This document shows positions 1 through 64,000 of a stretch of DNA of 64,000 nucleotides, piece after piece. Position 1 is the first letter of the stretch, and each line of letters opens with the position of its first letter. The notes beneath the pieces are model-generated. The model ran no database searches, was not told the DNA's origin, and saw nothing but the letters and a program-made list of their open reading frames with translations. The position numbers and the translations under genes are program-made. Location of the stretch: assembly GCF_001263335.1 (NCBI RefSeq), contig NZ_LGVW01000034.1:1-64000 (forward strand), read 5' to 3'. The stretch comes from Dichelobacter nodosus. GTDB lineage: Bacteria; Pseudomonadota; Gammaproteobacteria; Cardiobacteriales; Cardiobacteriaceae.

Positions 1-22
1 TCTACCGCTGAGCTAACGACCC
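1..22 (-). tRNA. partial tRNA, probably tRNA-Lys, cut by window edge
   Basis: The first 22 bases are identical to the 5' end of the complete tRNA-Lys at 58-132 (acceptor 5' strand GGGTCGT followed by the D-arm start). Only the 5' part of the gene lies in the window, so its anticodon is not visible. Identity to the neighbour suggests a second tRNA-Lys copy in the same minus-strand transcript. Confidence 0.75.
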
Positions 23-57
23 AAGAAATCATTAAAAAGAGATTGAAACAGCAAAAA

Positions 58-132
58 TGGTGGGCCGTGAAGGAATCGAACCTTCGACCAATTGGTTAAA
101 AGCCAACTGCTCTACCGCTGAGCTAACGACCC
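58..132 (-). tRNA. tRNA-Lys (anticodon TTT)
   Basis: Read on the minus strand this folds as a full cloverleaf. The acceptor GGGTCGT pairs with ACGGCCC (one G-T pair), the D-arm is GCTCAGCGGTAGAGC, the anticodon loop CTTTTAA gives anticodon TTT, and the T-arm contains GGTTCGATTCC. The 3' CCA is encoded (58-60). It is followed downstream by a second tRNA copy that runs off the window edge. Confidence 0.95.
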
Positions 133-163
133 GAATAACGTTTAGACGATAAACTTACTCTTC

Positions 164-190
164 AACATTGATTTTTTAAAAATCAATGTT
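164..190. repeat. perfect 13-bp inverted repeat in tRNA-Lys leader
   Basis: Arms AACATTGATTTTT (164-176) and AAAAATCAATGTT (178-190) are perfect reverse complements around a single base. It lies between the putative tRNA promoter and the tRNA-Lys gene, so the transcript would form a long hairpin upstream of the tRNA. No U-tract follows on the minus strand, so it is not a classical terminator. It may be a processing site or a protein-binding palindrome. Confidence 0.7.
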
Positions 191-214
191 CCCTATGCGC
201 TCAAGAGGGAGTGC

Positions 215-242
215 ATTATAGTTAAAATTATGTTTGATGCAA
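215..242 (-). promoter_or_regulatory. putative sigma70 promoter for tRNA-Lys operon
   Basis: On the minus strand a perfect -10 TATAAT (215-220) is preceded after 16 bases by TTGCAT (237-242). A C-rich stretch follows the -10. The same TTGCAT-16-TAnAAT arrangement is seen before rnpB. The -35 match is weak, so the call rests mainly on the -10 and on position upstream of a stable RNA gene. Confidence 0.5.
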
Positions 243-278
243 GTTTATCAGCAAATTTTTTGCCAACCATTTGAAATA

Positions 279-1157
279 TTATTTATTTTTTAGGCGCGAT
301 AACCAATGATTACGCATCTGCAAACCGTGGCATAACGTTTCATATTCCGGCATTTGAGGCGTAATAATGCCGTGGCGAATACAGCAATCCAACATTACGA
401 GCGCCGAATTCGTTTTTACGTCGCCCTCGCGTAACATTTCGGGAATCTCTTCCAGCGGAACACAAATAAAATGCGCCACTTCGCCGTCCGTATTCTGCGG
501 TTCAAAATCGGCGGGCAAAAATAAATCGTATAAAAATAACACATCAGCGCGAATGCCATTATTTTGTTGCCAACAATAACTCACCATGCCCACCGATTGC
601 GCCGTTTGACTTAACGATTCGGGAATATTGGCTTCCTCGCGGCATTCTTTTTGCATATTGTTAAAAGCGGAAATCCCGTATGGCAAACCGCCGGCGGCGA
701 TTTGATCCCATTTATTCGGTTCGGTCGGTTTATTTGGTGCACGTTGCCCCAACCACATTGCCAAACCGTTTTTTCTGCGCACCAAACCATTAATATGAAC
801 GCCGTAACCACAACCGCCAAAAATGGGCATCGCCGCGCGTTCAATCAACGCTTGAGGCGCGTGGTAATATGACGGAGACAACGCAAATAATTCATCGCGC
901 CAACCCGTAACGTAACTATCGGCACGCATATTTGCCGTAATTTGTGCTAAGTGTTCTGAATTGCGCGCGCAATTCGCGCTTGCATCGCGCCATTGAACGC
1001 CCAAAGCATGAGAAACGAGATAAAAACCGTATTTTTCCAAAGTTTTCGGCGCCTGACGATGAATTAATCCCACCGGAACATCGCCAAAATATAAACGCAG
1101 ATAATAGTCAGGGTGAGCCGTATTCGCGGCAGCAATCAAATGGGATAAAGTCATCAT
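279..1157 (-). CDS. Nudix hydrolase with DUF4743-type N-terminal region
   Basis: A 292-residue protein. The N-terminal half resembles the DUF4743 region found in the yeast YJR142W / Tnr3-like group. The C-terminal half is a Nudix domain with the family's shortened box: GGLPYGISAF, then KECREEANIP around residues 155-180, including the REuxEE-like core CREEA. Known members remove phosphate from damaged thiamine diphosphate derivatives, so a thiamine-diphosphate clean-up role is plausible by family, not proven here. It sits alone on the minus strand, downstream of nothing obviously related and divergent from lpxK. Start is the first of two adjacent Met codons. Confidence 0.75.
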   Translation of the reverse strand: MMTLSHLIAAANTAHPDYYLRLYFGDVPVGLIHRQAPKTLEKYGFYLVSHALGVQWRDASANCARNSEHLAQITANMRADSYVTGWRDELFALSPSYYHAPQALIERAAMPIFGGCGYGVHINGLVRRKNGLAMWLGQRAPNKPTEPNKWDQIAAGGLPYGISAFNNMQKECREEANIPESLSQTAQSVGMVSYCWQQNNGIRADVLFLYDLFLPADFEPQNTDGEVAHFICVPLEEIPEMLREGDVKTNSALVMLDCCIRHGIITPQMPEYETLCHGLQMRNHWLSRLKNK

Positions 1158-1295
1158 GGCAATAAGGAAATGATTTAAAAAAGCGACGTTATCCTACTAA
1201 AATCCCCAACATGAAGAAAGCAGCGCTTTGATTCTTTTTTGGTAAAAGCTCGTTACAATGCTGCCTGTTTTTGATTTTGATTCATGGAAATAATA

Positions 1296-2303
1296 ATGCT
1301 GCGTGATATTCCTTTTTTTTGGCGGAAACGCTGCTGGCAATCGTGGGTGTTATTGCCGTTATCGCTGATTTTTCGGGCGCTGGTTTTATTGCGCCGTCAA
1401 TTGTACCGTTTGGGCGTGATTGCTTCTTACCGCGCGCCAGTGCCAGTTATCGTTGTGGGTAACGTCACAGTCGGCGGCAACGGCAAAACGCCTTTAGTGA
1501 TTGCGCTCGTCAACGCGTTACAAGAAAAAGGTTGGAAAGTGGGCGTTATCAGCCGCGGTTATGGCGGCAACCGGCGAAAACCCGTTTTAGTGAACGAAAA
1601 AAGCGACGTGCGCACCGTTGGCGATGAGCCGCTACTCATTCATCAAAAAACCCGTGCGCCGGTTTCGGTTTATTATCGCCGGCAGCGCGCCATCGAAAAT
1701 TTATTAATGCATTTTCCAGAAACCGAACTCATCATCAGCGACGACGGTTTGCAACATTATGCATTGCAATATGATTGCGCTTTATTAGCGATTGCCGCGG
1801 ATTTTGGTTTGGGCAATGGTTTTTGTTTACCGGCGGGGGCACTGCGCGAACCGCTGCCGCCGTTTGCAACGATTGATGCCATCATCACCACCGGCAAAAT
1901 GTCTACCGCTTTACCAATTTCGGCGCCACAATTTGTTACCACTTTTAAAAATGATCAGTTTTACCGCAGTAACGGTGAACGCATCAGCATCGAAACGCTC
2001 AAAGAAAATCCGCTTTACGTGGTCACGGCAATTGCGCGTCCAGAACGTTTTTTAAATCGGTTGCACGCGTTGGGCATTTCGCCCGTCATCAGCAAAATTT
2101 TTGCCGATCACGCCATGCTTCACGAAAGTATGCTGACTTTTGCCGCCGATGGTTTGATTTTAATGACCACAAAAGATCAAGTAAAAACACAAAACTGGTC
2201 GGCATTTTGGCAAGAAAAAATCATCGTATTAAGCGATGAATTAACCATTGATGAAGAACTGATTTCCCTGATTTTGTCGTGCGCGACAAGAACCCGAAAA
2301 TAA
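1296..2303 (+). CDS. lpxK: tetraacyldisaccharide 4'-kinase LpxK
   Basis: Phosphorylates the 4' position of the lipid A disaccharide precursor at the inner membrane, the last step before Kdo addition. The sequence shows an N-terminal hydrophobic membrane-associating segment (about residues 15-32), the P-loop-like motif GNVTVGGNGKTPL (about 55-67), the segment SRGYGG, and the conserved ISDDGLQHY. Length (335 aa) fits the family. An upstream in-frame ATG exists at 1284, but the second ATG at 1296 has GGAA at a better distance, so 1296 is preferred. The 3' end lies 11 bases before the MoxR gene, suggesting cotranscription. No msbA or kdsB is adjacent. Confidence 0.93.
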   Translation: MLRDIPFFWRKRCWQSWVLLPLSLIFRALVLLRRQLYRLGVIASYRAPVPVIVVGNVTVGGNGKTPLVIALVNALQEKGWKVGVISRGYGGNRRKPVLVNEKSDVRTVGDEPLLIHQKTRAPVSVYYRRQRAIENLLMHFPETELIISDDGLQHYALQYDCALLAIAADFGLGNGFCLPAGALREPLPPFATIDAIITTGKMSTALPISAPQFVTTFKNDQFYRSNGERISIETLKENPLYVVTAIARPERFLNRLHALGISPVISKIFADHAMLHESMLTFAADGLILMTTKDQVKTQNWSAFWQEKIIVLSDELTIDEELISLILSCATRTRK

Positions 2304-2314
2304 AAGGACGTTTT

Positions 2315-3244
2315 ATGTTAAACCCCGATCTCCATCTCCGTTTACAGCAAGCATTGCAACAATTAAACAGCATCATTTTAGACAAAGAAGAAACCATTGA
2401 ATTGGCGCTTTGTTGTTTGCTCGCGCGCGGTCACGTGTTATTAGAAGACTTGCCGGGCGTTGGTAAAACAACGTTAGCCAAAGCTTTTGCCGCAACGTTG
2501 GGACTTGATTTTCACCGCATTCAATTTACCGCAGATTTGCTGCCGGCGGACGTTTTGGGTTTTTCAACGTTGGACAACAATGCCGCGTTACATTTTCACG
2601 CCGGCGCGGTTTTTACCCAATTATTGCTTGCCGATGAAATTAACCGCGCCTCGCCTAAAAGTCAGTCAGCGCTTTTAGAAGCGATGGAAGAGCGTCAAGT
2701 AACCATTGAAGGGAAAACTTATCCGTTGCCGCAGCCGTTTTTTGTTTTTGCCACTCAAAATCCACAGGAACAAATCGGCACTTTTGCTTTGCCCGAATCG
2801 CAACTCGATCGGTTTTTAATGTGTTTATCTTTGGGATATCCCAGCCCAGAACAAGAAATTGCGTTGTTATCCGGACAACCGCGGCAAACGCTGTTACAAA
2901 CCGCGAAAATTTTATTAAGCGCCGACGATATTTTGGCACTACAACACGCTGCTGCCAGCATCACCGTTTCTAAAACACTGGCGCATTACGTGCAACAACT
3001 TTTAGCGTTTACCCGCGACCGCAGCCATTTTGCGCAAGGATTATCCACGCGCGCCGGACTCGCATTAATTCAAGCCGCGCGTGCTTACGCTTTATTAAAA
3101 CAATCGGCATTTGTGTTACCCGAACACGTGCAAAAAGTATTTATTGCCGTGGTGCAACATCGTTTACCGTTGTGGGAACAGCCGCTTTCTCAACGGCGCG
3201 CCAAAGTAGCGGCAATTTTAGAACAAGTTCCGGTGCCGTTATGA
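2315..3244 (+). CDS. MoxR-family AAA+ ATPase
   Basis: A 309-residue AAA+ protein of the MoxR/RavA type, thought to act as a chaperone or maturation ATPase. Walker A is EDLPGVGKT (about 44-52), Walker B LLLADEIN (about 103-110), and the sensor-1 region reads ATQNPQEQIG. The start at 2315 follows AAAGGA at 6 bases; longer in-frame starts would overlap lpxK. It overlaps the next gene by 4 bases (ATGA). The MoxR / DUF58 / transglutaminase trio is a widespread conserved block, often linked to cell-envelope or surface protein maturation; the substrate is unknown. Confidence 0.9.
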   Translation: MLNPDLHLRLQQALQQLNSIILDKEETIELALCCLLARGHVLLEDLPGVGKTTLAKAFAATLGLDFHRIQFTADLLPADVLGFSTLDNNAALHFHAGAVFTQLLLADEINRASPKSQSALLEAMEERQVTIEGKTYPLPQPFFVFATQNPQEQIGTFALPESQLDRFLMCLSLGYPSPEQEIALLSGQPRQTLLQTAKILLSADDILALQHAAASITVSKTLAHYVQQLLAFTRDRSHFAQGLSTRAGLALIQAARAYALLKQSAFVLPEHVQKVFIAVVQHRLPLWEQPLSQRRAKVAAILEQVPVPL

Positions 3245-4197
3245 TAGTGCGCCGCACGATTGCCGCCGTTCGCCGATATTGTTTAGCGCGTATGCCGGCG
3301 CGCGCCGAATATGTTTTTACTGTTGCGCGAAAAATGCCCATCGTGCCGACTCATTACGGTTTGGGATTTTTTATGTTGCTCGGCATGTTATTTATTTGGT
3401 CAGCCAATCATCGGTTGAATTTGGGTTATGCGCTGATTTTTCTTTTGCTGATGATCATGTTATTAAGCGCGGTATTAACCGCGCATTCTTTGGCGCAACT
3501 TAAAATTTACGTTGCTGATGCGCCGCCCGTTTGGGCAGGTGATCCGGCATATTTTCCGTTATACATCACAGAATTAGCACAAAAACCGCGGGCGGGATTG
3601 TGGATTTCGCAGAAAATGCAACTTCATTGGTGCGACGGCATCGCTGCCGGTGCAACAAAAGTGGAATATTTCAAACAAGAAACAACAAAACGCGGCTGGC
3701 AAACGCTCGACTTTTTGCAAATGTACAGCACATTGCCTTTTGGGCTTTTTGTATCTTGGCAATGGTTGCGGTGTTCGGCGCGGGTACTGGTTTATCCGCG
3801 TCCTGCTGGCAATCAACCGTTACCTTACGACGTTCAAACGCAAACGCAGGGAACCTTGCAATTATCCGGAAAAGGCGAAGAAGATTTGGCTGGTTTGAGC
3901 GTTTATCGCGCCGGCGATCCGTTATCACGCGTGGCGTGGAAACAATCGGCGCGCAGTAAAGAGCGTTTAATTAAACGTTTTTCCGGTGCGGCAGCGCAAA
4001 AAGTCGTATTAGATTTTGCCAAAACGCGCGGCGATACGGAGGCGCGTTTATCGCAAATGGCGCAGTGGATTTTGGATTGTGAAGCGCAAAAAATAAGTTA
4101 TTCATTTGTTTTAGAACATTATTATCTTGATTTTTCTTCCGGAAAAGAACACCGCGACCGCTGTTTGCAACGATTAGCCGAATATGAGTCGCCATAA
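3241..4197 (+). CDS. DUF58 domain-containing protein, MoxR partner
   Basis: A 318-residue protein starting at the ATG that overlaps the MoxR stop codon (ATGA), the classic coupling seen for this pair. Two hydrophobic stretches lie at about residues 40-80 (LGFFMLLGMLFIW and ALIFLLLMIMLLSAV), followed by a cytosolic or periplasmic domain with the DUF58 signature around DPLSRVAWKQSARSKERL. DUF58 proteins are regularly encoded between MoxR ATPases and TgpA-like transglutaminases. Function is unknown beyond this association. An upstream in-frame start at 3172 would overlap MoxR heavily and is not preferred. Confidence 0.88.
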   Translation: MIVRRTIAAVRRYCLARMPARAEYVFTVARKMPIVPTHYGLGFFMLLGMLFIWSANHRLNLGYALIFLLLMIMLLSAVLTAHSLAQLKIYVADAPPVWAGDPAYFPLYITELAQKPRAGLWISQKMQLHWCDGIAAGATKVEYFKQETTKRGWQTLDFLQMYSTLPFGLFVSWQWLRCSARVLVYPRPAGNQPLPYDVQTQTQGTLQLSGKGEEDLAGLSVYRAGDPLSRVAWKQSARSKERLIKRFSGAAAQKVVLDFAKTRGDTEARLSQMAQWILDCEAQKISYSFVLEHYYLDFSSGKEHRDRCLQRLAEYESP

Positions 4198-4208
4198 AGG
4201 AATACGCC

Positions 4209-6227
4209 ATGAAATTAATCCGTTTAGTTTCCGCACAAAATCATCAAGATTTTATTCCTCAAACCGTATGGTGGATACAACTTGCCATCAGCGCGTTATT
4301 TGTTTTGCCTTTATTATTTTTTCTGACGACGCCGGCAACGGTATTAATCATTTGCGCGCTGGCAATTCGCTTTTTAGCGTTATTTATTAAAAAAATGTCG
4401 CTCTCGTTGTGGGCAATTGTGCCGATTTTTTTAACGAGTTGCGTTTTATTGGGTTTTGTGTGGAAACAACAACAGGGCGTGAGTTTTGTTTTTGTGCATT
4501 TTTTGGTGTTGATGGCGATGTGTAAAATGCTGGAATCGCGCAATATCAATGATATTAAAGTGATTTTTCAGTTGCATTGGTGTTTGTTGTTCGCGCTTTT
4601 GATGTATACCCAATCGCCGTGGGCATTTTTATTTCTTTTGCTGGCAATCGTGGCGAATTTTTTTATGTTGATGCGCGCGATGCAACGCCACAGCCGCATA
4701 CAATCAGTTTATAACCGCCGCACGCTGGCATTTTTATTATTGTTTGCTTTTCCTTTTGCCGCGGTTTTATTTATTTTTGTGCCGCGCATCAATCCGATTT
4801 GGCGCATGCCGCAAATCCCCGAAAAACAAGTAACAGGTTTGCCCGATGAAATGTCTATGGGCGATTTGGCAGGTTTGGCGCGTTCAAATGAAATTACTTT
4901 TAGAGTACGGTTTTTAAATAACGCGGTGCCGCCGCGGCAAAAACTTTATTGGCGTGGTCCCGTATTGTGGCATTTTGATGGCAAAAATTGGACGCAGTGG
5001 GGACGCGATGCGTATCGTCCGCGCGAGCCGATGTTTTATCAAAAAAATGCCACGGTCGCGTACGAATGGACGCAAGTTAAACCCAATATGCATTGGTTAA
5101 CGCTTTTAGAATTGCCGATTGAATTGCCGCAAAAACGGCTCTCGATCGCGGCGGCGTGGCAAATTCGTTTACCCGATAATGCGCCACGCAATTACCGTTT
5201 TTTAGCACAATCTGCCACCGAGTATCGTTTGGCACCGGAATCGTTAACTTATTTGGAACGAAAAACGGCTACCGCGTTGCCGGTAACCGTTGATTTAACG
5301 CGGACGCGCGCGCTGGCAAAACGTTTATTTGATGAAAATGGACAAAATGCGCGCGGATTTGCGGCGGCATTTTTAAATTATTTAACAACGGAAGAATTTT
5401 ATTATTCTTTGGAACCGTTAGCCGGTGCCGGCAATGTGGAACGTTTTTTATTCGAGCAGCGGATCGGATTTTGTGAACATTATGCGCAGGCGATGGCGAT
5501 TGCCGCGCGCACGGTTGATATTCCCGCGCGCATTGTTTTGGGATATCAAGGCGCAACGTTTAATCCCCTCAGCGGCGATTGGGTGGTGCGGGAAGAGCAA
5601 GCGCATGCTTGGGTGGAATTATGGTTGGAAGGAAACGGCTGGACGCGTTTTGATCCCACGGCAGCCGTTGCACCGCATCGCATTCGCAGCGGTGGATTGT
5701 CGTCAGAAGTTTTTGCTCACGGCGAGGACGGTCGCGCTTTGAGTTCGCGGCTCGCTGAACGCGTTGCTACGATTGCGTGGTTGCGTAACGCTTTAGATGC
5801 GGGGCGCAGTTTTTGGCAAGATTGGATTATTCAAATGGACAGCCGTCAACAACAATTTTTATTAAACCACTTGGGATTGGGCGCGGTGCCGTTGGGTTAT
5901 GTTTTAGCGGCGGCAATTGCCATTTCAACGGGGATTTTGTTGGCGGGTTATTATTTTTGGCAACGGCAGTTGTCGTCCGATGATGCCGTAGCAAAAATGG
6001 CGCATCAATTGTTAATTAAATTGGAAAAACGGGGTTTTGTGAAGGCGCCGGCAATGCCGTTTGGCGTATTTTTGCGCAATATGGCAACGGCGGCAACGAA
6101 AATACCGGAAAAACAATGGGGTGACGCCGCAAATGCTTATGAAACGCTGCGTTATGGTAAAACGACCGCGCCCGCACAGCCGGCATTTGTGTGCGCGGCA
6201 TTGCGGCAAATTTTGCACGCGCTTTAA
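4209..6227 (+). CDS. TgpA-like transmembrane transglutaminase (DUF3488 + transglutaminase domain)
   Basis: A 672-residue membrane protein. About six hydrophobic segments occupy residues 20-200 (DUF3488 region), then a periplasmic transglutaminase-like domain with the catalytic triad visible as Cys422 (RIGFCEHYA), His466 (QAHAWVELW) and Asp482 (RFDPTAAV). A further membrane segment follows at about residues 560-580 (AAAIAISTGILLAGYY), and the C-terminal tail is cytoplasmic (DUF4129-like). Pseudomonas TgpA is the best-known relative. AAGGA precedes the start by 8 bases. It completes the MoxR-DUF58-TgpA set, so the three probably act together on the envelope. Confidence 0.9.
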   Translation: MKLIRLVSAQNHQDFIPQTVWWIQLAISALFVLPLLFFLTTPATVLIICALAIRFLALFIKKMSLSLWAIVPIFLTSCVLLGFVWKQQQGVSFVFVHFLVLMAMCKMLESRNINDIKVIFQLHWCLLFALLMYTQSPWAFLFLLLAIVANFFMLMRAMQRHSRIQSVYNRRTLAFLLLFAFPFAAVLFIFVPRINPIWRMPQIPEKQVTGLPDEMSMGDLAGLARSNEITFRVRFLNNAVPPRQKLYWRGPVLWHFDGKNWTQWGRDAYRPREPMFYQKNATVAYEWTQVKPNMHWLTLLELPIELPQKRLSIAAAWQIRLPDNAPRNYRFLAQSATEYRLAPESLTYLERKTATALPVTVDLTRTRALAKRLFDENGQNARGFAAAFLNYLTTEEFYYSLEPLAGAGNVERFLFEQRIGFCEHYAQAMAIAARTVDIPARIVLGYQGATFNPLSGDWVVREEQAHAWVELWLEGNGWTRFDPTAAVAPHRIRSGGLSSEVFAHGEDGRALSSRLAERVATIAWLRNALDAGRSFWQDWIIQMDSRQQQFLLNHLGLGAVPLGYVLAAAIAISTGILLAGYYFWQRQLSSDDAVAKMAHQLLIKLEKRGFVKAPAMPFGVFLRNMATAATKIPEKQWGDAANAYETLRYGKTTAPAQPAFVCAALRQILHAL

Positions 6228-6242
6228 TCGGCTGAAAATGTC

Positions 6243-6271
6243 TTGTTATTATTGGGTGAAGCGAATATAGT
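6243..6271 (+). promoter_or_regulatory. sigma70 promoter of suf operon
   Basis: TTGTTA (6243-6248) and TATAGT (6266-6271) are separated by exactly 17 bases, matching 4/6 and 5/6 of the consensus hexamers. The site lies about 30 bases before the first suf-operon start codon and its -10 falls inside the palindrome at 6264-6290. Confidence 0.7.
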
Positions 6272-6290
6272 ACTTCATTAGTTCTATATT
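6264..6290. promoter_or_regulatory. IscR/Rrf2-type palindromic operator over the suf promoter
   Basis: A 27-bp palindrome: left arm AATATAG-T-ACT, 5-base centre TCATT, right arm AGT-T-CTATATT. Ten of eleven arm positions pair. It keeps the ATA...ACT...AGT...TAT framework of IscR type 1 sites at the same spacing. It covers the -10 and probable +1, so binding of the Rrf2 protein encoded immediately downstream would block transcription. Binding itself is inferred. Confidence 0.65.
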
Positions 6291-6300
6291 GGAGCGTTTT

Positions 6301-6726
6301 ATGTTGCGGATTACCAAAGAAAGTGAATACGCTTTTTTGTTGTTATCGGTATTACTTTCTGAAGAAAGCGCCCAAAGTGCGGCAGTTTTAGCGAAAAAAA
6401 CCGGAATCGCCGCGCCGATGGCAAGCAAAGTGTTAAAACGTTTGCTCAAAGGCGATATTGTGCAATCGGTGCGTGGCGCGTACGGCGGTTATCGTTTGGC
6501 AAAAGCGGCTGAAACGATTACGGCTTTGGAAGTGGTCGCCGTAATCGAAGGGATGCCGGAATTGGTGGAATGTGTGGATCAGAATAAAAATTGCGATTTA
6601 TCAAGCAATTGTCCCATCAGTCCTTTTTGGCAACAGATGAATCAAGCGATTGAAACGATGCTCGCAGCAAAAACGTTGGCAGATATGCAGCGCGATGAAA
6701 ATATATGTTCTGGGAGAAATTCATGA
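6301..6726 (+). CDS. Rrf2-family SUF operon regulator (IscR-like)
   Basis: A 141-residue Rrf2 regulator. An N-terminal winged helix (residues 1-70, with [11 protein letters not shown] in the wing) is followed by the three-cysteine cluster motif C91-x6-C98-x5-C104 typical of [2Fe-2S]-binding IscR-like proteins. It would sense Fe-S status and control the operon it heads, via the palindrome at 6264-6290. The start at 6301 has GGAG at 6 bases; an earlier in-frame ATG at 6289 would put the start inside the operator. The stop overlaps sufB by 4 bases. Confidence 0.9.
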
Positions 6727-8177
6727 GTGAAGAAAAAGAGAAAAATGCGGCGTTAAAAGACATGGCGCAAAGTGAATATCGCTTTGGTTTTACAACAGAT
6801 ATTGAGCAGTTGACTTTGCCGGCGGGATTAAATGAATCGGTGATTCGCCATATTTCCAGCATGAAAAAAGAACCCGATTGGTTATTGAATTGGCGTTTGG
6901 AAGCGTATCGCATTTGGTTAACTTTAGAACAACCCGATTGGGGGCATTTAACCATCGCGCCAATTAATTATCAGGAAATTTCTTATTTTTCCGCACCCAA
7001 ATCGCAAACGAATGCGCCGAAAAGTTTGGCAGAAGTGGAGCCGGAAATTTTGGAAACCTATAAAAAGTTAGGCGTTCCAATTGAAGAGCAGGAATTATTG
7101 GCGGGCGTGGCAGTTGATGCGGTTTTTGATTCGGTTTCTGTGGCGACGAGTTACCGCGAACGTTTGGCAAAAGACGGCATTATTTTCTGTTCTTTTTCGG
7201 AGGCGGTGCAAAATTATCCGGATTTGGTGCGCCGATATTTAGGCACGGTGGTAGGCGCTGATGATAATTATTTTGCGGCATTAAATGCGGCAGTCTTTAC
7301 CGATGGATCTTTTTGTTACATTCCCGAACGTGTGCGCTGCCCGATGGAATTATCCACTTATTTCCGCATTAATGCGGCAAATACGGGGCAATTCGAACGC
7401 ACGTTAATCGTGGCAGAAAAAGGCGCTTATGTGTCGTATTTAGAAGGGTGCACGGCGCCACAACGCGATAGAAATCAATTGCATGCGGCGGTTGTTGAAA
7501 TCGTTGCGCAAGAAGAAGCGGAAGTGAAATATTCAACGGTGCAAAATTGGTATCCCGGCGATAAAGAAGGCAAGGGCGGTATTTATAATTTTGTTACTAA
7601 ACGCGGACTTGCCGCGCGCGCTGCCAAAATTTCTTGGACGCAGGTGGAAACCGGTTCAGCGATTACGTGGAAATATCCGAGCGTTATTTTGCAAGGCGAT
7701 GATTCGGTTGGTGAATTTTTTTCTGTGGCGTTAACGCGCGATTATCAACAAGCCGATACCGGCGCCAAAATGATTCATATCGGAAAAAATACAAAATCCA
7801 CCATCGTTTCCAAAGGCATTTCTTTAGGTTATGCGCAAAATGCATACCGCGGTTTGGTGAAAATTTTGCCGAGCGCTGATAACGCGCGCAATTTTTCCCA
7901 ATGCGATTCTTTGTTAATCGGCAGCCAATGCGGCGCGCATACTTTTCCTTATTTAATTACGCAAAACGCCAGCGCGCATGTTGAGCATGAAGCGACCACG
8001 GCAAAAATTGGCGCCGATCAAATTTTTTATTGTCTACAACGCGGATTATCCGAACAAGATGCGGTGAATTTAATCGTCAATGGTTTTTGTAAAGAAGTTT
8101 ATAACCAGTTACCAATGGAATTTGCGGTTGAAGCGCAGCGTTTAATCGATTTAAAACTAGAAGGCAGCGTAGGTTAA
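6723..8177 (+). CDS. sufB: Fe-S cluster assembly scaffold SufB
   Basis: Core scaffold subunit of the SufBC2D complex on which Fe-S clusters are built. The 484-residue protein has the family's C-terminal block ([22 protein letters not shown], split around the conserved Cys pair) and the [12 protein letters not shown] stretch with the metal-region His and Glu. The start chosen overlaps the regulator stop (ATGA) and has GGGAG upstream. An 18-base-longer start has no such site. Confidence 0.96.
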
Positions 8178-8207
8178 CGTTTTTATTTATATTTTTGGGG
8201 CATTATC

Positions 8208-8966
8208 GTGTTACGTATTGAAAATTTACATGTTTCAGTTGAGCAAAAAAGCATTTTAAACGGAGTAAATCTCCATATTCCCGCCGGCGAAGTGCATGCC
8301 ATTATGGGACCAAACGGTTCCGGAAAATCGACTTTGGCAAACGTGATTGCTGGTTATCCTGATTATCAAGTAACCGCCGGCAATGTTTGGTTTAAAGATC
8401 AGGATTTGCTCGCTTTGGATCCGGAAGAACGCGCCCGCGAAGGCGTTTTTTTAGCGTTTCAATATCCGGTGGAAATTCCCGGCGTCAGTACGCTTTATTT
8501 TCTTAAAACCGCATTAAACGCCAAACGCAAACATCATAATCTGCCGCCGTTAGATGCGATAGATTTTCATCAATTCGTGATGGAACGTTTGCAACAAATC
8601 AAAATGGGCGAAGATTTTTTAAAACGCGCGGTTAACGTCGGCTTTTCCGGCGGCGAGAAAAAACGCAATGAATTATTGCAAATGTCCGTGCTCGAGCCGG
8701 ATTTAGCCGTGTTAGATGAAACGGATTCCGGATTGGATATTGATGCTTTGCGGGTGGTTGCTGATGGCGTTAATCAATTAATGGACGGCAAACGTTCGTT
8801 TTTAGTGATCACGCATTATCAGCGTTTACTGGAATATATTGTGCCGGACGTGGTGCACGTATTAGTTGACGGCAAAATTGTGCAAAGCGGTAGTAAAGAA
8901 TTGGCTTTGGAACTCGAAGCCAGCGGTTATCAAGATTATCGCGGCGCTAGAGGAGAGTCGAGATGA
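8208..8966 (+). CDS. sufC: Fe-S cluster assembly ATPase SufC
   Basis: ABC-type ATPase that drives conformational change in SufBC2D. The 252-residue sequence has Walker A GPNGSGKST (about 35-43), the signature FSGGEKKRNE and Walker B LAVLDETDSGLD, all standard for SufC. The start codon is GTG, with GGGG 7 bases upstream. It overlaps sufD by 4 bases. Confidence 0.96.
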   Translation: MLRIENLHVSVEQKSILNGVNLHIPAGEVHAIMGPNGSGKSTLANVIAGYPDYQVTAGNVWFKDQDLLALDPEERAREGVFLAFQYPVEIPGVSTLYFLKTALNAKRKHHNLPPLDAIDFHQFVMERLQQIKMGEDFLKRAVNVGFSGGEKKRNELLQMSVLEPDLAVLDETDSGLDIDALRVVADGVNQLMDGKRSFLVITHYQRLLEYIVPDVVHVLVDGKIVQSGSKELALELEASGYQDYRGARGESR

Positions 8967-10102
8967 CAGATAGTTTATTGGCGCCGTTATTGGCGCAAAC
9001 GTCTTCCGATCCTTTAGCCAAAGATGCAGCGGATTATTGCCAGCAATATGGCGCGTTGAATCGTCAGGAAGCGTGGCGCTGGTTGCCGTTACAATCGTTA
9101 CAATTGTCGCGCAAAATTGCTGATGCCGATTATCAATATAATTTGCCGGAAGATTGGTTAGTTTCTTGCGGACGCGAAGCATTTTCTGGCGTTTTAGAAG
9201 ATAAAAATGCGCCGTTTGCCGCGCTCAATATTGCGTTGCATGATGAAACTTTATTGCTGGAAATTCCCGAGCAAACCGTTTGCGAAGACGTTATGACGAT
9301 TCATATCGATGCTTTGGGGCACATTTGGCAATTTTCGCGGTTAGAAGTTGTGGTTGGTCGCGGGGCAAAAGCGGCGCTTTGGCTGGATTTTGGCGTGGAA
9401 AACAACGCCGCACAAGTGCCGCTCGTGCAATTTTCTCTTTTGGAAGCGGCAGAATTGGAAGCGGTTGTTTGGTTAAACGCGCAAGATCAATCGTCAACCG
9501 CGCAAACTGTTTTTTTGCACAGTCAACAAGATCATCATTCGCGGCTGGCTATCAATGCCGCAATCACGGGCGGCGCGTTAGCACGCGTTGATATGCATGC
9601 GGATTTACACGGTCAATCGGCGCAATTTTCTTTTGGCGGCGTGCAAAGTGCAGCGCGGCAGGAAATTCATGATTATCACGTGCAAGTGCGGCATTTAAAT
9701 GAAGCGTGTAGCAGTGAGCAAATTATCCGCGGTGTATTAAATGATCAGGCGCAGGGCTTTTTTGATGGGTTGATTTTTGTTCAACAAGATGCCCAATTAA
9801 CCGCCGGTCGGCAGGATAGCCGTTATTTATTGTTATCGCCGCAGGCGCGGGCGCAATCGATGCCGCGGTTAGAAATTTATGCCGATGACGTGCAATGTGC
9901 GCACGGCGCAACGGTGGGTTTTTTAGATGCGCAGGCGTTATTTTATTTGCAAACGCGTGGCATTGATTTGGCGACGGCGCGGTCGTTATTAATGATGAGT
10001 TTTGTGCAAGAAGCCGTGGTATTAACGCAAGATGCGTTGCGCGGCGATTTTGTGCAGGCGTTGCAAACGATTGGATCGCAAGGAGCTGAAGATGAATGCT
10101 GA
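8963..10102 (+). CDS. sufD: Fe-S cluster assembly protein SufD
   Basis: Second scaffold subunit, paralogous to SufB. The C-terminal half carries the recognisable SufBD beta-helix region with DDVQCAHGATVGFLD and the late segment ARSLLMMSFVQEAV. Length 379 aa is slightly short for the family. It starts in an ATGA overlap with sufC and overlaps sufS by 11 bases, which supports tight cotranslation. Confidence 0.93.
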   Translation: MTDSLLAPLLAQTSSDPLAKDAADYCQQYGALNRQEAWRWLPLQSLQLSRKIADADYQYNLPEDWLVSCGREAFSGVLEDKNAPFAALNIALHDETLLLEIPEQTVCEDVMTIHIDALGHIWQFSRLEVVVGRGAKAALWLDFGVENNAAQVPLVQFSLLEAAELEAVVWLNAQDQSSTAQTVFLHSQQDHHSRLAINAAITGGALARVDMHADLHGQSAQFSFGGVQSAARQEIHDYHVQVRHLNEACSSEQIIRGVLNDQAQGFFDGLIFVQQDAQLTAGRQDSRYLLLSPQARAQSMPRLEIYADDVQCAHGATVGFLDAQALFYLQTRGIDLATARSLLMMSFVQEAVVLTQDALRGDFVQALQTIGSQGAEDEC

Positions 10103-11306
10103 TATTCGCGCAGAGTTTCCCATTTTGCAGGAAAAAAACGGCGGTAAACGGCTGGCTTATTTGGATAATGCCGCAAGCGTGCACAAACCTTTAGCCGTGA
10201 TGGCGGCGATGGATCAGTGTTTAAAAAAGGAATACAGCAATATTCATCGCGGCGTGCATTGGCTTTCGCAACGATTAACGCAACGTTATGAGACGGTGCG
10301 CGAAAAAGTGGCAAGTTTCTTGCATGCTGAACGTGTCGATGAAATTATTTTCACTAAAGGCACAACCGATAGCTTGAATTTATTGGCTTCTTCTTTGTCA
10401 GAATTGTTATTAAAATCAGGCGATAAAGTGTTAATCACTGCAATGGAACATCACGCCAATATTGTTCCGTGGCAAATTGCATGCCGAAAAGCAGGTGCGC
10501 AATTGGTGGTTTTGCCGATGGACGAGCGCGGCGTTTTAGAGGCGCAACATTTGCCGGATTTATTATCTGGTGTGAAGATTTTTTCAATCACGCAAGTTTC
10601 AAATGCTTTGGGCACGATTAATCCGGTAAAAGCATTGATTCAAAAGGTGAAAGCTTTTAATCCGGATATTGTGTGTATTGTGGACGGCGCGCAGGCGGTC
10701 GCACATTTGCCGGTTGATGTGCAGGATTTGGGTTGTGATTTTTACGCGTTTTCAGCGCACAAATTATATGGACCAACTGCGGTGGGCGTGTTGTATGGTC
10801 GTTATGATTTATTAGAAGCGATGCCGCCTTATCAAAGTGGCGGCGATATGATTTTGTCGGTTAGTTTTGAAAAGACTTCTTATGCACCGCCGCCGCATAA
10901 ATTTGAAGCCGGAACGCCGCCGATTGTGGAAGTGATTGGTTTGGGCGCGGCGATTGATTGGGTGCAGTCGGTGGGATTATCGTCCATTCAAAATTGGGAA
11001 CAGCAATTGCATGCGCAGGCGGAAAAAGCATTGATGGATTTTTCGGGTGTGCGGATTTATGGCACGGCGCCGGAAAAAGCGGCAGTGATTTCGTTTACTT
11101 TAAACGGCATTCACCCGCATGATGCTGGCACGATTTTTGATGCTCAAGGTGTTGCCGTTCGCGTTGGGCATCATTGCGCGGAACCGGTGATGCGGTTTTT
11201 TCATATTCCGGCAACGATTCGCGCATCTTTTGCTGTTTATAACGATGAAGCAGATGTGGCGCAATTATTGGCAGCGGTACGAGCAACGCAGGAGATGTTT
11301 GCATGA
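10092..11306 (+). CDS. sufS: cysteine desulfurase SufS
   Basis: PLP enzyme that mobilises sulfur from cysteine for cluster assembly. In the 404-residue protein the PLP lysine is K224 (SAHKLYGP), the catalytic cysteine is C362 (VGHHCAEP) and His120 is in the MEHHANIVPW stretch. The start follows AGGAG and lies within the sufD end; an upstream in-frame start would be deep in sufD. Its sulfur acceptor is probably SufU next door. Confidence 0.96.
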   Translation: MNADIRAEFPILQEKNGGKRLAYLDNAASVHKPLAVMAAMDQCLKKEYSNIHRGVHWLSQRLTQRYETVREKVASFLHAERVDEIIFTKGTTDSLNLLASSLSELLLKSGDKVLITAMEHHANIVPWQIACRKAGAQLVVLPMDERGVLEAQHLPDLLSGVKIFSITQVSNALGTINPVKALIQKVKAFNPDIVCIVDGAQAVAHLPVDVQDLGCDFYAFSAHKLYGPTAVGVLYGRYDLLEAMPPYQSGGDMILSVSFEKTSYAPPPHKFEAGTPPIVEVIGLGAAIDWVQSVGLSSIQNWEQQLHAQAEKALMDFSGVRIYGTAPEKAAVISFTLNGIHPHDAGTIFDAQGVAVRVGHHCAEPVMRFFHIPATIRASFAVYNDEADVAQLLAAVRATQEMFA

Positions 11307-11743
11307 ATGATTTATCTGATTTATATCAAGAACTTATTCTTGATCACAGCAAAAATCCGCGCAATTTTCATGCGTTAACGCCGTGTACGCACAGCGCAAC
11401 GGGTCATAATCCTTTGTGTGGTGATAATTTAAAGGTTTTTGTACGACTCAATGAAGGCGTGATTGCGGATTTGAGTTTTGTGGGCGATGGTTGCGCGATT
11501 TCAAAAGCTTCAGCGTCGATGATGACGGAGCTCGCGATGGGAAAAACATTGGAGGAATTTCAAAAACTCTATGATTTATTTCATTATATTGCGACTACGC
11601 AAAATCCCATTCCTCAAGAAGTGGGAAAATTGCAGGCGCTTGCCGGTGTTCGGCAATATCCGGCGCGGGTAAAATGTGCGACTTTAGCGTGGCATACGTT
11701 AGACGCAGCGTTGCATCATAAAAATTTGGTTAAAACGGAGTGA
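11303..11743 (+). CDS. sufU: SufU-type sulfur acceptor / NifU-like Fe-S assembly protein
   Basis: A 146-residue U-type protein with Cys39, Asp41, Cys64 and Cys125 in the order used by zinc-binding SufU. SufU takes persulfide from SufS by zinc exchange. The operon has no sufE or sufA in the window, so SufU probably fills the acceptor role. It overlaps sufS by 4 bases (ATGA). An IscU-like scaffold role is the alternative. Confidence 0.9.
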   Translation: MNDLSDLYQELILDHSKNPRNFHALTPCTHSATGHNPLCGDNLKVFVRLNEGVIADLSFVGDGCAISKASASMMTELAMGKTLEEFQKLYDLFHYIATTQNPIPQEVGKLQALAGVRQYPARVKCATLAWHTLDAALHHKNLVKTE

Positions 11744-11745
11744 TG

Positions 11746-12102
11746 ATGGATTTTCAGGACGTTCCTTTTTATAAGGATATTGAGGATCCGGCGTTATCTC
11801 CTTTAGAACGTGCGGTTATTGAAGCATTAAAAAGCGTTTATGATCCGGAGATTCCAGTAGATATTTATGAATTAGGTTTGATTTATCACATTGACTGCGA
11901 TACCGTGGCAAAAAAAGTCATAGTTTATATGACACTAACAGCTCCGGGCTGTCCGGTCGCAGGTGTGATGCCAGACTGGGTAAAAGAAGCGATAGAAAAA
12001 GTCGATGGAGTTTCTGACTGCACGGTGGAAATGGTATGGGATCCGCCGTGGACGATGGAAATGATGAGTTTACGAGCAAAAATTGATTTGAATATGATTT
12101 AA
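11746..12102 (+). CDS. sufT: SufT / MIP18-family (DUF59) Fe-S assembly protein
   Basis: A 118-residue DUF59 protein with YDPEIPVDIYELGLIY and the conserved TLTAPGCPVAGVMP. SufT-type proteins help Fe-S maturation when demand is high. The start at 11746 has GGAG at 5 bases. ATG 11743 and GTG 11740 are in-frame alternatives that overlap the sufU stop. It is the last gene of the suf operon. Confidence 0.88.
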   Translation: MDFQDVPFYKDIEDPALSPLERAVIEALKSVYDPEIPVDIYELGLIYHIDCDTVAKKVIVYMTLTAPGCPVAGVMPDWVKEAIEKVDGVSDCTVEMVWDPPWTMEMMSLRAKIDLNMI

Positions 12103-12163
12103 AACGTTTTGCAAGTGAACTTAATCGTTGTTTTTTTTTATACCTTTATTTAAAGGAGTTCTG

Positions 12164-12904
12164 ATGTTTTTATTTAAAAAATCTTCATTGGCAATCGCGC
12201 TCGTTATGGGTATGGCAACAGCAGCAAATGCTGAAACGTTAACAATGGGAATTAACTATTTGGCAGCGCCGTATAGTTATCAAGATGAATCCGGCAATTT
12301 AACCGGCTTTGAAATCGAATTAATTCAAGCAATTGGCAAAGAAGCAGGATTTGACGTTAAAATCGAACCGATTATGTTCTCACGCACTTTGCCGGGATTA
12401 GAAAAAGGCGAGTTTGATTTTGTGGGACACGTTTACGGCACCGAAGAACGTAGTCAGTTATATAACATGATTCATATTCACGACGACGGATTTAAATTTA
12501 TTCGTTTGAAAAAATCTGATATGGAACCAATTTCTGAAAATACAAAAGTTTCCGTGATCAGTTTGTCACCGCAAGATGAACAATTGCAAGCCGTGAAAAA
12601 ACTCAAATATCCTAATTTAGAAATTGCCGCTTTAGATACCAACTTTTTAGCGCTCAAAAATTTATTTATGGATAAATCAGAAGTGATGTTGGCGCCGATT
12701 TCTGAAATCAATTATTTGGTAAAAAGCTATAAAGATCACGAGTTCCAAATTTTAGACGTGCCTAAAGAATACGTACAAAGTATTTCTATTAACTACACAA
12801 CGAAAAAAGATAATGCTGCTTTAGCGAAAAGAATTACAGACGGTTTGGAAGCAACGAAGAAAAACGGTACTTTCGACACTTTGAAAACAAAATATAATTT
12901 GTAA
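12164..12904 (+). CDS. periplasmic amino-acid-type solute-binding protein (family 3)
   Basis: A 246-residue secreted protein. Its signal peptide (MFLFKKSSLAIALVMGMA, cleavage likely after ANA at residue 24) is followed by a family 3 substrate-binding fold (MGINYLAAPYSYQDESGNL, GFEIELIQAIGKEAGFDV, LEKGEFDFVG). The start at 12164 has AAAGGAG at 6 bases; a longer reading from 12128 lacks this. No permease or ATPase gene is adjacent, so the transporter partner lies elsewhere or the protein acts alone. The ligand cannot be predicted. A strong terminator follows. Confidence 0.88.
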   Translation: MFLFKKSSLAIALVMGMATAANAETLTMGINYLAAPYSYQDESGNLTGFEIELIQAIGKEAGFDVKIEPIMFSRTLPGLEKGEFDFVGHVYGTEERSQLYNMIHIHDDGFKFIRLKKSDMEPISENTKVSVISLSPQDEQLQAVKKLKYPNLEIAALDTNFLALKNLFMDKSEVMLAPISEINYLVKSYKDHEFQILDVPKEYVQSISINYTTKKDNAALAKRITDGLEATKKNGTFDTLKTKYNL

Positions 12905-12931
12905 TTATTTATATACGCTAATTAACTAACT

Positions 12932-12971
12932 AAGCCGCTGGATTTTTAGGATCCGGCGGCTTGTTTTTTTT
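12932..12971 (+). terminator. rho-independent terminator
   Basis: Stem AAGCCGC-T-GGAT / ATCC-G-GCGGCTT with a 7-base loop, followed by a long T-run. It ends the solute-binding protein transcript and lies just before the convergent thioesterase gene. Confidence 0.9.
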
Positions 12972-12976
12972 GTATT

Positions 12977-13420
12977 TTATAAATTCACATCAGCGAGTTT
13001 CGGATTATTTTCTTTGGGAATCGGACGCGGATTGCCGTTTTCATCGATGGCAACGTAGGTAAAAATCGCTTCAGTAACCAATTTTCGGCTCTCTTCAAAA
13101 CCGCTTTGCCCAAATATTTTCACCCAAACTTCAATTTTAATTTGCAAAGACGTTCGCCCAATATGCACGCAACGACCATAACAACAAACTACGTTACCAA
13201 CGCGCACGGGGTGCATAAAAGTCATTTCTTGCACGGCAATGGTGACCGCGCGACCGCGTGTGATTTCTGCAGCAAGAATGCCAGCACCCATATCCATTTG
13301 CGACATAATCCAGCCGCCAAAAATATCTTGATTAGGATTGGTATCGGCGGGCATCGCTAAACTGCGCAATACCAATTCACCTTGAGGTTCGCTGCGTTCA
13401 AGTTTTTTTTCGGAATTCAT
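12977..13420 (-). CDS. yciA: acyl-CoA thioesterase, YciA-type hotdog
   Basis: A 147-residue hotdog-fold thioesterase. The motif NQDIFGGWIMSQMD (about 28-41) is the YciA/BACH signature with the catalytic Asp, and FMHPVRVGNVV follows. YciA hydrolyses short and medium acyl-CoAs in the cytoplasm. AGGAC precedes the start by 7 bases. It is a single minus-strand gene between two plus-strand genes. Confidence 0.9.
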   Translation of the reverse strand: MNSEKKLERSEPQGELVLRSLAMPADTNPNQDIFGGWIMSQMDMGAGILAAEITRGRAVTIAVQEMTFMHPVRVGNVVCCYGRCVHIGRTSLQIKIEVWVKIFGQSGFEESRKLVTEAIFTYVAIDENGNPRPIPKENNPKLADVNL

Positions 13421-13530
13421 TTTTTGTCCTCATTTTGCGATCAAAACGTTCCACAGCTTAAAACCTCATCATTTTGCTGTCAAAAAAATGCTAGGATCGC
13501 GCCCGTTATGTCAACACGAAGGAGTGGAAG

Positions 13531-14394
13531 ATGTTTGTAGAACCAACTTATCGTTTACAAAATGGCATTGAAATTCCGCGATTAGGTTTGGGAACGTGGT
13601 GCATTGAGCAAAAAAACGCGGCAAAAGCGGTGCAACATGCGTTGGATTTGGGATACCGTCATATTGATACCGCGCAAGCTTATGAAAATGAAGCGGGTGT
13701 GGGCGCGGGCATTAAAAATAGCGGAATTCCGCGGGAAAATATTTTTGTTACGAGCAAAGTTGCTGCGGAATTGAAATCTTATGATGATGCGGCGCGATCA
13801 ATTGATGAAACGCTATCGCAAATGGGTTTGGATTATTTGGATTTAATGCTGATTCATAGTCCGCAGCCGTGGGACGAATGGCGTCACCCCGAAAAACGTT
13901 ATATTGCGGAAAATAAAGCTGTATGGCAGGCATTGGAAGCGGCGTATCAGGCGGGGAAATTAAAAGCGATTGGTGTTTCTAATTTTTTGATATCGGATTT
14001 GGAATTTTTGTTTGAAACTTGCCACATTCGCCCGATGGTCAACCAAATTTTATTGCATATCGGCAATACGCCGTTTGAACTTCTTGAATTTTGTCAACGA
14101 CATCAAATTGTTGTAGAAGCTTATTCACCGATTGCGCACGGAGAAGCGGGAAAAAGTGCGGCAATTGTGGCGATGGCAGAAAAATATCAAGTTTCCGTGG
14201 CGCAATTATGCATTCGTTATGCGTGGCAATTGAATACGGTGGTTTTGCCGAAAGCAGAAAATCCTGCGCATATGAAAAATAACCGAGAATTGGATTTTAC
14301 GATCAGCGCTGATGATATGGCGGCTTTAAAAGCAATTCGTTTTACCGATTACGGCACGTTTTCACATTTCAAAGTCTTTAGCGGTTGTTTCTAA
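13531..14394 (+). CDS. aldo/keto reductase
   Basis: A 287-residue NADPH-dependent aldo/keto reductase with the family sites LDLGYRHIDTAQAYENE (Asp and catalytic Tyr), SKVAAE (Lys), LMLIHSP (His), AIGVSNF and the late VLPKAENPAHMKNN, which resembles the IPKS region. It is close to the 2,5-diketo-gluconate/methylglyoxal reductase group. The physiological substrate is not predictable. AAGGAG lies upstream of the start and a bidirectional terminator follows. Confidence 0.9.
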   Translation: MFVEPTYRLQNGIEIPRLGLGTWCIEQKNAAKAVQHALDLGYRHIDTAQAYENEAGVGAGIKNSGIPRENIFVTSKVAAELKSYDDAARSIDETLSQMGLDYLDLMLIHSPQPWDEWRHPEKRYIAENKAVWQALEAAYQAGKLKAIGVSNFLISDLEFLFETCHIRPMVNQILLHIGNTPFELLEFCQRHQIVVEAYSPIAHGEAGKSAAIVAMAEKYQVSVAQLCIRYAWQLNTVVLPKAENPAHMKNNRELDFTISADDMAALKAIRFTDYGTFSHFKVFSGCF

Positions 14395-14397
14395 AAT

Positions 14398-14426
14398 AAA
14401 AAAGCCATCTCAAAAATGGCTTTTTT
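14398..14426. terminator. bidirectional rho-independent terminator
   Basis: AAAAAGCCAT and ATGGCTTTTTT flank an 8-base loop, with A-rich and T-rich flanks. It can serve both the aldo/keto reductase (plus) and the convergent symporter gene (minus). Confidence 0.9.
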
Positions 14427-14440
14427 CAAAAGAACATTGA

Positions 14441-15868
14441 TTACGATTTATTTTCCGGCGCGGATTTTACTTTGGCGTTTGGAAAATATTTGGGATTGTG
14501 GAAAAAATCTTCATAAATTTCTTGCACTTCACCGCTTAATAAAATCAAACCAATCATGTTGGGGATAACGATGAGTCCCAATGCGATATCAAGGAAAACG
14601 CCGGCGTTTTCAAATGAAATAAATAAGGCTAAAAGGATCATCAATGAAGCAATGCCTCTAAAGACAATGCCTACTTTACTGCCCCATAAATATTCGGCTT
14701 GTTTTTCGCAATAAAAAACGATAACGATGATCGTTGAGAGCACGAATAAAAATAAACAAACGGAAATAATCAATGAACCTAAATTACCGAAAGCAGTATT
14801 AAATGCGCGTTCTACGGCAACAGATGCTACTGATGAAATTTCGGCTTCTGTCATGCCAGGGTGCCAAACGCCAGCGGTTAAAATCACTAATGCTGACATG
14901 GTACAAACCACAATCGTATCAGCGATAACTTCAAAACACCCCCACAATCCTTGTCGGGCAGGGTGGTCGGTAGTGGCAGCGGCGTGACCGTATCCAGCAG
15001 AACCCATACCTGCTTCGTTGGAATAAACACCTCTAGCAACCCCTTTTGAAATCGCGTCTTTCATCACGGCACCTACCGAACCGCCCACTACGGCTTGCGG
15101 ATTAAAAGCACCGACAAAAATTAAACGAAAAGCTTCAGGAACCGCATCAATATGCATCAAAATAATCAGTAAACCGAAGGTTACATAAAGTAACGCCATA
15201 AAAGGAACCATTTTTTCGGTAACGCGTCCAATCATTTTGACGCCACCGAAAACGACTAATCCCACAATCACGAAAATGGCGATAATTGATGTTGTTCTTG
15301 CAATATCGGGATTTAAATGAAATTCGTTGGCAATACTGACGACGGGGCTCACGGCGGAAAGCGTTTGCAAAGTAATAGAAGGCAAAATTTCTACCATGAA
15401 GAAAAACGCTGCCAACATACCCATCACTTTGCCGAGTTTGCCTTTAAGACCGTTTTTTAACGTATAACTACAACCGCCAACGTATTCACCAAAAGCATTT
15501 TTTTCCCGATATTTAATACTAAGCGCCACTTCCGCGAATTTTGTTCCTTGCCCGATAATCGCGGCAACCCACATCCAAAATACGGCGCCGGGCCCGGCAG
15601 CGAAGATAATCGTTGGTACTACCACAATATTTGCCGCGCCAATTGATGAGGCTAAAGCCGTTGTCATCGCTTGGAACGCGGAAACTGTTCCCTCGCCTCG
15701 ATCATTTTTGCCAAACATTTTTCCGAATGTTTGTTTCAAAATAAAAGGCAAATAGCGCAATTGAAAAAAACGGGTTCGAATCGAAATAATCAATCCGCCG
15801 CCGACAACCAGCGTTAACAGCGGCGTTCCCCACAGCCAACCTGCAAAAGCAGAAAGTGCATTCATCAT
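14441..15868 (-). CDS. sodium:alanine symporter family (AGCS) transporter
   Basis: A 475-residue membrane protein of the alanine/glycine:cation symporter family with about 10-11 hydrophobic segments. Family stretches visible include FQAMTTALASSIGAANI near the N-terminus and SKGVARGVYSNEAGMGSA in the middle. It imports a small neutral amino acid with Na+, consistent with the Na+-NQR pump encoded at 31486-37371. GAGGAG precedes the first of two ATG codons by 7 bases. Confidence 0.92.
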   Translation of the reverse strand: MMNALSAFAGWLWGTPLLTLVVGGGLIISIRTRFFQLRYLPFILKQTFGKMFGKNDRGEGTVSAFQAMTTALASSIGAANIVVVPTIIFAAGPGAVFWMWVAAIIGQGTKFAEVALSIKYREKNAFGEYVGGCSYTLKNGLKGKLGKVMGMLAAFFFMVEILPSITLQTLSAVSPVVSIANEFHLNPDIARTTSIIAIFVIVGLVVFGGVKMIGRVTEKMVPFMALLYVTFGLLIILMHIDAVPEAFRLIFVGAFNPQAVVGGSVGAVMKDAISKGVARGVYSNEAGMGSAGYGHAAATTDHPARQGLWGCFEVIADTIVVCTMSALVILTAGVWHPGMTEAEISSVASVAVERAFNTAFGNLGSLIISVCLFLFVLSTIIVIVFYCEKQAEYLWGSKVGIVFRGIASLMILLALFISFENAGVFLDIALGLIVIPNMIGLILLSGEVQEIYEDFFHNPKYFPNAKVKSAPENKS

Positions 15869-16072
15869 GTTATTACTCCTCTTTGTTGTTTTAACATATT
15901 GAACTTAATGATTATTCTACAAAAACAACGCAGCGGTAAATTTATTTTTTCGTATGATGATTGAGTATAATTTTAATACATTGAAATTCATATATTTTAT
16001 ATGCATAAAATAATGAACAAATTGATCGTAAAGATTCAGTTTTTAGTGATTTATAAACAAATTTTAAAGAAA

Positions 16073-16102
16073 ATGTGGTCTAAATAAACTGCTAGACCAC
16101 AT
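16073..16102 (-). terminator. terminator after dnaJ
   Basis: ATGTGGTCTA and TAGACCACAT form a perfect 10-bp stem with a 10-base loop, just downstream of the dnaJ stop. On the minus strand it is followed by TTTCTTTAAAATTTG, a moderate U-tract. Confidence 0.7.
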
Positions 16103-16116
16103 ATGAGAGCGAATAT

Positions 16117-17241
16117 TTACAAATTATCAAAAAATTGCTTGATATTATCAAAAAAGCCTTTAGCTTGAGGCGTATGCGTTTTTCCGCCTTCATTGAGCGC
16201 TTGCTCAAAATTCATCAATAACTCTTTTTGCGCTTTGGATAAATTGATCGGCGTTTCAATCGTAACCGTGCAATATAAATCGCCAACGCTGTTACTGCGC
16301 ACCGATTGCACGCCTTTTCCTTTCAAACGAAAGGTTTTGCCGGTTTGCGTTTCTTCGGGAATGCTTAATTTTACGCGTCCGTTTAACGTAGGCACTTCCA
16401 AATCGCCGCCCAAACAAGCCGTAGTAAAACTAATAGGCATTTTGCAATATAAATCATTACCTTGCCTTTCGAAAATGGGGTGAGCGCGGACGAAAATTTC
16501 AATGTATAAATCGCCAGCCGGTGCGCCTAATTCTCCCGCTTCGCCTTCGCCACTTAAACGAATGCGATCGCCGTTATCAACGCCGGCGGGAATATTGACC
16601 GTTAAAACGCGCGTATCTTTAACGCGTCCCGTTCCTTGGCATTTATTGCACGGATTTTCAATAATTTCACCGCGACCGTGGCACGTAGGGCAAGGTTGGG
16701 CGATAGAGAAAAATCCTTGTTGCATTCTGACTTGTCCGGCGCCGTTACAGGTGGGGCAGGTTTTTTTCTTGGATTTTGCATTCATGCCCGAGCCGTGACA
16801 TTCGCCGCAACGCACTTGAGTGGCAATGCGAATTTGTTTTTCTACGCCGTGAATTGCCTCTTCCAAGGATAATTCAATTTTATAAGCTAAATCATGACCA
16901 CGCGTTTGGCGCGCGCCGTTTGTTTGCCGCACATTGCCAAAAATATCGCCAAAAACGTCACCAAAAATATCAGAGAAATTACCGCCGCTAAATCCGCCAC
17001 CGGCAGCGCCTTGATTGGCAGCATCGAAACCAAAACGGTCATAAGAAGCTCTTTTTTGGCTATCGGAAAGAATTTCATATGCCTTATTGATTTCTTTGAA
17101 CTTTTCTTCGGCTTCTTCCTTATTATTCGGATTACGATCAGGGTGCCATTTCATCGATAATTTGCGATAGGCTTTTTTAATTTCATCTTGGTTTGCCGTG
17201 CGGCTTACACCGAGTATTGCGTATAGATCTTTATCTGCCAT
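16117..17241 (-). CDS. dnaJ: chaperone DnaJ (Hsp40)
   Basis: A 374-residue type I DnaJ. The J domain has WHPDRNPNN (HPD at about 33-35), then a Gly/Phe region, and four zinc-binding repeats ([32 protein letters not shown]), then the substrate-binding domain. It stimulates the DnaK ATPase and delivers unfolded clients. It lies 53 bases after dnaK, as is usual. Confidence 0.97.
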
Positions 17242-17294
17242 AGATTTAAAAAGGGGCGGCTACCGCCCCTATAAGTCTCCCGAAAAGAAGTAAA

Positions 17295-19223
17295 TTAATC
17301 TTTTTTGTCGCTTTTAACTTCTTCAAAGTCAGCATCGACAACATCATCTTCTTTATGATCTGCGTTTTGTGTGCCTGCGCCGTCATCGGATTGTTGTTTT
17401 TCCGTCATTTTGGCATACGCTTTTTGCATGATTGAACTCGCAGCTTCCATTAACGCATTGGTTTTTTCTTTAATGGCGTCGCTATCTTCGCCTTTCATCA
17501 CCTCGCGCAACGCTTTAATTGCGGCTTCTGTTTTTTCTTTTTCGTCGCTGGTTACTTCATCGCCCAATTCGCTGATGGCTTTTTCAACGCCGTTAATCAT
17601 CGATTCAGCGCTATTTTTAGTTTCAATCCGTTCTTGGAATTTCCGATCTTCTTCGGCGTGCGCTTCGGCATCTTTCACCATGCGCGCAACTTCCTCATCG
17701 GATAAACCAGAGCTGGCTTTGATAATGATGGATTGTTCTTTGCCCGTTTGTTTATCTTTTGCCGAAACGTTCAAAATACCGTTGGCATCAATATCAAAAG
17801 AAACTTCGATTTGTGGCATGCCGCGCGGTGCCGGCGGAATATCCGATAAATCAAAACGTCCCAAAGATTTATTAGCGGACGCTTGTTGACGTTCACCTTG
17901 CAAAATATGAATGGTGACCGCTGATTGGTTATCTTCAGCCGTTGAAAAAATTTGAGATGCTTTGGTTGGAATCGTCGTATTTTTTTCAATTAATTTCGTC
18001 ATCACGCCGCCTAAAGTTTCAATACCTAAAGACAACGGCGTAACGTCTAACAATAAAACATCTTTTACTTGACCGCCCAAAACGCCGCCTTGAATCGCCG
18101 CACCCATCGCGACCGCTTCATCAGGGTTTACGTCTTTACGCGGTTCTTTACCAAAGAAATTTTTCACCGCTTCTTGAACTTTGGGCATGCGGGTTTGTCC
18201 GCCGACCAAAATCACATCAGTGATGTCGCTATTGGATAAACCTGCGTCTTTCATCGCGATGCGGCAGGGTTCCAAAGAGCGTTCGATTAAATCAGCAACT
18301 AAAGATTCCAATTTTGCCCGCGTTAATTTCAAATTCATATGTTTAGGGCCACTGGCATCAGCGGTGATATACGGCAAATTGATATCGGTTTGTTGACTTG
18401 ATGATAATTCAATTTTGGCTTTTTCTGCCGCTTCTTTTAAACGTTGCAAAGCCAAAGAATCGCTTGTTAAATCAATTCCTTGTTCTTTTTTGAATTCATT
18501 GACGAGATAATCAATAATTCTGCGGTCAAAATCTTCCCCGCCTAAAAAAGTATCGCCGTTGGTGGCTAATACTTCAAATTGTTGACCTTCTTCATCTAAA
18601 TCAATGGTTTCAATAATAGAAATATCAAAAGTACCGCCGCCCAAGTCATAAACCGCGATTTTTGCATCTTTCGCGCCGCGATCAATGCCGTATGCCAACG
18701 CTGCCGCGGTTGGTTCGTTGATGATGCGTTTAACTTCCAAACCGGCGATGCGTCCGGCATCTTTAGTTGCTTGACGTTGACTGTCATTAAAATAAGCGGG
18801 AACCGTAATCACGGCTTCGGTGATGGTTTCGCCCAAATAATCTTCAACGGTTTTTTTCATTTTTTGCAAAATGCGCGCAGAAATTTCCGGCGGCGCCATT
18901 TTTTTGCCATCAATTTCAACCCAAGCATCGCCGTTATCTGATTTGACGATGTTATACGGAACCAAATTGATATCTTTTTGCACTTCTTTTTCATCAAAAC
19001 GCCGACCAATCAAGCGTTTAATGGCGTAAAGCGTATTTTTAGGATTGGTAACAGCTTGACGTTTTGCCGGTTGTCCCACCAAAACTTCACCATCGCTAAA
19101 AGCAATAATGGAAGGGGTGGTACGCGTTCCTTCAGAGTTTTCAATCACTTTGGCAGAATCGCCGTCCATCACCGCAACGCAAGAGTTCGTAGTTCCTAAA
19201 TCAATTCCAATAATTTTTCCCAT
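17295..19223 (-). CDS. dnaK: chaperone DnaK (Hsp70)
   Basis: A 642-residue Hsp70. The N-terminal ATPase has [33 protein letters not shown] and [11 protein letters not shown]. The substrate domain and a helical lid follow, ending in an acidic tail (EEVKSDKKD). It works with DnaJ and GrpE, which flank it. A heat-shock-type promoter candidate lies in the intergenic region upstream (19268-19297). Confidence 0.98.
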
Positions 19224-19267
19224 AATATTTAATCCTCGTTTAAACGTAAAATCACTGATTATTCGCC

Positions 19268-19297
19268 TTAATGGGTACGGCTTTTAAAAAAAACAAG
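19268..19297 (-). promoter_or_regulatory. putative sigma32 (heat-shock) promoter for dnaK
   Basis: On the minus strand CTTGTT (19292-19297) is followed after 15 bases by ACCCATTAA (19268-19276), close to the sigma32 pattern CTTGAA-N13-17-CCCCATNTA. It lies about 45 bases before the dnaK start codon. No CIRCE repeat was seen near grpE, dnaK or dnaJ. Confidence 0.5.
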
Positions 19298-19331
19298 TCA
19301 TCATGACCGGAAGTTCATAAATTAAAAAATA

Positions 19332-19895
19332 TTATTTGCTGACAATCACTTGCGCGGCGCGTACCGTCCGACCGTTTAAAAGATAACCTTTTTGCGTTAC
19401 TTGAATGACGGTATTAGGTTCGTGTGCTTCTGACGGCGTCATGGTGACGGCTTCGTGTAATTCCGGATTAAATTTTTCGCCGACGGGATTAATTTCTTCA
19501 ATGCCGTGGCGCGCTAATGTTTCTTGGAACATCGTCAGCGTCATTTCCGATCCGGTAATAAATTGTTTAACGGCTTCATTTTCCGTATCAAGTGCGGCTT
19601 GCAAACCCAAATTCAAGGAATCAATAACGGGCAATAAATCTTTTAATAGACGTTCGCTGGCAAATTTATAAGCATTTTCCAGTTCCCGCGCTTGCCGTTT
19701 GCGCAGATTTTCATTTTCTGCTTTTTGCCAGATTAATTGGTCTTTGAGTTCTGCAACTTCCTGTTGTAATTGATTAATTTGATCATCGGGTAAAGTTAAA
19801 ATAGGTTCTTCTTCGATAATCGGCGTTTCTGGAAGTTTTTCTTGTGATTCTGTTTCTTGAATATTTGTTTCAAGCGATTCTTTTGGGTCGTGCAT
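19332..19895 (-). CDS. grpE: nucleotide exchange factor GrpE
   Basis: A 187-residue GrpE that releases ADP from DnaK. The acidic N-terminus is followed by a long coiled coil (about residues 40-95, AELKDQLIWQKAENENLRKR) and the beta-wing domain with NPVGEKFNPELHEAVTM. The start at 19895 has AAGGA at 8 bases; a TTG two codons earlier is too close. It heads the grpE-dnaK-dnaJ cluster. Confidence 0.95.
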   Translation of the reverse strand: MHDPKESLETNIQETESQEKLPETPIIEEEPILTLPDDQINQLQQEVAELKDQLIWQKAENENLRKRQARELENAYKFASERLLKDLLPVIDSLNLGLQAALDTENEAVKQFITGSEMTLTMFQETLARHGIEEINPVGEKFNPELHEAVTMTPSEAHEPNTVIQVTQKGYLLNGRTVRAAQVIVSK

Positions 19896-20039
19896 GATCA
19901 ATTCCTTATGCGTGATTTAAATAAATATGAAATAACTGCCCCTCATGTTTGAGGATAAAAATTAAAAAATCAAGGCGCGCGTCGCCGCAGCGAACTTTTG
20001 CTAAAAGCGCGCACGAATGAAAAAAGATTGAACGTCGTA

Positions 20040-20504
20040 TTAAAAACGCCCCGTATGACCAAATCCACCGCTGCCGCGCGTTGATTGTTTTTGATCAAAC
20101 GATTCCACCGGAAAAAGTTGCGCTTGAGCAATCGGCAGAAATAATAATTGTGCGATACGTTCGCCCAAAGTGACGGTATAAGGCGTTTGGCTGCGATTCC
20201 ACAACGGAATTTTTAATTCTCCTTGATAATCGCTATCGATCAGTCCTACCAAATTTCCCAAAACAATGCCGTGTTTATAACCCAAACCCGAACGCGGTAA
20301 AACGATGCCGCAATAATTCGGATCGGCAATGTGAAACGCCAAACCGCTGCCGATTAAACGGCATTCATCAGCCGCCAGCACAATGGATTCTTCTGCAAAA
20401 ACGGCGCGAATATCCAGCGCCGCGCTGCCGCTTGTCGCGTAAGTAGGTAACGGAATTTCACCGCCTAAACGCGGATCTAAAATTTTATAGGGAACTGCAA
20501 TCAT
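20040..20504 (-). CDS. dut: dUTP diphosphatase
   Basis: A 154-residue trimeric dUTPase that converts dUTP to dUMP and keeps uracil out of DNA. Motifs are visible in order: [43 protein letters not shown] and the C-terminal arm [14 protein letters not shown]. It overlaps coaBC by 20 bases, the usual gammaproteobacterial arrangement. Confidence 0.96.
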
Positions 20505-21681
20505 TTTTTTGGTAACACGTTAAAATATAATCTAAAATTTGTTGCGCAATTAATGCTTTAGATTGAGTGGGCAGCGTTATTTCGCCGCCGGCGCCAATCA
20601 TCGTTACGCTGTTGGTATCGCTTCCAAAAACGTGTTGACGAACATCATTGGCAATAATCATATCTAAATTTTTACGTTGTTTTTTGGCGCGCGCATAATC
20701 GAGTAAATGCTCCGTTTCTGCGGCAAAACCAACGGTAAAAGGACGATTTGCGGCAGCGGCAACGCTGGCAATAATGTCCGGATTTTCAATTAAAGTCAGC
20801 GGCGCAAGACCGTGTACACTTTTCTTGATTTTTTCCGCTGCCGGCTGCGCAACACGATAATCGGCAACGGCTGCCGCGCCGATAAAAATATCCGTATCCG
20901 CTAAAACAGAATGCACCGCGTCATACATTTCCAGCGCGGTGTTTACGGTAATCAATCGGCATTGTTTGGGCGGCGCTACATTGCTGATGCCGCTGATTAA
21001 CGTTACTTTTGCACCGCGGGCGAGGGCGTTTTTGGCTAATTCGTAGCCCATTTTCCCCGAACTATGATTAGAAATATAACGCACGGGATCGATGGGTTCG
21101 CGCGTGGCGCCGGCGGTAATCGTCAAACGAATGTTTTGCCAATCTTGCGCGGTTAAATGAGGTAAAGCGGCAATAATTTCTTCGGGTTCTAACATTCTGC
21201 CCAAACCGCTTTCGCCACAGGCTTGTTCGCCGTAAGCAACGGGTAATACGTGATGTTTGGGATGACGACTCAAAATGGCAATATTTTCCTGAGTTGCGGG
21301 GTGATGCCACATCATATGATTCATTGCCGGCGCGATGACGATTTCTGCATCGGTTGCAAGATAAAGCGTTGTTAATAAATCATCAGCGATGCCGTGCGCG
21401 AGTTTGGCGATGGTATTTGCCGTTGCCGGCGCAATCAACAAAATATCTGCCCAGCGAGCGAGTTCGATATGGCTCATCGCCGCTTCTGCATTGGCATCGA
21501 ATAAATCGTGGCGCGGTGCAAGTCCCGTTATCGCTTGTAGAGTTTCTTCGGTAACGAATGTGCGCGCGGATTCGGTTAAAACGCACTGAACGCGGTGGTT
21601 TTGTTTATTCAGTTCTCGAGCGAGTAAAATTGATTTATAAGCAGCAATGCCGCCACAAATGCCGAGTATGATTTGGCTCAT
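20485..21681 (-). CDS. coaBC: bifunctional phosphopantothenoylcysteine decarboxylase / phosphopantothenate-cysteine ligase
   Basis: A 398-residue CoA biosynthesis enzyme. The N-terminal flavin decarboxylase (CoaC) carries GGIAAYKS and APAMNHMMW with the catalytic region [20 protein letters not shown]. The C-terminal ligase (CoaB) has [24 protein letters not shown]. It is transcribed away from the REC-RadC gene, so radC keeps its common position next to coaBC even though it is fused to another domain. Confidence 0.95.
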
Positions 21682-21699
21682 GTTTCAATATCCTTAATG

Positions 21700-21729
21700 T
21701 TGAATCTGTCCCCTGCTCAAAGGTAGAAT
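21700..21729 (+). promoter_or_regulatory. possible promoter for the REC-RadC cassette
   Basis: TTGAAT and TAGAAT are separated by 18 bases in the coaBC / REC-RadC divergent region. They match 4/6 and 5/6 of the consensus. The leader would be about 170 bases. This is a weak call because the region has other AT-rich candidates. Confidence 0.35.
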
Positions 21730-21910
21730 TAGGCCGGTTTTTCCCAGATTAGCGCGATAACAATAATCCCTGTATGATCACGCAGGTGAAAACCGCTCAA
21801 TTATAAACAGTGATTGTATTCTACGGTCTTATGCCAGAAAAACGGAAATCGATCAGCCTTTTTGGGTGGAGCCGATGCTGGTAAAAAACAAAAAATTTGA
21901 GGTTATTTAG

Positions 21911-23116
21911 ATGATTAAAACTGCTTTGATTGTTGATGACTCCCGTTTGGCAAGACATACGCTAAGGCTCTTGCTCGAAAAACATGGTATTACAGTCAGT
22001 CAAGCGCAAGGTGTTTTGGAAGGTGAGAAGATTATTTTTAATCAGGCAATTCCCGATGTCGTTTTTATGGACGTCATGATGCCAGAATTAGATGGTTTTG
22101 AAGGGCTTGCTCGTCTGCGCAAAAATCCATTAACACACGCTCTACCCGTGATTATGTATTCCGGCGATGTTTCCGAAGAAGCCAGACGCAAAGCCAAAGA
22201 AAACGGCGCAACGGGTTATTTGCCAAAACCAGTTGAACCGGAGCGATTGAATATTTTAGTTACCGCGCTGGCAAAACATGTTCATCACAACGAAGCGCAA
22301 GCGCCCGCGCCGCAGCCCGCGCACGAAGAACCCGCTGTTGCGGTGGAAAAACCCGAAATGCCGGCAGCTCAAGAAACGGTTCATCAAGCAGAAACAGTTC
22401 ACGAATCTTCTCAAGAAGCGCTGGTTGAAGAAAATATCACCAGCGATCCATCATTGGATATGCCGCGCGAACGCATTTTGCGACTCGGCGCGAGTGCTTT
22501 ATCTGATGCGGAATTATTGGCAATTTTGTTGCGCACGGGCGTTATTGGTAAACCCGTTTTAGCGTTTGCACAAGAATTAATTGCTTCTCGCGGCGGTTTG
22601 GTTGGTTTATTAACGAGCCGTAAAGAACATTTATTACCCATCAAAGGCATTGGTCAAGCAAAAACTGCCGAAATTTTAGCGGTAACAGAATTATGTAAAC
22701 GTTTTATCGCCGCCGATTTGCAATTACCAGAATGGCAGTTTTCATCGGCTGATGACGTGAGAAACTTTTTATTGATGCATTATAAAGGGCTGGGTTTTGA
22801 AGAAGTTGCCATTTTGTTGCTCAATCAAAAAAATCAATATTTGGCGTACGAAAGAATCGGGCAGGCTTTTGGTTCGGAAGTAAGCCAAGTGAATGTATCG
22901 TGCCGGAAATTGGTGAAATCCGTTCTTGATTCAGATGCAGCCGCGGTGGTTTTGGTGCATAATCACCCCGCGCAATCTACGGAACTATCTGAATCTGACC
23001 TGCAAACTACAAAATTTATTGAAAACTTCTTGAAACCTTTGGGCGTGCGTTTATTGGATCATTTCGTTGTGGCAGGCAATCAGGTGATTTCTCTGCGCGA
23101 AACTGGAGACTGGTAA
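21911..23116 (+). CDS. response-regulator receiver domain fused to RadC (JAB/MPN)
   Basis: A continuous 401-residue frame. Residues 1-122 form a receiver (REC) domain with the acidic pair D9/D10, phospho-acceptor D54 (VFMDVMMPELDG), S84 (MYSGD) and K106 (LPKP). Residues 123-182 are an Ala/Pro/Glu-rich linker. Residues 183-401 are RadC: MPRERILRLGASALSDAELL, a helix-hairpin-helix (LPIKGIGQAKTAEILAV, about 242-258) and the JAMM-like metal motif H350-N-H352-P...S360-x-x-D363. The usual RadC PRE before this motif reads CRK (331-333), so the conserved Glu is Lys. The start has TTTGAGG upstream, which is duplicated before the next gene. Radiation repair is not an established RadC role; its function is unsettled. 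Position beside coaBC is the normal radC site. Confidence 0.92.
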   Translation: MIKTALIVDDSRLARHTLRLLLEKHGITVSQAQGVLEGEKIIFNQAIPDVVFMDVMMPELDGFEGLARLRKNPLTHALPVIMYSGDVSEEARRKAKENGATGYLPKPVEPERLNILVTALAKHVHHNEAQAPAPQPAHEEPAVAVEKPEMPAAQETVHQAETVHESSQEALVEENITSDPSLDMPRERILRLGASALSDAELLAILLRTGVIGKPVLAFAQELIASRGGLVGLLTSRKEHLLPIKGIGQAKTAEILAVTELCKRFIAADLQLPEWQFSSADDVRNFLLMHYKGLGFEEVAILLLNQKNQYLAYERIGQAFGSEVSQVNVSCRKLVKSVLDSDAAAVVLVHNHPAQSTELSESDLQTTKFIENFLKPLGVRLLDHFVVAGNQVISLRETGDW

Positions 23117-23133
23117 AATTTGAGGTTTTTTAA

Positions 23134-23973
23134 ATGCTTAAAACTGCTTTAATTGTAGACGACTCTCGTTTAGCGCGACTGACGTTAAAGAAATTACTCG
23201 AAGCACATCATATCGAAGTAAACGAAGCGGACGGGGTTATTGATGCTGAACGTTGGATTGTCAACCATCTTTTGCCAGACCTCGTTTTTATGGACGTGAT
23301 GATGCCGGATTTAGATGGATTTGAAGGACTTGCTCGTCTGCGTAAAAATCCTGAAACCCGAGATCTTCCCGTAATTATGTATTCGGGGGATATTTCTGAA
23401 GAAGCGCGCAAAAAAGCGCGCGATAACGGTGCCACTGGTTATTTGCCAAAACCGGCGGACTCCAATCGTTTGGCGCATTTAATTAATGCGCTCAATGAAC
23501 GTTTGGGCAGTCAAGAAACCGATGATGCGACTGTTGAATCGCTTGCCGAAGAAATTCCAGAACCGACAAAAACGACAACCGCGCATGCGGCGCGCGAAAC
23601 CATTTCTTTCGATCCCGCGCACCCCGTTGCTGCAGAAATTTCATTTAATACCGCAACACCCGCAGCGCCTGTCATTTCCAACGCTGAATTAAAAGAAATC
23701 AAACGCCGAATTGAAGCTTTGGAAAATTATCGTCCAGAACCAGCGGTTGATTTAACGTTGAGACGGAGAATTGATGATTTAGAAAATCGTCAATCTTCTC
23801 AAGAACGCAATAATAATGCGCATTTAGAAGATGCTTTGGAACGTCAACGTTTGGATTTAGTTTTTGCACAACGCAAACTGGCAGATATGGAACGGCAGCT
23901 CAAAATAGCGTTGGGCGGCGGCGGTTTGGGCGTTGTGATGGCGTTAGCAGCGTTGGCAATTCATTTTATATAA
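23134..23973 (+). CDS. receiver-domain protein with coiled coil and C-terminal membrane tail
   Basis: A 279-residue protein. Its receiver domain (1-122; D9/D10, D54, S84, K106) is a close paralogue of the one fused to RadC just upstream, and the start-site DNA is also near identical. A low-complexity linker (about 125-180), a coiled coil (about 183-257, ELKEIKRRIEALENY and RQRLDLVFAQRKLADME) and a final hydrophobic segment (about 259-279) follow. There is no DNA-binding or enzymatic output domain. It is probably an inner-membrane-tethered phospho-switch for the kinase encoded next. It lies 17 bases after the REC-RadC stop. Confidence 0.88.
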   Translation: MLKTALIVDDSRLARLTLKKLLEAHHIEVNEADGVIDAERWIVNHLLPDLVFMDVMMPDLDGFEGLARLRKNPETRDLPVIMYSGDISEEARKKARDNGATGYLPKPADSNRLAHLINALNERLGSQETDDATVESLAEEIPEPTKTTTAHAARETISFDPAHPVAAEISFNTATPAAPVISNAELKEIKRRIEALENYRPEPAVDLTLRRRIDDLENRQSSQERNNNAHLEDALERQRLDLVFAQRKLADMERQLKIALGGGGLGVVMALAALAIHFI

Positions 23974-23987
23974 AAGCAAATGTACGT

Positions 23988-25223
23988 ATGAATTTTTTGA
24001 TTTTTGGCGGCTGGGGATTAGCCGCCATTTTATTGGTCGTCATAATGTATCGTTTGCGTGTTGAACAAAATTTATTGGACTGGTTGCGCGATCGCCCGCA
24101 AGAATTGCCTCCTGATTTACCCGCGCCGTTAGATGAAATTTCGCGACTTTCTTATCGCCGTTTTGAGCGTACCAAAAAACACAAAAAGCGCCTCAATAAC
24201 TATATTTCGTTATTTCGTGAACTCATTGATGCGATGCCTGACGCGGCATTTGTGATTGATAAACAAGGGCGATTGGCGGATTTTAATCATCACGCGCAAT
24301 TATTATTTCATTTAAATCATCGTACTGATATTAATCGTCCCATCGATCATTTTATCCGCACGGAAAGTATTGGTTCATTTTGGCAACATATTCAACAAAA
24401 TCATTTATTTATGACGCGACTCATTGTTGATGACAGTCATTGGTTAGAATTTAATATCATCTTGTTATCGCAGGGAAAAATATTGGTCATCGCGCGCGAT
24501 ATGACGCGGATTGTTGATTTAGATTTAAAACGTAAAGCGTTTATTGATAATGCTTCACATGAATTAAAAACGCCAATTACCGTAATTCGCGGTTTTTTGG
24601 AATTATTATCGGCGCAAAATTTGCCGGAATATATGCAAGTGCCGATGCGGGAAATGGTGAAACAAATCGAAAGAATGCACGGGTTGGTTCAAGATATGTT
24701 GAAACTGGCTTCGCTGGAAGAAGTGGAATCAGCGGTGAAAACGGAAGAAGTATTATTACTGCCGTTTATTGAAGAAATTGTAGCCAGTTTATTGCCGCAA
24801 TATCCTGAAAGTACAGGAATTAAAATTGGTTATGTTGAGCACATTACGCTGCAAGTAAACGCCGAAATTTTGCAATCCATGATCAGTAATTTATTGGTAA
24901 ATGCTTTGGTGTACGCGCACAGTAAAAATCCGATTGAAATCAATGCGGCGTGTACGGAAGAATGGTGTTTAATTGCAGTAAACGATGACGGCATCGGCAT
25001 TGCGCCGGAACATATTTCACGCGTTACCGAACGTTTTTATCGCGTTGATAGCGGACGATTGCGCGTGACGGGAACGGGATTGGGTTTATCGATTGTAAAA
25101 CACGGTGCGGAAATTCACGGCGGACGTTTGGTGATTAAATCAAAAGTGGATTTGGGATCGTTATTTACCATTGAATTGCCCATTTCGCGCGTAATAAAGC
25201 GCGAAATGGAGCCACAAAATTAA
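23988..25223 (+). CDS. PhoR-like sensor histidine kinase
   Basis: A 411-residue kinase. It has one N-terminal membrane segment (about 2-20), a linker, a PAS domain (about 78-175, from LIDAMPDAAFVIDKQGRLADFN), a HisKA H-box (FIDNASHELKTPITVIRGFL), and a HATPase domain with N-box LLVNALVYA, G1 NDDGIGIAPEH and G2 GTGLGLSIVKHG. The architecture matches PhoR, but no PhoB-type winged-helix regulator is adjacent; the two upstream receivers lack DNA-binding domains. It follows the receiver gene by 14 bases and its end overlaps the convergent yhhQ by 4 bases. Confidence 0.9.
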   Translation: MNFLIFGGWGLAAILLVVIMYRLRVEQNLLDWLRDRPQELPPDLPAPLDEISRLSYRRFERTKKHKKRLNNYISLFRELIDAMPDAAFVIDKQGRLADFNHHAQLLFHLNHRTDINRPIDHFIRTESIGSFWQHIQQNHLFMTRLIVDDSHWLEFNIILLSQGKILVIARDMTRIVDLDLKRKAFIDNASHELKTPITVIRGFLELLSAQNLPEYMQVPMREMVKQIERMHGLVQDMLKLASLEEVESAVKTEEVLLLPFIEEIVASLLPQYPESTGIKIGYVEHITLQVNAEILQSMISNLLVNALVYAHSKNPIEINAACTEEWCLIAVNDDGIGIAPEHISRVTERFYRVDSGRLRVTGTGLGLSIVKHGAEIHGGRLVIKSKVDLGSLFTIELPISRVIKREMEPQN

Positions 25224-25894
25224 TAAGTAACGCTTGTGGTTTTAGTGCGCACGGTCAATAACATTGCCGTCAATTTTTTCAATAGCCAACCGTAAGCGGG
25301 TAGGAAAAAGGTAACGCTGATAAACATTTTCCAGCCGTAATCGAGTGCGGCAATTTCAACCCAGTGCGTTGCCATAAATTCATCGCTGCATCGATAAAAT
25401 GCCGTGGTAAAAAACACTAAAGAATCAATAGCATTACCTACAATGGTTGAAGCCAGCGGCGCAATCCACCATTGTTCTAACTGCCGCAGACGATTAAATA
25501 CCGTAATATCCAGCAGTTGACCGACGATATAACTTAAAAAACTGGCGAGCGCGATGCGTCCAACAAATGTATTAAAAATCATCAATTGCGCAAAGCCGTT
25601 AAATTGCCCGTCAGAAAATAAAACGCCGATGAAATAAGAAATTATTAATGCTGGAAACATTGCCCAAAAAATAATGCGGCGCGCGGGAAGAGCGCCAAAT
25701 ATGCGCACGGTGAGATCCGTGGTTAAAAAAATGAACGGAAACGTAAAAGCGCCCCAAGTGGTATGAAAATCAAATACCGAAAAGGGAATTTGCACTAAAT
25801 AATTGCTGGAAGCAATAACGACGATATGCCAAAAAACCAGCCAGCGTAAAGCGTTTTGATGCTGTTCGGCGGTTAATAAAAGATGAGTTGTCAT
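25220..25894 (-). CDS. queuosine precursor transporter, YhhQ family
   Basis: A 224-residue inner-membrane protein with about six hydrophobic segments and the family stretches FIFLTTDLTVRIFG and ASFLSYIVGQLLDI. YhhQ proteins import the 7-deazaguanine precursors preQ0 or preQ1. It lies 15 bases downstream of queF on the same strand, which fits uptake of preQ0 followed by its reduction. AAGGA precedes the start. Confidence 0.92.
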   Translation of the reverse strand: MTTHLLLTAEQHQNALRWLVFWHIVVIASSNYLVQIPFSVFDFHTTWGAFTFPFIFLTTDLTVRIFGALPARRIIFWAMFPALIISYFIGVLFSDGQFNGFAQLMIFNTFVGRIALASFLSYIVGQLLDITVFNRLRQLEQWWIAPLASTIVGNAIDSLVFFTTAFYRCSDEFMATHWVEIAALDYGWKMFISVTFFLPAYGWLLKKLTAMLLTVRTKTTSVTY

Positions 25895-25909
25895 AAAAAT
25901 CCTTTAATT

Positions 25910-26383
25910 TTAAGAAGCGATGCGGTGATTTTGTAAACGTTGTTGCGCCATTTCGGCATAAATTGTGTTCGGGCGACCATAATTGGCGTACGGGTGAATA
26001 GCGATGCCGCCGCGCGGCGTAAAACACCCCAAAACTTCAATATATTTCGGCGCCATTAAGGTAATGAGATCTTTCATGATGATATTGACGCAATCTTCGT
26101 GAAAATCGCCGTGGTTGCGAAAACTGAATAAATAAAATTTGAGGGATTTACTTTCAACCAGCAATTGATCCGGCAAATAAGCAAGATGAATCGTGGCAAA
26201 ATCCGGTTGCCCCGTGATCGGGCAAAGGCTGGTAAATTCCGGACAAATAAAATGTACGAAATAATCGTTTTCGAGATGTTTATTAGCGAACGCTTCTAAA
26301 ATTGAAGGATCGTAATGCGTGGGATAATCTGATTTTTGTTTGCCCAATAAGGTGATTTGAGCGCATTCTTGCGGGGTTCTCAT
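25910..26383 (-). CDS. queF: NADPH-dependent preQ0 reductase QueF (short form)
   Basis: A 157-residue single-domain QueF (YkvM-type) that reduces preQ0 to preQ1 for tRNA queuosine. The nucleophile Cys is in [14 protein letters not shown], the NADPH motif is [12 protein letters not shown], and FHEDCVN and GGIAIHPY follow. No queC, queD or queE is in the window, so with the transporter next to it the pair looks like a salvage route. That is inference. Confidence 0.94.
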
Positions 26384-26494
26384 CGTTTATCCCCTTTAAA
26401 AAAGCACAATAAATTATCGCCACGAAACGTGAATAAAAATAATGTCAACATGATTTTTCCTAGTTTTTTAGTGTGGGAAGTTTTCGAACCACAA

Positions 26495-26514
26495 GCGGTG
26501 CTTAAAAGCACCGC
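26495..26514 (-). terminator. hairpin downstream of dapD, possible terminator
   Basis: GCGGTGCTT and AAGCACCGC form a perfect inverted repeat with a very short loop, 13 bases after the dapD stop. The following minus-strand bases (TTGTGGTTCG) are only weakly U-rich, so termination is uncertain. Confidence 0.45.
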
Positions 26515-26527
26515 AAGAAAGTGACTT

Positions 26528-27343
26528 TTAACAGCGGAGTAGTTCGTTAATACTGGTTTTACTGCGTGTTTTTTCGTCAACTTGTTTAATGATAACAGCA
26601 CAATACAAACTGTGGCTGCCATCTTCTGCCGGCAGGCTGCCTGAAACAACAACGGAACCTGTTGGAACGCGACCGTAAGTGATTTCTCCGGTCATACGAT
26701 TATAGATTTTGGTTGATTGTCCAATATAAACGCCCATCGAAACCACGGCGCCTTTTTCAACGATGACGCCTTCAACAATTTCAGAACGGGCGCCGATAAA
26801 ACAGCTATCTTCAATAATGGTGGGCGATGCTTGCAGCGGTTCTAAAACGCCGCCGATGCCGACGCCGCCTGATAAATGCACGTTTTTTCCGATTTGCGCG
26901 CAAGATCCTACCGTTGCCCAAGTATCAACCATCGTTCCTTCGTCAACAAAAGCGCCGATATTAATATAAGACGGCATGAGCACCACGCCTTTTCCTAAAA
27001 AAGTTCCGCGGCGGGCTACAGCCGGCGGCACCACGCGCACGCCGTCAGCGTTAAAACGCACTTCATCATAATCTGCATAACGACTGGCAACTTTATCAAA
27101 ATAATGGGTATAGCCGTGCGGAATGACGTGATTATCATATAAACGAAACGATAAAATCACGGCTTTTTTTATCCATTCGTTCACTTTCCAACCTTCGGGC
27201 GTCGGCTCGGCAACGCGTATCATTCCTTCTTCTAATAAAGCCAGCGTTTCATTGACAGCGGTCACTAAGGCGCTATCAGCCGTTTTGGGTGAAATCTCAC
27301 TACGCTTTTCAAACGCTGTTTCAATAGTGTTTTGTAAATCCAT
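26528..27343 (-). CDS. dapD: tetrahydrodipicolinate N-succinyltransferase DapD
   Basis: A 271-residue left-handed beta-helix acyltransferase of the succinylase branch of lysine/diaminopimelate synthesis. Hexapeptide repeats occupy about residues 110-215, with [33 protein letters not shown] and [17 protein letters not shown]. Length matches the family. It is a single gene divergent from nhaA. Confidence 0.96.
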
Positions 27344-27463
27344 ATGTTTTCCAGTGTAATGATCAATAAAAAATGATTATATACCATGACGGTTGTCGTA
27401 CAGAAAAGTGATTATGGTATAGTAGTTAAAAATTATTCATCATTGAAAAAGGGATATTATTTT

Positions 27464-28858
27464 ATGTCATATTTTACTCGGGAAAAACACGAATTAACGG
27501 CAGCAACACCGTGGGAGAAGACGGTTGCAAAAATGTTGTCGCCTTTTAACCGTTTCATGAACAGCGCAAACGGCAGTGGCATTTTGCTCGTTTTTTTAAC
27601 CATTGTTGCATTGGTATTTGCCAATACGTCTTGCCGTGAATGGTATGAACGCGTTTTAAATCAACAATTACTCGTTCAAATGGGCTCTTTTAAAATTGAT
27701 ATGACGATCCATTATTGGATTAACGATGCTTTGATGACTCTTTTCTTTTTAATGGTCGGTTTGGAAATTAAATATGAAATGAAAGTCGGACGGCTCGCTT
27801 CTTTAAAACGGGCGGTTTTACCGATTTTTGCGGCGCTCGGCGGCATGATAGTTCCGGCATTAATTTATTTTAGTTTCAACTCGCAAGGTGAAACCGTTAG
27901 CGGTTGGGGAATTCCCATGGCAACGGATATCGCTTTTGCCATTGCCATCTTATTATTGTTAAAAGGAAAAGTGTCTCCATCTTTAACCGCGGTGCTGGTT
28001 GCGTTAGCGATTGTTGACGATTTGGGCGCCGTGATTGTTATCGCCATTTTTTATACGGATAATTTGGCGTGGTCACCGCTGATTGCGGCGTTTTTATGCT
28101 TTGCGGTATTACTACTTTTAAACCGCGGCGGTATTAGAGCTTTATGGGCATATATTGCCATCGGCAGTTTGATGTGGGTGTTTATGTTATTTTCCGGCGT
28201 TCACGCAACGGTTGCTGGCGTATTAACCGCACTGGCAACACCGATGAATGCAGTTTATTCGCCAACAGAATTTAGCACTCAAGCGCGGCAATTATTAGAT
28301 GAATTTGATGCGCACCCCGACAGCAAAACTCAAGTGGCACATTCGCGTGAACTCAACGATCTTTTGCAACAGCTCTCAACCGGCATTCAAAAAACCCAAA
28401 CACCGTTGCAACGTTTGGAACACATATTAAATACGCCGGTTTATTTCTTAATTGTTCCGCTGTTCGTTTTATTTAATGCTGGCGTACACGTTGAATTAAA
28501 TAATTTGAATGCTCTATTACATAGTCCCGTTTTAAAAGGCGTTTTCTTTGGATTAGTCTTTGGAAAACTCATTGGCGTTGTCTCTGCGATTATGATTTGT
28601 GTCAAACTGAAAATTGCAGCGTTGCCAGCTGATGCTACCTTTAAACAAGTTTTGGGGATTGGTATGTTGGCGGGAATTGGGTTTACGATGTCGATCTTCG
28701 TATCTGAACTTGCTTTTTCCGGACAAGCTCAACATTTAGCTGAAGCTAAAATTACAATTTTAGCGGCGTCATTAACCGCGGCGACTTTAGGTTATTGTTG
28801 GTTACGTTTTATTACCGGTGCGGCAAAAGCTGAAACCGGAACATCAGTATCTCAATAA
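27464..28858 (+). CDS. nhaA: Na+/H+ antiporter NhaA
   Basis: A 464-residue inner-membrane antiporter with about 12 membrane segments. The diagnostic aspartates lie in MATDIAFA and [11 protein letters not shown], and GLEIKYEM occurs early in the protein. A polar loop of about 60 residues ([20 protein letters not shown] region) is longer than in E. coli NhaA. The start at 27464 has AAAGGGA upstream; a longer frame from 27386 is not supported. Together with Na+-NQR it sets the sodium gradient. It overlaps the glmM start by one base. Confidence 0.94.
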
Positions 28859-30219
28859 TGGTTATGATTTCTCGAAAATATTTTGGTACAGACGGCGTTC
28901 GTGGTGAAGTCGGAAAAGAACCGATGACACCACAATGGGTCATGCATCTTGCTTGGGCGGTCGGTAGCGTTTTATGCGATAACGGTTTTGCCGGCGAAAA
29001 GGTGCTGGTAGGGAAAGATACGCGTTTATCGGGTTATTTGTTTGAAAACGCGATCATCGCTGGATTGTCAGCCGCGGGCATGGAAGTGCACATGTTAGGC
29101 GTGATGCCCACGCCGGGCATTGCTTATTTTACGCGCACTTTTAACGCGGCGGCAGGCGTGGTGGTGAGCGCGTCGCATAACGTTTTTAGCGATAATGGCG
29201 TAAAAGTTTTTGCGCGGGGCGGTTATAAACTGCCCGACAGCGCCGAGCAACAAATCGAAGCCTATTTGGATAAACCGATGACGCTGGTTGCGCCGGCGAA
29301 AATGGGAAAAGTTTATCGCGTTGCCGAAGCGAGAGGGCGTTATATTGAATTTTGTAAAAATTCGATTCCGCTTAATTTGCCTTTTCACCGTTTAAAATTG
29401 GTTTTAGATTGTGCCCACGGCGCAACTTATGCCGTGGCGCCCGATGTTTTTCGGGAACTCGGCGCGCAAGTGATCGTGACCAATGCCGCGCCTAATGGTT
29501 GCAACATTAATGATGGTTGCGGTTCTACGCACCCAGAAGCGTTGCAACAACGCGTTTGTCAAGAACAAGCCGATATCGGTATTGCTTTTGATGGCGATGG
29601 CGACCGCGTCATTATGGTGGATCAGCGCGGGCGTATTATCGATGGCGATGCGATTTTGTACATTATCGCTAAATATCGTGCATTTAAGGGTGAACAACTC
29701 AACACCATTGTTGGCACGCTGATGACGAATTTGGGATTAGAGCAATCGTTGCGCAAAATGGGAATTACTTTGCACCGCGCGCAAGTTGGCGACCGCTACG
29801 TTTTGGAACAATTGCAGTTATTGCAAGCGCGCGTAGGCGGCGAAAATTCGGGGCACATTATCTGTCTTGATCGTAATTCCACCGGTGACGGCATTATTGC
29901 TGCGTTGCAAGTTTTGGCAGCCATTTTAGAAATGGAAACTACGCTCGAGGATTTAATTGCTGATTTGGCGTTGACGACGCAAGTTTTAAAAAGTGTGACC
30001 GTTGTTGAACGTGATGCGGTGATCAATAGTGCAGCGGTGCAAACCGCGATTCAAAATGCCGAAGAAAAATTGCGTAACCGCGGGCGGTTGTTATTGCGTC
30101 CATCGGGTACGGAACCTAAAATTCGGGTGATGGCAGAAGGCGATGATGAAACATTGCTTAATGATGTGGTCAATGAATTGATCGCTACAATTAAAGAACA
30201 GGAGAAAACTCATGCGTAA
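28858..30219 (+). CDS. glmM: phosphoglucosamine mutase GlmM
   Basis: A 453-residue enzyme that converts glucosamine-6-P to glucosamine-1-P for peptidoglycan and LPS. Motifs: [13 protein letters not shown] at the start, the phosphoserine loop [13 protein letters not shown], the metal loop [12 protein letters not shown], sugar-binding GGENSGHI and phosphate loop [12 protein letters not shown]. The ATG at 28858 overlaps the nhaA stop (TAATG); Met at 28864 is an alternative start. It overlaps tpiA by 8 bases. Confidence 0.96.
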
Positions 30220-30937
30220 ACCCATTGCTGCGGCAAATTGGAAGATGAATGGCGATTTTTCTTTATTAGATGATTTTGCTCAAGCCAATATAACGTCAGA
30301 TAAATGTGAAACGATTTTTGCGTTACCGTCAGTTTTGCTCGATCGGGCACAAAAGTTGGGTTTGAACGCTTTGGCGGGTCAAGATGTTTCCGCGCAAGTA
30401 AAAGGTGCGTTTACGGGCGAAATTTCTGCATCAATGCTTAAAATGTTGGGGTGTCAGTATTGCATTATTGGTCATTCAGAACGGCGGCAGTACCATCATG
30501 AAGATGAAGCATTGTTGATTGAAAAATGGCGCCGATTAAAAGAAGCCGAGATCACTCCGATTTATTGCATCGGCGAATTGCAGGCGGAATATGATGCGCA
30601 CGCAACTCAGCAAGCGTTGGAGCGTCAATTGCGCCCGATTTTGGAAGAAAATCTTGTTGATCACAAAACGATTATCGCTTATGAACCCGTTTGGGCAATT
30701 GGCACTGGCAAAGCTGCAACTCCAGATTACGCGCAACATGTTCATCAAATGATTCGGCAAATCGTTGCGCAAAATTATGCTAGTATAGCGCCCGCAATGC
30801 GGCTGCTTTATGGCGGTAGTGTTAAGCCCGACAACGCAGGTTTGCTCATCTGTCAAGCCGATATTGATGGTTTTTTAATCGGTGGCGCTTCCTTAGATGT
30901 TGGTTTGTTTACAAAGATTATTGAGACGATGAAATGA
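30212..30937 (+). CDS. tpiA: triose-phosphate isomerase
   Basis: A 241-residue TIM barrel. NWKMNGD holds the substrate lysine, GHSERRQ holds the catalytic His88, and [14 protein letters not shown] holds the catalytic Glu. It is about ten residues shorter than E. coli TpiA but has all motifs. GGAG precedes the start. The glmM-tpiA-secG order is common in gammaproteobacteria. Confidence 0.96.
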
Positions 30938-31311
30938 CAACTCTAATTGTACAAATTATTTTTATTACTACAGCAATTGCTTTAAGCATACTCATTCTTT
31001 TGCAACAATCAAAAGGCGCTGGTCTTGGCGCTTCATTTGGCGCGGGTGCTTCGGCAACGGTTTTTGGCGCTAAAGGTGCTGGTTCGTTTTTATATAAATT
31101 AACGCGCTTTTTAGCATTTGTTTTTTTTATCAGCGCGCTGATGATGAGTTATATGCAAAATAGATCAGTAACTGGTACAAGTATTTTGCAACAAACTCAA
31201 TTAGAAATAAAAAAAGACGCGGCAGAGATTGACGTACCGGTTTCAGGTAAGGATAATGCGTCTCCCGCTTCTGATACTGGTATCCCAACCAGTGACTCAA
31301 CAAAAAAGTAA
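30934..31311 (+). CDS. secG: protein translocase subunit SecG
   Basis: A 125-residue small membrane subunit of SecYEG with two hydrophobic segments (about 3-22 and 50-70) and the conserved stretch LILLQQSKGAGLGASFG. The C-terminal tail is polar. It starts in an ATGA overlap with tpiA and is followed by tRNA-Leu, as in E. coli secG-leuU. Confidence 0.94.
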   Translation: MTTLIVQIIFITTAIALSILILLQQSKGAGLGASFGAGASATVFGAKGAGSFLYKLTRFLAFVFFISALMMSYMQNRSVTGTSILQQTQLEIKKDAAEIDVPVSGKDNASPASDTGIPTSDSTKK

Positions 31312-31331
31312 GTTGAGTTTTTGCAGATGAC

Positions 31332-31417
31332 GCCGATGTGGTGGAATTGGTAGACACGCTATCTTGAGGGGGTAGTGAGCCTAGCTCGTGCGAGTTCGAC
31401 TCTCGCCATCGGCACCA
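31332..31417 (+). tRNA. tRNA-Leu (anticodon GAG)
   Basis: A class II tRNA. The acceptor GCCGATG pairs with CATCGGC, the anticodon loop TTGAGGG gives GAG, there is a long variable arm, the T-loop is GTTCGACTC, and CCA is encoded. It directly follows secG. Confidence 0.96.
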
Positions 31418-31485
31418 TAACCATAGTTATCAAGCTAACAATGATTTGTTAGCTTTAATCTCACAGGAAACTAGGTGTTAAGCGC

Positions 31486-32832
31486 ATGATTCTCATTAAA
31501 AAAGGTATCGATTTGCCCATTTCTGGCGCGATCACAGATTTCAGTATCCGCTCTTTTGTACCCCAAAATACAGTTGCCGTTATTGGTTCCGATTATTTGG
31601 GTTTAAAACCTACTATGTTCGTTGCAGAAGGGGAACTTGTTAAAAAAGGACAAGCTCTATTTGAGGACAAAAAAAATCCTAATGTTGTTGTCTGTGCTCC
31701 TGTTTCTGGTCGAATTCAAAGCATTAAACGCGGTGAACGGCGAAAACTGTTGTCTGTCATTATTGAAGTTCAACATGACGATGAAGCCGTTCCATTTAAG
31801 TCCTTTTCGGTAAATGAACTTCAGGAATTACCAGAAGACGTAATCCGCGAACAACTGCGCCTTTCTGGGCAATGGGTCAATATTCGTCAACGTCCGTTTG
31901 ATAAAATTCCACGCTTTGACGCCACCGCTTTTGCTATATTTATCAATGCAATGGATACTAACCCGTTGTCGTTTGATCCGCTATTAGCATTAAGCGGTCG
32001 CGAAGAAGATTATCAAATGGGTTTAGCCGTTATCAGTAAACTGACCGCTGGCAACGTTCACGTCTGCTTTAAAGAAGGCGGCGCATTGCCTGCCGTGGAA
32101 AATGAGAAAGTGAAATATCATACTTTCTCTGGTGTTCACCCTGCGGGATTAGTAGGAACGCATATCCACTTTATTGAACCCGTCGGCAGTCAAAAAACGG
32201 TTTGGCATCTTGGTTTGCAAGATCTATTGGCAATCGGTCATCTATTCCGCACCGGAACATTGGACACGCAAAGAATCGTTGCTATTGCTGGACCTGGAGT
32301 TAAAAAACCAGAATTGGTGCGCACAGTTAAAGGGGCAAATTTAGATGAATTGCTCGAAGATAACTTGCTTTCTGGAGCGCAACGCATAATTTCCGGTTCT
32401 GTTTTTTCTGGTAGACGTTCTCTAGTGTCTTGCAACTATTTAGGCAATTATGATCAACAAATCAGCGTATTGCCGGAAGGTAGGGATTCTGTATTTTTGG
32501 AATTCATGCGACTCGGCGAAAATCGTTATTCTAAAACAAGAGCTTATCTCGGTCGTTTTTTAAAGAAACCGTTACCATTTACCACCGCGGTGCAGGGTTC
32601 CGCGCGCGCTATTTTGCCTTTTGGTATCTATGAAGAAGTCATGCCCTTGGATATTTTGCCGACTTTATTATTAAAAGCGCTGGTTGTAAAAGATACGGAT
32701 ACCGCGGTGCAATTAGGCGCTTTAGAATTGGTTGAGGAAGACGTTGCATTGTTAACATATGTCGATCCGGGAAAACATGATTTCGGCGCCATTTTGCGGG
32801 AAAATTTGCAACAGATCGAAGAGGAAAGCTAA
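31486..32832 (+). CDS. nqrA: Na+-translocating NADH:quinone reductase subunit A
   Basis: The 448-residue soluble subunit of Na+-NQR, which oxidises NADH, reduces ubiquinone and pumps sodium. Recognisable segments include IKKGIDLPISGA at the start, VGTHIHFIEPVGSQKTVW and the late LEFMRLGENRYSKTRAYLGR. It heads an eight-gene operon ending in nqrM. The tRNA-Leu gene lies 68 bases upstream. Confidence 0.96.
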   Translation: MILIKKGIDLPISGAITDFSIRSFVPQNTVAVIGSDYLGLKPTMFVAEGELVKKGQALFEDKKNPNVVVCAPVSGRIQSIKRGERRKLLSVIIEVQHDDEAVPFKSFSVNELQELPEDVIREQLRLSGQWVNIRQRPFDKIPRFDATAFAIFINAMDTNPLSFDPLLALSGREEDYQMGLAVISKLTAGNVHVCFKEGGALPAVENEKVKYHTFSGVHPAGLVGTHIHFIEPVGSQKTVWHLGLQDLLAIGHLFRTGTLDTQRIVAIAGPGVKKPELVRTVKGANLDELLEDNLLSGAQRIISGSVFSGRRSLVSCNYLGNYDQQISVLPEGRDSVFLEFMRLGENRYSKTRAYLGRFLKKPLPFTTAVQGSARAILPFGIYEEVMPLDILPTLLLKALVVKDTDTAVQLGALELVEEDVALLTYVDPGKHDFGAILRENLQQIEEES

Positions 32833-32835
32833 ATC

Positions 32836-33996
32836 ATGGCAAAGAAAAATTTTGTGGAAAAAATAGCACCGATTTTTGAGAAAGGAGGAAAATTATCCTA
32901 CTTTTATCCGATCTATGAAGCGGTTGCGACCATTCTCTATAGCCCTCGATACGTTACTGCGCGTCCTGCTCATGTTCGTGATGCTATTGATTTTAAAAGA
33001 ATTATGATTTTTGTGTGGCTGGCAGCATTTCCGGCGATGTTTTTTGGTTGGTATTTTGTCGGCGCTCAATCCGCCCATGCCGCAGGAATTGAACGCGGTT
33101 TTTTTGCCAATTTAATTGCGGGCGCTTGCGTGCATTTGCCAATTTATTTAGTGACTTTTGCGGTGGGTGGTTTTTGGGAAGTTCTTTTCGCACTCATTCG
33201 CAGACATGAAATATCCGAAGGTTTTTTTGTTACATCGATTCTTTTTTCATTAATTCTGCCGCCAACTATTCCGCTCTGGCAAGTTGCTTTGGGGATTAGT
33301 TTTGGAGTCGTTATCGGTAAAGAAGTTTTTGGTGGTACGGGGCGAAATTTTGTTAATCCCGCTTTAGCCGGACGCGCTTTTTTGTATTTCGCTTATCCCA
33401 TTCAAATGTCTGGTGATGTTTGGATTGCCTCGGTAAAAGGTCATGCATGGATTGATGGTTTTTCAGGCGCAACACCACTGGCTACAATTACCGCTGATGG
33501 TTTTGACGTCATGCGTGAAAATATCAGTTGGTGGGCAGCATTTTGGGGCAATATGGGCGGGGCAATTGGCGAAGTTTCAACGTTTGCTATTGTTTTGGGT
33601 GGAATATTTTTACTCGTTACGGGTATTGCTTCTTGGAGAATTGTTGTTGGTGTCTTAGCTGGCGCAGCGGCAACTTCTTTGCTGCTTAATTGGGTGGGTA
33701 GCGATACTAATCCCATGTTTGCGGTTCCTTTTTGGTGGCATTTTGTTTTAGGCGGCTTTGCTTTCGGTACCGTTTTTATGGCAACGGATCCCGTTTCGGC
33801 GTCGGTTACTAATGTGGGGCGCTATATTTTTGGTGCTCTGATTGGGGTTATGACCATATTAATTCGGGTTGTTAATCCTGCATTTCCAGAAGGCATCATG
33901 CTAGCCATTTTGTTTGCCAATATGTTTGCACCGTTAATCGATTATTTTGTGATGAATGCGAATATAAAACGTCGCAAAGTGAGAACCCATGTCTAA
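32836..33996 (+). CDS. nqrB: Na+-NQR subunit B
   Basis: A 386-residue membrane subunit with about ten hydrophobic segments. The covalent FMN site is the Thr in [11 protein letters not shown]. The conserved region [21 protein letters not shown] is present. NqrB forms part of the sodium channel and carries riboflavin and FMN. It lies three bases after nqrA and overlaps nqrC by 8 bases. Confidence 0.96.
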
Positions 33997-34837
33997 TGAG
34001 AAAAAATCCAGTGCGATCGCGGTATTAAAATTTGCGGCGATTGTGTGTTTAATTTGTTCGCTTTTGGTCTCAACTGCTGCGGTTTCATTACGAAGCTTTC
34101 AAGAACGAAATGCAGAAAATGAAATGAAAATCAACGTATTACGTGCAGCAGGTTTGGCAAGTGTGGAAGAAAAATTATCAGATTCCGAACTGGCAGAAAA
34201 ATTTAAGCAAGTTATTCCGGTTGTTGTTCATTTGCAAAGTGGGGAATTGGTTACTGATAAAAATCCTCTTACATATGATATGTATGCCGCAGCGCGCAGT
34301 GAACAAGATGGCGAGGAATTGCAAGACGATCCGGCAAGCATTAAAAGAATTGCCAAGAATGGATTGGTTTATGTGATTCTCAAGGAAGATAAAGTTTCGC
34401 AGTTAATTTTGCCGGTGCAAGGTTATGGTTTGTGGTCAACAATGTATGGATTTACTGCGCTGTCTCTTGAAAAACAACCGATTGAAATCAATGGGTTGAC
34501 TTTCTATAAACATGCAGAAACTCCAGGTTTGGGCGGAAGAATCGTTGAAGTTGATTGGTTGAAAAAATGGCAGGGCGTTGAACCTTATGGACAAACGTGG
34601 CAACCGCATGTCGATCTGGTGAAAAAGCGAGATGCGCACCATAAAAATCAAGTTGATGCCATTGCCGGCGCTACTTTAACCAGTAATGGTGTGGAATATA
34701 TGATGAATTTTTGGCTTGGCACGCAAGCTTATCAAAAGTTTATCGAAAAAGTAGTATCGGGTGATATTACCGCCGAACAGTTGCGCACGGCAGCAAAAAC
34801 TGCCACCGCCTCAAAAACGGAGAAAGCAAATGAGTGA
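33989..34837 (+). CDS. nqrC: Na+-NQR subunit C
   Basis: A 282-residue subunit with one N-terminal membrane anchor (about 10-30) and a periplasmic FMN-binding domain. The flavinylation motif reads [12 protein letters not shown], matching the SGATLTS pattern with the attached Thr. The neighbouring ApbE supplies the FMN. It overlaps nqrD by 8 bases. Confidence 0.95.
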
Positions 34838-35531
34838 TAAAAAATATCATTATTGGAATATTCTGTTTGATCCCGTATTGATGAACAACCCGATTGGTTT
34901 GCAAGTGCTGGGTATTTGTTCTGCATTAGCGGTAACCGGCAGTATGAAAACCGCCTTTTTGATGAGTATTGGTTTGACTTTTGTTACAGCATTTTCCAAT
35001 TTATTCGTCAGCATGATTCGGCATAATATTCCCAGCAGTATTCGGATTATCGCGCAAATGGCAGTTGCTGCTTCTTTGGTGATTGTGGTTGACCAATTGT
35101 TAAAAGCCTTTGCTTTTGAACTTTCTAAGCAGCTTTCCGTTTATGTGGGATTAATTTTAACCAACTGCATCGTGATGGGGCGTCTAGAAGCTTTTGCTAT
35201 GAGCAATCCACCGCTACCAAGTTTTTTAGATGGTATTGGAAACGGTTTGGGATACAGCGCAATGTTATTGGTTGTTGGTACCATTCGGGAAATTTTAGGA
35301 AGCGGTACCTGGTTTGGTTTACCCGTATTAAAGACAATCGATCAAGGCGGTTGGTATCAACCTAACGGCTTGATGGTTTTGCCGCCAAGCGCGTTTTTCG
35401 TCATCGGTTTATTAATTTGGGCGTTGCGCACTTATAAACCAGAACAAAATGAAGCGCGTGAATATCTTGAAGCGCAAGCCGCAAAACCCTTATTTTACGA
35501 ATCTAACCCTGACCAAGTAGGAGATAAATGA
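34830..35531 (+). CDS. nqrD: Na+-NQR subunit D
   Basis: A 233-residue membrane subunit with six predicted segments, paired with NqrE in an inverted topology, and with conserved [19 protein letters not shown] carrying the membrane Fe-S cysteine. The start at 34830 overlaps the nqrC stop and has GGAG upstream; a longer frame from 34761 lies inside nqrC. The C-terminal tail is somewhat longer than usual. Confidence 0.95.
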
Positions 35532-36142
35532 TGGAACACTATCTCAGTCTACTGATTAAATCGATTTTTATTGAAAATATGGCGCTTTCCTTTTTCTTGG
35601 GAATGTGCACTTTTTTAGCGGTTTCTAAAAAAATTAGTACGGCAATCGGTTTGGGTACTGCTGTTATTGTGGTGCAAACTTTAACCGTGCCGCTGAATAA
35701 TTTGCTTTATGTGTACTTATTAAAAGATAACGCCATTTTATGGCAACATTTAGGCGTCAACGTTGATATCAGCTTTTTGGGATTAATTGCTTACATTGGC
35801 GTGATTGCCGCCGTGGTGCAAATCTTAGAAATGTTTTTGGATAAATACGTTCCGGCTTTGTATTCTGCTTTAGGAATTTTTCTGCCATTGATTACGGTCA
35901 ATTGCGCGATTCTTGCTGGCTCGTTGTTTATGGTTGAAAGAAATTACACTTTCCAAGAATCCATGGTTTATGGAGTAGGGAGCGGTGTTGGTTGGGCGTT
36001 GGCTATTGCCGTGATGGCAGGCGTGCGCGAAAAAATGCGTTACGCTGATGTTCCTAAAGGTCTTGAAGGATTAGGAATTACGTTTATCACCGCTGGTTTG
36101 ATGGCAATAGGTTTTATGTCATTTTCAGGCATTCAACTGTAA
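35531..36142 (+). CDS. nqrE: Na+-NQR subunit E
   Basis: A 203-residue membrane subunit starting [20 protein letters not shown], as in other NqrE proteins. The ATG at 35531 has AGGAG at 7 bases and is preferred over the adjacent ATG at 35528. It has six membrane segments, with Cys in [14 protein letters not shown] and VNCAILAG forming the intramembrane cluster with NqrD. Confidence 0.95.
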
Positions 36143-36153
36143 TCGAGGCAAAA

Positions 36154-37371
36154 ATGGAAATTTTTTTTGGTGTATGCGTTTTTACCGGTTTAGTTTTGCT
36201 GTTATCCGTGATTATTTTGGTGGCTCGACGTTGGCTGGTCGCGCAGGGTAACGTCAAAATTTTGGTAAATAACGAAAAAGAAATTGAAGTACCTGCTGGC
36301 GGTAAATTACTCAATGCATTATCTGATAATGGCATTTATGTTTCTTCTGCCTGCGGAGGCGGTGGAAGTTGCGGGCAATGTAAAGTAAAAGTTTTTGAAG
36401 GCGGCGGTGAAATTCTGCCGGTAGAACTCAATCACATTACCAAACGTGAAGCGCGCGCTTGCGAACGTCTTTCTTGTCAAGTTGCAATTAGAAACAACAT
36501 GAAAATTGTGGTTGATGAATCCGTTTTTGGCGTAAAAAAATGGGAATGCACGGTTGTTTCCAATAAAAACGTAGCAACTTTCATTAAAGAACTGGTATTG
36601 CAAATTCCAGACGGTGAATCTGTTCCTTTCCGCGCGGGCGGTTATATTCAAATTGAATGTGATGATTACCATATTAAATACAGCGATTTTGATATTTCCG
36701 AAAAATATCGTGATGATTGGGAAAAATATGGTTTATTTAAACTCGAATCCGTTAACAAAGGACATTTAACGCGCGCTTATTCCATGGCAAATTATCCGGA
36801 AGAACGCGGCATTATTATGTTGAACGTGCGGATTGCTACGCCGCCGCAACAAAAACCTGATGCGCCTACCGGTAAAATGTCGAGCTACATTTTCAATTTA
36901 AAAGCCGGCGACAAAGTCACAATTTCCGGACCTTTTGGTGAATTTTTTGCGAAAGAAACCGATGCCGAAATGGTATTTATCGGCGGCGGTGCGGGTATGG
37001 CTCCGATGCGGTCGCATATTTTTGATCAGTTAAAACGTCTGCACAGCACGCGAAAAATCTCTTTTTGGTATGGCGCGCGTTCTTTACGGGAATTATTTTA
37101 TGCTGAAGATTTTGATCAATTAGCTAAAGAATTCCCTAATTTTTCATGGCATATCGCCTTATCTGATGCTTTGCCGGAAGATAATTGGACGGGATATACC
37201 GGATTTATTCATAACGTCGTTTATGAAAACTATTTAAAAGATCACCCAGCGCCGGAAGATTGTGAATTTTATATGTGCGGGCCCCCGATTATGACGAAAT
37301 CAGTCATTGATATGCTGCATAATCTTGGGGTGGAAGACGGCAACATTTTGTTGGACGACTTCGGTGGTTAA
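36154..37371 (+). CDS. nqrF: Na+-NQR subunit F, NADH-oxidising ferredoxin-FAD subunit
   Basis: The 405-residue entry point for electrons. It has an N-terminal membrane anchor (about 2-24) and a [2Fe-2S] ferredoxin domain with C67, C73, C76 and C108. The FAD domain has [11 protein letters not shown] and the NADH domain has [13 protein letters not shown] and the late [10 protein letters not shown]. All cofactors appear intact. It overlaps the apbE start by 8 bases. Confidence 0.96.
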
Positions 37372-38389
37372 GAAAATACTTTTGCCACTGCTGAGTGCAG
37401 TGGCATTATTTTTTTTAAATTCCTGCCAACCTTTGCAGCCAACGGTTTTGCGCGGAAAAACGATGGGCACTTATTGGCAAGTCAATATTGCGAGCCAAAC
37501 AGTTCCCGCGTTGCAAAAAGCAATTGAAGATCGCTTGGAAGCCATTAATCAGTTGATGTCTACTTATCGTCCTGATTCTGAATTGATGCAGTTAAACCGC
37601 AACGCCAGCGCCGAGGCTATTCCCATCAGCGATGAAATGCGCACCGTGTTAACAGCGGCTTTGAAAATCAGCGCGCAAAGCAATGGTATGTATGACGTAA
37701 CCGTAGAGCCTTTGGTGGAACTGTGGGGATTTGGACCTAAAAAACAAGAAACTTTGCCCAGTGATGCTGAAATCGCAAAAGCATTGGCGCGGGTAGGCTA
37801 TCAACGGTTAACTTTAACTCCATCTGGATTAATCAAATCGCGTCCGGATATCGCTGTCGATCTTTCGTCCATCGCCAAAGGATACGCCGTCGATCAAATT
37901 GCTGCTTTATTGGAAAAACATCAATTAAATGATTATCTGGTTGATATTGGTGGCGAAATTCGCGCAAATGGTAGCCGTTTTGATAAAGAATGGCGCATTG
38001 GTGTTGAAACGCCGAAAAGCACACAACGCGACGTGCAATCGGTCATTAAAATAAAGAATCGCACTTTATCTTTAGCAACATCAGGCAATTATCGAAATTT
38101 TAAAGATATTAATGGACGGCATTTGGTGCATACCGTTAACCCCAAAACGGGGCAAACCGTCTCTTCTCATTTGTTATCGGTAACAGTTTTAGCGGAAAAC
38201 ACTATGTTAGCCGATGGTTACGCTACGGCATTAATGTCTTTGGGCGCTGAAAAAGCGCCGGTATTTGCAGAACAACACAAACTCGCCGTGTTATTTATTT
38301 TTGCTGATCCTAAAAATAACGGCGCTTTTATCGTGCGTCAAAGTATGCAATACGAACAATTTTTAAAAGAAACGGGCAATTATGATTAA
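37364..38389 (+). CDS. apbE: FAD:protein FMN transferase ApbE (lipoprotein)
   Basis: Attaches FMN to Thr residues of NqrB and NqrC in the periplasm. A GTG start at 37364 gives [21 protein letters not shown], a lipoprotein signal with lipobox LNSC. The mature part shows [23 protein letters not shown] and [13 protein letters not shown]. An earlier in-frame start at 37307 adds an unlikely N-terminus. It sits between nqrF and nqrM with 8-base overlaps on both sides, and length fits the family. Confidence 0.93.
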
Positions 38390-38606
38390 AATTTTTATTA
38401 TTGCTTTTGTGATGTTTACCGTGGTGATACTGGCGATGGCGGTAGGCGTTTTATTTGGACGCAAACCCATCAGCGGCAGTTGCGGTGGATTAGCTTCCGT
38501 GGGTGTAAAACGAGCGTGTGGTTGCACAGATGTTTGCCGTAATGAAATCAAAAATGAGGAAACGCCTTCATCTCCACCGCCCGTTAAAATATACCGTCCG
38601 CACTAA
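38382..38606 (+). CDS. nqrM: Na+-NQR maturation factor NqrM
   Basis: A 74-residue protein (DUF539) with one membrane segment (about 3-25) and a Cys-rich C-terminus (SCGG, then RACGCTDVC). NqrM is needed to insert the iron site between NqrD and NqrE. Its place at the end of the nqr-apbE operon is typical. It overlaps apbE by 8 bases. Confidence 0.92.
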   Translation: MIKIFIIAFVMFTVVILAMAVGVLFGRKPISGSCGGLASVGVKRACGCTDVCRNEIKNEETPSSPPPVKIYRPH

Positions 38607-38630
38607 AACCGCAGTTTTAATTTTCTGCGG
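38605..38630 (-). terminator. weak terminator overlapping the suhB-like stop
   Basis: CCGCAG and CTGCGG (38609-38630) flank a 10-base loop that contains the stop codon. On the minus strand it is followed by TTTTAG. The stem is short, so confidence is low. Confidence 0.4.
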
Positions 38631-39420
38631 CGGTTGCGGTTATTTGCGTTTCATGAATCATTTTTTTCAATGACGGGTGCAATTGTGCGTTTGCAGCAAT
38701 AACGGTTCCAGTTTCTAGCATCGCATTATTTCCTTCATAATCGCTGACGATAACGCCAGATTCTTGCGCGATTAATACGGCGGCGGCAATATCCCAGTTA
38801 TTTAATTTGCTGGCAAAATAGCCGTCTAATCGTCCGCACGCGACAAAACATAAGTCCAAAGAAGCCGCGCCTAAACAACGAAGCTCACTAATATTTTGTA
38901 AAACTGAATGCGTGCGTGCGCTCTCCGATGAATAATCTGACGCAGTAAAATGAGTAGCAATCATTGCCCGCGTGGGTTCGCGAATAGTATTGGTGCGAAT
39001 TCTTTGCCCATTGAGTTGCGAACCTTGACCGCGCGCTGCTAAAAACCAATCTTCCGTAAGCGGGTTATAAACCAAACCAATTTCTAATTTTCCTTGTTTG
39101 CTGGCGGCAATGGAAACCGCAAAATGCGGTAATCCGCGCAAAAAATTTTCCCCGCCGTCGATCGCCGTAATCAACCATTGATATTCACTTTCCGTTGTTT
39201 GAACGCTTTGATCATCATATTCCTGACCGATGATATCGTAATCGGGATATTTTTCGTTTAATATCTGCCGGATTGCTTGTTCTGCACTTTGATTGACCGC
39301 ACGCGCAAAATCAATGCGTTTTTCTCGAAAATGAAGACGGCTGGCGTCTCGATAACCGCGTTTAACGACTTTTCCGGCTTCTTCAGCCGCGCGACGGGCA
39401 ATAGTCAGCATGGGATGCAT
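38617..39420 (-). CDS. SuhB / inositol-monophosphatase-fold protein with altered metal site
   Basis: A 267-residue protein. The start MHPMLTIARRAAEEAGKV, with AAAGGAA upstream, matches SuhB; a TTG/ATG frame 10 codons longer is less likely. The fold is clear (GLPHFAVSIA, LGAASLDLCFVACGRLDGYF, NNWDIAAAVLIA). Key metal ligands are changed: the family GEE reads GQE (Q66), DPxDGTTN reads TAIDGGEN (T85, E91), and the early VTxxD reads ARAVN. Only the late WD remains standard. Phosphatase activity is doubtful. E. coli SuhB also acts non-catalytically in rRNA antitermination, so a retained regulatory role is possible. Confidence 0.88.
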   Translation of the reverse strand: MHPMLTIARRAAEEAGKVVKRGYRDASRLHFREKRIDFARAVNQSAEQAIRQILNEKYPDYDIIGQEYDDQSVQTTESEYQWLITAIDGGENFLRGLPHFAVSIAASKQGKLEIGLVYNPLTEDWFLAARGQGSQLNGQRIRTNTIREPTRAMIATHFTASDYSSESARTHSVLQNISELRCLGAASLDLCFVACGRLDGYFASKLNNWDIAAAVLIAQESGVIVSDYEGNNAMLETGTVIAANAQLHPSLKKMIHETQITATAAEN

Positions 39421-39546
39421 AGGAATTTCCTTTAAATTTTCAAAGAACAAAAGGCGGTCATTTTAGCAAAGCAACGCGGCAATTGCTTTGTTTATTCTGA
39501 CGCGATTTTTAATCAAAACGGCGCATTGCCAAGGAAAAAGATTGGA

Positions 39547-40836
39547 ATGAATATTTCTCGTTTCGTAATAAATTTAGGATTAATTTCTATTTTATCCGCT
39601 TGCTCTTTAGTGCGTTATCAACCGATTGAACCCATTGATACGATTAATAAAAATAAAGGGTATCGTCTCGAGCAAATCGTGCAAAAATCCGGCAAAGACG
39701 ACGTTTTTATGATGATTGCTTTTTCCGGTGGTGGTACGCGCGCGGCGGCGTTAGGTTACGGTGTATTAAACGCATTAGCGCAGGAAAAAATCGGGCGACA
39801 ATCTTTATTAGATCGCATTGATGTGGTATTTGGCGTTTCGGGCGGATCAGTTTTAGCGGCATATTTTTCTTTGTACGGCGCGGAGACAATTCCCAATTTT
39901 GAGCGCAAATTTTTAAAACAAAATTTTCAAGGCGCCGTCACCGACCGCGTTTTTTCTTTGGCAAATATGCCGCGGTTATTTTCCCCCGAATTTGGGCGCG
40001 GCGATTTATTGCAGGAACAATTTGAAAAGGAATTATTTGGTAAAACTACTTTTGCCGAATTAGCGAAAAAGCGCAAAGGACCTTTTGCCGTCATTTCGGC
40101 AACAGAAATGAATTCTGGAGTTAGAATTGATTTTACTCAAGATTTTTTTGATGTGATGTGCCTTAATTTAGGCGATTTGCCGATTGCGCGCGCCGTTGCC
40201 GCTTCCAGCGCCGTGCCAATTATTTTTACGCCCATCACCCTAAATAATCACGGTGGACGTTGTCATTATCAGCCGCCAATTTCTTTGCAAGAAACCGCAA
40301 AACATTATGAAAATAGCCATGAACGTCCTTATTTGCATTTGTTAGACGGCGGACTGACGGATAATCTCGGGTTGCGCCATATTTTGGATATCAGCGAGAT
40401 GTACGGCGATTTATCGCGGCAATCGTCATTAGTGGAAAATGTGCGCCATCTTGTGATCATCAGCGTTAATGCGCAAAATCAGTTAAAAAGCGATATTGAT
40501 TTATCGGCAGCCGTTCCGGATACCGTTGCAATGATTAATGCGGTGATTAATGTGCCCATCGATCATTATTCCAAAGAATCTTTGCGGCAATTTCATAAAT
40601 TGGTTGACGAATTAAATCAAAAACCTTTATACAATCGCCGCGGACAGCCCGTTACGGTGCATTTTGTGAGTTTAAATTTGCAAGATTTGCCAGATTCGGC
40701 ATTGCGAGAAAAAGTGCTGAATATTCCTACAACGTTTAAATTGTCGGCAGCAGAAATCAATCAATTAAAAGAAGCGGCGGCGGTTTTGCTCAAACAATCA
40801 CAAGAATATCAACAATTGCGGCGGATTTTAAAATAA
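39547..40836 (+). CDS. patatin-like phospholipase, lipoprotein
   Basis: A 429-residue protein with a lipoprotein signal ending in LSAC (Cys about 20). Its patatin domain has the oxyanion loop FSGGGTRAAALGYG, the nucleophile elbow GVSGGS and the catalytic Asp in LLDGGLTDNLG. It is probably a membrane-anchored periplasmic or outer-membrane lipid hydrolase. The ATG at 39547 is chosen; a TTG seven codons earlier would spoil the signal peptide. It diverges from the suhB-like gene. Confidence 0.9.
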   Translation: MNISRFVINLGLISILSACSLVRYQPIEPIDTINKNKGYRLEQIVQKSGKDDVFMMIAFSGGGTRAAALGYGVLNALAQEKIGRQSLLDRIDVVFGVSGGSVLAAYFSLYGAETIPNFERKFLKQNFQGAVTDRVFSLANMPRLFSPEFGRGDLLQEQFEKELFGKTTFAELAKKRKGPFAVISATEMNSGVRIDFTQDFFDVMCLNLGDLPIARAVAASSAVPIIFTPITLNNHGGRCHYQPPISLQETAKHYENSHERPYLHLLDGGLTDNLGLRHILDISEMYGDLSRQSSLVENVRHLVIISVNAQNQLKSDIDLSAAVPDTVAMINAVINVPIDHYSKESLRQFHKLVDELNQKPLYNRRGQPVTVHFVSLNLQDLPDSALREKVLNIPTTFKLSAAEINQLKEAAAVLLKQSQEYQQLRRILK

Positions 40837-40845
40837 TTCGCTGAT

Positions 40846-40876
40846 AAAAAAACTCCCTTTCGGGAGTTTATTTTTA
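40846..40876. terminator. bidirectional rho-independent terminator
   Basis: AAACTCCC-TTTC-GGGAGTTT is flanked by A-rich sequence upstream and TATTTTT downstream. It serves the patatin gene and the convergent AhpD-like gene. Confidence 0.88.
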
Positions 40877-40877
40877 A

Positions 40878-41468
40878 TTAAAGATAATACGCTTTGGGCG
40901 CAGAAGGATCGGTTTCAGGGAGATTAGCGGCAAATTCCGTCCATTCGGGATTAATTTCGGGGTGCGCTAAATTATTGACGTAATTCGTTAATGTTGCTAA
41001 AGAAACGCCCACAAAAACTTCTAAAACGTGTTGTTGCGTATAACCAGCGGCAAAAAAGTTTGCTAATTCTTGATCAGAAATATTGCCTTTATTTTCCAAA
41101 ATTGCGCGCGTAAACGCTTGTAAAGCGGCATATTTTTTATGATCAACGGGATTTCCGGTTTGCAGCGCCGTTAAAAAATCATCATCAAAAGCCAATTTTT
41201 GTTTTGCCATCACGCTATGCGCCGCGAGGCAAAATTGACATTGATTATAAGCAGCCGTTGTAATTTGAATCACTTCAATTTCTACTGGTGAAAATTGCGT
41301 TTTCGCATTGATTTGATTCAACTCTTGATAGCATTGAAGCGCCACTGGGGCATTTGCAAAAACACCAAAAACATTTGGAACCATACCCATCATTTCATGA
41401 ATTTTTTCAAGATAGGGTTTTGCTCCAGCGGGAGCCGTTTCTTGAGTATGAACAGTTAAACGTGCCAT
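40878..41468 (-). CDS. carboxymuconolactone decarboxylase / AhpD-like protein
   Basis: A 196-residue protein of the AhpD-like CMD family. The redox motif is NQCQFCLAAHSVMAK: CxxC followed by His, with a Glu about 11 residues before. It is likely a peroxidase-type or disulfide-reductase antioxidant protein. The start at 41468 has AAGGAG at 6 bases; a TTG two codons earlier is too close. No ahpC is nearby. Confidence 0.85.
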   Translation of the reverse strand: MARLTVHTQETAPAGAKPYLEKIHEMMGMVPNVFGVFANAPVALQCYQELNQINAKTQFSPVEIEVIQITTAAYNQCQFCLAAHSVMAKQKLAFDDDFLTALQTGNPVDHKKYAALQAFTRAILENKGNISDQELANFFAAGYTQQHVLEVFVGVSLATLTNYVNNLAHPEINPEWTEFAANLPETDPSAPKAYYL

Positions 41469-41522
41469 TAGCAACTCCTTGTGTTGTTAAAAAACTCTAT
41501 TCTAACTTAATTGACCGCAATT

Positions 41523-42581
41523 TTATTGTTCATCATCGCAAAGCGCCGCGCCGCAATCAGCCACTTCAATCTTTCCCCACGCCAGCGCCGGATAATTCTG
41601 CATCAGAAAATGATGCAACGCTTCATAATCGGGGTGCCAAACTAAAATCATACCGCCGTGATGACCGCGCATCGCGCCCGCGCCACTAATTTTCGCCGCG
41701 CCACCGCAACGATTCATTTGCTCAATAAAAAACCGTGTTTTTTCGGGAACAACGCCGATTTTCGTCAATAAATCATGATTTTCTTTCATCACATCAGCGG
41801 GCGATTGCTCGGAAGTTAAAACAGATTTTAATGCTTGCGTACAATCAGAAAACGCCTGCCACAACGCCGTATCCTGTTTATGCCGTTCGCGCACAAAAGC
41901 CACGCATTCGCCCGTGCTGCATTCAGGAATGCCGGATAAAATCCAATACCAATTTTTTAACGACAAATCGAGCGCGCAAGGATTTTGTTCCTGCAAAAAT
42001 TGCATTCCGCCAAACGTCACCGCCGCGGCATCAATCGCGCTGCCTTTTCCGTGCTGCAAACGTTCACAAAAACGAACTTTTTCAAAACGTTGCGCCAAAG
42101 TTTGCGGTCTATTTAATAAATGTTCATACAAAACCATTGTCGCAGCAATCGCTGCCGCTGATGATCCCATGCCCGCTCCCAGCGGTAAATCAGAAAACGT
42201 TTTTAAACGTCCCGCCGCCAGCGGCGACTGCGTTTTTGTGCGTCCAACCACGGGGACGTGTTTTGCACACTGCGCCAAAGTGTACAAAATCAAATCATCG
42301 GGACGCTGCAAAATCGTATTAACGGATAATTGTCCCGCTAAAAACGCCTCAAAACGTTGATCCAATTTCTGCCGCAATCTATCCAATGCAGATAACGGTA
42401 AACGCCGCCCGCGGGTAATGCCCGTTAAAGCCGTGCACAAACTGCTGCCGCGGTGAAAGGGTTGAAAACATACGCGCGTATAACGCGCAACGGCAACAAC
42501 GATCGCCGGTGCCCCGTAAACCACCGCATGTTCGCCGCTTAAAATGAGTTTTCCGGGCGCGCGCGCGCAATAACGATTCAT
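41523..42581 (-). CDS. mevalonate kinase (GHMP family)
   Basis: A 352-residue GHMP kinase that phosphorylates mevalonate. Motifs: APGKLILSGEHAVVYGAPAI at the N-terminus, the ATP loop DLPLGAGMGSSAAAIAA and the C-terminal KISGAGAMRGHHGGM. The start overlaps the HMG-CoA synthase stop (ATGA). Phosphomevalonate kinase and the decarboxylase are not in the window and must be elsewhere. The homologous phosphomevalonate kinase is the main alternative, but the HAVVYG motif favours mevalonate kinase. Confidence 0.87.
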   Translation of the reverse strand: MNRYCARAPGKLILSGEHAVVYGAPAIVVAVARYTRVCFQPFHRGSSLCTALTGITRGRRLPLSALDRLRQKLDQRFEAFLAGQLSVNTILQRPDDLILYTLAQCAKHVPVVGRTKTQSPLAAGRLKTFSDLPLGAGMGSSAAAIAATMVLYEHLLNRPQTLAQRFEKVRFCERLQHGKGSAIDAAAVTFGGMQFLQEQNPCALDLSLKNWYWILSGIPECSTGECVAFVRERHKQDTALWQAFSDCTQALKSVLTSEQSPADVMKENHDLLTKIGVVPEKTRFFIEQMNRCGGAAKISGAGAMRGHHGGMILVWHPDYEALHHFLMQNYPALAWGKIEVADCGAALCDDEQ

Positions 42582-43732
42582 GGTTGCGCGCAATATTGGC
42601 GTTGCGCCGCCGAAATGCCCGTAAAACGGAATTGAGCGGTGTTGTATCGTTCAAATTCAATATCAGTGGCACCAATATCACCGCGGTGCCAGAATTGATA
42701 ATACTGTTCTTCGCTTAATGCCGTACGGTGAGCGAGTAATTGCTGATGACGCGCTTTTTGCCGCATATTTTGATAATGCGGCGCAATCGTCAGCGCAAAA
42801 AATTCCCCCACGCAACCCGAACCGTAACTAAACATTGCCAGCGTTTTTTCGGCTAAATCATCGCGGTGATCGAGTGCCGAACACAAGCTTAAATATAAAG
42901 ACGCGGTATAACTGTTGCCGATTTCGCGGTTATAAATCATGCCGGAAAGTAGGCGGTCGGGCGCGTAATCAATATGATTGAAGCGGCATAAGCGTTGATG
43001 CGTTTTAAGCCCCATTTTGGTAAACGGCAAATGGTAGCAATATTGGGAAAATTGAGAAAACGCCAAGCCGCCTTGATTTTGGTAATCGTTAAACGCATTT
43101 TGCGCGGCACGCAGATAAACCGTGGTGGAAAATTTGCCATCAACCAGCGGCGTATGACGATGATTTGGGCGCCAAAAATCCATCACTTCTTCCGTATAAA
43201 TACCGCTTAAACCGTGCCAAACGGCAATTCTCGGATGAGCAGCAATAACCATCGCAACCGCCGCACAACCTTGCGTTACTTCGGCAGCGCTGTGTAAATC
43301 GTAACGCGCAATGTCGCTGGCAATTAATAAAACTTTACGGTTTGGGTGCGCTGCAACATAACTGCACGCGAATTGCAAACCAGCGGTTGTGCTATAACAC
43401 GCTTGCTTTAATTCCACCGCACGGCAGCGCGGCGATAAATTTAATAAACGATGCACGTATACCGCCGCGGATTTTGATTGATCAATGCCCGTTTCCGTCG
43501 CCACGATAACGCTATCAATTGCTTGCCGATCGTCTTCATCAATCAGCGCAAAAGCGGCATTACTCGCCAAAGTCACGATATCTTCATCGTGCGGCGCCAC
43601 CGCAAAACGCATTTGCCCCAAACCTTCATGATATTTTTTAGCTTCTACGCCGTCGCGCTGTGCTAACGTACTCAATTCCATATAATATTTTGGAATATAA
43701 AACCCGATTTTATCGATGCCAACTGCAATCAT
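42578..43732 (-). CDS. hydroxymethylglutaryl-CoA synthase
   Basis: A 384-residue bacterial HMG-CoA synthase that condenses acetyl-CoA with acetoacetyl-CoA. Catalytic E80 (VATETGID), nucleophile C112 (LKQACYSTTAG) and the later His in CYHLPFTKMG are all present. The start at 43732 overlaps the isomerase stop (ATGA); the longer open frame to 43900 lies inside that gene. It is the third gene of the mevalonate operon. Confidence 0.95.
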   Translation of the reverse strand: MIAVGIDKIGFYIPKYYMELSTLAQRDGVEAKKYHEGLGQMRFAVAPHDEDIVTLASNAAFALIDEDDRQAIDSVIVATETGIDQSKSAAVYVHRLLNLSPRCRAVELKQACYSTTAGLQFACSYVAAHPNRKVLLIASDIARYDLHSAAEVTQGCAAVAMVIAAHPRIAVWHGLSGIYTEEVMDFWRPNHRHTPLVDGKFSTTVYLRAAQNAFNDYQNQGGLAFSQFSQYCYHLPFTKMGLKTHQRLCRFNHIDYAPDRLLSGMIYNREIGNSYTASLYLSLCSALDHRDDLAEKTLAMFSYGSGCVGEFFALTIAPHYQNMRQKARHQQLLAHRTALSEEQYYQFWHRGDIGATDIEFERYNTAQFRFTGISAAQRQYCAQP

Positions 43733-44763
43733 AATGAATCCCGAATAATAAATTTTTCCTGCCACCGCAGTTGATCGTTTTGGCTGCAGCCTAATAAAAA
43801 CATTGCCGTGCGATATTCGCGTTGCAATTGGCGAATATAACGACACACCGCATCTGCCGATTGCATCGCAAACGGCAAAAGAGGCGCTGCTACGCCGCAA
43901 ACTTGCGCGCCCAAAACCACCGCTTTAACCATATCAATACCGCTACGAATGCCACCGCTGGCGACAAACGTCATTTCAGGGTGCGTTTTATACGCTAATT
44001 TCAAAGCTTGCGCGGTAGAAAGTCCCCAATCTTGAAAAACTAAACCTAAATCATCATCGGGGTGCGTTCGGCGATGGTATTCAATCCGGCTCCACGACGT
44101 GCCGCCGCGTCCGGCAATATCAAATATACGAATGCCTGCGCTGATGCCTAATTCAATATCTTCCGGACTCAAACCACAGCCTACTTCTTTGAGCAAAAGC
44201 GGCACACTTAACTCGCGGTTAATCGCTGCCATTTTTTCAGTTAAATGCGCGAAATTGGTATCGCCTTCCGGTTGAACGGCTTCTTGCAGCGGATTTAAAT
44301 GAAAATATAAACCGTCGGCTTCCAAAACATCGACCGCTTGCCGGCATTCTTTAATCCCAAAACCCGCGTTTAACTGCACCGCGCCTAAATTCGCCAGTAA
44401 TAACGCATCGGGCGCAAAAGGGCGCAAAGCAAAACTATCGCGGCTGTCTTTATTGCGCATCATGACGCGCTGCGAACCGACCGCCATCGCCACGCGGCAT
44501 TGCTGCGCTGCTGTTGCCAAATTGCGGTTAATGCGCCGCAAAACTTCATTATCGCCGCCGGTCATTGAAGAAATAATGAGCGGAAACGATAGCGTTTTCC
44601 CCAAAAAGGTGCACCGCGTATCGATATCGCCGTAATCAATTTCCGGTAACGCGCGGTGGATTAATTGAATACGATCAAAGCCGCTGTTGTACCGTTCAAT
44701 GCCGTTGTCGCGTTCGATCGCGGCGAGGTGTTCGATTTTGCGATCGTTGATTTCTCGATCCAT
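43729..44763 (-). CDS. fni: type 2 isopentenyl-diphosphate delta-isomerase (FMN-dependent)
   Basis: A 344-residue FMN enzyme that interconverts IPP and DMAPP. Motifs: DRKIEHL near the start, FPLIISSMTGGDNE, AVGSQR, KEVGCGLSPED, IAGRGGTSW and VASGGIRSGIDMVKAV. The start at 44763 forms a TGATG junction with the reductase stop; the longer frame lies within the reductase gene. Type 2 isomerase commonly accompanies mevalonate genes in bacteria. Confidence 0.94.
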   Translation of the reverse strand: MDREINDRKIEHLAAIERDNGIERYNSGFDRIQLIHRALPEIDYGDIDTRCTFLGKTLSFPLIISSMTGGDNEVLRRINRNLATAAQQCRVAMAVGSQRVMMRNKDSRDSFALRPFAPDALLLANLGAVQLNAGFGIKECRQAVDVLEADGLYFHLNPLQEAVQPEGDTNFAHLTEKMAAINRELSVPLLLKEVGCGLSPEDIELGISAGIRIFDIAGRGGTSWSRIEYHRRTHPDDDLGLVFQDWGLSTAQALKLAYKTHPEMTFVASGGIRSGIDMVKAVVLGAQVCGVAAPLLPFAMQSADAVCRYIRQLQREYRTAMFLLGCSQNDQLRWQEKFIIRDSL

Positions 44764-45815
44764 CAAGATTTGCGCTCCAATACTAAATGTGCTCGCATTA
44801 ATTCGCCTAAATTCGTTTGCGCGGCAAGTAATGATAATTCTCCGCATAAAACCACCGCCGCGCACAATGCCGCTAAACGGCGCGCATTTTCGCCCGTTGA
44901 ACGTTCCGCGCGGCAGCCCATTTTTTCCAAATGATCGTTGACGACGGCAAAATCCGCATTTTTTCCATTGCCGACGCTGCCGATGATTAAATTGGGCAAC
45001 GTGCAGGAAAAATATAAATCGCCGGCGCGGTTTTCGCAGTGCACCATACCTTGCGAACCTTCAATAATGTTGGCAGCGTCTTGTCCCGTGGCTAAATAAA
45101 AAGCAAGCAACATGTTGGCAAAATGCGCGTTAGCGCTACGAATACTGCCGGCGAGCGTACTGCCGATAAGGTTTTTTTGCAGATTGAGTGTGCTTATTTT
45201 TTCCGCGCTGCTGCGTAAATGCCGCGCACATATTGCATCTGGAATCAGTATTTCGGCAATAGCGTGTTTTCCGCGTCCTAAAATACCGTTGACGGCGCTG
45301 GCTTTCTTATCCGTGCAATAATTTCCGGAAACAGATCCGTAATGCAATTGGGGATAATGTTCCAAAAGATAGTGCAACAAAGCATCAGCGGCTTTGGTGA
45401 CCATATTGTGTCCAGCGGCATCGCCCGTTTGAAACGAAAAGCGTAAAAATAATAAATTTCCAACGATTTCATCGTGAATATCAATAAGTTGTGCAAAACG
45501 GCTGGTGTCGCGCACAACATTTTTTAAAATTTCTTTTTGCGCATAAATGGAGCGTAAAACGGCAAACGTGCTGGCGGCGTTATCGGTATAAACTAAAATT
45601 GAGCGCGTCATCATTTCGTGGGTAATCGTTACGCGGATACCGTTTTCCGCTAAACGCGAAATTTTGGCGCCGCGATTGCACGATGCCCACAGCGGGCTTT
45701 CATAAGTTGCCAAAGGAATCGAACAAGATTCTTCTTCGATGACGTTGCCACTGATCGATACCGGACCAATCCAATGCGTTGGGATCGGCGTGGCGTGGGG
45801 ATAAAAATCTACCAT
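44763..45815 (-). CDS. hydroxymethylglutaryl-CoA reductase, class I-like
   Basis: A 350-residue enzyme that makes mevalonate from HMG-CoA. Class I features: SGNYCTDKK (catalytic Lys about 170-171), INGILGRGK-like NGILGRGK, TGDAAGHNM in place of the usual GDAMGMNM, the acid residue in PLATYESPLWASCNRG (E39), ATGQDAANIIEGSQG (catalytic Asp), and a late His (MRAHLVL). The start MVDFYPHATP at 45815 is preferred to a longer frame that adds an unsupported N-terminus. No Shine-Dalgarno sequence is obvious. It is the first gene of the mevalonate operon. Confidence 0.92.
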   Translation of the reverse strand: MVDFYPHATPIPTHWIGPVSISGNVIEEESCSIPLATYESPLWASCNRGAKISRLAENGIRVTITHEMMTRSILVYTDNAASTFAVLRSIYAQKEILKNVVRDTSRFAQLIDIHDEIVGNLLFLRFSFQTGDAAGHNMVTKAADALLHYLLEHYPQLHYGSVSGNYCTDKKASAVNGILGRGKHAIAEILIPDAICARHLRSSAEKISTLNLQKNLIGSTLAGSIRSANAHFANMLLAFYLATGQDAANIIEGSQGMVHCENRAGDLYFSCTLPNLIIGSVGNGKNADFAVVNDHLEKMGCRAERSTGENARRLAALCAAVVLCGELSLLAAQTNLGELMRAHLVLERKS

Positions 45816-45881
45816 AATGAGAAATAAGCTTATTTTAACGAGGCGGCAGTATAGCAATTTTGCTTTTATCGCGCCGCATGC

Positions 45882-47312
45882 TTAAAGCAGCATTAAACTT
45901 GCGAGTCCCAGAAAAATAAAAAAGCCGCCGGAATCCGTGCAAGCCGTAATGAGGACACTCGATCCTAAAGCAGGATCACGATTGAGTTTTTGCATAACCG
46001 CGGGAATCATAACGCCCATAAATGCTGCCAATAGCAGATTTAGTGTCATCGCCATCAGCATGACGAAACCCAGCATAGCGTTGTGATATAAAAGCGTGGT
46101 GATAACGGCAAGCGTGCTGCCCCATAAAATGCCGTTAATCATGGCAATGCTTAGTTCTTTGATGAGTAAACGGCGGATTTGTTGCCAAGAAAATTGTTGT
46201 TGTCCCATCGCGCGCACCAGCATCGTAATCGTTTGATTGCCAGCATTGCCGCCGATGCCAGCAACGATTGGCATCAGCGCCGCGAGCGCCACAATTTTTG
46301 AAATCGATTCCTCAAAAGCACCGATAACGCGCGATGCAATAAATGCCGTGCACAAATTAATCATTAACCACAAACAGCGCGATTTAAAAGCCTGCCAAAC
46401 GGGAGAAAATAATTCTTCCATGATGCTAACCCCCGCCAAACTCAACATATCTTCAGCGCCGGCGTGCCGCATCACGTTCACCATTTCATTAATGGTAATT
46501 CTGCCGATTAAACGGTGTTTATTATCTAAAACGGGCGCGGTGATTAAATCGTAGCGTTCAAAAGCGTTAGCAACCTCTTCCAAATCGTCGGTGGGGTGAA
46601 ACGTAAAAACGTCGGGATTCATTAAATCGCGCACCATATCGCGCGTATTGCTGGTGAGCAGTTTACGAATCGGCAAAACGCCTAATAACGTGTTGTATTC
46701 ATCAACCACAAAAATTTTATCGGCGTGCTCGGGCAATTCCTCAAATCGCCGCAAATAACGAAAAACCACTTTGCAAGAAACATCGCCGCGGACTTTTAAA
46801 AAATCAAAATCCATCACGGAACCAATTTGGCTGTCGAGATAAAGATGCGCGTTTTCATATTCACGTCGGGCTTGTTCATCAAGCGCGTTGATGATTTCGT
46901 GCACATCTTCGGGTTTTAAATAGGGCGTAATATCCGCGAGTTCATCGGAGGTTAATTGCGTTGAAATGGCGATTAATTCGTCGTGTTTTAAATGCGTTAA
47001 TAACGACTCGCGCACCGATGGCGATACTTCCAGCAATACTCTGCCGTCAATATCGCTGTTGACCATATTCCAAATAAAAAGCCGTTCTTCTAATGGAAGA
47101 CCTTCCAATAAGTCGGCGATATCGGCGTAATGCAAATGCGTTAACGCTTTATGAATATCGTTTTGATGTTGGCGCGCCAAAAGGCTTTCAATGACTTCCT
47201 GCTTTTCGCCGGTTTGTGCCAGCGCGAGTTTGCGTTCGATTTCATGACGACTGATCAGATCATGAATGCGGTGGAGAACCAATTGTGGATCGAGTTTATT
47301 TTGAATGTTCAT
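45882..47312 (-). CDS. mgtE: magnesium transporter MgtE
   Basis: A 476-residue Mg2+ channel. The cytoplasmic N domain (about 1-130) is followed by paired CBS domains (about 135-260, with ITINEMVNVMRHAGAEDML at the plug helix) and a C-terminal block of five membrane segments containing MPIVAGIGGNAGNQT, the selectivity region. The start at 47312 has GGAG at 8 bases; a GTG three codons earlier overlaps that site. Confidence 0.95.
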   Translation of the reverse strand: MNIQNKLDPQLVLHRIHDLISRHEIERKLALAQTGEKQEVIESLLARQHQNDIHKALTHLHYADIADLLEGLPLEERLFIWNMVNSDIDGRVLLEVSPSVRESLLTHLKHDELIAISTQLTSDELADITPYLKPEDVHEIINALDEQARREYENAHLYLDSQIGSVMDFDFLKVRGDVSCKVVFRYLRRFEELPEHADKIFVVDEYNTLLGVLPIRKLLTSNTRDMVRDLMNPDVFTFHPTDDLEEVANAFERYDLITAPVLDNKHRLIGRITINEMVNVMRHAGAEDMLSLAGVSIMEELFSPVWQAFKSRCLWLMINLCTAFIASRVIGAFEESISKIVALAALMPIVAGIGGNAGNQTITMLVRAMGQQQFSWQQIRRLLIKELSIAMINGILWGSTLAVITTLLYHNAMLGFVMLMAMTLNLLLAAFMGVMIPAVMQKLNRDPALGSSVLITACTDSGGFFIFLGLASLMLL

Positions 47313-47401
47313 CAGCCACACTCCAAATTGAGCGAAAAATGGGGCTATCTTGCCATAAAACCCCTAATTGCGGCAGTTTTTTCAGCGGTTTGAAGCGATT
47401 T

Positions 47402-49306
47402 TTACGACGCGGTGTGCAAAATCTGCGTCAACGTGTAGCGCAAATAAACTTCATTTAAACTCATTTGCATGCGTTTTTCCCATTCTTGATCGAGCGCTGT
47501 TTGCATATTTTGCCGGCGTCCCGAGGAAAGAAAACGCAGCATTTTCATATCTTGAAACAAAATCTTAAATGTGGACGGCTGATAATGATGCGGCGCAAAC
47601 GGCGGTGGATCGTTTTTTAAAAAATAGGGCGAAATTTGCCGCAAAAGCTGGCGATATAACGTTTTTTGAAGCGCGATTTGCTCGTTATCTTCTCCGATTT
47701 CGCCAAAAGCGTGTTGAGCGATAAACGTCACGATGCGCACGTATATCGCGCGTTCGGTTGCTTCATCGGGCGCATCGCCGCGCGGCGCGCCGAATGCATC
47801 ATCGAGTAACACCGAATAACACCATTCATAAAAAGAAACCATATTATCCAAGCGAATCATACGCATAATTGTTTGTTTTAACGATTTTTGTTGTTCGGCG
47901 TTTAATAGTTCGCGCGCGCGATTTGTATAACGGTTAAACCATAACGGTTGAAGCAGCGGGTGCGTTTGCTCTAATTGTTCCAAAAAAGGCGCGGACGGCA
48001 TCACCGCTAAATTGGGATAACTTTGTTGCAGTTCAAAAATGCTCAAACCGCTGTGATAAATAAAAAAACTGTTGATTGCCGCGCATAAAGTTTCCGGCGT
48101 TAAATCTGGAAGCGTAATTGCTGCATTTTGTTTATTTTTAATGAAATTAATGGGATAAAACGTATATTTCTCAAAAGCATGCCGATAGGTTAAATGTTGC
48201 TCTTCAATATTGGGCGTATATTGACTGTGATCGAGTTCATAAGCTAAAGCATCGAGTTCGCGTTTATCAATTTTGCCGCCGTAGCGCGCAATGCGTTCTT
48301 CCAATGACGGGTGTGTGGCAAAATGAACGGAATTAAAATAATTGATAAATAAAATATGCGCATTTTGCGGACGCGGTTTATAAGACTGTTTTTTCAAATA
48401 GTGCAGCGCCAGCGCTTTTTTTAAAGCACTCACCAGCGCTTCGGGATAACGCGTATATTCCACCGCTTTGGCGTCAGCCATCAATTCGCGTTGCCGCGAA
48501 AATGCGCTTTGAATATAGCGCCCGAATAAATACAAAATCCAGCCGATTACGCCTAAAAAGCGTTGTAAATACAATTGATAAGAAAGCGAATGATATAAAA
48601 AACCTTCCGGTGCGGCTTTAATAATCGGTTCTTCGCGCCATTGACTCATTACCCAAAAACCTTCCAGAATCGCGGTTAATTGCGCATATAAAAAAACATC
48701 TTCATCAACAATATGCGCGATTTCATGCGCGATTACGGCTTGTTGCTCATCGCGGCGCAAAATATTCATCATGCCTTGGGAAACGACTAAAACCGTGCTG
48801 CGCGCTTGTCCGCCAACAACAAACGCGTTAATCGTGTCATCTTTGGGTAGATAAAATAATTCCGGCGGTTTGATATGCGCGGCTACGGATAATTCTTCAA
48901 CGACGTTGCGCATTTGTTTAAATTTTGCCATTTCTCTGGGTAACCCGTTCATCGGAAACGGTTTTGCACCCATTTTTTGGGCTAAAAGACGGGCGCTGTG
49001 TTGGCGGTAATGTTTTAACGCAATAACGTATTCCGTTAAAACAATAAAACTCACCAGCGCCGCGGTGATTAGGCTGATTTTGCTCATTTCGCCGTGGTGT
49101 TCGCTGAAAATGTGGTACCAAAATCCGACCGAATACGCATCTGAATTAAATCCATTAAAAAAGGCATAAATGAGAACAAGCAATAAATAAACGCTGACCG
49201 CATAAATAACGCTGCTCAATAAAATGCAGGTATAAAATTGTGTTTTCAAACGCCGGCTGGCAATTTGCGCTTCCTGATGATGAAAACGAAAATGGGTAGC
49301 GCTCAT
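47402..49306 (-). CDS. M48-family membrane metalloprotease with long C-terminal extension
   Basis: A 634-residue protein. It has membrane segments at about 25-50 and 77-98, then an HtpX-like catalytic domain with H194-E-I-A-H198 and the third zinc ligand E274 in RELMAD. A hydrophobic stretch near 250-262 lies between them. The C-terminal 300 residues (tetracysteine-free, helical, rich in aromatic residues) have no motif I can name. It is paired with lemA six bases upstream, an association seen in many bacteria. Confidence 0.88.
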   Translation of the reverse strand: MSATHFRFHHQEAQIASRRLKTQFYTCILLSSVIYAVSVYLLLVLIYAFFNGFNSDAYSVGFWYHIFSEHHGEMSKISLITAALVSFIVLTEYVIALKHYRQHSARLLAQKMGAKPFPMNGLPREMAKFKQMRNVVEELSVAAHIKPPELFYLPKDDTINAFVVGGQARSTVLVVSQGMMNILRRDEQQAVIAHEIAHIVDEDVFLYAQLTAILEGFWVMSQWREEPIIKAAPEGFLYHSLSYQLYLQRFLGVIGWILYLFGRYIQSAFSRQRELMADAKAVEYTRYPEALVSALKKALALHYLKKQSYKPRPQNAHILFINYFNSVHFATHPSLEERIARYGGKIDKRELDALAYELDHSQYTPNIEEQHLTYRHAFEKYTFYPINFIKNKQNAAITLPDLTPETLCAAINSFFIYHSGLSIFELQQSYPNLAVMPSAPFLEQLEQTHPLLQPLWFNRYTNRARELLNAEQQKSLKQTIMRMIRLDNMVSFYEWCYSVLLDDAFGAPRGDAPDEATERAIYVRIVTFIAQHAFGEIGEDNEQIALQKTLYRQLLRQISPYFLKNDPPPFAPHHYQPSTFKILFQDMKMLRFLSSGRRQNMQTALDQEWEKRMQMSLNEVYLRYTLTQILHTAS

Positions 49307-49312
49307 GATTGA

Positions 49313-49882
49313 TTAAAGCGTTTTATCAAAGCTGACGGTTGGGCAAGCGCGCACGGATTCTTCAATTTCGTACCAAGATTGTGTACGGAATCCAAATAAT
49401 TGACTGATGATATTTTGGGGAAATTGTTCAACGCTGGCGTTATAAATCGTCACCATTTCATTGAAATATTGCCGCGCAAACGCGATGCGGTTTTCTGTGC
49501 TGCTGATTTCTTCTTGCAACGTTTGCATTTGTTCATTGGCTTTTAATTCGGGATAGGATTCAATGCAGGCATAAAATCCTTTCATGGCTTGCTCGAGCGC
49601 TTTTTCGGCTGGGGCAATTTGTTCAATTTGTGTGGATTTTAAGGCATTGACGGCGGTGGTTCGGGCGGAAATAACGTGCGTTAAGGTTTGTTCTTCATGT
49701 TGCAAATATTTTTGAGCAACGGCAACTAAATTAGGAATTAAATCGTGGCGGCGATGCAGCTGCACATCAATTTGAGAAAAAGCGTTATGGATTTCATTTC
49801 GTGCGCGAACGAGTTGGTTATAAATCCGAATTAAAAATAATGCGGCGATTCCAATGATGGCTAAAACAGCGATAAATATCAT
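49313..49882 (-). CDS. lemA: LemA family protein
   Basis: A 189-residue protein with one N-terminal membrane segment (about 2-20) and a helical-bundle domain containing the LemA signature RNEIHNAFSQIDVQLHRRHD and LIPNLVAVAQKY, then ENRIAFARQYFNEMV. The function of LemA is unknown. Linkage to the M48 protease suggests a joint envelope role. AGGAG precedes the start. Confidence 0.92.
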   Translation of the reverse strand: MIFIAVLAIIGIAALFLIRIYNQLVRARNEIHNAFSQIDVQLHRRHDLIPNLVAVAQKYLQHEEQTLTHVISARTTAVNALKSTQIEQIAPAEKALEQAMKGFYACIESYPELKANEQMQTLQEEISSTENRIAFARQYFNEMVTIYNASVEQFPQNIISQLFGFRTQSWYEIEESVRACPTVSFDKTL

Positions 49883-49968
49883 CGTAAACTCCTAAAATTA
49901 AAATGAAAGAATTTTATCAGTTTTTATTTCTGGTCTTGCAAAATATTTTATTTACCGACGGGGAATAG

Positions 49969-49996
49969 TTGCATTTCCCCTTAATTTCTCTACAAT
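49969..49996 (+). promoter_or_regulatory. putative promoter of rnpB
   Basis: TACAAT (49991-49996) lies about 7 bases before the predicted 5' end of RNase P RNA. TTGCAT is 16 bases upstream. The -10 is good and the -35 is weak. Confidence 0.5.
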
Positions 49997-50002
49997 TTGC
50001 CG

Positions 50003-50336
50003 CTTGAGTTTGCCAGACAATCGCTGACGAAAGTTGGAGGAAAGTCCGGGCTTTATAGGGCAAAGCGCTGGGTAACGCCCAGGCAGCGTGAGCTGACGGA
50101 AAGTGCCACAGAAAAGATACCGCCTCGATTGAGGTAAGGGTGAAATGGTGCGGTAAGAGCGCACCGCATTTGCGGCAACGTAAATGGCAGGGAAAACCCC
50201 GCTTAAAGCAAGACCAAATAGAGAATCAATGCGGCGGCCCGTCGTGATTCTGGGTAGGTCGCTAGAGGCTGGCAGTAATGTTAGTCGCAGAGGAATGATT
50301 GTCCACGACAGAACCCGGCTTATCGGTGAACTCATC
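50003..50336 (+). ncRNA. rnpB: RNase P RNA (bacterial type A)
   Basis: Catalytic RNA that trims tRNA 5' leaders. Conserved blocks are present in order: GAGGAAAGTCCGGGCT, TAGGGCA, GGTAACGCC, GGTAAGGGTGAAA, GTGCGGTAAGAGCGCACCGC, AGACCAAATAG, GGCCCGTC, GGGTAGGTCGCT, and the 3' GTCCACGACAGAACCCGGC plus TTATCGGT. The ends are set by pairing TGAGTTTGCC (50005-50014) with GGTGAACTCA (50325-50334), the P1 helix, so they are accurate to a few bases. Confidence 0.95.
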
Positions 50337-50341
50337 TTTTT

Positions 50342-50414
50342 GCCCTTGTAGCTCAATGGATAGAGCAGTCCCCTCCTAAGGGAAAGGTTACCAGTTCGAT
50401 TCTGGTCTCGGGCG
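50342..50414 (+). tRNA. tRNA-Arg (anticodon CCT), atypical
   Basis: A tRNA-like gene starting five bases after rnpB. The D-arm is GCTCAATGGATAGAGC, the anticodon loop CTCCTAA gives CCT, and the T-arm is ACCAG-TTCGATT-CTGGT. Acceptor GCCCTTG against CTCGGGC leaves two adjacent mismatches (U5-C68, U6-U67), and the first anticodon-stem pair is G-A. The 3' end reads GCATC, so CCA is not encoded, unlike the other complete tRNAs here. It is either a divergent functional gene or a decaying one. Confidence 0.8.
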
Positions 50415-50494
50415 CATCTTAAATTTGTTTCTCGTGGCGCTGAGGGTTTGTGCCATAATTGTGGGCAGTTTTATCACAATACAGTCACTTCACA

Positions 50495-51415
50495 ATGAGA
50501 AAAATATATCTGGCAGGCGGAGATTCGCGTAGCGTAGCAGCTTATTTTCATGCGCTCACGGGGGCGGTTAGCGTGGTTTGTGGTTACGCTAATAGCGCGT
50601 TGCCGGCGCCGAGTTATCAGCAAGTTTGTAGCGGTAAAACGGGCGCAGTTAAAGCCGTTGCGTTGACGTATCAACCGCATATTCTTTCGCTTTCGGCAGT
50701 CTTTTTGCATTTCTTTCGTCTGCTCGAACCCATTCTTTTTCAATATCAACCGCATCACCAACGCCACGGTATTTATAGCGTCTTTTCGGAAGAACGAGAT
50801 TTAGCGCGCGCGGCAGTTACGGCGCTGCAAAAACGCCATTTAAATCCGATCACAATTGAAATTGCCGCGCTTGATAATTTTTTTGCCGCAGAAAATGCGC
50901 CGCTTTCAACGCTGGAACCACCGCGGCAGGCAAATGAACCTTTTTCCGCTGAAGAACGTCAATTACTTTACGCTTTTTGGCAAAAACCAAAACTTGCTGA
51001 ATTGAAAAAAATCCTTTCGGAAGAAGAGTTTGCTATCACGCAAGAACAATCAACCGAAGCGCCTTTTTCGCATTGTTATGATCAATTATTCGCCGCGGGG
51101 ATTTACGTTGATTTATTAAGCGGAGAACCGCTGTTTTGTTCTAATGATAAATATGATGCCGGTTGTGGCTGGCCGAGTTTTTCGCAACCGTTAACGGAAG
51201 AAGCGCTTACTTATCATGCTGATTTTAAAGGCGGACAAAAGCGCATTGAAGTGAGAAGTGCCGTTTCCGATAATCATTTGGGACACGTTTTTTTTGATGA
51301 ACCGTCTCCAAGCGGCAAACGTTATTGCATCAATGGAACCAGTTTGCGCTTTATTCCGTGGTCAAAAATGGACGCCGCAGGTTATGGCGATTTAAAAATC
51401 AAGGTGAAAAAGTGA
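50495..51415 (+). CDS. MsrA-MsrB fusion with inactivated MsrA domain
   Basis: A 306-residue protein. Residues 1-130 align to MsrA (GAVSVVCGYANS, SYQQVCSGKTGAVKAVALTY), but the catalytic GCFW reads G-D10-S-R and the later substrate region is lost. Residues 190-290 form MsrB with YVDLLSGEPLF, resolving C224 in DAGCGWPSF, VRSAVSDNHLGHVF and catalytic C278 in RYCINGTSLRF. MsrB, which reduces methionine-R-sulfoxide, should be active while MsrA should not. The start at 50495 gives MRKIYLAGG. The stop overlaps the next gene's GTG start (GTGA). Confidence 0.88.
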   Translation: MRKIYLAGGDSRSVAAYFHALTGAVSVVCGYANSALPAPSYQQVCSGKTGAVKAVALTYQPHILSLSAVFLHFFRLLEPILFQYQPHHQRHGIYSVFSEERDLARAAVTALQKRHLNPITIEIAALDNFFAAENAPLSTLEPPRQANEPFSAEERQLLYAFWQKPKLAELKKILSEEEFAITQEQSTEAPFSHCYDQLFAAGIYVDLLSGEPLFCSNDKYDAGCGWPSFSQPLTEEALTYHADFKGGQKRIEVRSAVSDNHLGHVFFDEPSPSGKRYCINGTSLRFIPWSKMDAAGYGDLKIKVKK

Positions 51416-52617
51416 AATTAAATACGATACAAGGCGGCATTATAGTCACCATTTTTTCATGCACCTTTTTGATTCCCGGCGGTTATAACTACGGCATGCT
51501 GGCGTTACTCATCACCGGCATCATTGCGATTGCCGAAAAATCGCCGCATCGATTATCGTATTTTGAGCGCCGCTGGATTGCGTTTTTATTGATTTTTAGC
51601 GCAATTTCGCTGACGTTGCGATTGTTACACGGCGAACCTTTATCTACCTACGATAATTTAAGCCGTTATGGTTTATCGATTATTCTTTTATACGGTTTAA
51701 GCCGTTATCCGCCGGCGGAAAAATATTATAGTTGGGCGTTATTAGCGGGGACTTTAACGGCTTTATTGATGGTTTTAGTGGCGCGATATCGCGGCGACAG
51801 CGCGATCGGCTATCAGCATCACATTCAATTTTCCGGTATTTCGATGATTTTTGCCGTATTTTCGGGATTTCGGTTGCCGTACGCCAAAACACGTTGGCAA
51901 CGTTTTATTTTAATCGTAGCGCTGTTTTGCGGTGTTTGCGCGGCAGCTTTGGGTGGCGGACGCGGCAGTTGGTTAATCGTGCCGCCGATATTGGTTTTAT
52001 TTTTCATAATGATGCGTAAACGGGTGACGCTGAAAAACGCCGCTTTGGGATTTTTTCTACTCTTGTCGTTTTTTTCTGCTTTATATTGCATTCCTCAAAC
52101 GGGCGTTGCCGCGCGCGTGCGGGGCGTTTTTTCGGATCTCGATCATTATCGCCAAGGAACCGTTGCCACGTCTCAAGGAATGCGTTTGGAAATGTGGCGC
52201 TGCGCCCGATTGATGTGGCAGGAAAAGCCGTTGATGGGGTGGGGCAGCGTGGGCATGCAAGCGGAAAAAGCGCGTTTAATTGCGCGCAATGATTGTCATT
52301 TTTCAATTGCGCCTTTTAATCATTTGCATAATGATTATATTGATATCGGCGTTCGTTACGGCATTGTGGGCTGTTTCAATTTTTTATTTATTTATTGTGG
52401 CGCATTATTTTTATATTTCGTGATGTTGGCACAATTTCCATCTATTGCTTGGCAGGGCATTGCGATTAATTGTTGTTTTATGGTGGTTTCTTTAACAAAT
52501 GCCTTTTTGAGTCACCATATAAGTATTATTTTTTATTTATTATTAAATTCTTTGTTATTTATACAAACTAATTATACCTATATTCAAAATAAAAATTATA
52601 TAAGTAATAAAATTTAG
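51412..52617 (+). CDS. O-antigen ligase-like membrane protein (Wzy_C family)
   Basis: A 401-residue polytopic protein with about 10-12 hydrophobic segments. The Wzy_C block is visible as LGGGRGSWLIVPPI, then the periplasmic loop with PLMGWGSVGM and HLHNDYIDIGVRYGIVG carrying the conserved His. The family includes WaaL ligases and O-antigen polymerases; it would work on LPS at the periplasmic face. A GTG start at 51412 overlaps the Msr stop; a longer frame lies within the Msr gene. The last residues are Asn/Tyr/Lys-rich and the DNA becomes very AT-rich. Confidence 0.82.
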   Translation: MKLNTIQGGIIVTIFSCTFLIPGGYNYGMLALLITGIIAIAEKSPHRLSYFERRWIAFLLIFSAISLTLRLLHGEPLSTYDNLSRYGLSIILLYGLSRYPPAEKYYSWALLAGTLTALLMVLVARYRGDSAIGYQHHIQFSGISMIFAVFSGFRLPYAKTRWQRFILIVALFCGVCAAALGGGRGSWLIVPPILVLFFIMMRKRVTLKNAALGFFLLLSFFSALYCIPQTGVAARVRGVFSDLDHYRQGTVATSQGMRLEMWRCARLMWQEKPLMGWGSVGMQAEKARLIARNDCHFSIAPFNHLHNDYIDIGVRYGIVGCFNFLFIYCGALFLYFVMLAQFPSIAWQGIAINCCFMVVSLTNAFLSHHISIIFYLLLNSLLFIQTNYTYIQNKNYISNKI

Positions 52618-52929
52618 ATGAGTAATTAAATCGCGGCGCTATTTTTGATCGTTAAATTTATTTGAGTTTTTCTTCATATTTTATTATGGTATGCATCTGA
52701 CGGCAGCGCGAAATAATATTTAAGATTTTTCTTCGTTTTATCATCGCAATATTTAATACATAAAAATAATATACTGATTAATAAATGATTTTCTGATAAT
52801 TCTACTCATTCATTATTTACGGAGATTAAAATTTTGTTGATTATTATCAAATAAAAGCGCTATTGTTTTTAGCATGATGAATCGAGTAATTATCTTTCTT
52901 TTCACCAAACAAAAGAGGAATAAATTTCA
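52618..52929. other. AT-rich noncoding stretch
   Basis: About 310 bases, clearly more AT-rich than the flanking genes, between the ligase gene and a short open frame. I see no RNA gene, clear hairpin terminator or repeat. It may hold regulatory sequence for the downstream MarR gene. Confidence 0.5.
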
Positions 52930-53112
52930 ATGAAATTATGTATGACGTTTAATAAAACGGGCGGTTTTTCTTATTTAAAAAAACATTCAATAATTTTAGC
53001 GGCAGAAAAGCAATTAACGCATATTATTTTTATTAGAAAAATAATAGAAATTATTGAAATGTTGGCGCATCTTTTTATTGATGTTAAAAGGAATGAGATT
53101 CTGCTCAATTAA
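52930..53112 (+). CDS. possible small hypothetical protein
   Basis: A 60-residue open frame (MKLCMTFNKTGGFSYLKKHS...). AAGAGGAA lies 9 bases before its ATG, which is acceptable. It has a mildly hydrophobic middle (IIFIRKIIEIIEMLAHLFI) that could be an amphipathic or membrane helix. No family is recognised. The AT-rich composition makes chance open frames likely, so this is a weak call. Confidence 0.3.
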   Translation: MKLCMTFNKTGGFSYLKKHSIILAAEKQLTHIIFIRKIIEIIEMLAHLFIDVKRNEILLN

Positions 53113-53177
53113 TTAATTGATAATCGGTTTTCTTATTTCAGAAATTATATCAATACATCATTTTTTAAAGGTTTTAT

Positions 53178-53624
53178 ATGATTTCATCAGCATTAATTAA
53201 AGAATTTCTTGATGCGTGTTTTTTGGCAAAAGAAATGACCCAAATAATGCCGCAATTACCTGCTGGTTTAACGCCGCGTCATATTTACATTCTTGATAAA
53301 ATTCATGAGTTATCACAAAAAAATAGGGCGGTGAAAATATCGGACGTCAGCGATAATTTGCGCGTGACCAAACCTGGAATTACCAAATTGATTCATGAGT
53401 TGACAATGCTGGGCATGATTCAAAAAAGTGCTGACGATATGGATAAACGCGTCACTTGGCTTCATTTAACGCCGTTGGGCGAGCAATGCCATCAGGAATA
53501 TTTCCTTAATTATCATCAAGCAATCGCCCAGCACTGCACGTCAACTTCCGAACAGGATTTAACCAATGCCATTTCTACTATTAAAAACTTGTATTGGCTG
53601 ATGAAGTCTAATGTCAACCGCTAA
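53178..53624 (+). CDS. MarR-family transcriptional regulator
   Basis: A 148-residue winged-helix protein. The recognition region reads VKISDVSDNLRVTKPGITKLIHEL (about residues 53-76) and the wing DDMDKRVTWLHLTPLG. MarR proteins sense small molecules and repress nearby genes; the target here is unknown, possibly the MATE pump encoded convergently downstream. TAAAGG precedes the ATG. Its 3' end overlaps folA by 4 bases on the opposite strand. Confidence 0.88.
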   Translation: MISSALIKEFLDACFLAKEMTQIMPQLPAGLTPRHIYILDKIHELSQKNRAVKISDVSDNLRVTKPGITKLIHELTMLGMIQKSADDMDKRVTWLHLTPLGEQCHQEYFLNYHQAIAQHCTSTSEQDLTNAISTIKNLYWLMKSNVNR

Positions 53625-54115
53625 CGCCGTTGATAATCGACAAAATCGAGCGCAAATGCGTTTTTCGCGTCCGCGGCAAAATGGCTGCGGTGCGTTTCTT
53701 GCCAATCTTGAGGTCGAATCGGGGGGAAAAAAGTATCGCCCAACAGTTCGGTATGAATCCACGTTATCGTTAAAAAATCCGCTTCATCAATCGTTGCCGC
53801 ATACAAACTACCGCCTCCGATAATAAATACTTTTTCATCATTGCAACAAAAAGCCAATGCTTCTGAAATAGCAGGAAAAACGGCGACATCAGCATGCAAC
53901 GGTTGCCCGCTGTGGCTGATGACAATATTTTTGCGATTGGGCAATGGCTTTTTTAAACTTTGAAACGTTTTGCGCCCCATGATGATGGTATGTCCGCTGG
54001 TGCGTTGTTTGAAATGCTGCAAATCGCGCGGCAAATGCCACGGCATACCGCCATCTTTTCCGATGACGCGGTTTAAAGTTTGCGCGGCAATTAAATGTAT
54101 TTTAGGCTTCGGCAT
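53621..54115 (-). CDS. folA: dihydrofolate reductase
   Basis: A 164-residue DHFR, giving tetrahydrofolate for thymidylate and other one-carbon reactions. Motifs: IAAQTLNRVIGKDGGMPWHL, the active-site Asp in LPRDLQHFK, HTIIMGRKTFQSL and FIIGGGSLYA. The start MPKPKIHLI at 54115 is preferred to a longer frame inside the MATE gene, with which it overlaps by 14 bases. Confidence 0.94.
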   Translation of the reverse strand: MPKPKIHLIAAQTLNRVIGKDGGMPWHLPRDLQHFKQRTSGHTIIMGRKTFQSLKKPLPNRKNIVISHSGQPLHADVAVFPAISEALAFCCNDEKVFIIGGGSLYAATIDEADFLTITWIHTELLGDTFFPPIRPQDWQETHRSHFAADAKNAFALDFVDYQRR

Positions 54116-55442
54116 GTAACGTCCTTTTGCGATGCGTATGATAAAAAACGCGGCGCGCGCCGAGCACAGCAAAAGTTCCTAATCCAAACGCGCAACCACC
54201 CCAAAGTCCATAAACGCCCCAATCAAAGCCGTATGCCATGATCGTGCCGGTGGGAATGCCGATAATCCAATAACCGATAAATGCGTACAACAAACAAATT
54301 CGCGTATCGCCCAAGCCGCGCAAAATCCCCGCGCAGGAAACTTGAATGCCGTCAATAAATTCAAAAAATGCCACCACAAATAAAATTTTCGCGGCAATGG
54401 CAATGATTTCTGGGTGATCGGTATAAAAAAGTGGAATGTAATAGCGCGCGAGAATCAAAACGATGCTCGATAGCAACATAAATCCACCGGAAAAAATCAT
54501 GCCGGTATACGCGCGATAACGAATTGCCGTCCAATCTCTACGTCCCAAAGCGTGCGCGCAGCGAATGGTTAACGCCGATGCAATGCCCAAAGGCACCATA
54601 AAAATAATACTCAAATAATTGCTGGCAATTTGATTGGCGCTGGTGATGATGGCATTTTCGCGGCTTGCCATAATACCGATATAAGAAAACATTGCCGCTT
54701 CCATGACCATTGCGGCGCCGATGGGCAATCCAACCCACAATAATTCTTTAATCATCGGCAAATTAAATGCGCTCATTTTGTGGAATAAACGGTAACGGCG
54801 CCAGCGCGGACGCGTTGCCAGTATCCATAATAAAGCGCCGGTATAAAGGACATAACAAAATCCCGTAGAAATTGCCATGCCGGCAGCGCCTAAATCGGTA
54901 AACGTTAAGAAAAACCAGTTACCAACGATATTAACCGGCAACAATGCGGCTTGAACGTAATTAATAGGTCGGGGATTTGCCATACCTTCTAAAAAAAAGC
55001 GGGCGAGTTGTCCCAACAAAAAAATACCTGCCGGCAGCGCTAAAACCAATAAATAACGTTTACTTTCTTCGGCAATACTTTTTTCGCTACCGATAATTTG
55101 GGGCAAATAAGCGCAGCCAATCACGGCAAAAATCATCAAAATACCCAAAAGACTAAACAGCCAAAATCCTTGTTGAAATTCGCGGCGAATGGTGACGTGG
55201 CTATCATTTCCGTGCCGGCGTGAAATGAGCGCCGAAAAACCAACGCCGATGCCAATCATAAATAAATAAACAATGGCGAATAATTGATTTGCTAAAGAAA
55301 CGCCCGCCAACGTGAGCGGCGTGTGGCGTCCTGCCATCACGGTATCAATAATTTGCTGACCGTAATTGAGCAATTGCGTGCAAATCATCGGCAATGCTAA
55401 TGACAATGTGGGACGAAGTTCATTTTTAAATGCTTGCACCAT
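54102..55442 (-). CDS. MATE-family multidrug exporter (NorM-like)
   Basis: A 446-residue efflux protein with 12 hydrophobic segments in two related halves. Family stretches: LALPMICTQLLNYGQQIIDTVMAGR near the start and QIASNYLSIIFMVPLGIASALTIR in the middle. It exports cationic compounds with Na+ or H+. AAGG lies 6 bases before the start. It is transcribed with folA, an unusual but simple overlap. Confidence 0.92.
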   Translation of the reverse strand: MVQAFKNELRPTLSLALPMICTQLLNYGQQIIDTVMAGRHTPLTLAGVSLANQLFAIVYLFMIGIGVGFSALISRRHGNDSHVTIRREFQQGFWLFSLLGILMIFAVIGCAYLPQIIGSEKSIAEESKRYLLVLALPAGIFLLGQLARFFLEGMANPRPINYVQAALLPVNIVGNWFFLTFTDLGAAGMAISTGFCYVLYTGALLWILATRPRWRRYRLFHKMSAFNLPMIKELLWVGLPIGAAMVMEAAMFSYIGIMASRENAIITSANQIASNYLSIIFMVPLGIASALTIRCAHALGRRDWTAIRYRAYTGMIFSGGFMLLSSIVLILARYYIPLFYTDHPEIIAIAAKILFVVAFFEFIDGIQVSCAGILRGLGDTRICLLYAFIGYWIIGIPTGTIMAYGFDWGVYGLWGGCAFGLGTFAVLGARRVFYHTHRKRTLHAEA

Positions 55443-55452
55443 AAAAAACCTT

Positions 55453-55480
55453 AGAAAAAACCTTCTCCAAAAGGAGAAGG
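55453..55480 (-). terminator. terminator after osmC
   Basis: CCTTCTCC-AAAA-GGAGAAGG (55461-55480) is a perfect 8-bp stem. On the minus strand it is followed by TTTTTT. It ends the osmC-family transcript before the MATE gene. Confidence 0.88.
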
Positions 55481-55521
55481 GTCGAAAATATCAGAGATGT
55501 TTAATGTATTTTAAAAGACAA

Positions 55522-55941
55522 TTACGCTTCATTGATCACTTCAAAACTATGGGTCACTTTTGCCGTTTTTCCCAACATAATTGCTACAGAACAATATTTT
55601 TCTGCAGATAAATTAATCGCTTGTTCAATAGCGCTTTCTTTTAAATCTTGACCGTATACGGTGAAATGAATATGAATTTTAGTAAAAACTGCAGGTTCGG
55701 TTTCCGCGCGTTCTGCCGTTACAGTGGTTTGGCAATCGCGGACTTTTTGTTGTTGTTTTTGCGAAATACTGACAACATCAATGCTGGAACAACCTGCCGC
55801 CGCCATTAACACCAATTCCATCGGATTAGCGCCGCGTTTAGCGTGACCTTCTGGCGGTTGTCCTTCCATCACCACGCCGTGACCGCTGTCATTAGTTGCG
55901 ATAAAACAGAGATTATCAATTTGTTTTGATTGTATTTTCAT
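55522..55941 (-). CDS. OsmC/YhfA-family peroxiredoxin-like protein
   Basis: A 139-residue OsmC-fold protein with the two conserved cysteines in AAAGCSSIDVVSI and SAEKYCSVAIML. The family includes organic hydroperoxide reductases; the YhfA branch is less well defined. GAGGAC precedes the start. It is a separate minus-strand unit with its own terminator. Confidence 0.88.
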   Translation of the reverse strand: MKIQSKQIDNLCFIATNDSGHGVVMEGQPPEGHAKRGANPMELVLMAAAGCSSIDVVSISQKQQQKVRDCQTTVTAERAETEPAVFTKIHIHFTVYGQDLKESAIEQAINLSAEKYCSVAIMLGKTAKVTHSFEVINEA

Positions 55942-55981
55942 GAAAAAGTCCTCAAAGTTTTACGAATAAAGAAGATATAGA

Positions 55982-56965
55982 TTACCACCATTTATCGCTT
56001 TCGTGAGTGCGGCTGAATACGGCGCCGAGCCGCGGCGTGCACATTTTTAAGCAGGTTTTTTGTGTTAACGCCCACGTTTGGGAAACGGATTCATGCCAAA
56101 GATGCGTTGATAAGGCGTAAGCGCCCCAATGAATGGGCGTCCAACAGCGTGCTTGTAATATTTTGACCGCGGCAATGGTTTCATCAGGCATTAGATGATG
56201 ATTATGCCACGCGCAATGGTATTGCCCGTTTTCCATAAAAACGAAATCAAAGGCACCAAAACGCGCGGCAATCGCGCGAAAATGATCACCGTTGCCAAAA
56301 GCGGTGTCGCCTGAAAAGAAGAACTTTTCAAAAGGCGTTTGCAATACATACGCGGCGCATAATGATCGATTGTGATCAAAAAGGTGGCGCCCCGAATAAT
56401 GTCGCGCCGGTACGCTGTGCAGCGTAATATCATTTAAAGTTAAAGATTCCCAATGATTTAACGCGAAAATGCGTTGCCGTTGAATGCCTAAACGGATAAA
56501 AAAGTTTTCTAATCCTCGCGGTATGACAAATTTGGTGGTGTGTTTACTGAAGTAGCGAATGGTTTTTTTATCCAAATGGTCATAATGATTGTGCGTGATC
56601 AAAATCCAATCGATGGGCGGCAGTTCCGTAATCGCGAGCGGCGGTTTTTGGAAGCGTTTGATGATAAACGGAATTGGTGCGGCATAACGCGCAAAAATCG
56701 GATCGATGAGCACAGTGGTTTTGCCGCTGCTACATAGTAGCGAAGAATGTCCCAACCAAATAAAACGCATATCGTGTTGGGCATTAAAAAAATCATTCCA
56801 ATCAGGAAGTGCAACGGGTAACGGCTGCGGCGGCGCAAAACGCGCGGGGTGCGCGATGATTTGCCACAAAGCCTGAAGTGATTTGAAATGCCGTTTAAAA
56901 GCGCGCGATTTATCGTTAAGATTAAGGTTCGCGCGTTGCTGACAAGTGAGTTTACCCGTGTGCAT
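55982..56965 (-). CDS. metallo-beta-lactamase-fold hydrolase (NAPE-PLD / RomA-like)
   Basis: A 327-residue MBL-fold protein. The metal motif is THNHYDHLD, with IWLGHSSLL before it and FFSGDTAFGNGDHF and IHWGAYAL after it. This pattern matches the bacterial relatives of N-acyl-phosphatidylethanolamine phospholipase D. The substrate is unknown. AAAGGAC precedes the start. It is transcribed away from trxA. Confidence 0.88.
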   Translation of the reverse strand: MHTGKLTCQQRANLNLNDKSRAFKRHFKSLQALWQIIAHPARFAPPQPLPVALPDWNDFFNAQHDMRFIWLGHSSLLCSSGKTTVLIDPIFARYAAPIPFIIKRFQKPPLAITELPPIDWILITHNHYDHLDKKTIRYFSKHTTKFVIPRGLENFFIRLGIQRQRIFALNHWESLTLNDITLHSVPARHYSGRHLFDHNRSLCAAYVLQTPFEKFFFSGDTAFGNGDHFRAIAARFGAFDFVFMENGQYHCAWHNHHLMPDETIAAVKILQARCWTPIHWGAYALSTHLWHESVSQTWALTQKTCLKMCTPRLGAVFSRTHESDKWW

Positions 56966-57048
56966 GATGTGTCCTTTAAAGAGAGAAAAAGGGCGAAAAA
57001 TGTGTTTTTAAACGGGGAAAATATACCGAACTGCGCGCAACAGTCACA

Positions 57049-57077
57049 TTGATATTTATTAAAAATCCGCATATACT
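57049..57077 (+). promoter_or_regulatory. sigma70 promoter of trxA
   Basis: TTGATA (57049-57054) and TATACT (57072-57077) are separated by 17 bases, each with 5/6 consensus match. It lies about 78 bases before the trxA start. Confidence 0.72.
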
Positions 57078-57154
57078 GCGCCGCGTCTTGTTGCCCCTTC
57101 TCTGGCGGCAGTTTTTTTCCCTAAATTTTTTTCGGGTTTTCCTTTGGAGTATTT

Positions 57155-57481
57155 ATGAGTAAACCGTTTGCCGTAAATGAAGCGGACTTTCAATCACAGG
57201 TATTAGATGCCAATGTTCCTGTATTAGTTGATTTTTGGGCTGAATGGTGCGGACCTTGTCGCGCTTTAGCTCCAGTTTTAGAAGAATTTGCGGCAGAACA
57301 GGCGGGAAAATTAGCCGTTGCTAAAGTTAATGTTGACGACAACGGCGATATTGCTGCGCAATTTGGTATCCGTTCCATTCCTACTTTGATCTTATTTAAG
57401 AATGGGCAACAAGTAGACAGAATCGTTGGCTTGGCTTCAAAAGCACAATTAAGTAATTTTGTTGCTCCTCATTTGGGCTAA
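57155..57481 (+). CDS. trxA: thioredoxin 1
   Basis: A 108-residue thioredoxin with the redox site W31-C32-G33-P34-C35, the buried Asp in VDFWAEW and the cis-Pro in RSIPTLILF. It reduces cytosolic disulfides, including those of ribonucleotide reductase and Msr enzymes. GGAG precedes the start. A terminator separates it from rho, the standard neighbour. Confidence 0.97.
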   Translation: MSKPFAVNEADFQSQVLDANVPVLVDFWAEWCGPCRALAPVLEEFAAEQAGKLAVAKVNVDDNGDIAAQFGIRSIPTLILFKNGQQVDRIVGLASKAQLSNFVAPHLG

Positions 57482-57487
57482 TGATCC

Positions 57488-57520
57488 AAAACACCCGACT
57501 TATCGGGTGTTTTCATTTTA
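57488..57520 (+). terminator. rho-independent terminator after trxA
   Basis: AAAACACCCG-ACTTAT-CGGGTGTTTT is a perfect 10-bp stem followed by CATTTTA. Confidence 0.9.
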
Positions 57521-57579
57521 ATGCGCCGGTTTTTCCGGTTTCTCTCTCAAATTATTCTCACATAATCTATTGATACGCA

Positions 57580-58845
57580 ATGAATTTAAGCGATTTGAAA
57601 CTAAAGTCGCCGCAAGCTTTATTAAGTCTTGCGGAAGAAATGGGACTCGAAGATATTTCCCGTAAACGTAAGCAAGACCTGATTTTTTCTATCTTAAAAG
57701 CGCACGCCCAAAATGGCGAACAAATTGAAGGCGATGGCGTGCTCGAGCTTTTGCCGGACGGTTATGGTTTTCTCCGTTCTGCGATTAATTCCTATCAAGC
57801 AGGTCCCGATGATTTATACGTTTCCCCCAGCATTATTCGCCGGTGTAATTTGCGCACGGGAGATAGCGTTTCCGGACATTTGCGTCCGCCAAAAGATAAT
57901 GAACGTTATTTTGCGCTCACCAAAATTGATACCATCAATTTCGATCCGCGCGCTGCTGCTAAGCATAAGATTCCTTTTGAAAATTTAACACCGCTGCACG
58001 CTGAATCGCAATTAAAACTCGAATTAGGCAACGGCAGCAGTGAAGATATTACCGCGCGCATGATCGATTTAATCAGCCCGATTGGTAAAGGACAACGCGG
58101 CTTGATCGTTTCGCCGCCGAAAGCGGGAAAAACCGTGATGTTACAAAACATTGCGCAATCAATTACTATCAATCACCCCGAATGTTATTTAATCGTTTTG
58201 TTGATTGACGAACGTCCAGAAGAAGTTACCGAAATGGAGCGCACCGTACGCGGTGAAGTTGTTTCTTCTACTTTTGACGAACCTGCGCAACGTCACGTTC
58301 AAGTGGCTGAAATTGTGATGGAAAAAGCCAAACGTTTGGTAGAACACAAACGCGATGTTGTCATTTTGTGCGATTCCATTACGCGTTTAGCGCGCGCTTA
58401 CAATACGGTTGCGCCGGCATCGGGCAAAATTTTAACCGGCGGCGTTGATGCCAATGCTTTGCAACGTCCGAAACGTTTTTTTGGTGCCGCGAGAAATACT
58501 GAAGAAGCGGGATCGTTAACCATTATTGCTACCGCATTGATTGATACCGGTTCTAAAATGGACGAGGTTATTTACGAAGAATTTAAAGGCACTGGCAACA
58601 TGGAAGTGCATCTCAATCGGCGGATTGCCGAAAAACGCATTTTCCCTGCGATCGATATTAATCCTTCTGGAACGCGACGCGAAGAATTGATGATTGATCC
58701 CGATATGCTGCAAAAAACGTGGATTTTGCGCAAAATTCTCCACCCGATGGACGAATTGCAAGCCATTGAGTTTTTAATGGAACGTTTAAAAAATACCAAA
58801 ACGAATGAAGAATTTTTTTACGCGATGAAAAACGGCGGTAAATAA
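57580..58845 (+). CDS. rho: transcription termination factor Rho
   Basis: A 421-residue hexameric RNA helicase. The N-terminal RNA-binding OB domain (about 50-125, [17 protein letters not shown]) is followed by the ATPase with Walker A PPKAGKT (about 180), [13 protein letters not shown], and the R-loop region [15 protein letters not shown]. Length and motifs are standard, with no insertion between domains. It starts with ATG at 57580. Confidence 0.97.
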
Positions 58846-58870
58846 AAAGAAAACCCCGATAAAATCGGGG
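58845..58870 (-). terminator. terminator after gloA
   Basis: CCCCGAT-AAA-ATCGGGG (58854-58870). On the minus strand it is followed by TTTTCTTTTT. In the plus direction there is no T-run, so it mainly serves gloA. Confidence 0.8.
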
Positions 58871-58881
58871 CAGGAAAACAT

Positions 58882-59328
58882 TTATTGTTGAATAATTTCA
58901 ATCCAATAACCGTCTGGATCGGTAATAAAAGCAATATCTTTCATACGTCCTTCTTCAGGGCGTTTTCTAAACGGCACGCTGATGGCAATATGCCCATAAC
59001 CACCGCGCTCACCGTTACCAATATCATATGAAAAATGGGGATCGTGTTCGGTTCCCCAATTATGCGTGAGTTCTAAAACGCCGCGGCGCGTGGCAAGCCA
59101 GCGTTTAAAATCGGCATCTTTTTCGGGAATGCTTTCATCGGGCGCTAAATGGCATAAAAAGCATAAAGTAAATTGACAGTTTGGATAATCCGCGCGCCGC
59201 ACAACCGTCATGCCCAAAATATGCGTATAAAATTCCAGCGATTTTTCCAAATTTTTTACACGAATCATTTGGTGCGCCAGAGTAAATCCGGCGGTTTGCG
59301 CGGGCGGGGCGGGGAAGTGTTGATTCAT
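58882..59328 (-). CDS. gloA: lactoylglutathione lyase (glyoxalase I) with internal deletion
   Basis: A 148-residue zinc-type glyoxalase I, related to the long human/Pseudomonas form. Metal ligands are Q20 (HQMIRVKN), E86 (LELTHNWG), H113 (YGHIAISV) and E144 (GYWIEII). The spacing from H113 to E144 is 31 residues; in the human enzyme it is 46. The missing 15 residues form the helix that usually follows GHIxIxVP. All ligands remain, so folding rather than chemistry is in doubt. ATG 59328 has GGAG at 6 bases. Divergent from gltX. Confidence 0.88.
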   Translation of the reverse strand: MNQHFPAPPAQTAGFTLAHQMIRVKNLEKSLEFYTHILGMTVVRRADYPNCQFTLCFLCHLAPDESIPEKDADFKRWLATRRGVLELTHNWGTEHDPHFSYDIGNGERGGYGHIAISVPFRKRPEEGRMKDIAFITDPDGYWIEIIQQ

Positions 59329-59477
59329 TTTGTTCTCCAATCAATAACGGGAAAAGGGTCAAGATTTTCACAAAATCGCTTCATTATCTTTTGCTTTCGT
59401 TGATTTTGAAAGACGCGCGATATTTCACTGTATTGGCGAGAAGGCGTAAAATGCTCCATTTTGAATAGGAAAATACG

Positions 59478-60875
59478 ATGCTTATTACACGATTTGCGCC
59501 CAGTCCAACGGGCGATCTTCATATTGGTGGTGTTCGTACGGCTTTATTTTCTTGGTTAGTTGCCAAACAAAAAGGCGGCGAATTTCGTTTACGCATTGAA
59601 GATACTGATTTGGAGCGTTCAACCGAGGCTTCCACGCAAGTGATTTTAAAAGGCATGGAATGGTTGGGTTTGGATTATCAAGGCGAGGTAATTTATCAAA
59701 GTCGCCGGACTGATATTTATAACGCCGTTATCGATGACATGATCGCTCAAGGATTGGCTTATTATTGCTGGTGTACGCCGGAAGAATTAGAAGAAATGCG
59801 CGCCGCACAAAAAGCCCGCGGCGAAAAACCGCGTTATAACGGTAAATATCGCAACGGCGGTGAACCGGTTGATGGTGTCACGCCGGTGGTGCGTTTTAAA
59901 AATCCGTTGGAGGGAACGGTCAGTTGGCATGATCACGTTCGCGGAGTCGTGACCATTGATAACAGTGAATTAGATGATTTTATTATTCGTCGCAGCGATG
60001 GTATGCCGACTTATAACTTTTGTGTGGTAATTGATGATCACGCGCAAGATATCGGTTTGGTGATTCGCGGCGATGATCACGTCAGCAATACGCCGCGGCA
60101 AATCAATTTATACCGCGCATTAGGTTATCAAGTGCCTGAATTTGCGCACGTGCCCATGATTTTAGGCGATGACGGTAAACGTTTATCCAAACGTCATGGC
60201 GCGACGAATGTTTTGGATTACCAAAAAGAAGGCTATTTACCGGAAGCGATTATTAATTATTTGGTGCGTTTGGGTTGGGCGTACGGCGATCAGGAAATTT
60301 TTTCTATTGAAGAATTGTTAACGCATTTTAGTATTGATGACGTTCACAGCGCGCCGTCTACTTTTAACACGGAAAAATTACGCTGGCTCAATCAACAGTA
60401 TTTGATGCATACCGATATTAAAGAATTAGCGCGTTTATTGCCGGATTTTTGCGCCGCGCAAGGATATCAGCTCACGCAGGAACAATTATTAACCGTGGTG
60501 CCGCATTATCAAGAACGCGCGAAAACGTTACGCGAAATGGCAGAAATGATGCGTTGGGTCGCTTGCGCGCCGGAAACATTTCCTGAAGCGGCAGCGAAAA
60601 AAGCCTTTAAAAATGATACGGCGCAAATCATGCAGTTATTGATCACCAAATTACAAGCATTACAGGATTTTGATGAAAAAACTGTGCACGATGCGCTAGC
60701 GGCAGTGGTGAGCGAACTCAATATTGGTTTTGGAAAAATGGGGCAACCTGCGCGTTTAGCGATTACGGGCGGACTGCCATCACCAGATTTGGCGTTGTGT
60801 TTTGCTTTAATTGGCAAAGAAAATGCGTTGCAACGTTTACAATATGCAATAAAATTTATGACGCAAAATCAGTAG
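59478..60875 (+). CDS. gltX: glutamyl-tRNA synthetase
   Basis: A 465-residue class I synthetase that charges tRNA-Glu. The HIGH-like motif is PSPTGDLHIGGVRTALF and the KMSKS-like loop is GKRLSKRHGATN. The zinc region keeps CWCTPEELEEM, with only part of the four-Cys set. Length fits the family. It lies upstream of a tRNA cluster that includes two tRNA-Glu genes. Confidence 0.96.
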   Translation: MLITRFAPSPTGDLHIGGVRTALFSWLVAKQKGGEFRLRIEDTDLERSTEASTQVILKGMEWLGLDYQGEVIYQSRRTDIYNAVIDDMIAQGLAYYCWCTPEELEEMRAAQKARGEKPRYNGKYRNGGEPVDGVTPVVRFKNPLEGTVSWHDHVRGVVTIDNSELDDFIIRRSDGMPTYNFCVVIDDHAQDIGLVIRGDDHVSNTPRQINLYRALGYQVPEFAHVPMILGDDGKRLSKRHGATNVLDYQKEGYLPEAIINYLVRLGWAYGDQEIFSIEELLTHFSIDDVHSAPSTFNTEKLRWLNQQYLMHTDIKELARLLPDFCAAQGYQLTQEQLLTVVPHYQERAKTLREMAEMMRWVACAPETFPEAAAKKAFKNDTAQIMQLLITKLQALQDFDEKTVHDALAAVVSELNIGFGKMGQPARLAITGGLPSPDLALCFALIGKENALQRLQYAIKFMTQNQ

Positions 60876-60911
60876 CTAATTAAGAAAAAAACAAAGAAAG
60901 CGGGATTTTAA

Positions 60912-60939
60912 TTGACAAGATTATTTCCTCTGCTAGAAT
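60912..60939 (+). promoter_or_regulatory. strong promoter of the tRNA-Ala/Glu/Glu cluster
   Basis: A perfect -35 TTGACA (60912-60917) and TAGAAT (60934-60939) are separated by 16 bases, with an extended TG before the -10. The GC-rich GCGCGCTC after it resembles the discriminator of stringently controlled stable-RNA promoters. Confidence 0.85.
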
Positions 60940-60960
60940 GCGCGCTCTCGAACAGAGTTC

Positions 60961-61036
<76 letters not shown>

Positions 61037-61052
61037 AGAGTTTTTTAAATGC

Positions 61053-61128
61053 GTCCCCTTCGTCTAGAGGCCTAGGACATCGCCCTTTCACGGCGGCAAC
61101 AGGGGTTCGAACCCCCTAGGGGACGCCA
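61053..61128 (+). tRNA. tRNA-Glu (anticodon TTC), copy 1
   Basis: Acceptor GTCCCCT pairs with AGGGGAC, the anticodon loop CTTTCAC gives TTC, the T-loop is GGTTCGAACCC, and CCA is encoded. It is identical to the copy at 61160-61235. Confidence 0.96.
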
Positions 61129-61159
61129 CTTAATTTAACTATTTCTAATATCTCTTATT

Positions 61160-61235
61160 GTCCCCTTCGTCTAGAGGCCTAGGACATCGCCCTTTCACGG
61201 CGGCAACAGGGGTTCGAACCCCCTAGGGGACGCCA
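61160..61235 (+). tRNA. tRNA-Glu (anticodon TTC), copy 2
   Basis: Identical over all 76 bases to the preceding tRNA-Glu and separated from it by 31 bases. CCA is encoded. The pair looks like a recent tandem duplication or one kept identical by gene conversion. Confidence 0.96.
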
Positions 61236-61496
61236 CCTAATCTTAAAACTTCTCGCATTTTCGTTTTTGCGTAATTAAATTGATTTTAATCAGTAGAATC
61301 AGTGGATTGGGTGCGTCGTGGTAATCGGATTGAGCGCCGCAAAAGTAACAGTGAAATTGTTGTTTGCGCTTCAAAATGGTTTCTGTAAAACGATAATAAG
61401 AAACGTCAGTCGTTATTGGTTTTCATAAAAACCGTTTGCATTTTACCGCCGCCGGCATTTATTTTAGAACAATCATTTTCAGTTGATGGGGTCGTC

Positions 61497-63404
61497 ATGC
61501 AATTATTTACTGCCCGCGAACTATCGCTCGCGTTTGGTTGGCGCGCATTATTGGATAAAGTTCAGTTGAGCGTAGAGACTGGCGATCGCATTGCTTTGTT
61601 GGGTCGTAATGGTGAGGGAAAATCGACGTTATTAAACGTTATTCGCGGCGCACAAATTGCCGACGAAGGCGAAATTGCGTTTACCGAAGGCGTGCGCGTT
61701 GCTTATTTACCCCAAGATCCGCCAGCGGCTGATGAAAAAACCGTGCGCGAAGTGATTCGTGCGGGTAATGCCGAAGTAATTGCGGCTTTAGAAAATTATC
61801 AGCGTTTATCTTCAAAACCGCAGCAGCATCACGAAGAACTCACGCGATTAGATGCTTTGATTCATGCCGCCGACGGTTGGACTTTAGAAAACCGAATCGA
61901 CAGCATTTTGACGCAATTTGATTTAGACGGCGCCGCAAAAATGGCAGATTTATCGGGCGGTTGGCGCCGGCGCGCGTGGCTTGCGCGCGTAGTGCTCGAT
62001 CGTCCAGAAGTATTATTGCTTGATGAACCCACCAACCATTTAGATATTGCGGCGATTTCGTGGTTAGAACAATTTTTATGCAATTACCGCGGCGCCGTGA
62101 TTTTCGTCACTCACGATCGTTTATTTTTACACCACGTTGCCAATCGCATTTGGTCGCTCGATCGCGGTGATTTAACCGATGTGAAAGGAACGTTTGAACG
62201 TTTTTTGCAAACGATCGCAGAAAAAGAATATGCCGAACGAGAAGCGCAAATTCGTTTTGAAAAAAAATTAGCTGAAGAAGAAATTTGGATTCGTCAGGGC
62301 ATCAAAGCGCGGCGAACCCGCAATGAAGGTCGGGTGCGGGCGCTTAAAGCCATGCGTTTGGAACATGCAAAAAGAGTGGAAAAGCAAGGCATGGTTCGTT
62401 TTCATTTAGATGATGGAAAACGTTCGGGAAAACAAGTAATTGTCGCGAAAAATGTTTCTTTTTCTTATCCACAACACCCGCCGTTAATTGCGGATTTTTC
62501 CGATATTGTTGAACGCGGCGAAAAAATCGGGTTAATTGGCGCAAATGGCGCAGGAAAAACCACGTTGATCCGTTTGTTATTAGGCGAAATTGCGCCGGAA
62601 AAAGGAACGGTACAATTGGGAACGCATTTAACCGTTGCTTATTTTGATCAATTGCGCGCGGCTTTAGATGGAACGCGAACATTGCGCGATAGTATTGGCG
62701 ATGGCAGCGATTACGTGGAAATTGCGGGACAACGCAAACATGTTGCTGCTTATTTACAGGATTTTTTATTTCCACCCGAACGCTGGCAAACGCCAGTTTC
62801 GGCATTATCGGGCGGCGAAAAAGCGCGTTTATTGTTGGCAAGATTATTTGCGCAACCGGCAAACGTGCTCGTGCTCGACGAACCAACCAATGATTTAGAT
62901 ATTGAAACGCTGGAATTATTAGAAGAATTGCTTTCTGATTATCAGGGCACGGTGTTAATTGTCAGCCACGATCGGGCTTTTTTAGATGGCGTGGTGACGC
63001 GTTCTTGGGTTTTTAATCAAGCGCAGCAAAAAATTGAACACGTTCCCAGTGGTTTTTCGGATTGGTTGGCGCAGGGCGGTTGTTTGGAACAATTATCACC
63101 GATTACTAAAGCAACTAAAGAAGATGTTTTACCGCCAGCAGAACCCAAAGCAACAAAACCAGCGGCAAAATCTAGCACGAAATTGAGTTACAAATATCAG
63201 CGCGAACTCGATGCTTTGCCGGCAAAAATCGATGCATTAGAAAAAGAAATTGCCGTTTTGAGCGAACAATTAAATCAACCCGATTTTTTTACTTTACCGC
63301 ATCAAGAGCAAAATGTTTTTTACCAACAATTAGAAGTGTTGCAGCAGGAATTAGATCGTTTAACCGAACGTTGGATTTTGTTAGAAAGTGGTGATGTATT
63401 GTAA
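61497..63404 (+). CDS. uup: ABC-F ATPase Uup
   Basis: A 635-residue soluble protein with two ABC ATPase domains. Walker A motifs are LLGRNGEGKST and LIGANGAGKTT, signatures LSGGWRRRAWLA and LSGGEKARLLLA, and Walker B motifs LLLDEPTNHLD and LVLDEPTNDLD. A C-terminal coiled coil (about 565-630) matches Uup's nucleic-acid-binding tail. Uup acts on ribosomes or transposon excision control in E. coli. The start MQLFTARELSLAFG at 61497 is chosen over a longer frame beginning at 61416. Confidence 0.94.
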   Translation: MQLFTARELSLAFGWRALLDKVQLSVETGDRIALLGRNGEGKSTLLNVIRGAQIADEGEIAFTEGVRVAYLPQDPPAADEKTVREVIRAGNAEVIAALENYQRLSSKPQQHHEELTRLDALIHAADGWTLENRIDSILTQFDLDGAAKMADLSGGWRRRAWLARVVLDRPEVLLLDEPTNHLDIAAISWLEQFLCNYRGAVIFVTHDRLFLHHVANRIWSLDRGDLTDVKGTFERFLQTIAEKEYAEREAQIRFEKKLAEEEIWIRQGIKARRTRNEGRVRALKAMRLEHAKRVEKQGMVRFHLDDGKRSGKQVIVAKNVSFSYPQHPPLIADFSDIVERGEKIGLIGANGAGKTTLIRLLLGEIAPEKGTVQLGTHLTVAYFDQLRAALDGTRTLRDSIGDGSDYVEIAGQRKHVAAYLQDFLFPPERWQTPVSALSGGEKARLLLARLFAQPANVLVLDEPTNDLDIETLELLEELLSDYQGTVLIVSHDRAFLDGVVTRSWVFNQAQQKIEHVPSGFSDWLAQGGCLEQLSPITKATKEDVLPPAEPKATKPAAKSSTKLSYKYQRELDALPAKIDALEKEIAVLSEQLNQPDFFTLPHQEQNVFYQQLEVLQQELDRLTERWILLESGDVL

Positions 63405-63442
63405 AATTATGATAACTTTGTGCAGTTTTAGCGTACTGGAGA

Positions 63443-64000
63443 ATGAATGTGGTTGAAGTAGAAGTTCCGCAAGGAGTGTATTGGGTTAGTAATGATGATG
63501 CGTTAGGGCATACTTACAAAATCACCGCGGTTTCCTCAAAAGGAGAAGCGGAGAAGGATTATAGTAATAAATTTGATGCGGATCAGATGTTTGATTTTTT
63601 GTGTGGCAAATATAATCTGATTCGGATTTCGCAAACCATCGCCATTAATCCTGAACGCGCCGATATTATCGTGCAACAAGAAAACGATTTGGCAGTGTGC
63701 ATGAGCGATGGCTCTACTTTGAATTCTAAAGATTTTTGCCGTGACAAACCGCAAAAAGTTGTCGCTTATCGTATTAATCAAATTCAAGAACAATCTCATA
63801 TTCCATTGAATCATTGGATTGATATTAATACCGGCGAAATGGTGCTTTACGTTAAAATCCCGATTATCGAATCAGTCAGTTCACATAATCAATTGCTCAC
63901 TATTAAAACGCGTTACGGCACCAGTTTTGATTTTGCCTGCTCAAATAAACCGCAGGCGGAAGCAACGGTAATAGAAATACAAAACTATTTAACTTTATAA
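63443..64000 (+). CDS. hypothetical protein, unrecognised family
   Basis: A complete 185-residue frame that ends exactly at the window edge (TAA 63998-64000). It has no signal peptide or membrane segment. It is mixed alpha/beta in character, with three cysteines spread along it, and ends AEATVIEIQNYLTL. It follows uup by 38 bases and may be cotranscribed. The ATG has GGAG only one base away; an in-frame GTG two codons later (63449) has better spacing and may be the real start. No function is offered. Confidence 0.7.
   Translation: MNVVEVEVPQGVYWVSNDDALGHTYKITAVSSKGEAEKDYSNKFDADQMFDFLCGKYNLIRISQTIAINPERADIIVQQENDLAVCMSDGSTLNSKDFCRDKPQKVVAYRINQIQEQSHIPLNHWIDINTGEMVLYVKIPIIESVSSHNQLLTIKTRYGTSFDFACSNKPQAEATVIEIQNYLTL

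Follow-up and report, generated by a model that had tools for sequence, protein, structure and literature searches.

RadC is a widespread protein, often induced alongside competence genes, for which there is no agreed function. One review (PMC5512222) presents RadC as a JAB domain devoid of the ubiquitin-tail groove, probably acting on nucleic acids, and describes it as a module of the multidomain polyvalent proteins of mobile elements, where it is fused to HhH, ArdC-N or helicase domains. The literature leaves its activity unsettled (PMC5512222; PMC6237807). A radC mutant of V. cholerae transforms normally, the gene being often competence-induced (PMC6237807), and the same paper likewise cites radC of S. 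pneumoniae and of H. influenzae as dispensable for transformation.

The gene described here lies in a window of 64,000 nucleotides from Dichelobacter nodosus (the whole stretch of DNA that was analysed), and it can be set against several known systems. As in the polyvalent proteins, RadC is in this case one module of a multidomain protein. Polyvalent proteins, however, belong to conjugative elements, and no receiver fusion figures among those described in the sections on RadC (PMC5512222). A second likeness is with response regulators of the PleD/CheB type, built as receiver, linker and enzyme: here too an N-terminal receiver with all its catalytic residues is followed by a flexible linker and by a C-terminal enzyme-like module. 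The difference resides in the output, RadC/JAB, which we found in no other response regulator. Compared, finally, with the RadC/UPF0758 family itself (TIGR00608, PF04002 with PF20582; 2qlc), the protein has the full-length module, encoded at the usual locus and equipped with the JAMM ligands, but, unlike that family, it carries a receiver at its N-terminus.

A receiver and RadC in one reading frame

The fusion gene (21911..23116, + strand) is an unbroken frame of 401 codons that begins with ATG and has no stop between the domains; Pfam finds Response_reg, UPF0758_N and RadC in a single chain of 401 residues. This confirms an in-frame REC-RadC fusion at the usual radC locus, with both domains intact. 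A preliminary description of this DNA had read a complete receiver (with D54 and K106) and a whole RadC in one frame at the normal radC locus, and it was right on each point: the frame is continuous, domains and residues are present, and the placement, beside a divergent coaBC, is that seen in relatives. The 60-residue linker that it announced measures about 58 residues (122-179). The fusion is the sole RadC of this Cardiobacteriaceae genome of 1.45 Mb.

The receiver, REC1 (residues 1-125; 21911..22285, + strand), is recognized by PF00072 over residues 6-114 (E 3e-24) and has its acidic pair D9/D10, the phosphoacceptor D54, S84 and K106 all in place. An AlphaFold model gives it the (beta-alpha)5 fold of receivers, with a pLDDT of 95-98 over residues 1-120, and Foldseek aligns this model with RR468 (3gl9) at a TM-score of 0.92 by target. 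Two positions of the alpha-1 helix that are conserved in the other family members have changed, L16 to H and K/R20 to L. The alpha-1 face of a receiver is usually the one on which the kinase docks.

The RadC half comprises the helical UPF0758_N domain (residues 180-252; 22448..22666, + strand; PF20582, E 6e-21) and the JAB/MPN domain proper (residues 278-399; 22742..23107, + strand; PF04002, E 2e-28), in which the JAMM ligands E...HxHP...S..D are intact as E297, H350, H352, S360 and D363. The curated model TIGR00608 gives the fusion 162 bits, above its cut-off of 133.85, and the equivalog NF000642 gives it 179.4 bits, narrowly under a cut-off of 180. Motifs that are conserved in RadC, without being a formal criterion of the family, are altered: HNHPAQ stands in place of HNHPSG, and VNVSCRK, at residues 327-333 (22889-22909), in place of VHPRE. 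The latter motif is absent from all nine Cardiobacteriaceae RadCs (the fusion and loci L114-L122), most of which have V.V..R, with the metal ligands kept. No other RadC of the family has diverged as far as that of the fusion, which scores 102 bits where the others score 115-133. Alignment with the family RadCs displays a three-residue insertion in it, as well as a changed stretch around residues 318-333; from this divergence it appears that its activity may be relaxed. At the scale of the order, radC is absent from 22 of 32 genomes, namely from 3 of 12 within the family and from 19 of 20 outside it.

Between the two halves extends a linker rich in Ala, Glu and Pro (about residues 126-179; 22286..22447, + strand), predicted to be disordered, with a pLDDT below 50 over residues 138-196. 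The AlphaFold model of the entire protein (mean pLDDT 82.5) consists of two confidently folded domains joined by this disordered tether, and its pTM of 0.51 means that it predicts no set placement of one domain relative to the other. Submitted to Foldseek, the halves match receiver structures and, as the best PDB match that is not a receiver, 2qlc, a crystal structure of RadC.

We looked for a second protein of this kind in more than 700 other Pseudomonadota genomes (overlapping sets of 57 relatives, 369 genomes of the class and 398 of the phylum, the class search bearing on the best 150 or so matches listed), as well as in a plasmid and a viral collection, and none came up. Matches at 80 loci from GTDB genomes were either RadC-only or receiver-only. 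Nine RadC matches placed in long or upstream-extended frames were read: beyond the normal RadC, the N-terminal extensions look like spurious upstream frames, with no receiver. The literature searched contained no REC-RadC protein either, in line with the preliminary description, which knew of none. REC-RadC is a new domain architecture made of two well-known modules, apparently undescribed, in a search that covered Pseudomonadota and, unevenly, other phyla.

Where the receiver came from

The divergent neighbour that marks the normal radC locus is coaBC (20485..21681, - strand; TIGR00521, 445 bits), which adjoins radC in relatives too. In all eight other Cardiobacteriaceae that have RadC, radC is a separate gene of ordinary length, with divergent coaBC on one side and, immediately downstream, a receiver gene, rr. 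An orthologue of rr (receiver, coiled coil and transmembrane segment) is found in 11 of 11 relatives, hence in 12 of 12 family genomes, and the three that are devoid of radC retain it. In the present genome this gene, rr2 (23134..23973, + strand), codes for 279 residues comprising a receiver (PF00072), a coiled coil and a C-terminal membrane anchor (hydropathy peak of 2.18 at residue 258). A relative at the level of the order, which has no radC, likewise carries an rr gene next to coaBC (L112, L113 and L123 are the loci noted for rr). In relative G005, coaBC is distributed over two open frames (L116:4616-5826), as a result of a frameshift, a sequencing error or a real split.

The parent of REC1 is this adjoining gene. 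The receiver of rr2 is the nearest relative of REC1, with 68-70% protein identity, and comparison with the rr protein indicates that both the receiver of the fusion and the start of its linker were copied from rr, the blastp match of rr2 reaching residue 157; the coiled coil and the membrane anchor of rr are missing from the fusion. Before the fusion lies a copied leader with its ribosome-binding site (21892..21909, + strand), identical at 17 of 18 nucleotides to the original rr leader (23115..23132, + strand), which overlaps the stop codon of radC. This match scores higher than all 200 of 200 shuffles. Upstream of the copied leader, CTGGTAAAA (21878..21886, + strand), the same 9-mer as at 23110-23118, is probably a trace of the 3' end of radC, made of its last codon and stop; the repeat, found post hoc, was reached in 15 of 5000 shuffles. 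A mini-ORF at 21832-21885 (MP...W, then a stop) was considered as a vestigial radC and set aside, the sequence match being too short to claim. A receiver tree, built on a short alignment, does not join REC1 and rr2 as sisters. The origin of the fusion is thereby explained: its receiver duplicates that of the adjoining downstream gene. The preliminary description, which had correctly taken the fusion as real, had missed this origin.

The normal order in the family was coaBC (divergent), radC and the membrane-anchored receiver gene rr, accompanied or not by a PhoR-like kinase. Comparison of the genomes shows that a copy of the 5' half of rr, comprising its leader, its receiver and some of its linker, now runs in frame into the beginning of radC. 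In the simplest history, the radC/rr region would have been duplicated in tandem, and the first of the two radC copies would then have been lost. A spacer of 17 nucleotides separates the fusion from rr2, which makes co-transcription likely; scans for promoters and terminators yielded signals at chance level only.

Comparison of the REC1 and rr2 receivers gives a dN of 0.27 and a dS of 1.03 (z 5.7 for raw proportions). Such values tell of purifying selection since the duplication, that is, of a long-held constraint, and the fusion is no recent accident. REC1 has evolved faster than rr2 (branch of 0.52 against 0.20). Taken together, the evidence favours a function for the fusion, with some change of role.

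What the receiver may do to RadC

The interpretation that we retain, with our confidence evenly divided, is that of a lineage-specific fusion, born of a duplication, where the phosphorylated receiver would most likely alter the activity or the location of RadC. The product would be one soluble chain of 44 kDa, with the receiver flexibly tethered to RadC. Phosphorylation would take place at D54 of REC1, and would affect RadC by a changed contact, or perhaps because REC1 pairs with the closely related receiver of its sister rr2, which is anchored in the membrane. Phosphorylation control of RadC is plausible in this context. We are more hesitant about a sharper version, only tentatively proposed, in which RadC would be a phosphorylation-switched enzyme, with a signal of the Chp/Pil type or from PhoR toggling the JAB protein or recruiting it to the membrane beside its sister receiver. 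If this were true, the fusion would be the first known case of a response regulator whose output is RadC. A receiver with a mutable phosphorylation site would moreover provide a handle on RadC, as D54 variants could switch it controllably. The conserved radC-rr neighbourhood likewise suggests that RadC belongs in a signalling context, as evidence that is not independent of the fusion.

The receiver could also be a passive passenger: radC would depend on the ribosome-binding site and start of rr, the receiver would be kept for the sake of that start, and RadC would operate as it does in relatives. The faster evolution of REC1, the alteration of its alpha-1 kinase-docking residues, a flexible linker of 58 residues for which the model (pTM 0.51) gives no fixed contact and a local duplication from a neighbour, which is an accident-prone route, are all in keeping with this account. 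We nevertheless deem it rather unlikely, because loss of D54 or K106, or a shortening of the domain, would then be expected, whereas dN/dS is about 0.26 and all catalytic residues are kept after a dS of about 1. The 70% identity of the adjacent REC1 and rr2 receivers evokes yet another role, where the fusion would act in the pathway of its sister: as a soluble protein it would draw off phosphate from the kinase of rr2, or compete for that kinase, while RadC would affect stability only. This is quite improbable, as it gives no account of an intact RadC here, when 3 of the 12 family genomes and 19 of the 20 others of the order have lost it.

Little credence, to a similar degree, goes to two separate proteins produced via internal initiation, which would make the fusion frame of little importance. 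An ATG at codon 150 has an SD-like energy of -5.1, and another one at codon 184, the usual RadC start MPRER, an energy of -3.1; yet the strongest Shine-Dalgarno sequence of the frame, UUUGAGGUU, with a duplex energy of -6.3 equal to that of rr2, serves the start at 21911, and the domains are not parted by a stop. An artefact of assembly or sequencing, finally, is a natural concern with a fusion known from a single genome in 36 contigs, in one species of the genus. We hold it for extremely improbable: the receiver copies, only 70% identical in protein, make a collapsed repeat unlikely, coding is continuous, the codon-position GC of both domains agrees with that of neighbouring genes, and the locus is inside a 101-kb contig, away from its edge.

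Candidate kinases

Kinases that might phosphorylate REC1 are the adjoining PhoR-like kinase, whose main partner would probably be PhoB, or the ChpA/Pil chemosensory kinase. The former is one of four HisKA kinases in the genome, the other three of which each adjoin their own regulator. It is a sensor histidine kinase (23988..25223, + strand) whose best-scoring models are those of PhoR; TIGR02966 gives it 271 bits, below the cut-off of 334, and its orthologues likewise remain under this cut-off, with 234-295 bits. They occur in the same four of 12 family genomes as PhoU (chance of 0.002, relatedness ignored), and in three of these four (G000, G004 and G009) an orphan PhoB-like regulator lies beside orn with no kinase next to it. 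In each of these three the best relative of PhoB is this orphan, which lies at G000:C28:174921-175592 in the present genome. The receiver-TM gene is without a PhoR-like kinase in 8 of 12 family genomes. The co-occurrence with PhoU and the presence of an orphan phoB elsewhere suggest that the natural partner of the kinase is PhoB, and that it is probably the PhoR of that pair. The preliminary description had proposed this kinase as the partner of the fusion; by position the choice is obvious, but the PhoR-like score and the co-occurrence with PhoU and PhoB weaken it.

When the receivers of the genome are compared with REC1, the C-terminal receiver of ChpA and the two PilG/PilH-like proteins come closest (66-74 bits), followed by PhoB (55 bits), the names ChpA, PilG and PilH being our reading of a kinase-receiver protein of 2,550 residues that is flanked on the chromosome by a pair of short receivers. 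The proximity makes the ChpA/Pil chemosensory kinase a further candidate, and does no more than hint at a Chp/Pil link of REC1. In three family genomes the phosphate system itself looks split, its PhoR-like kinase being encoded at the radC locus and its orphan PhoB-like regulator beside orn.
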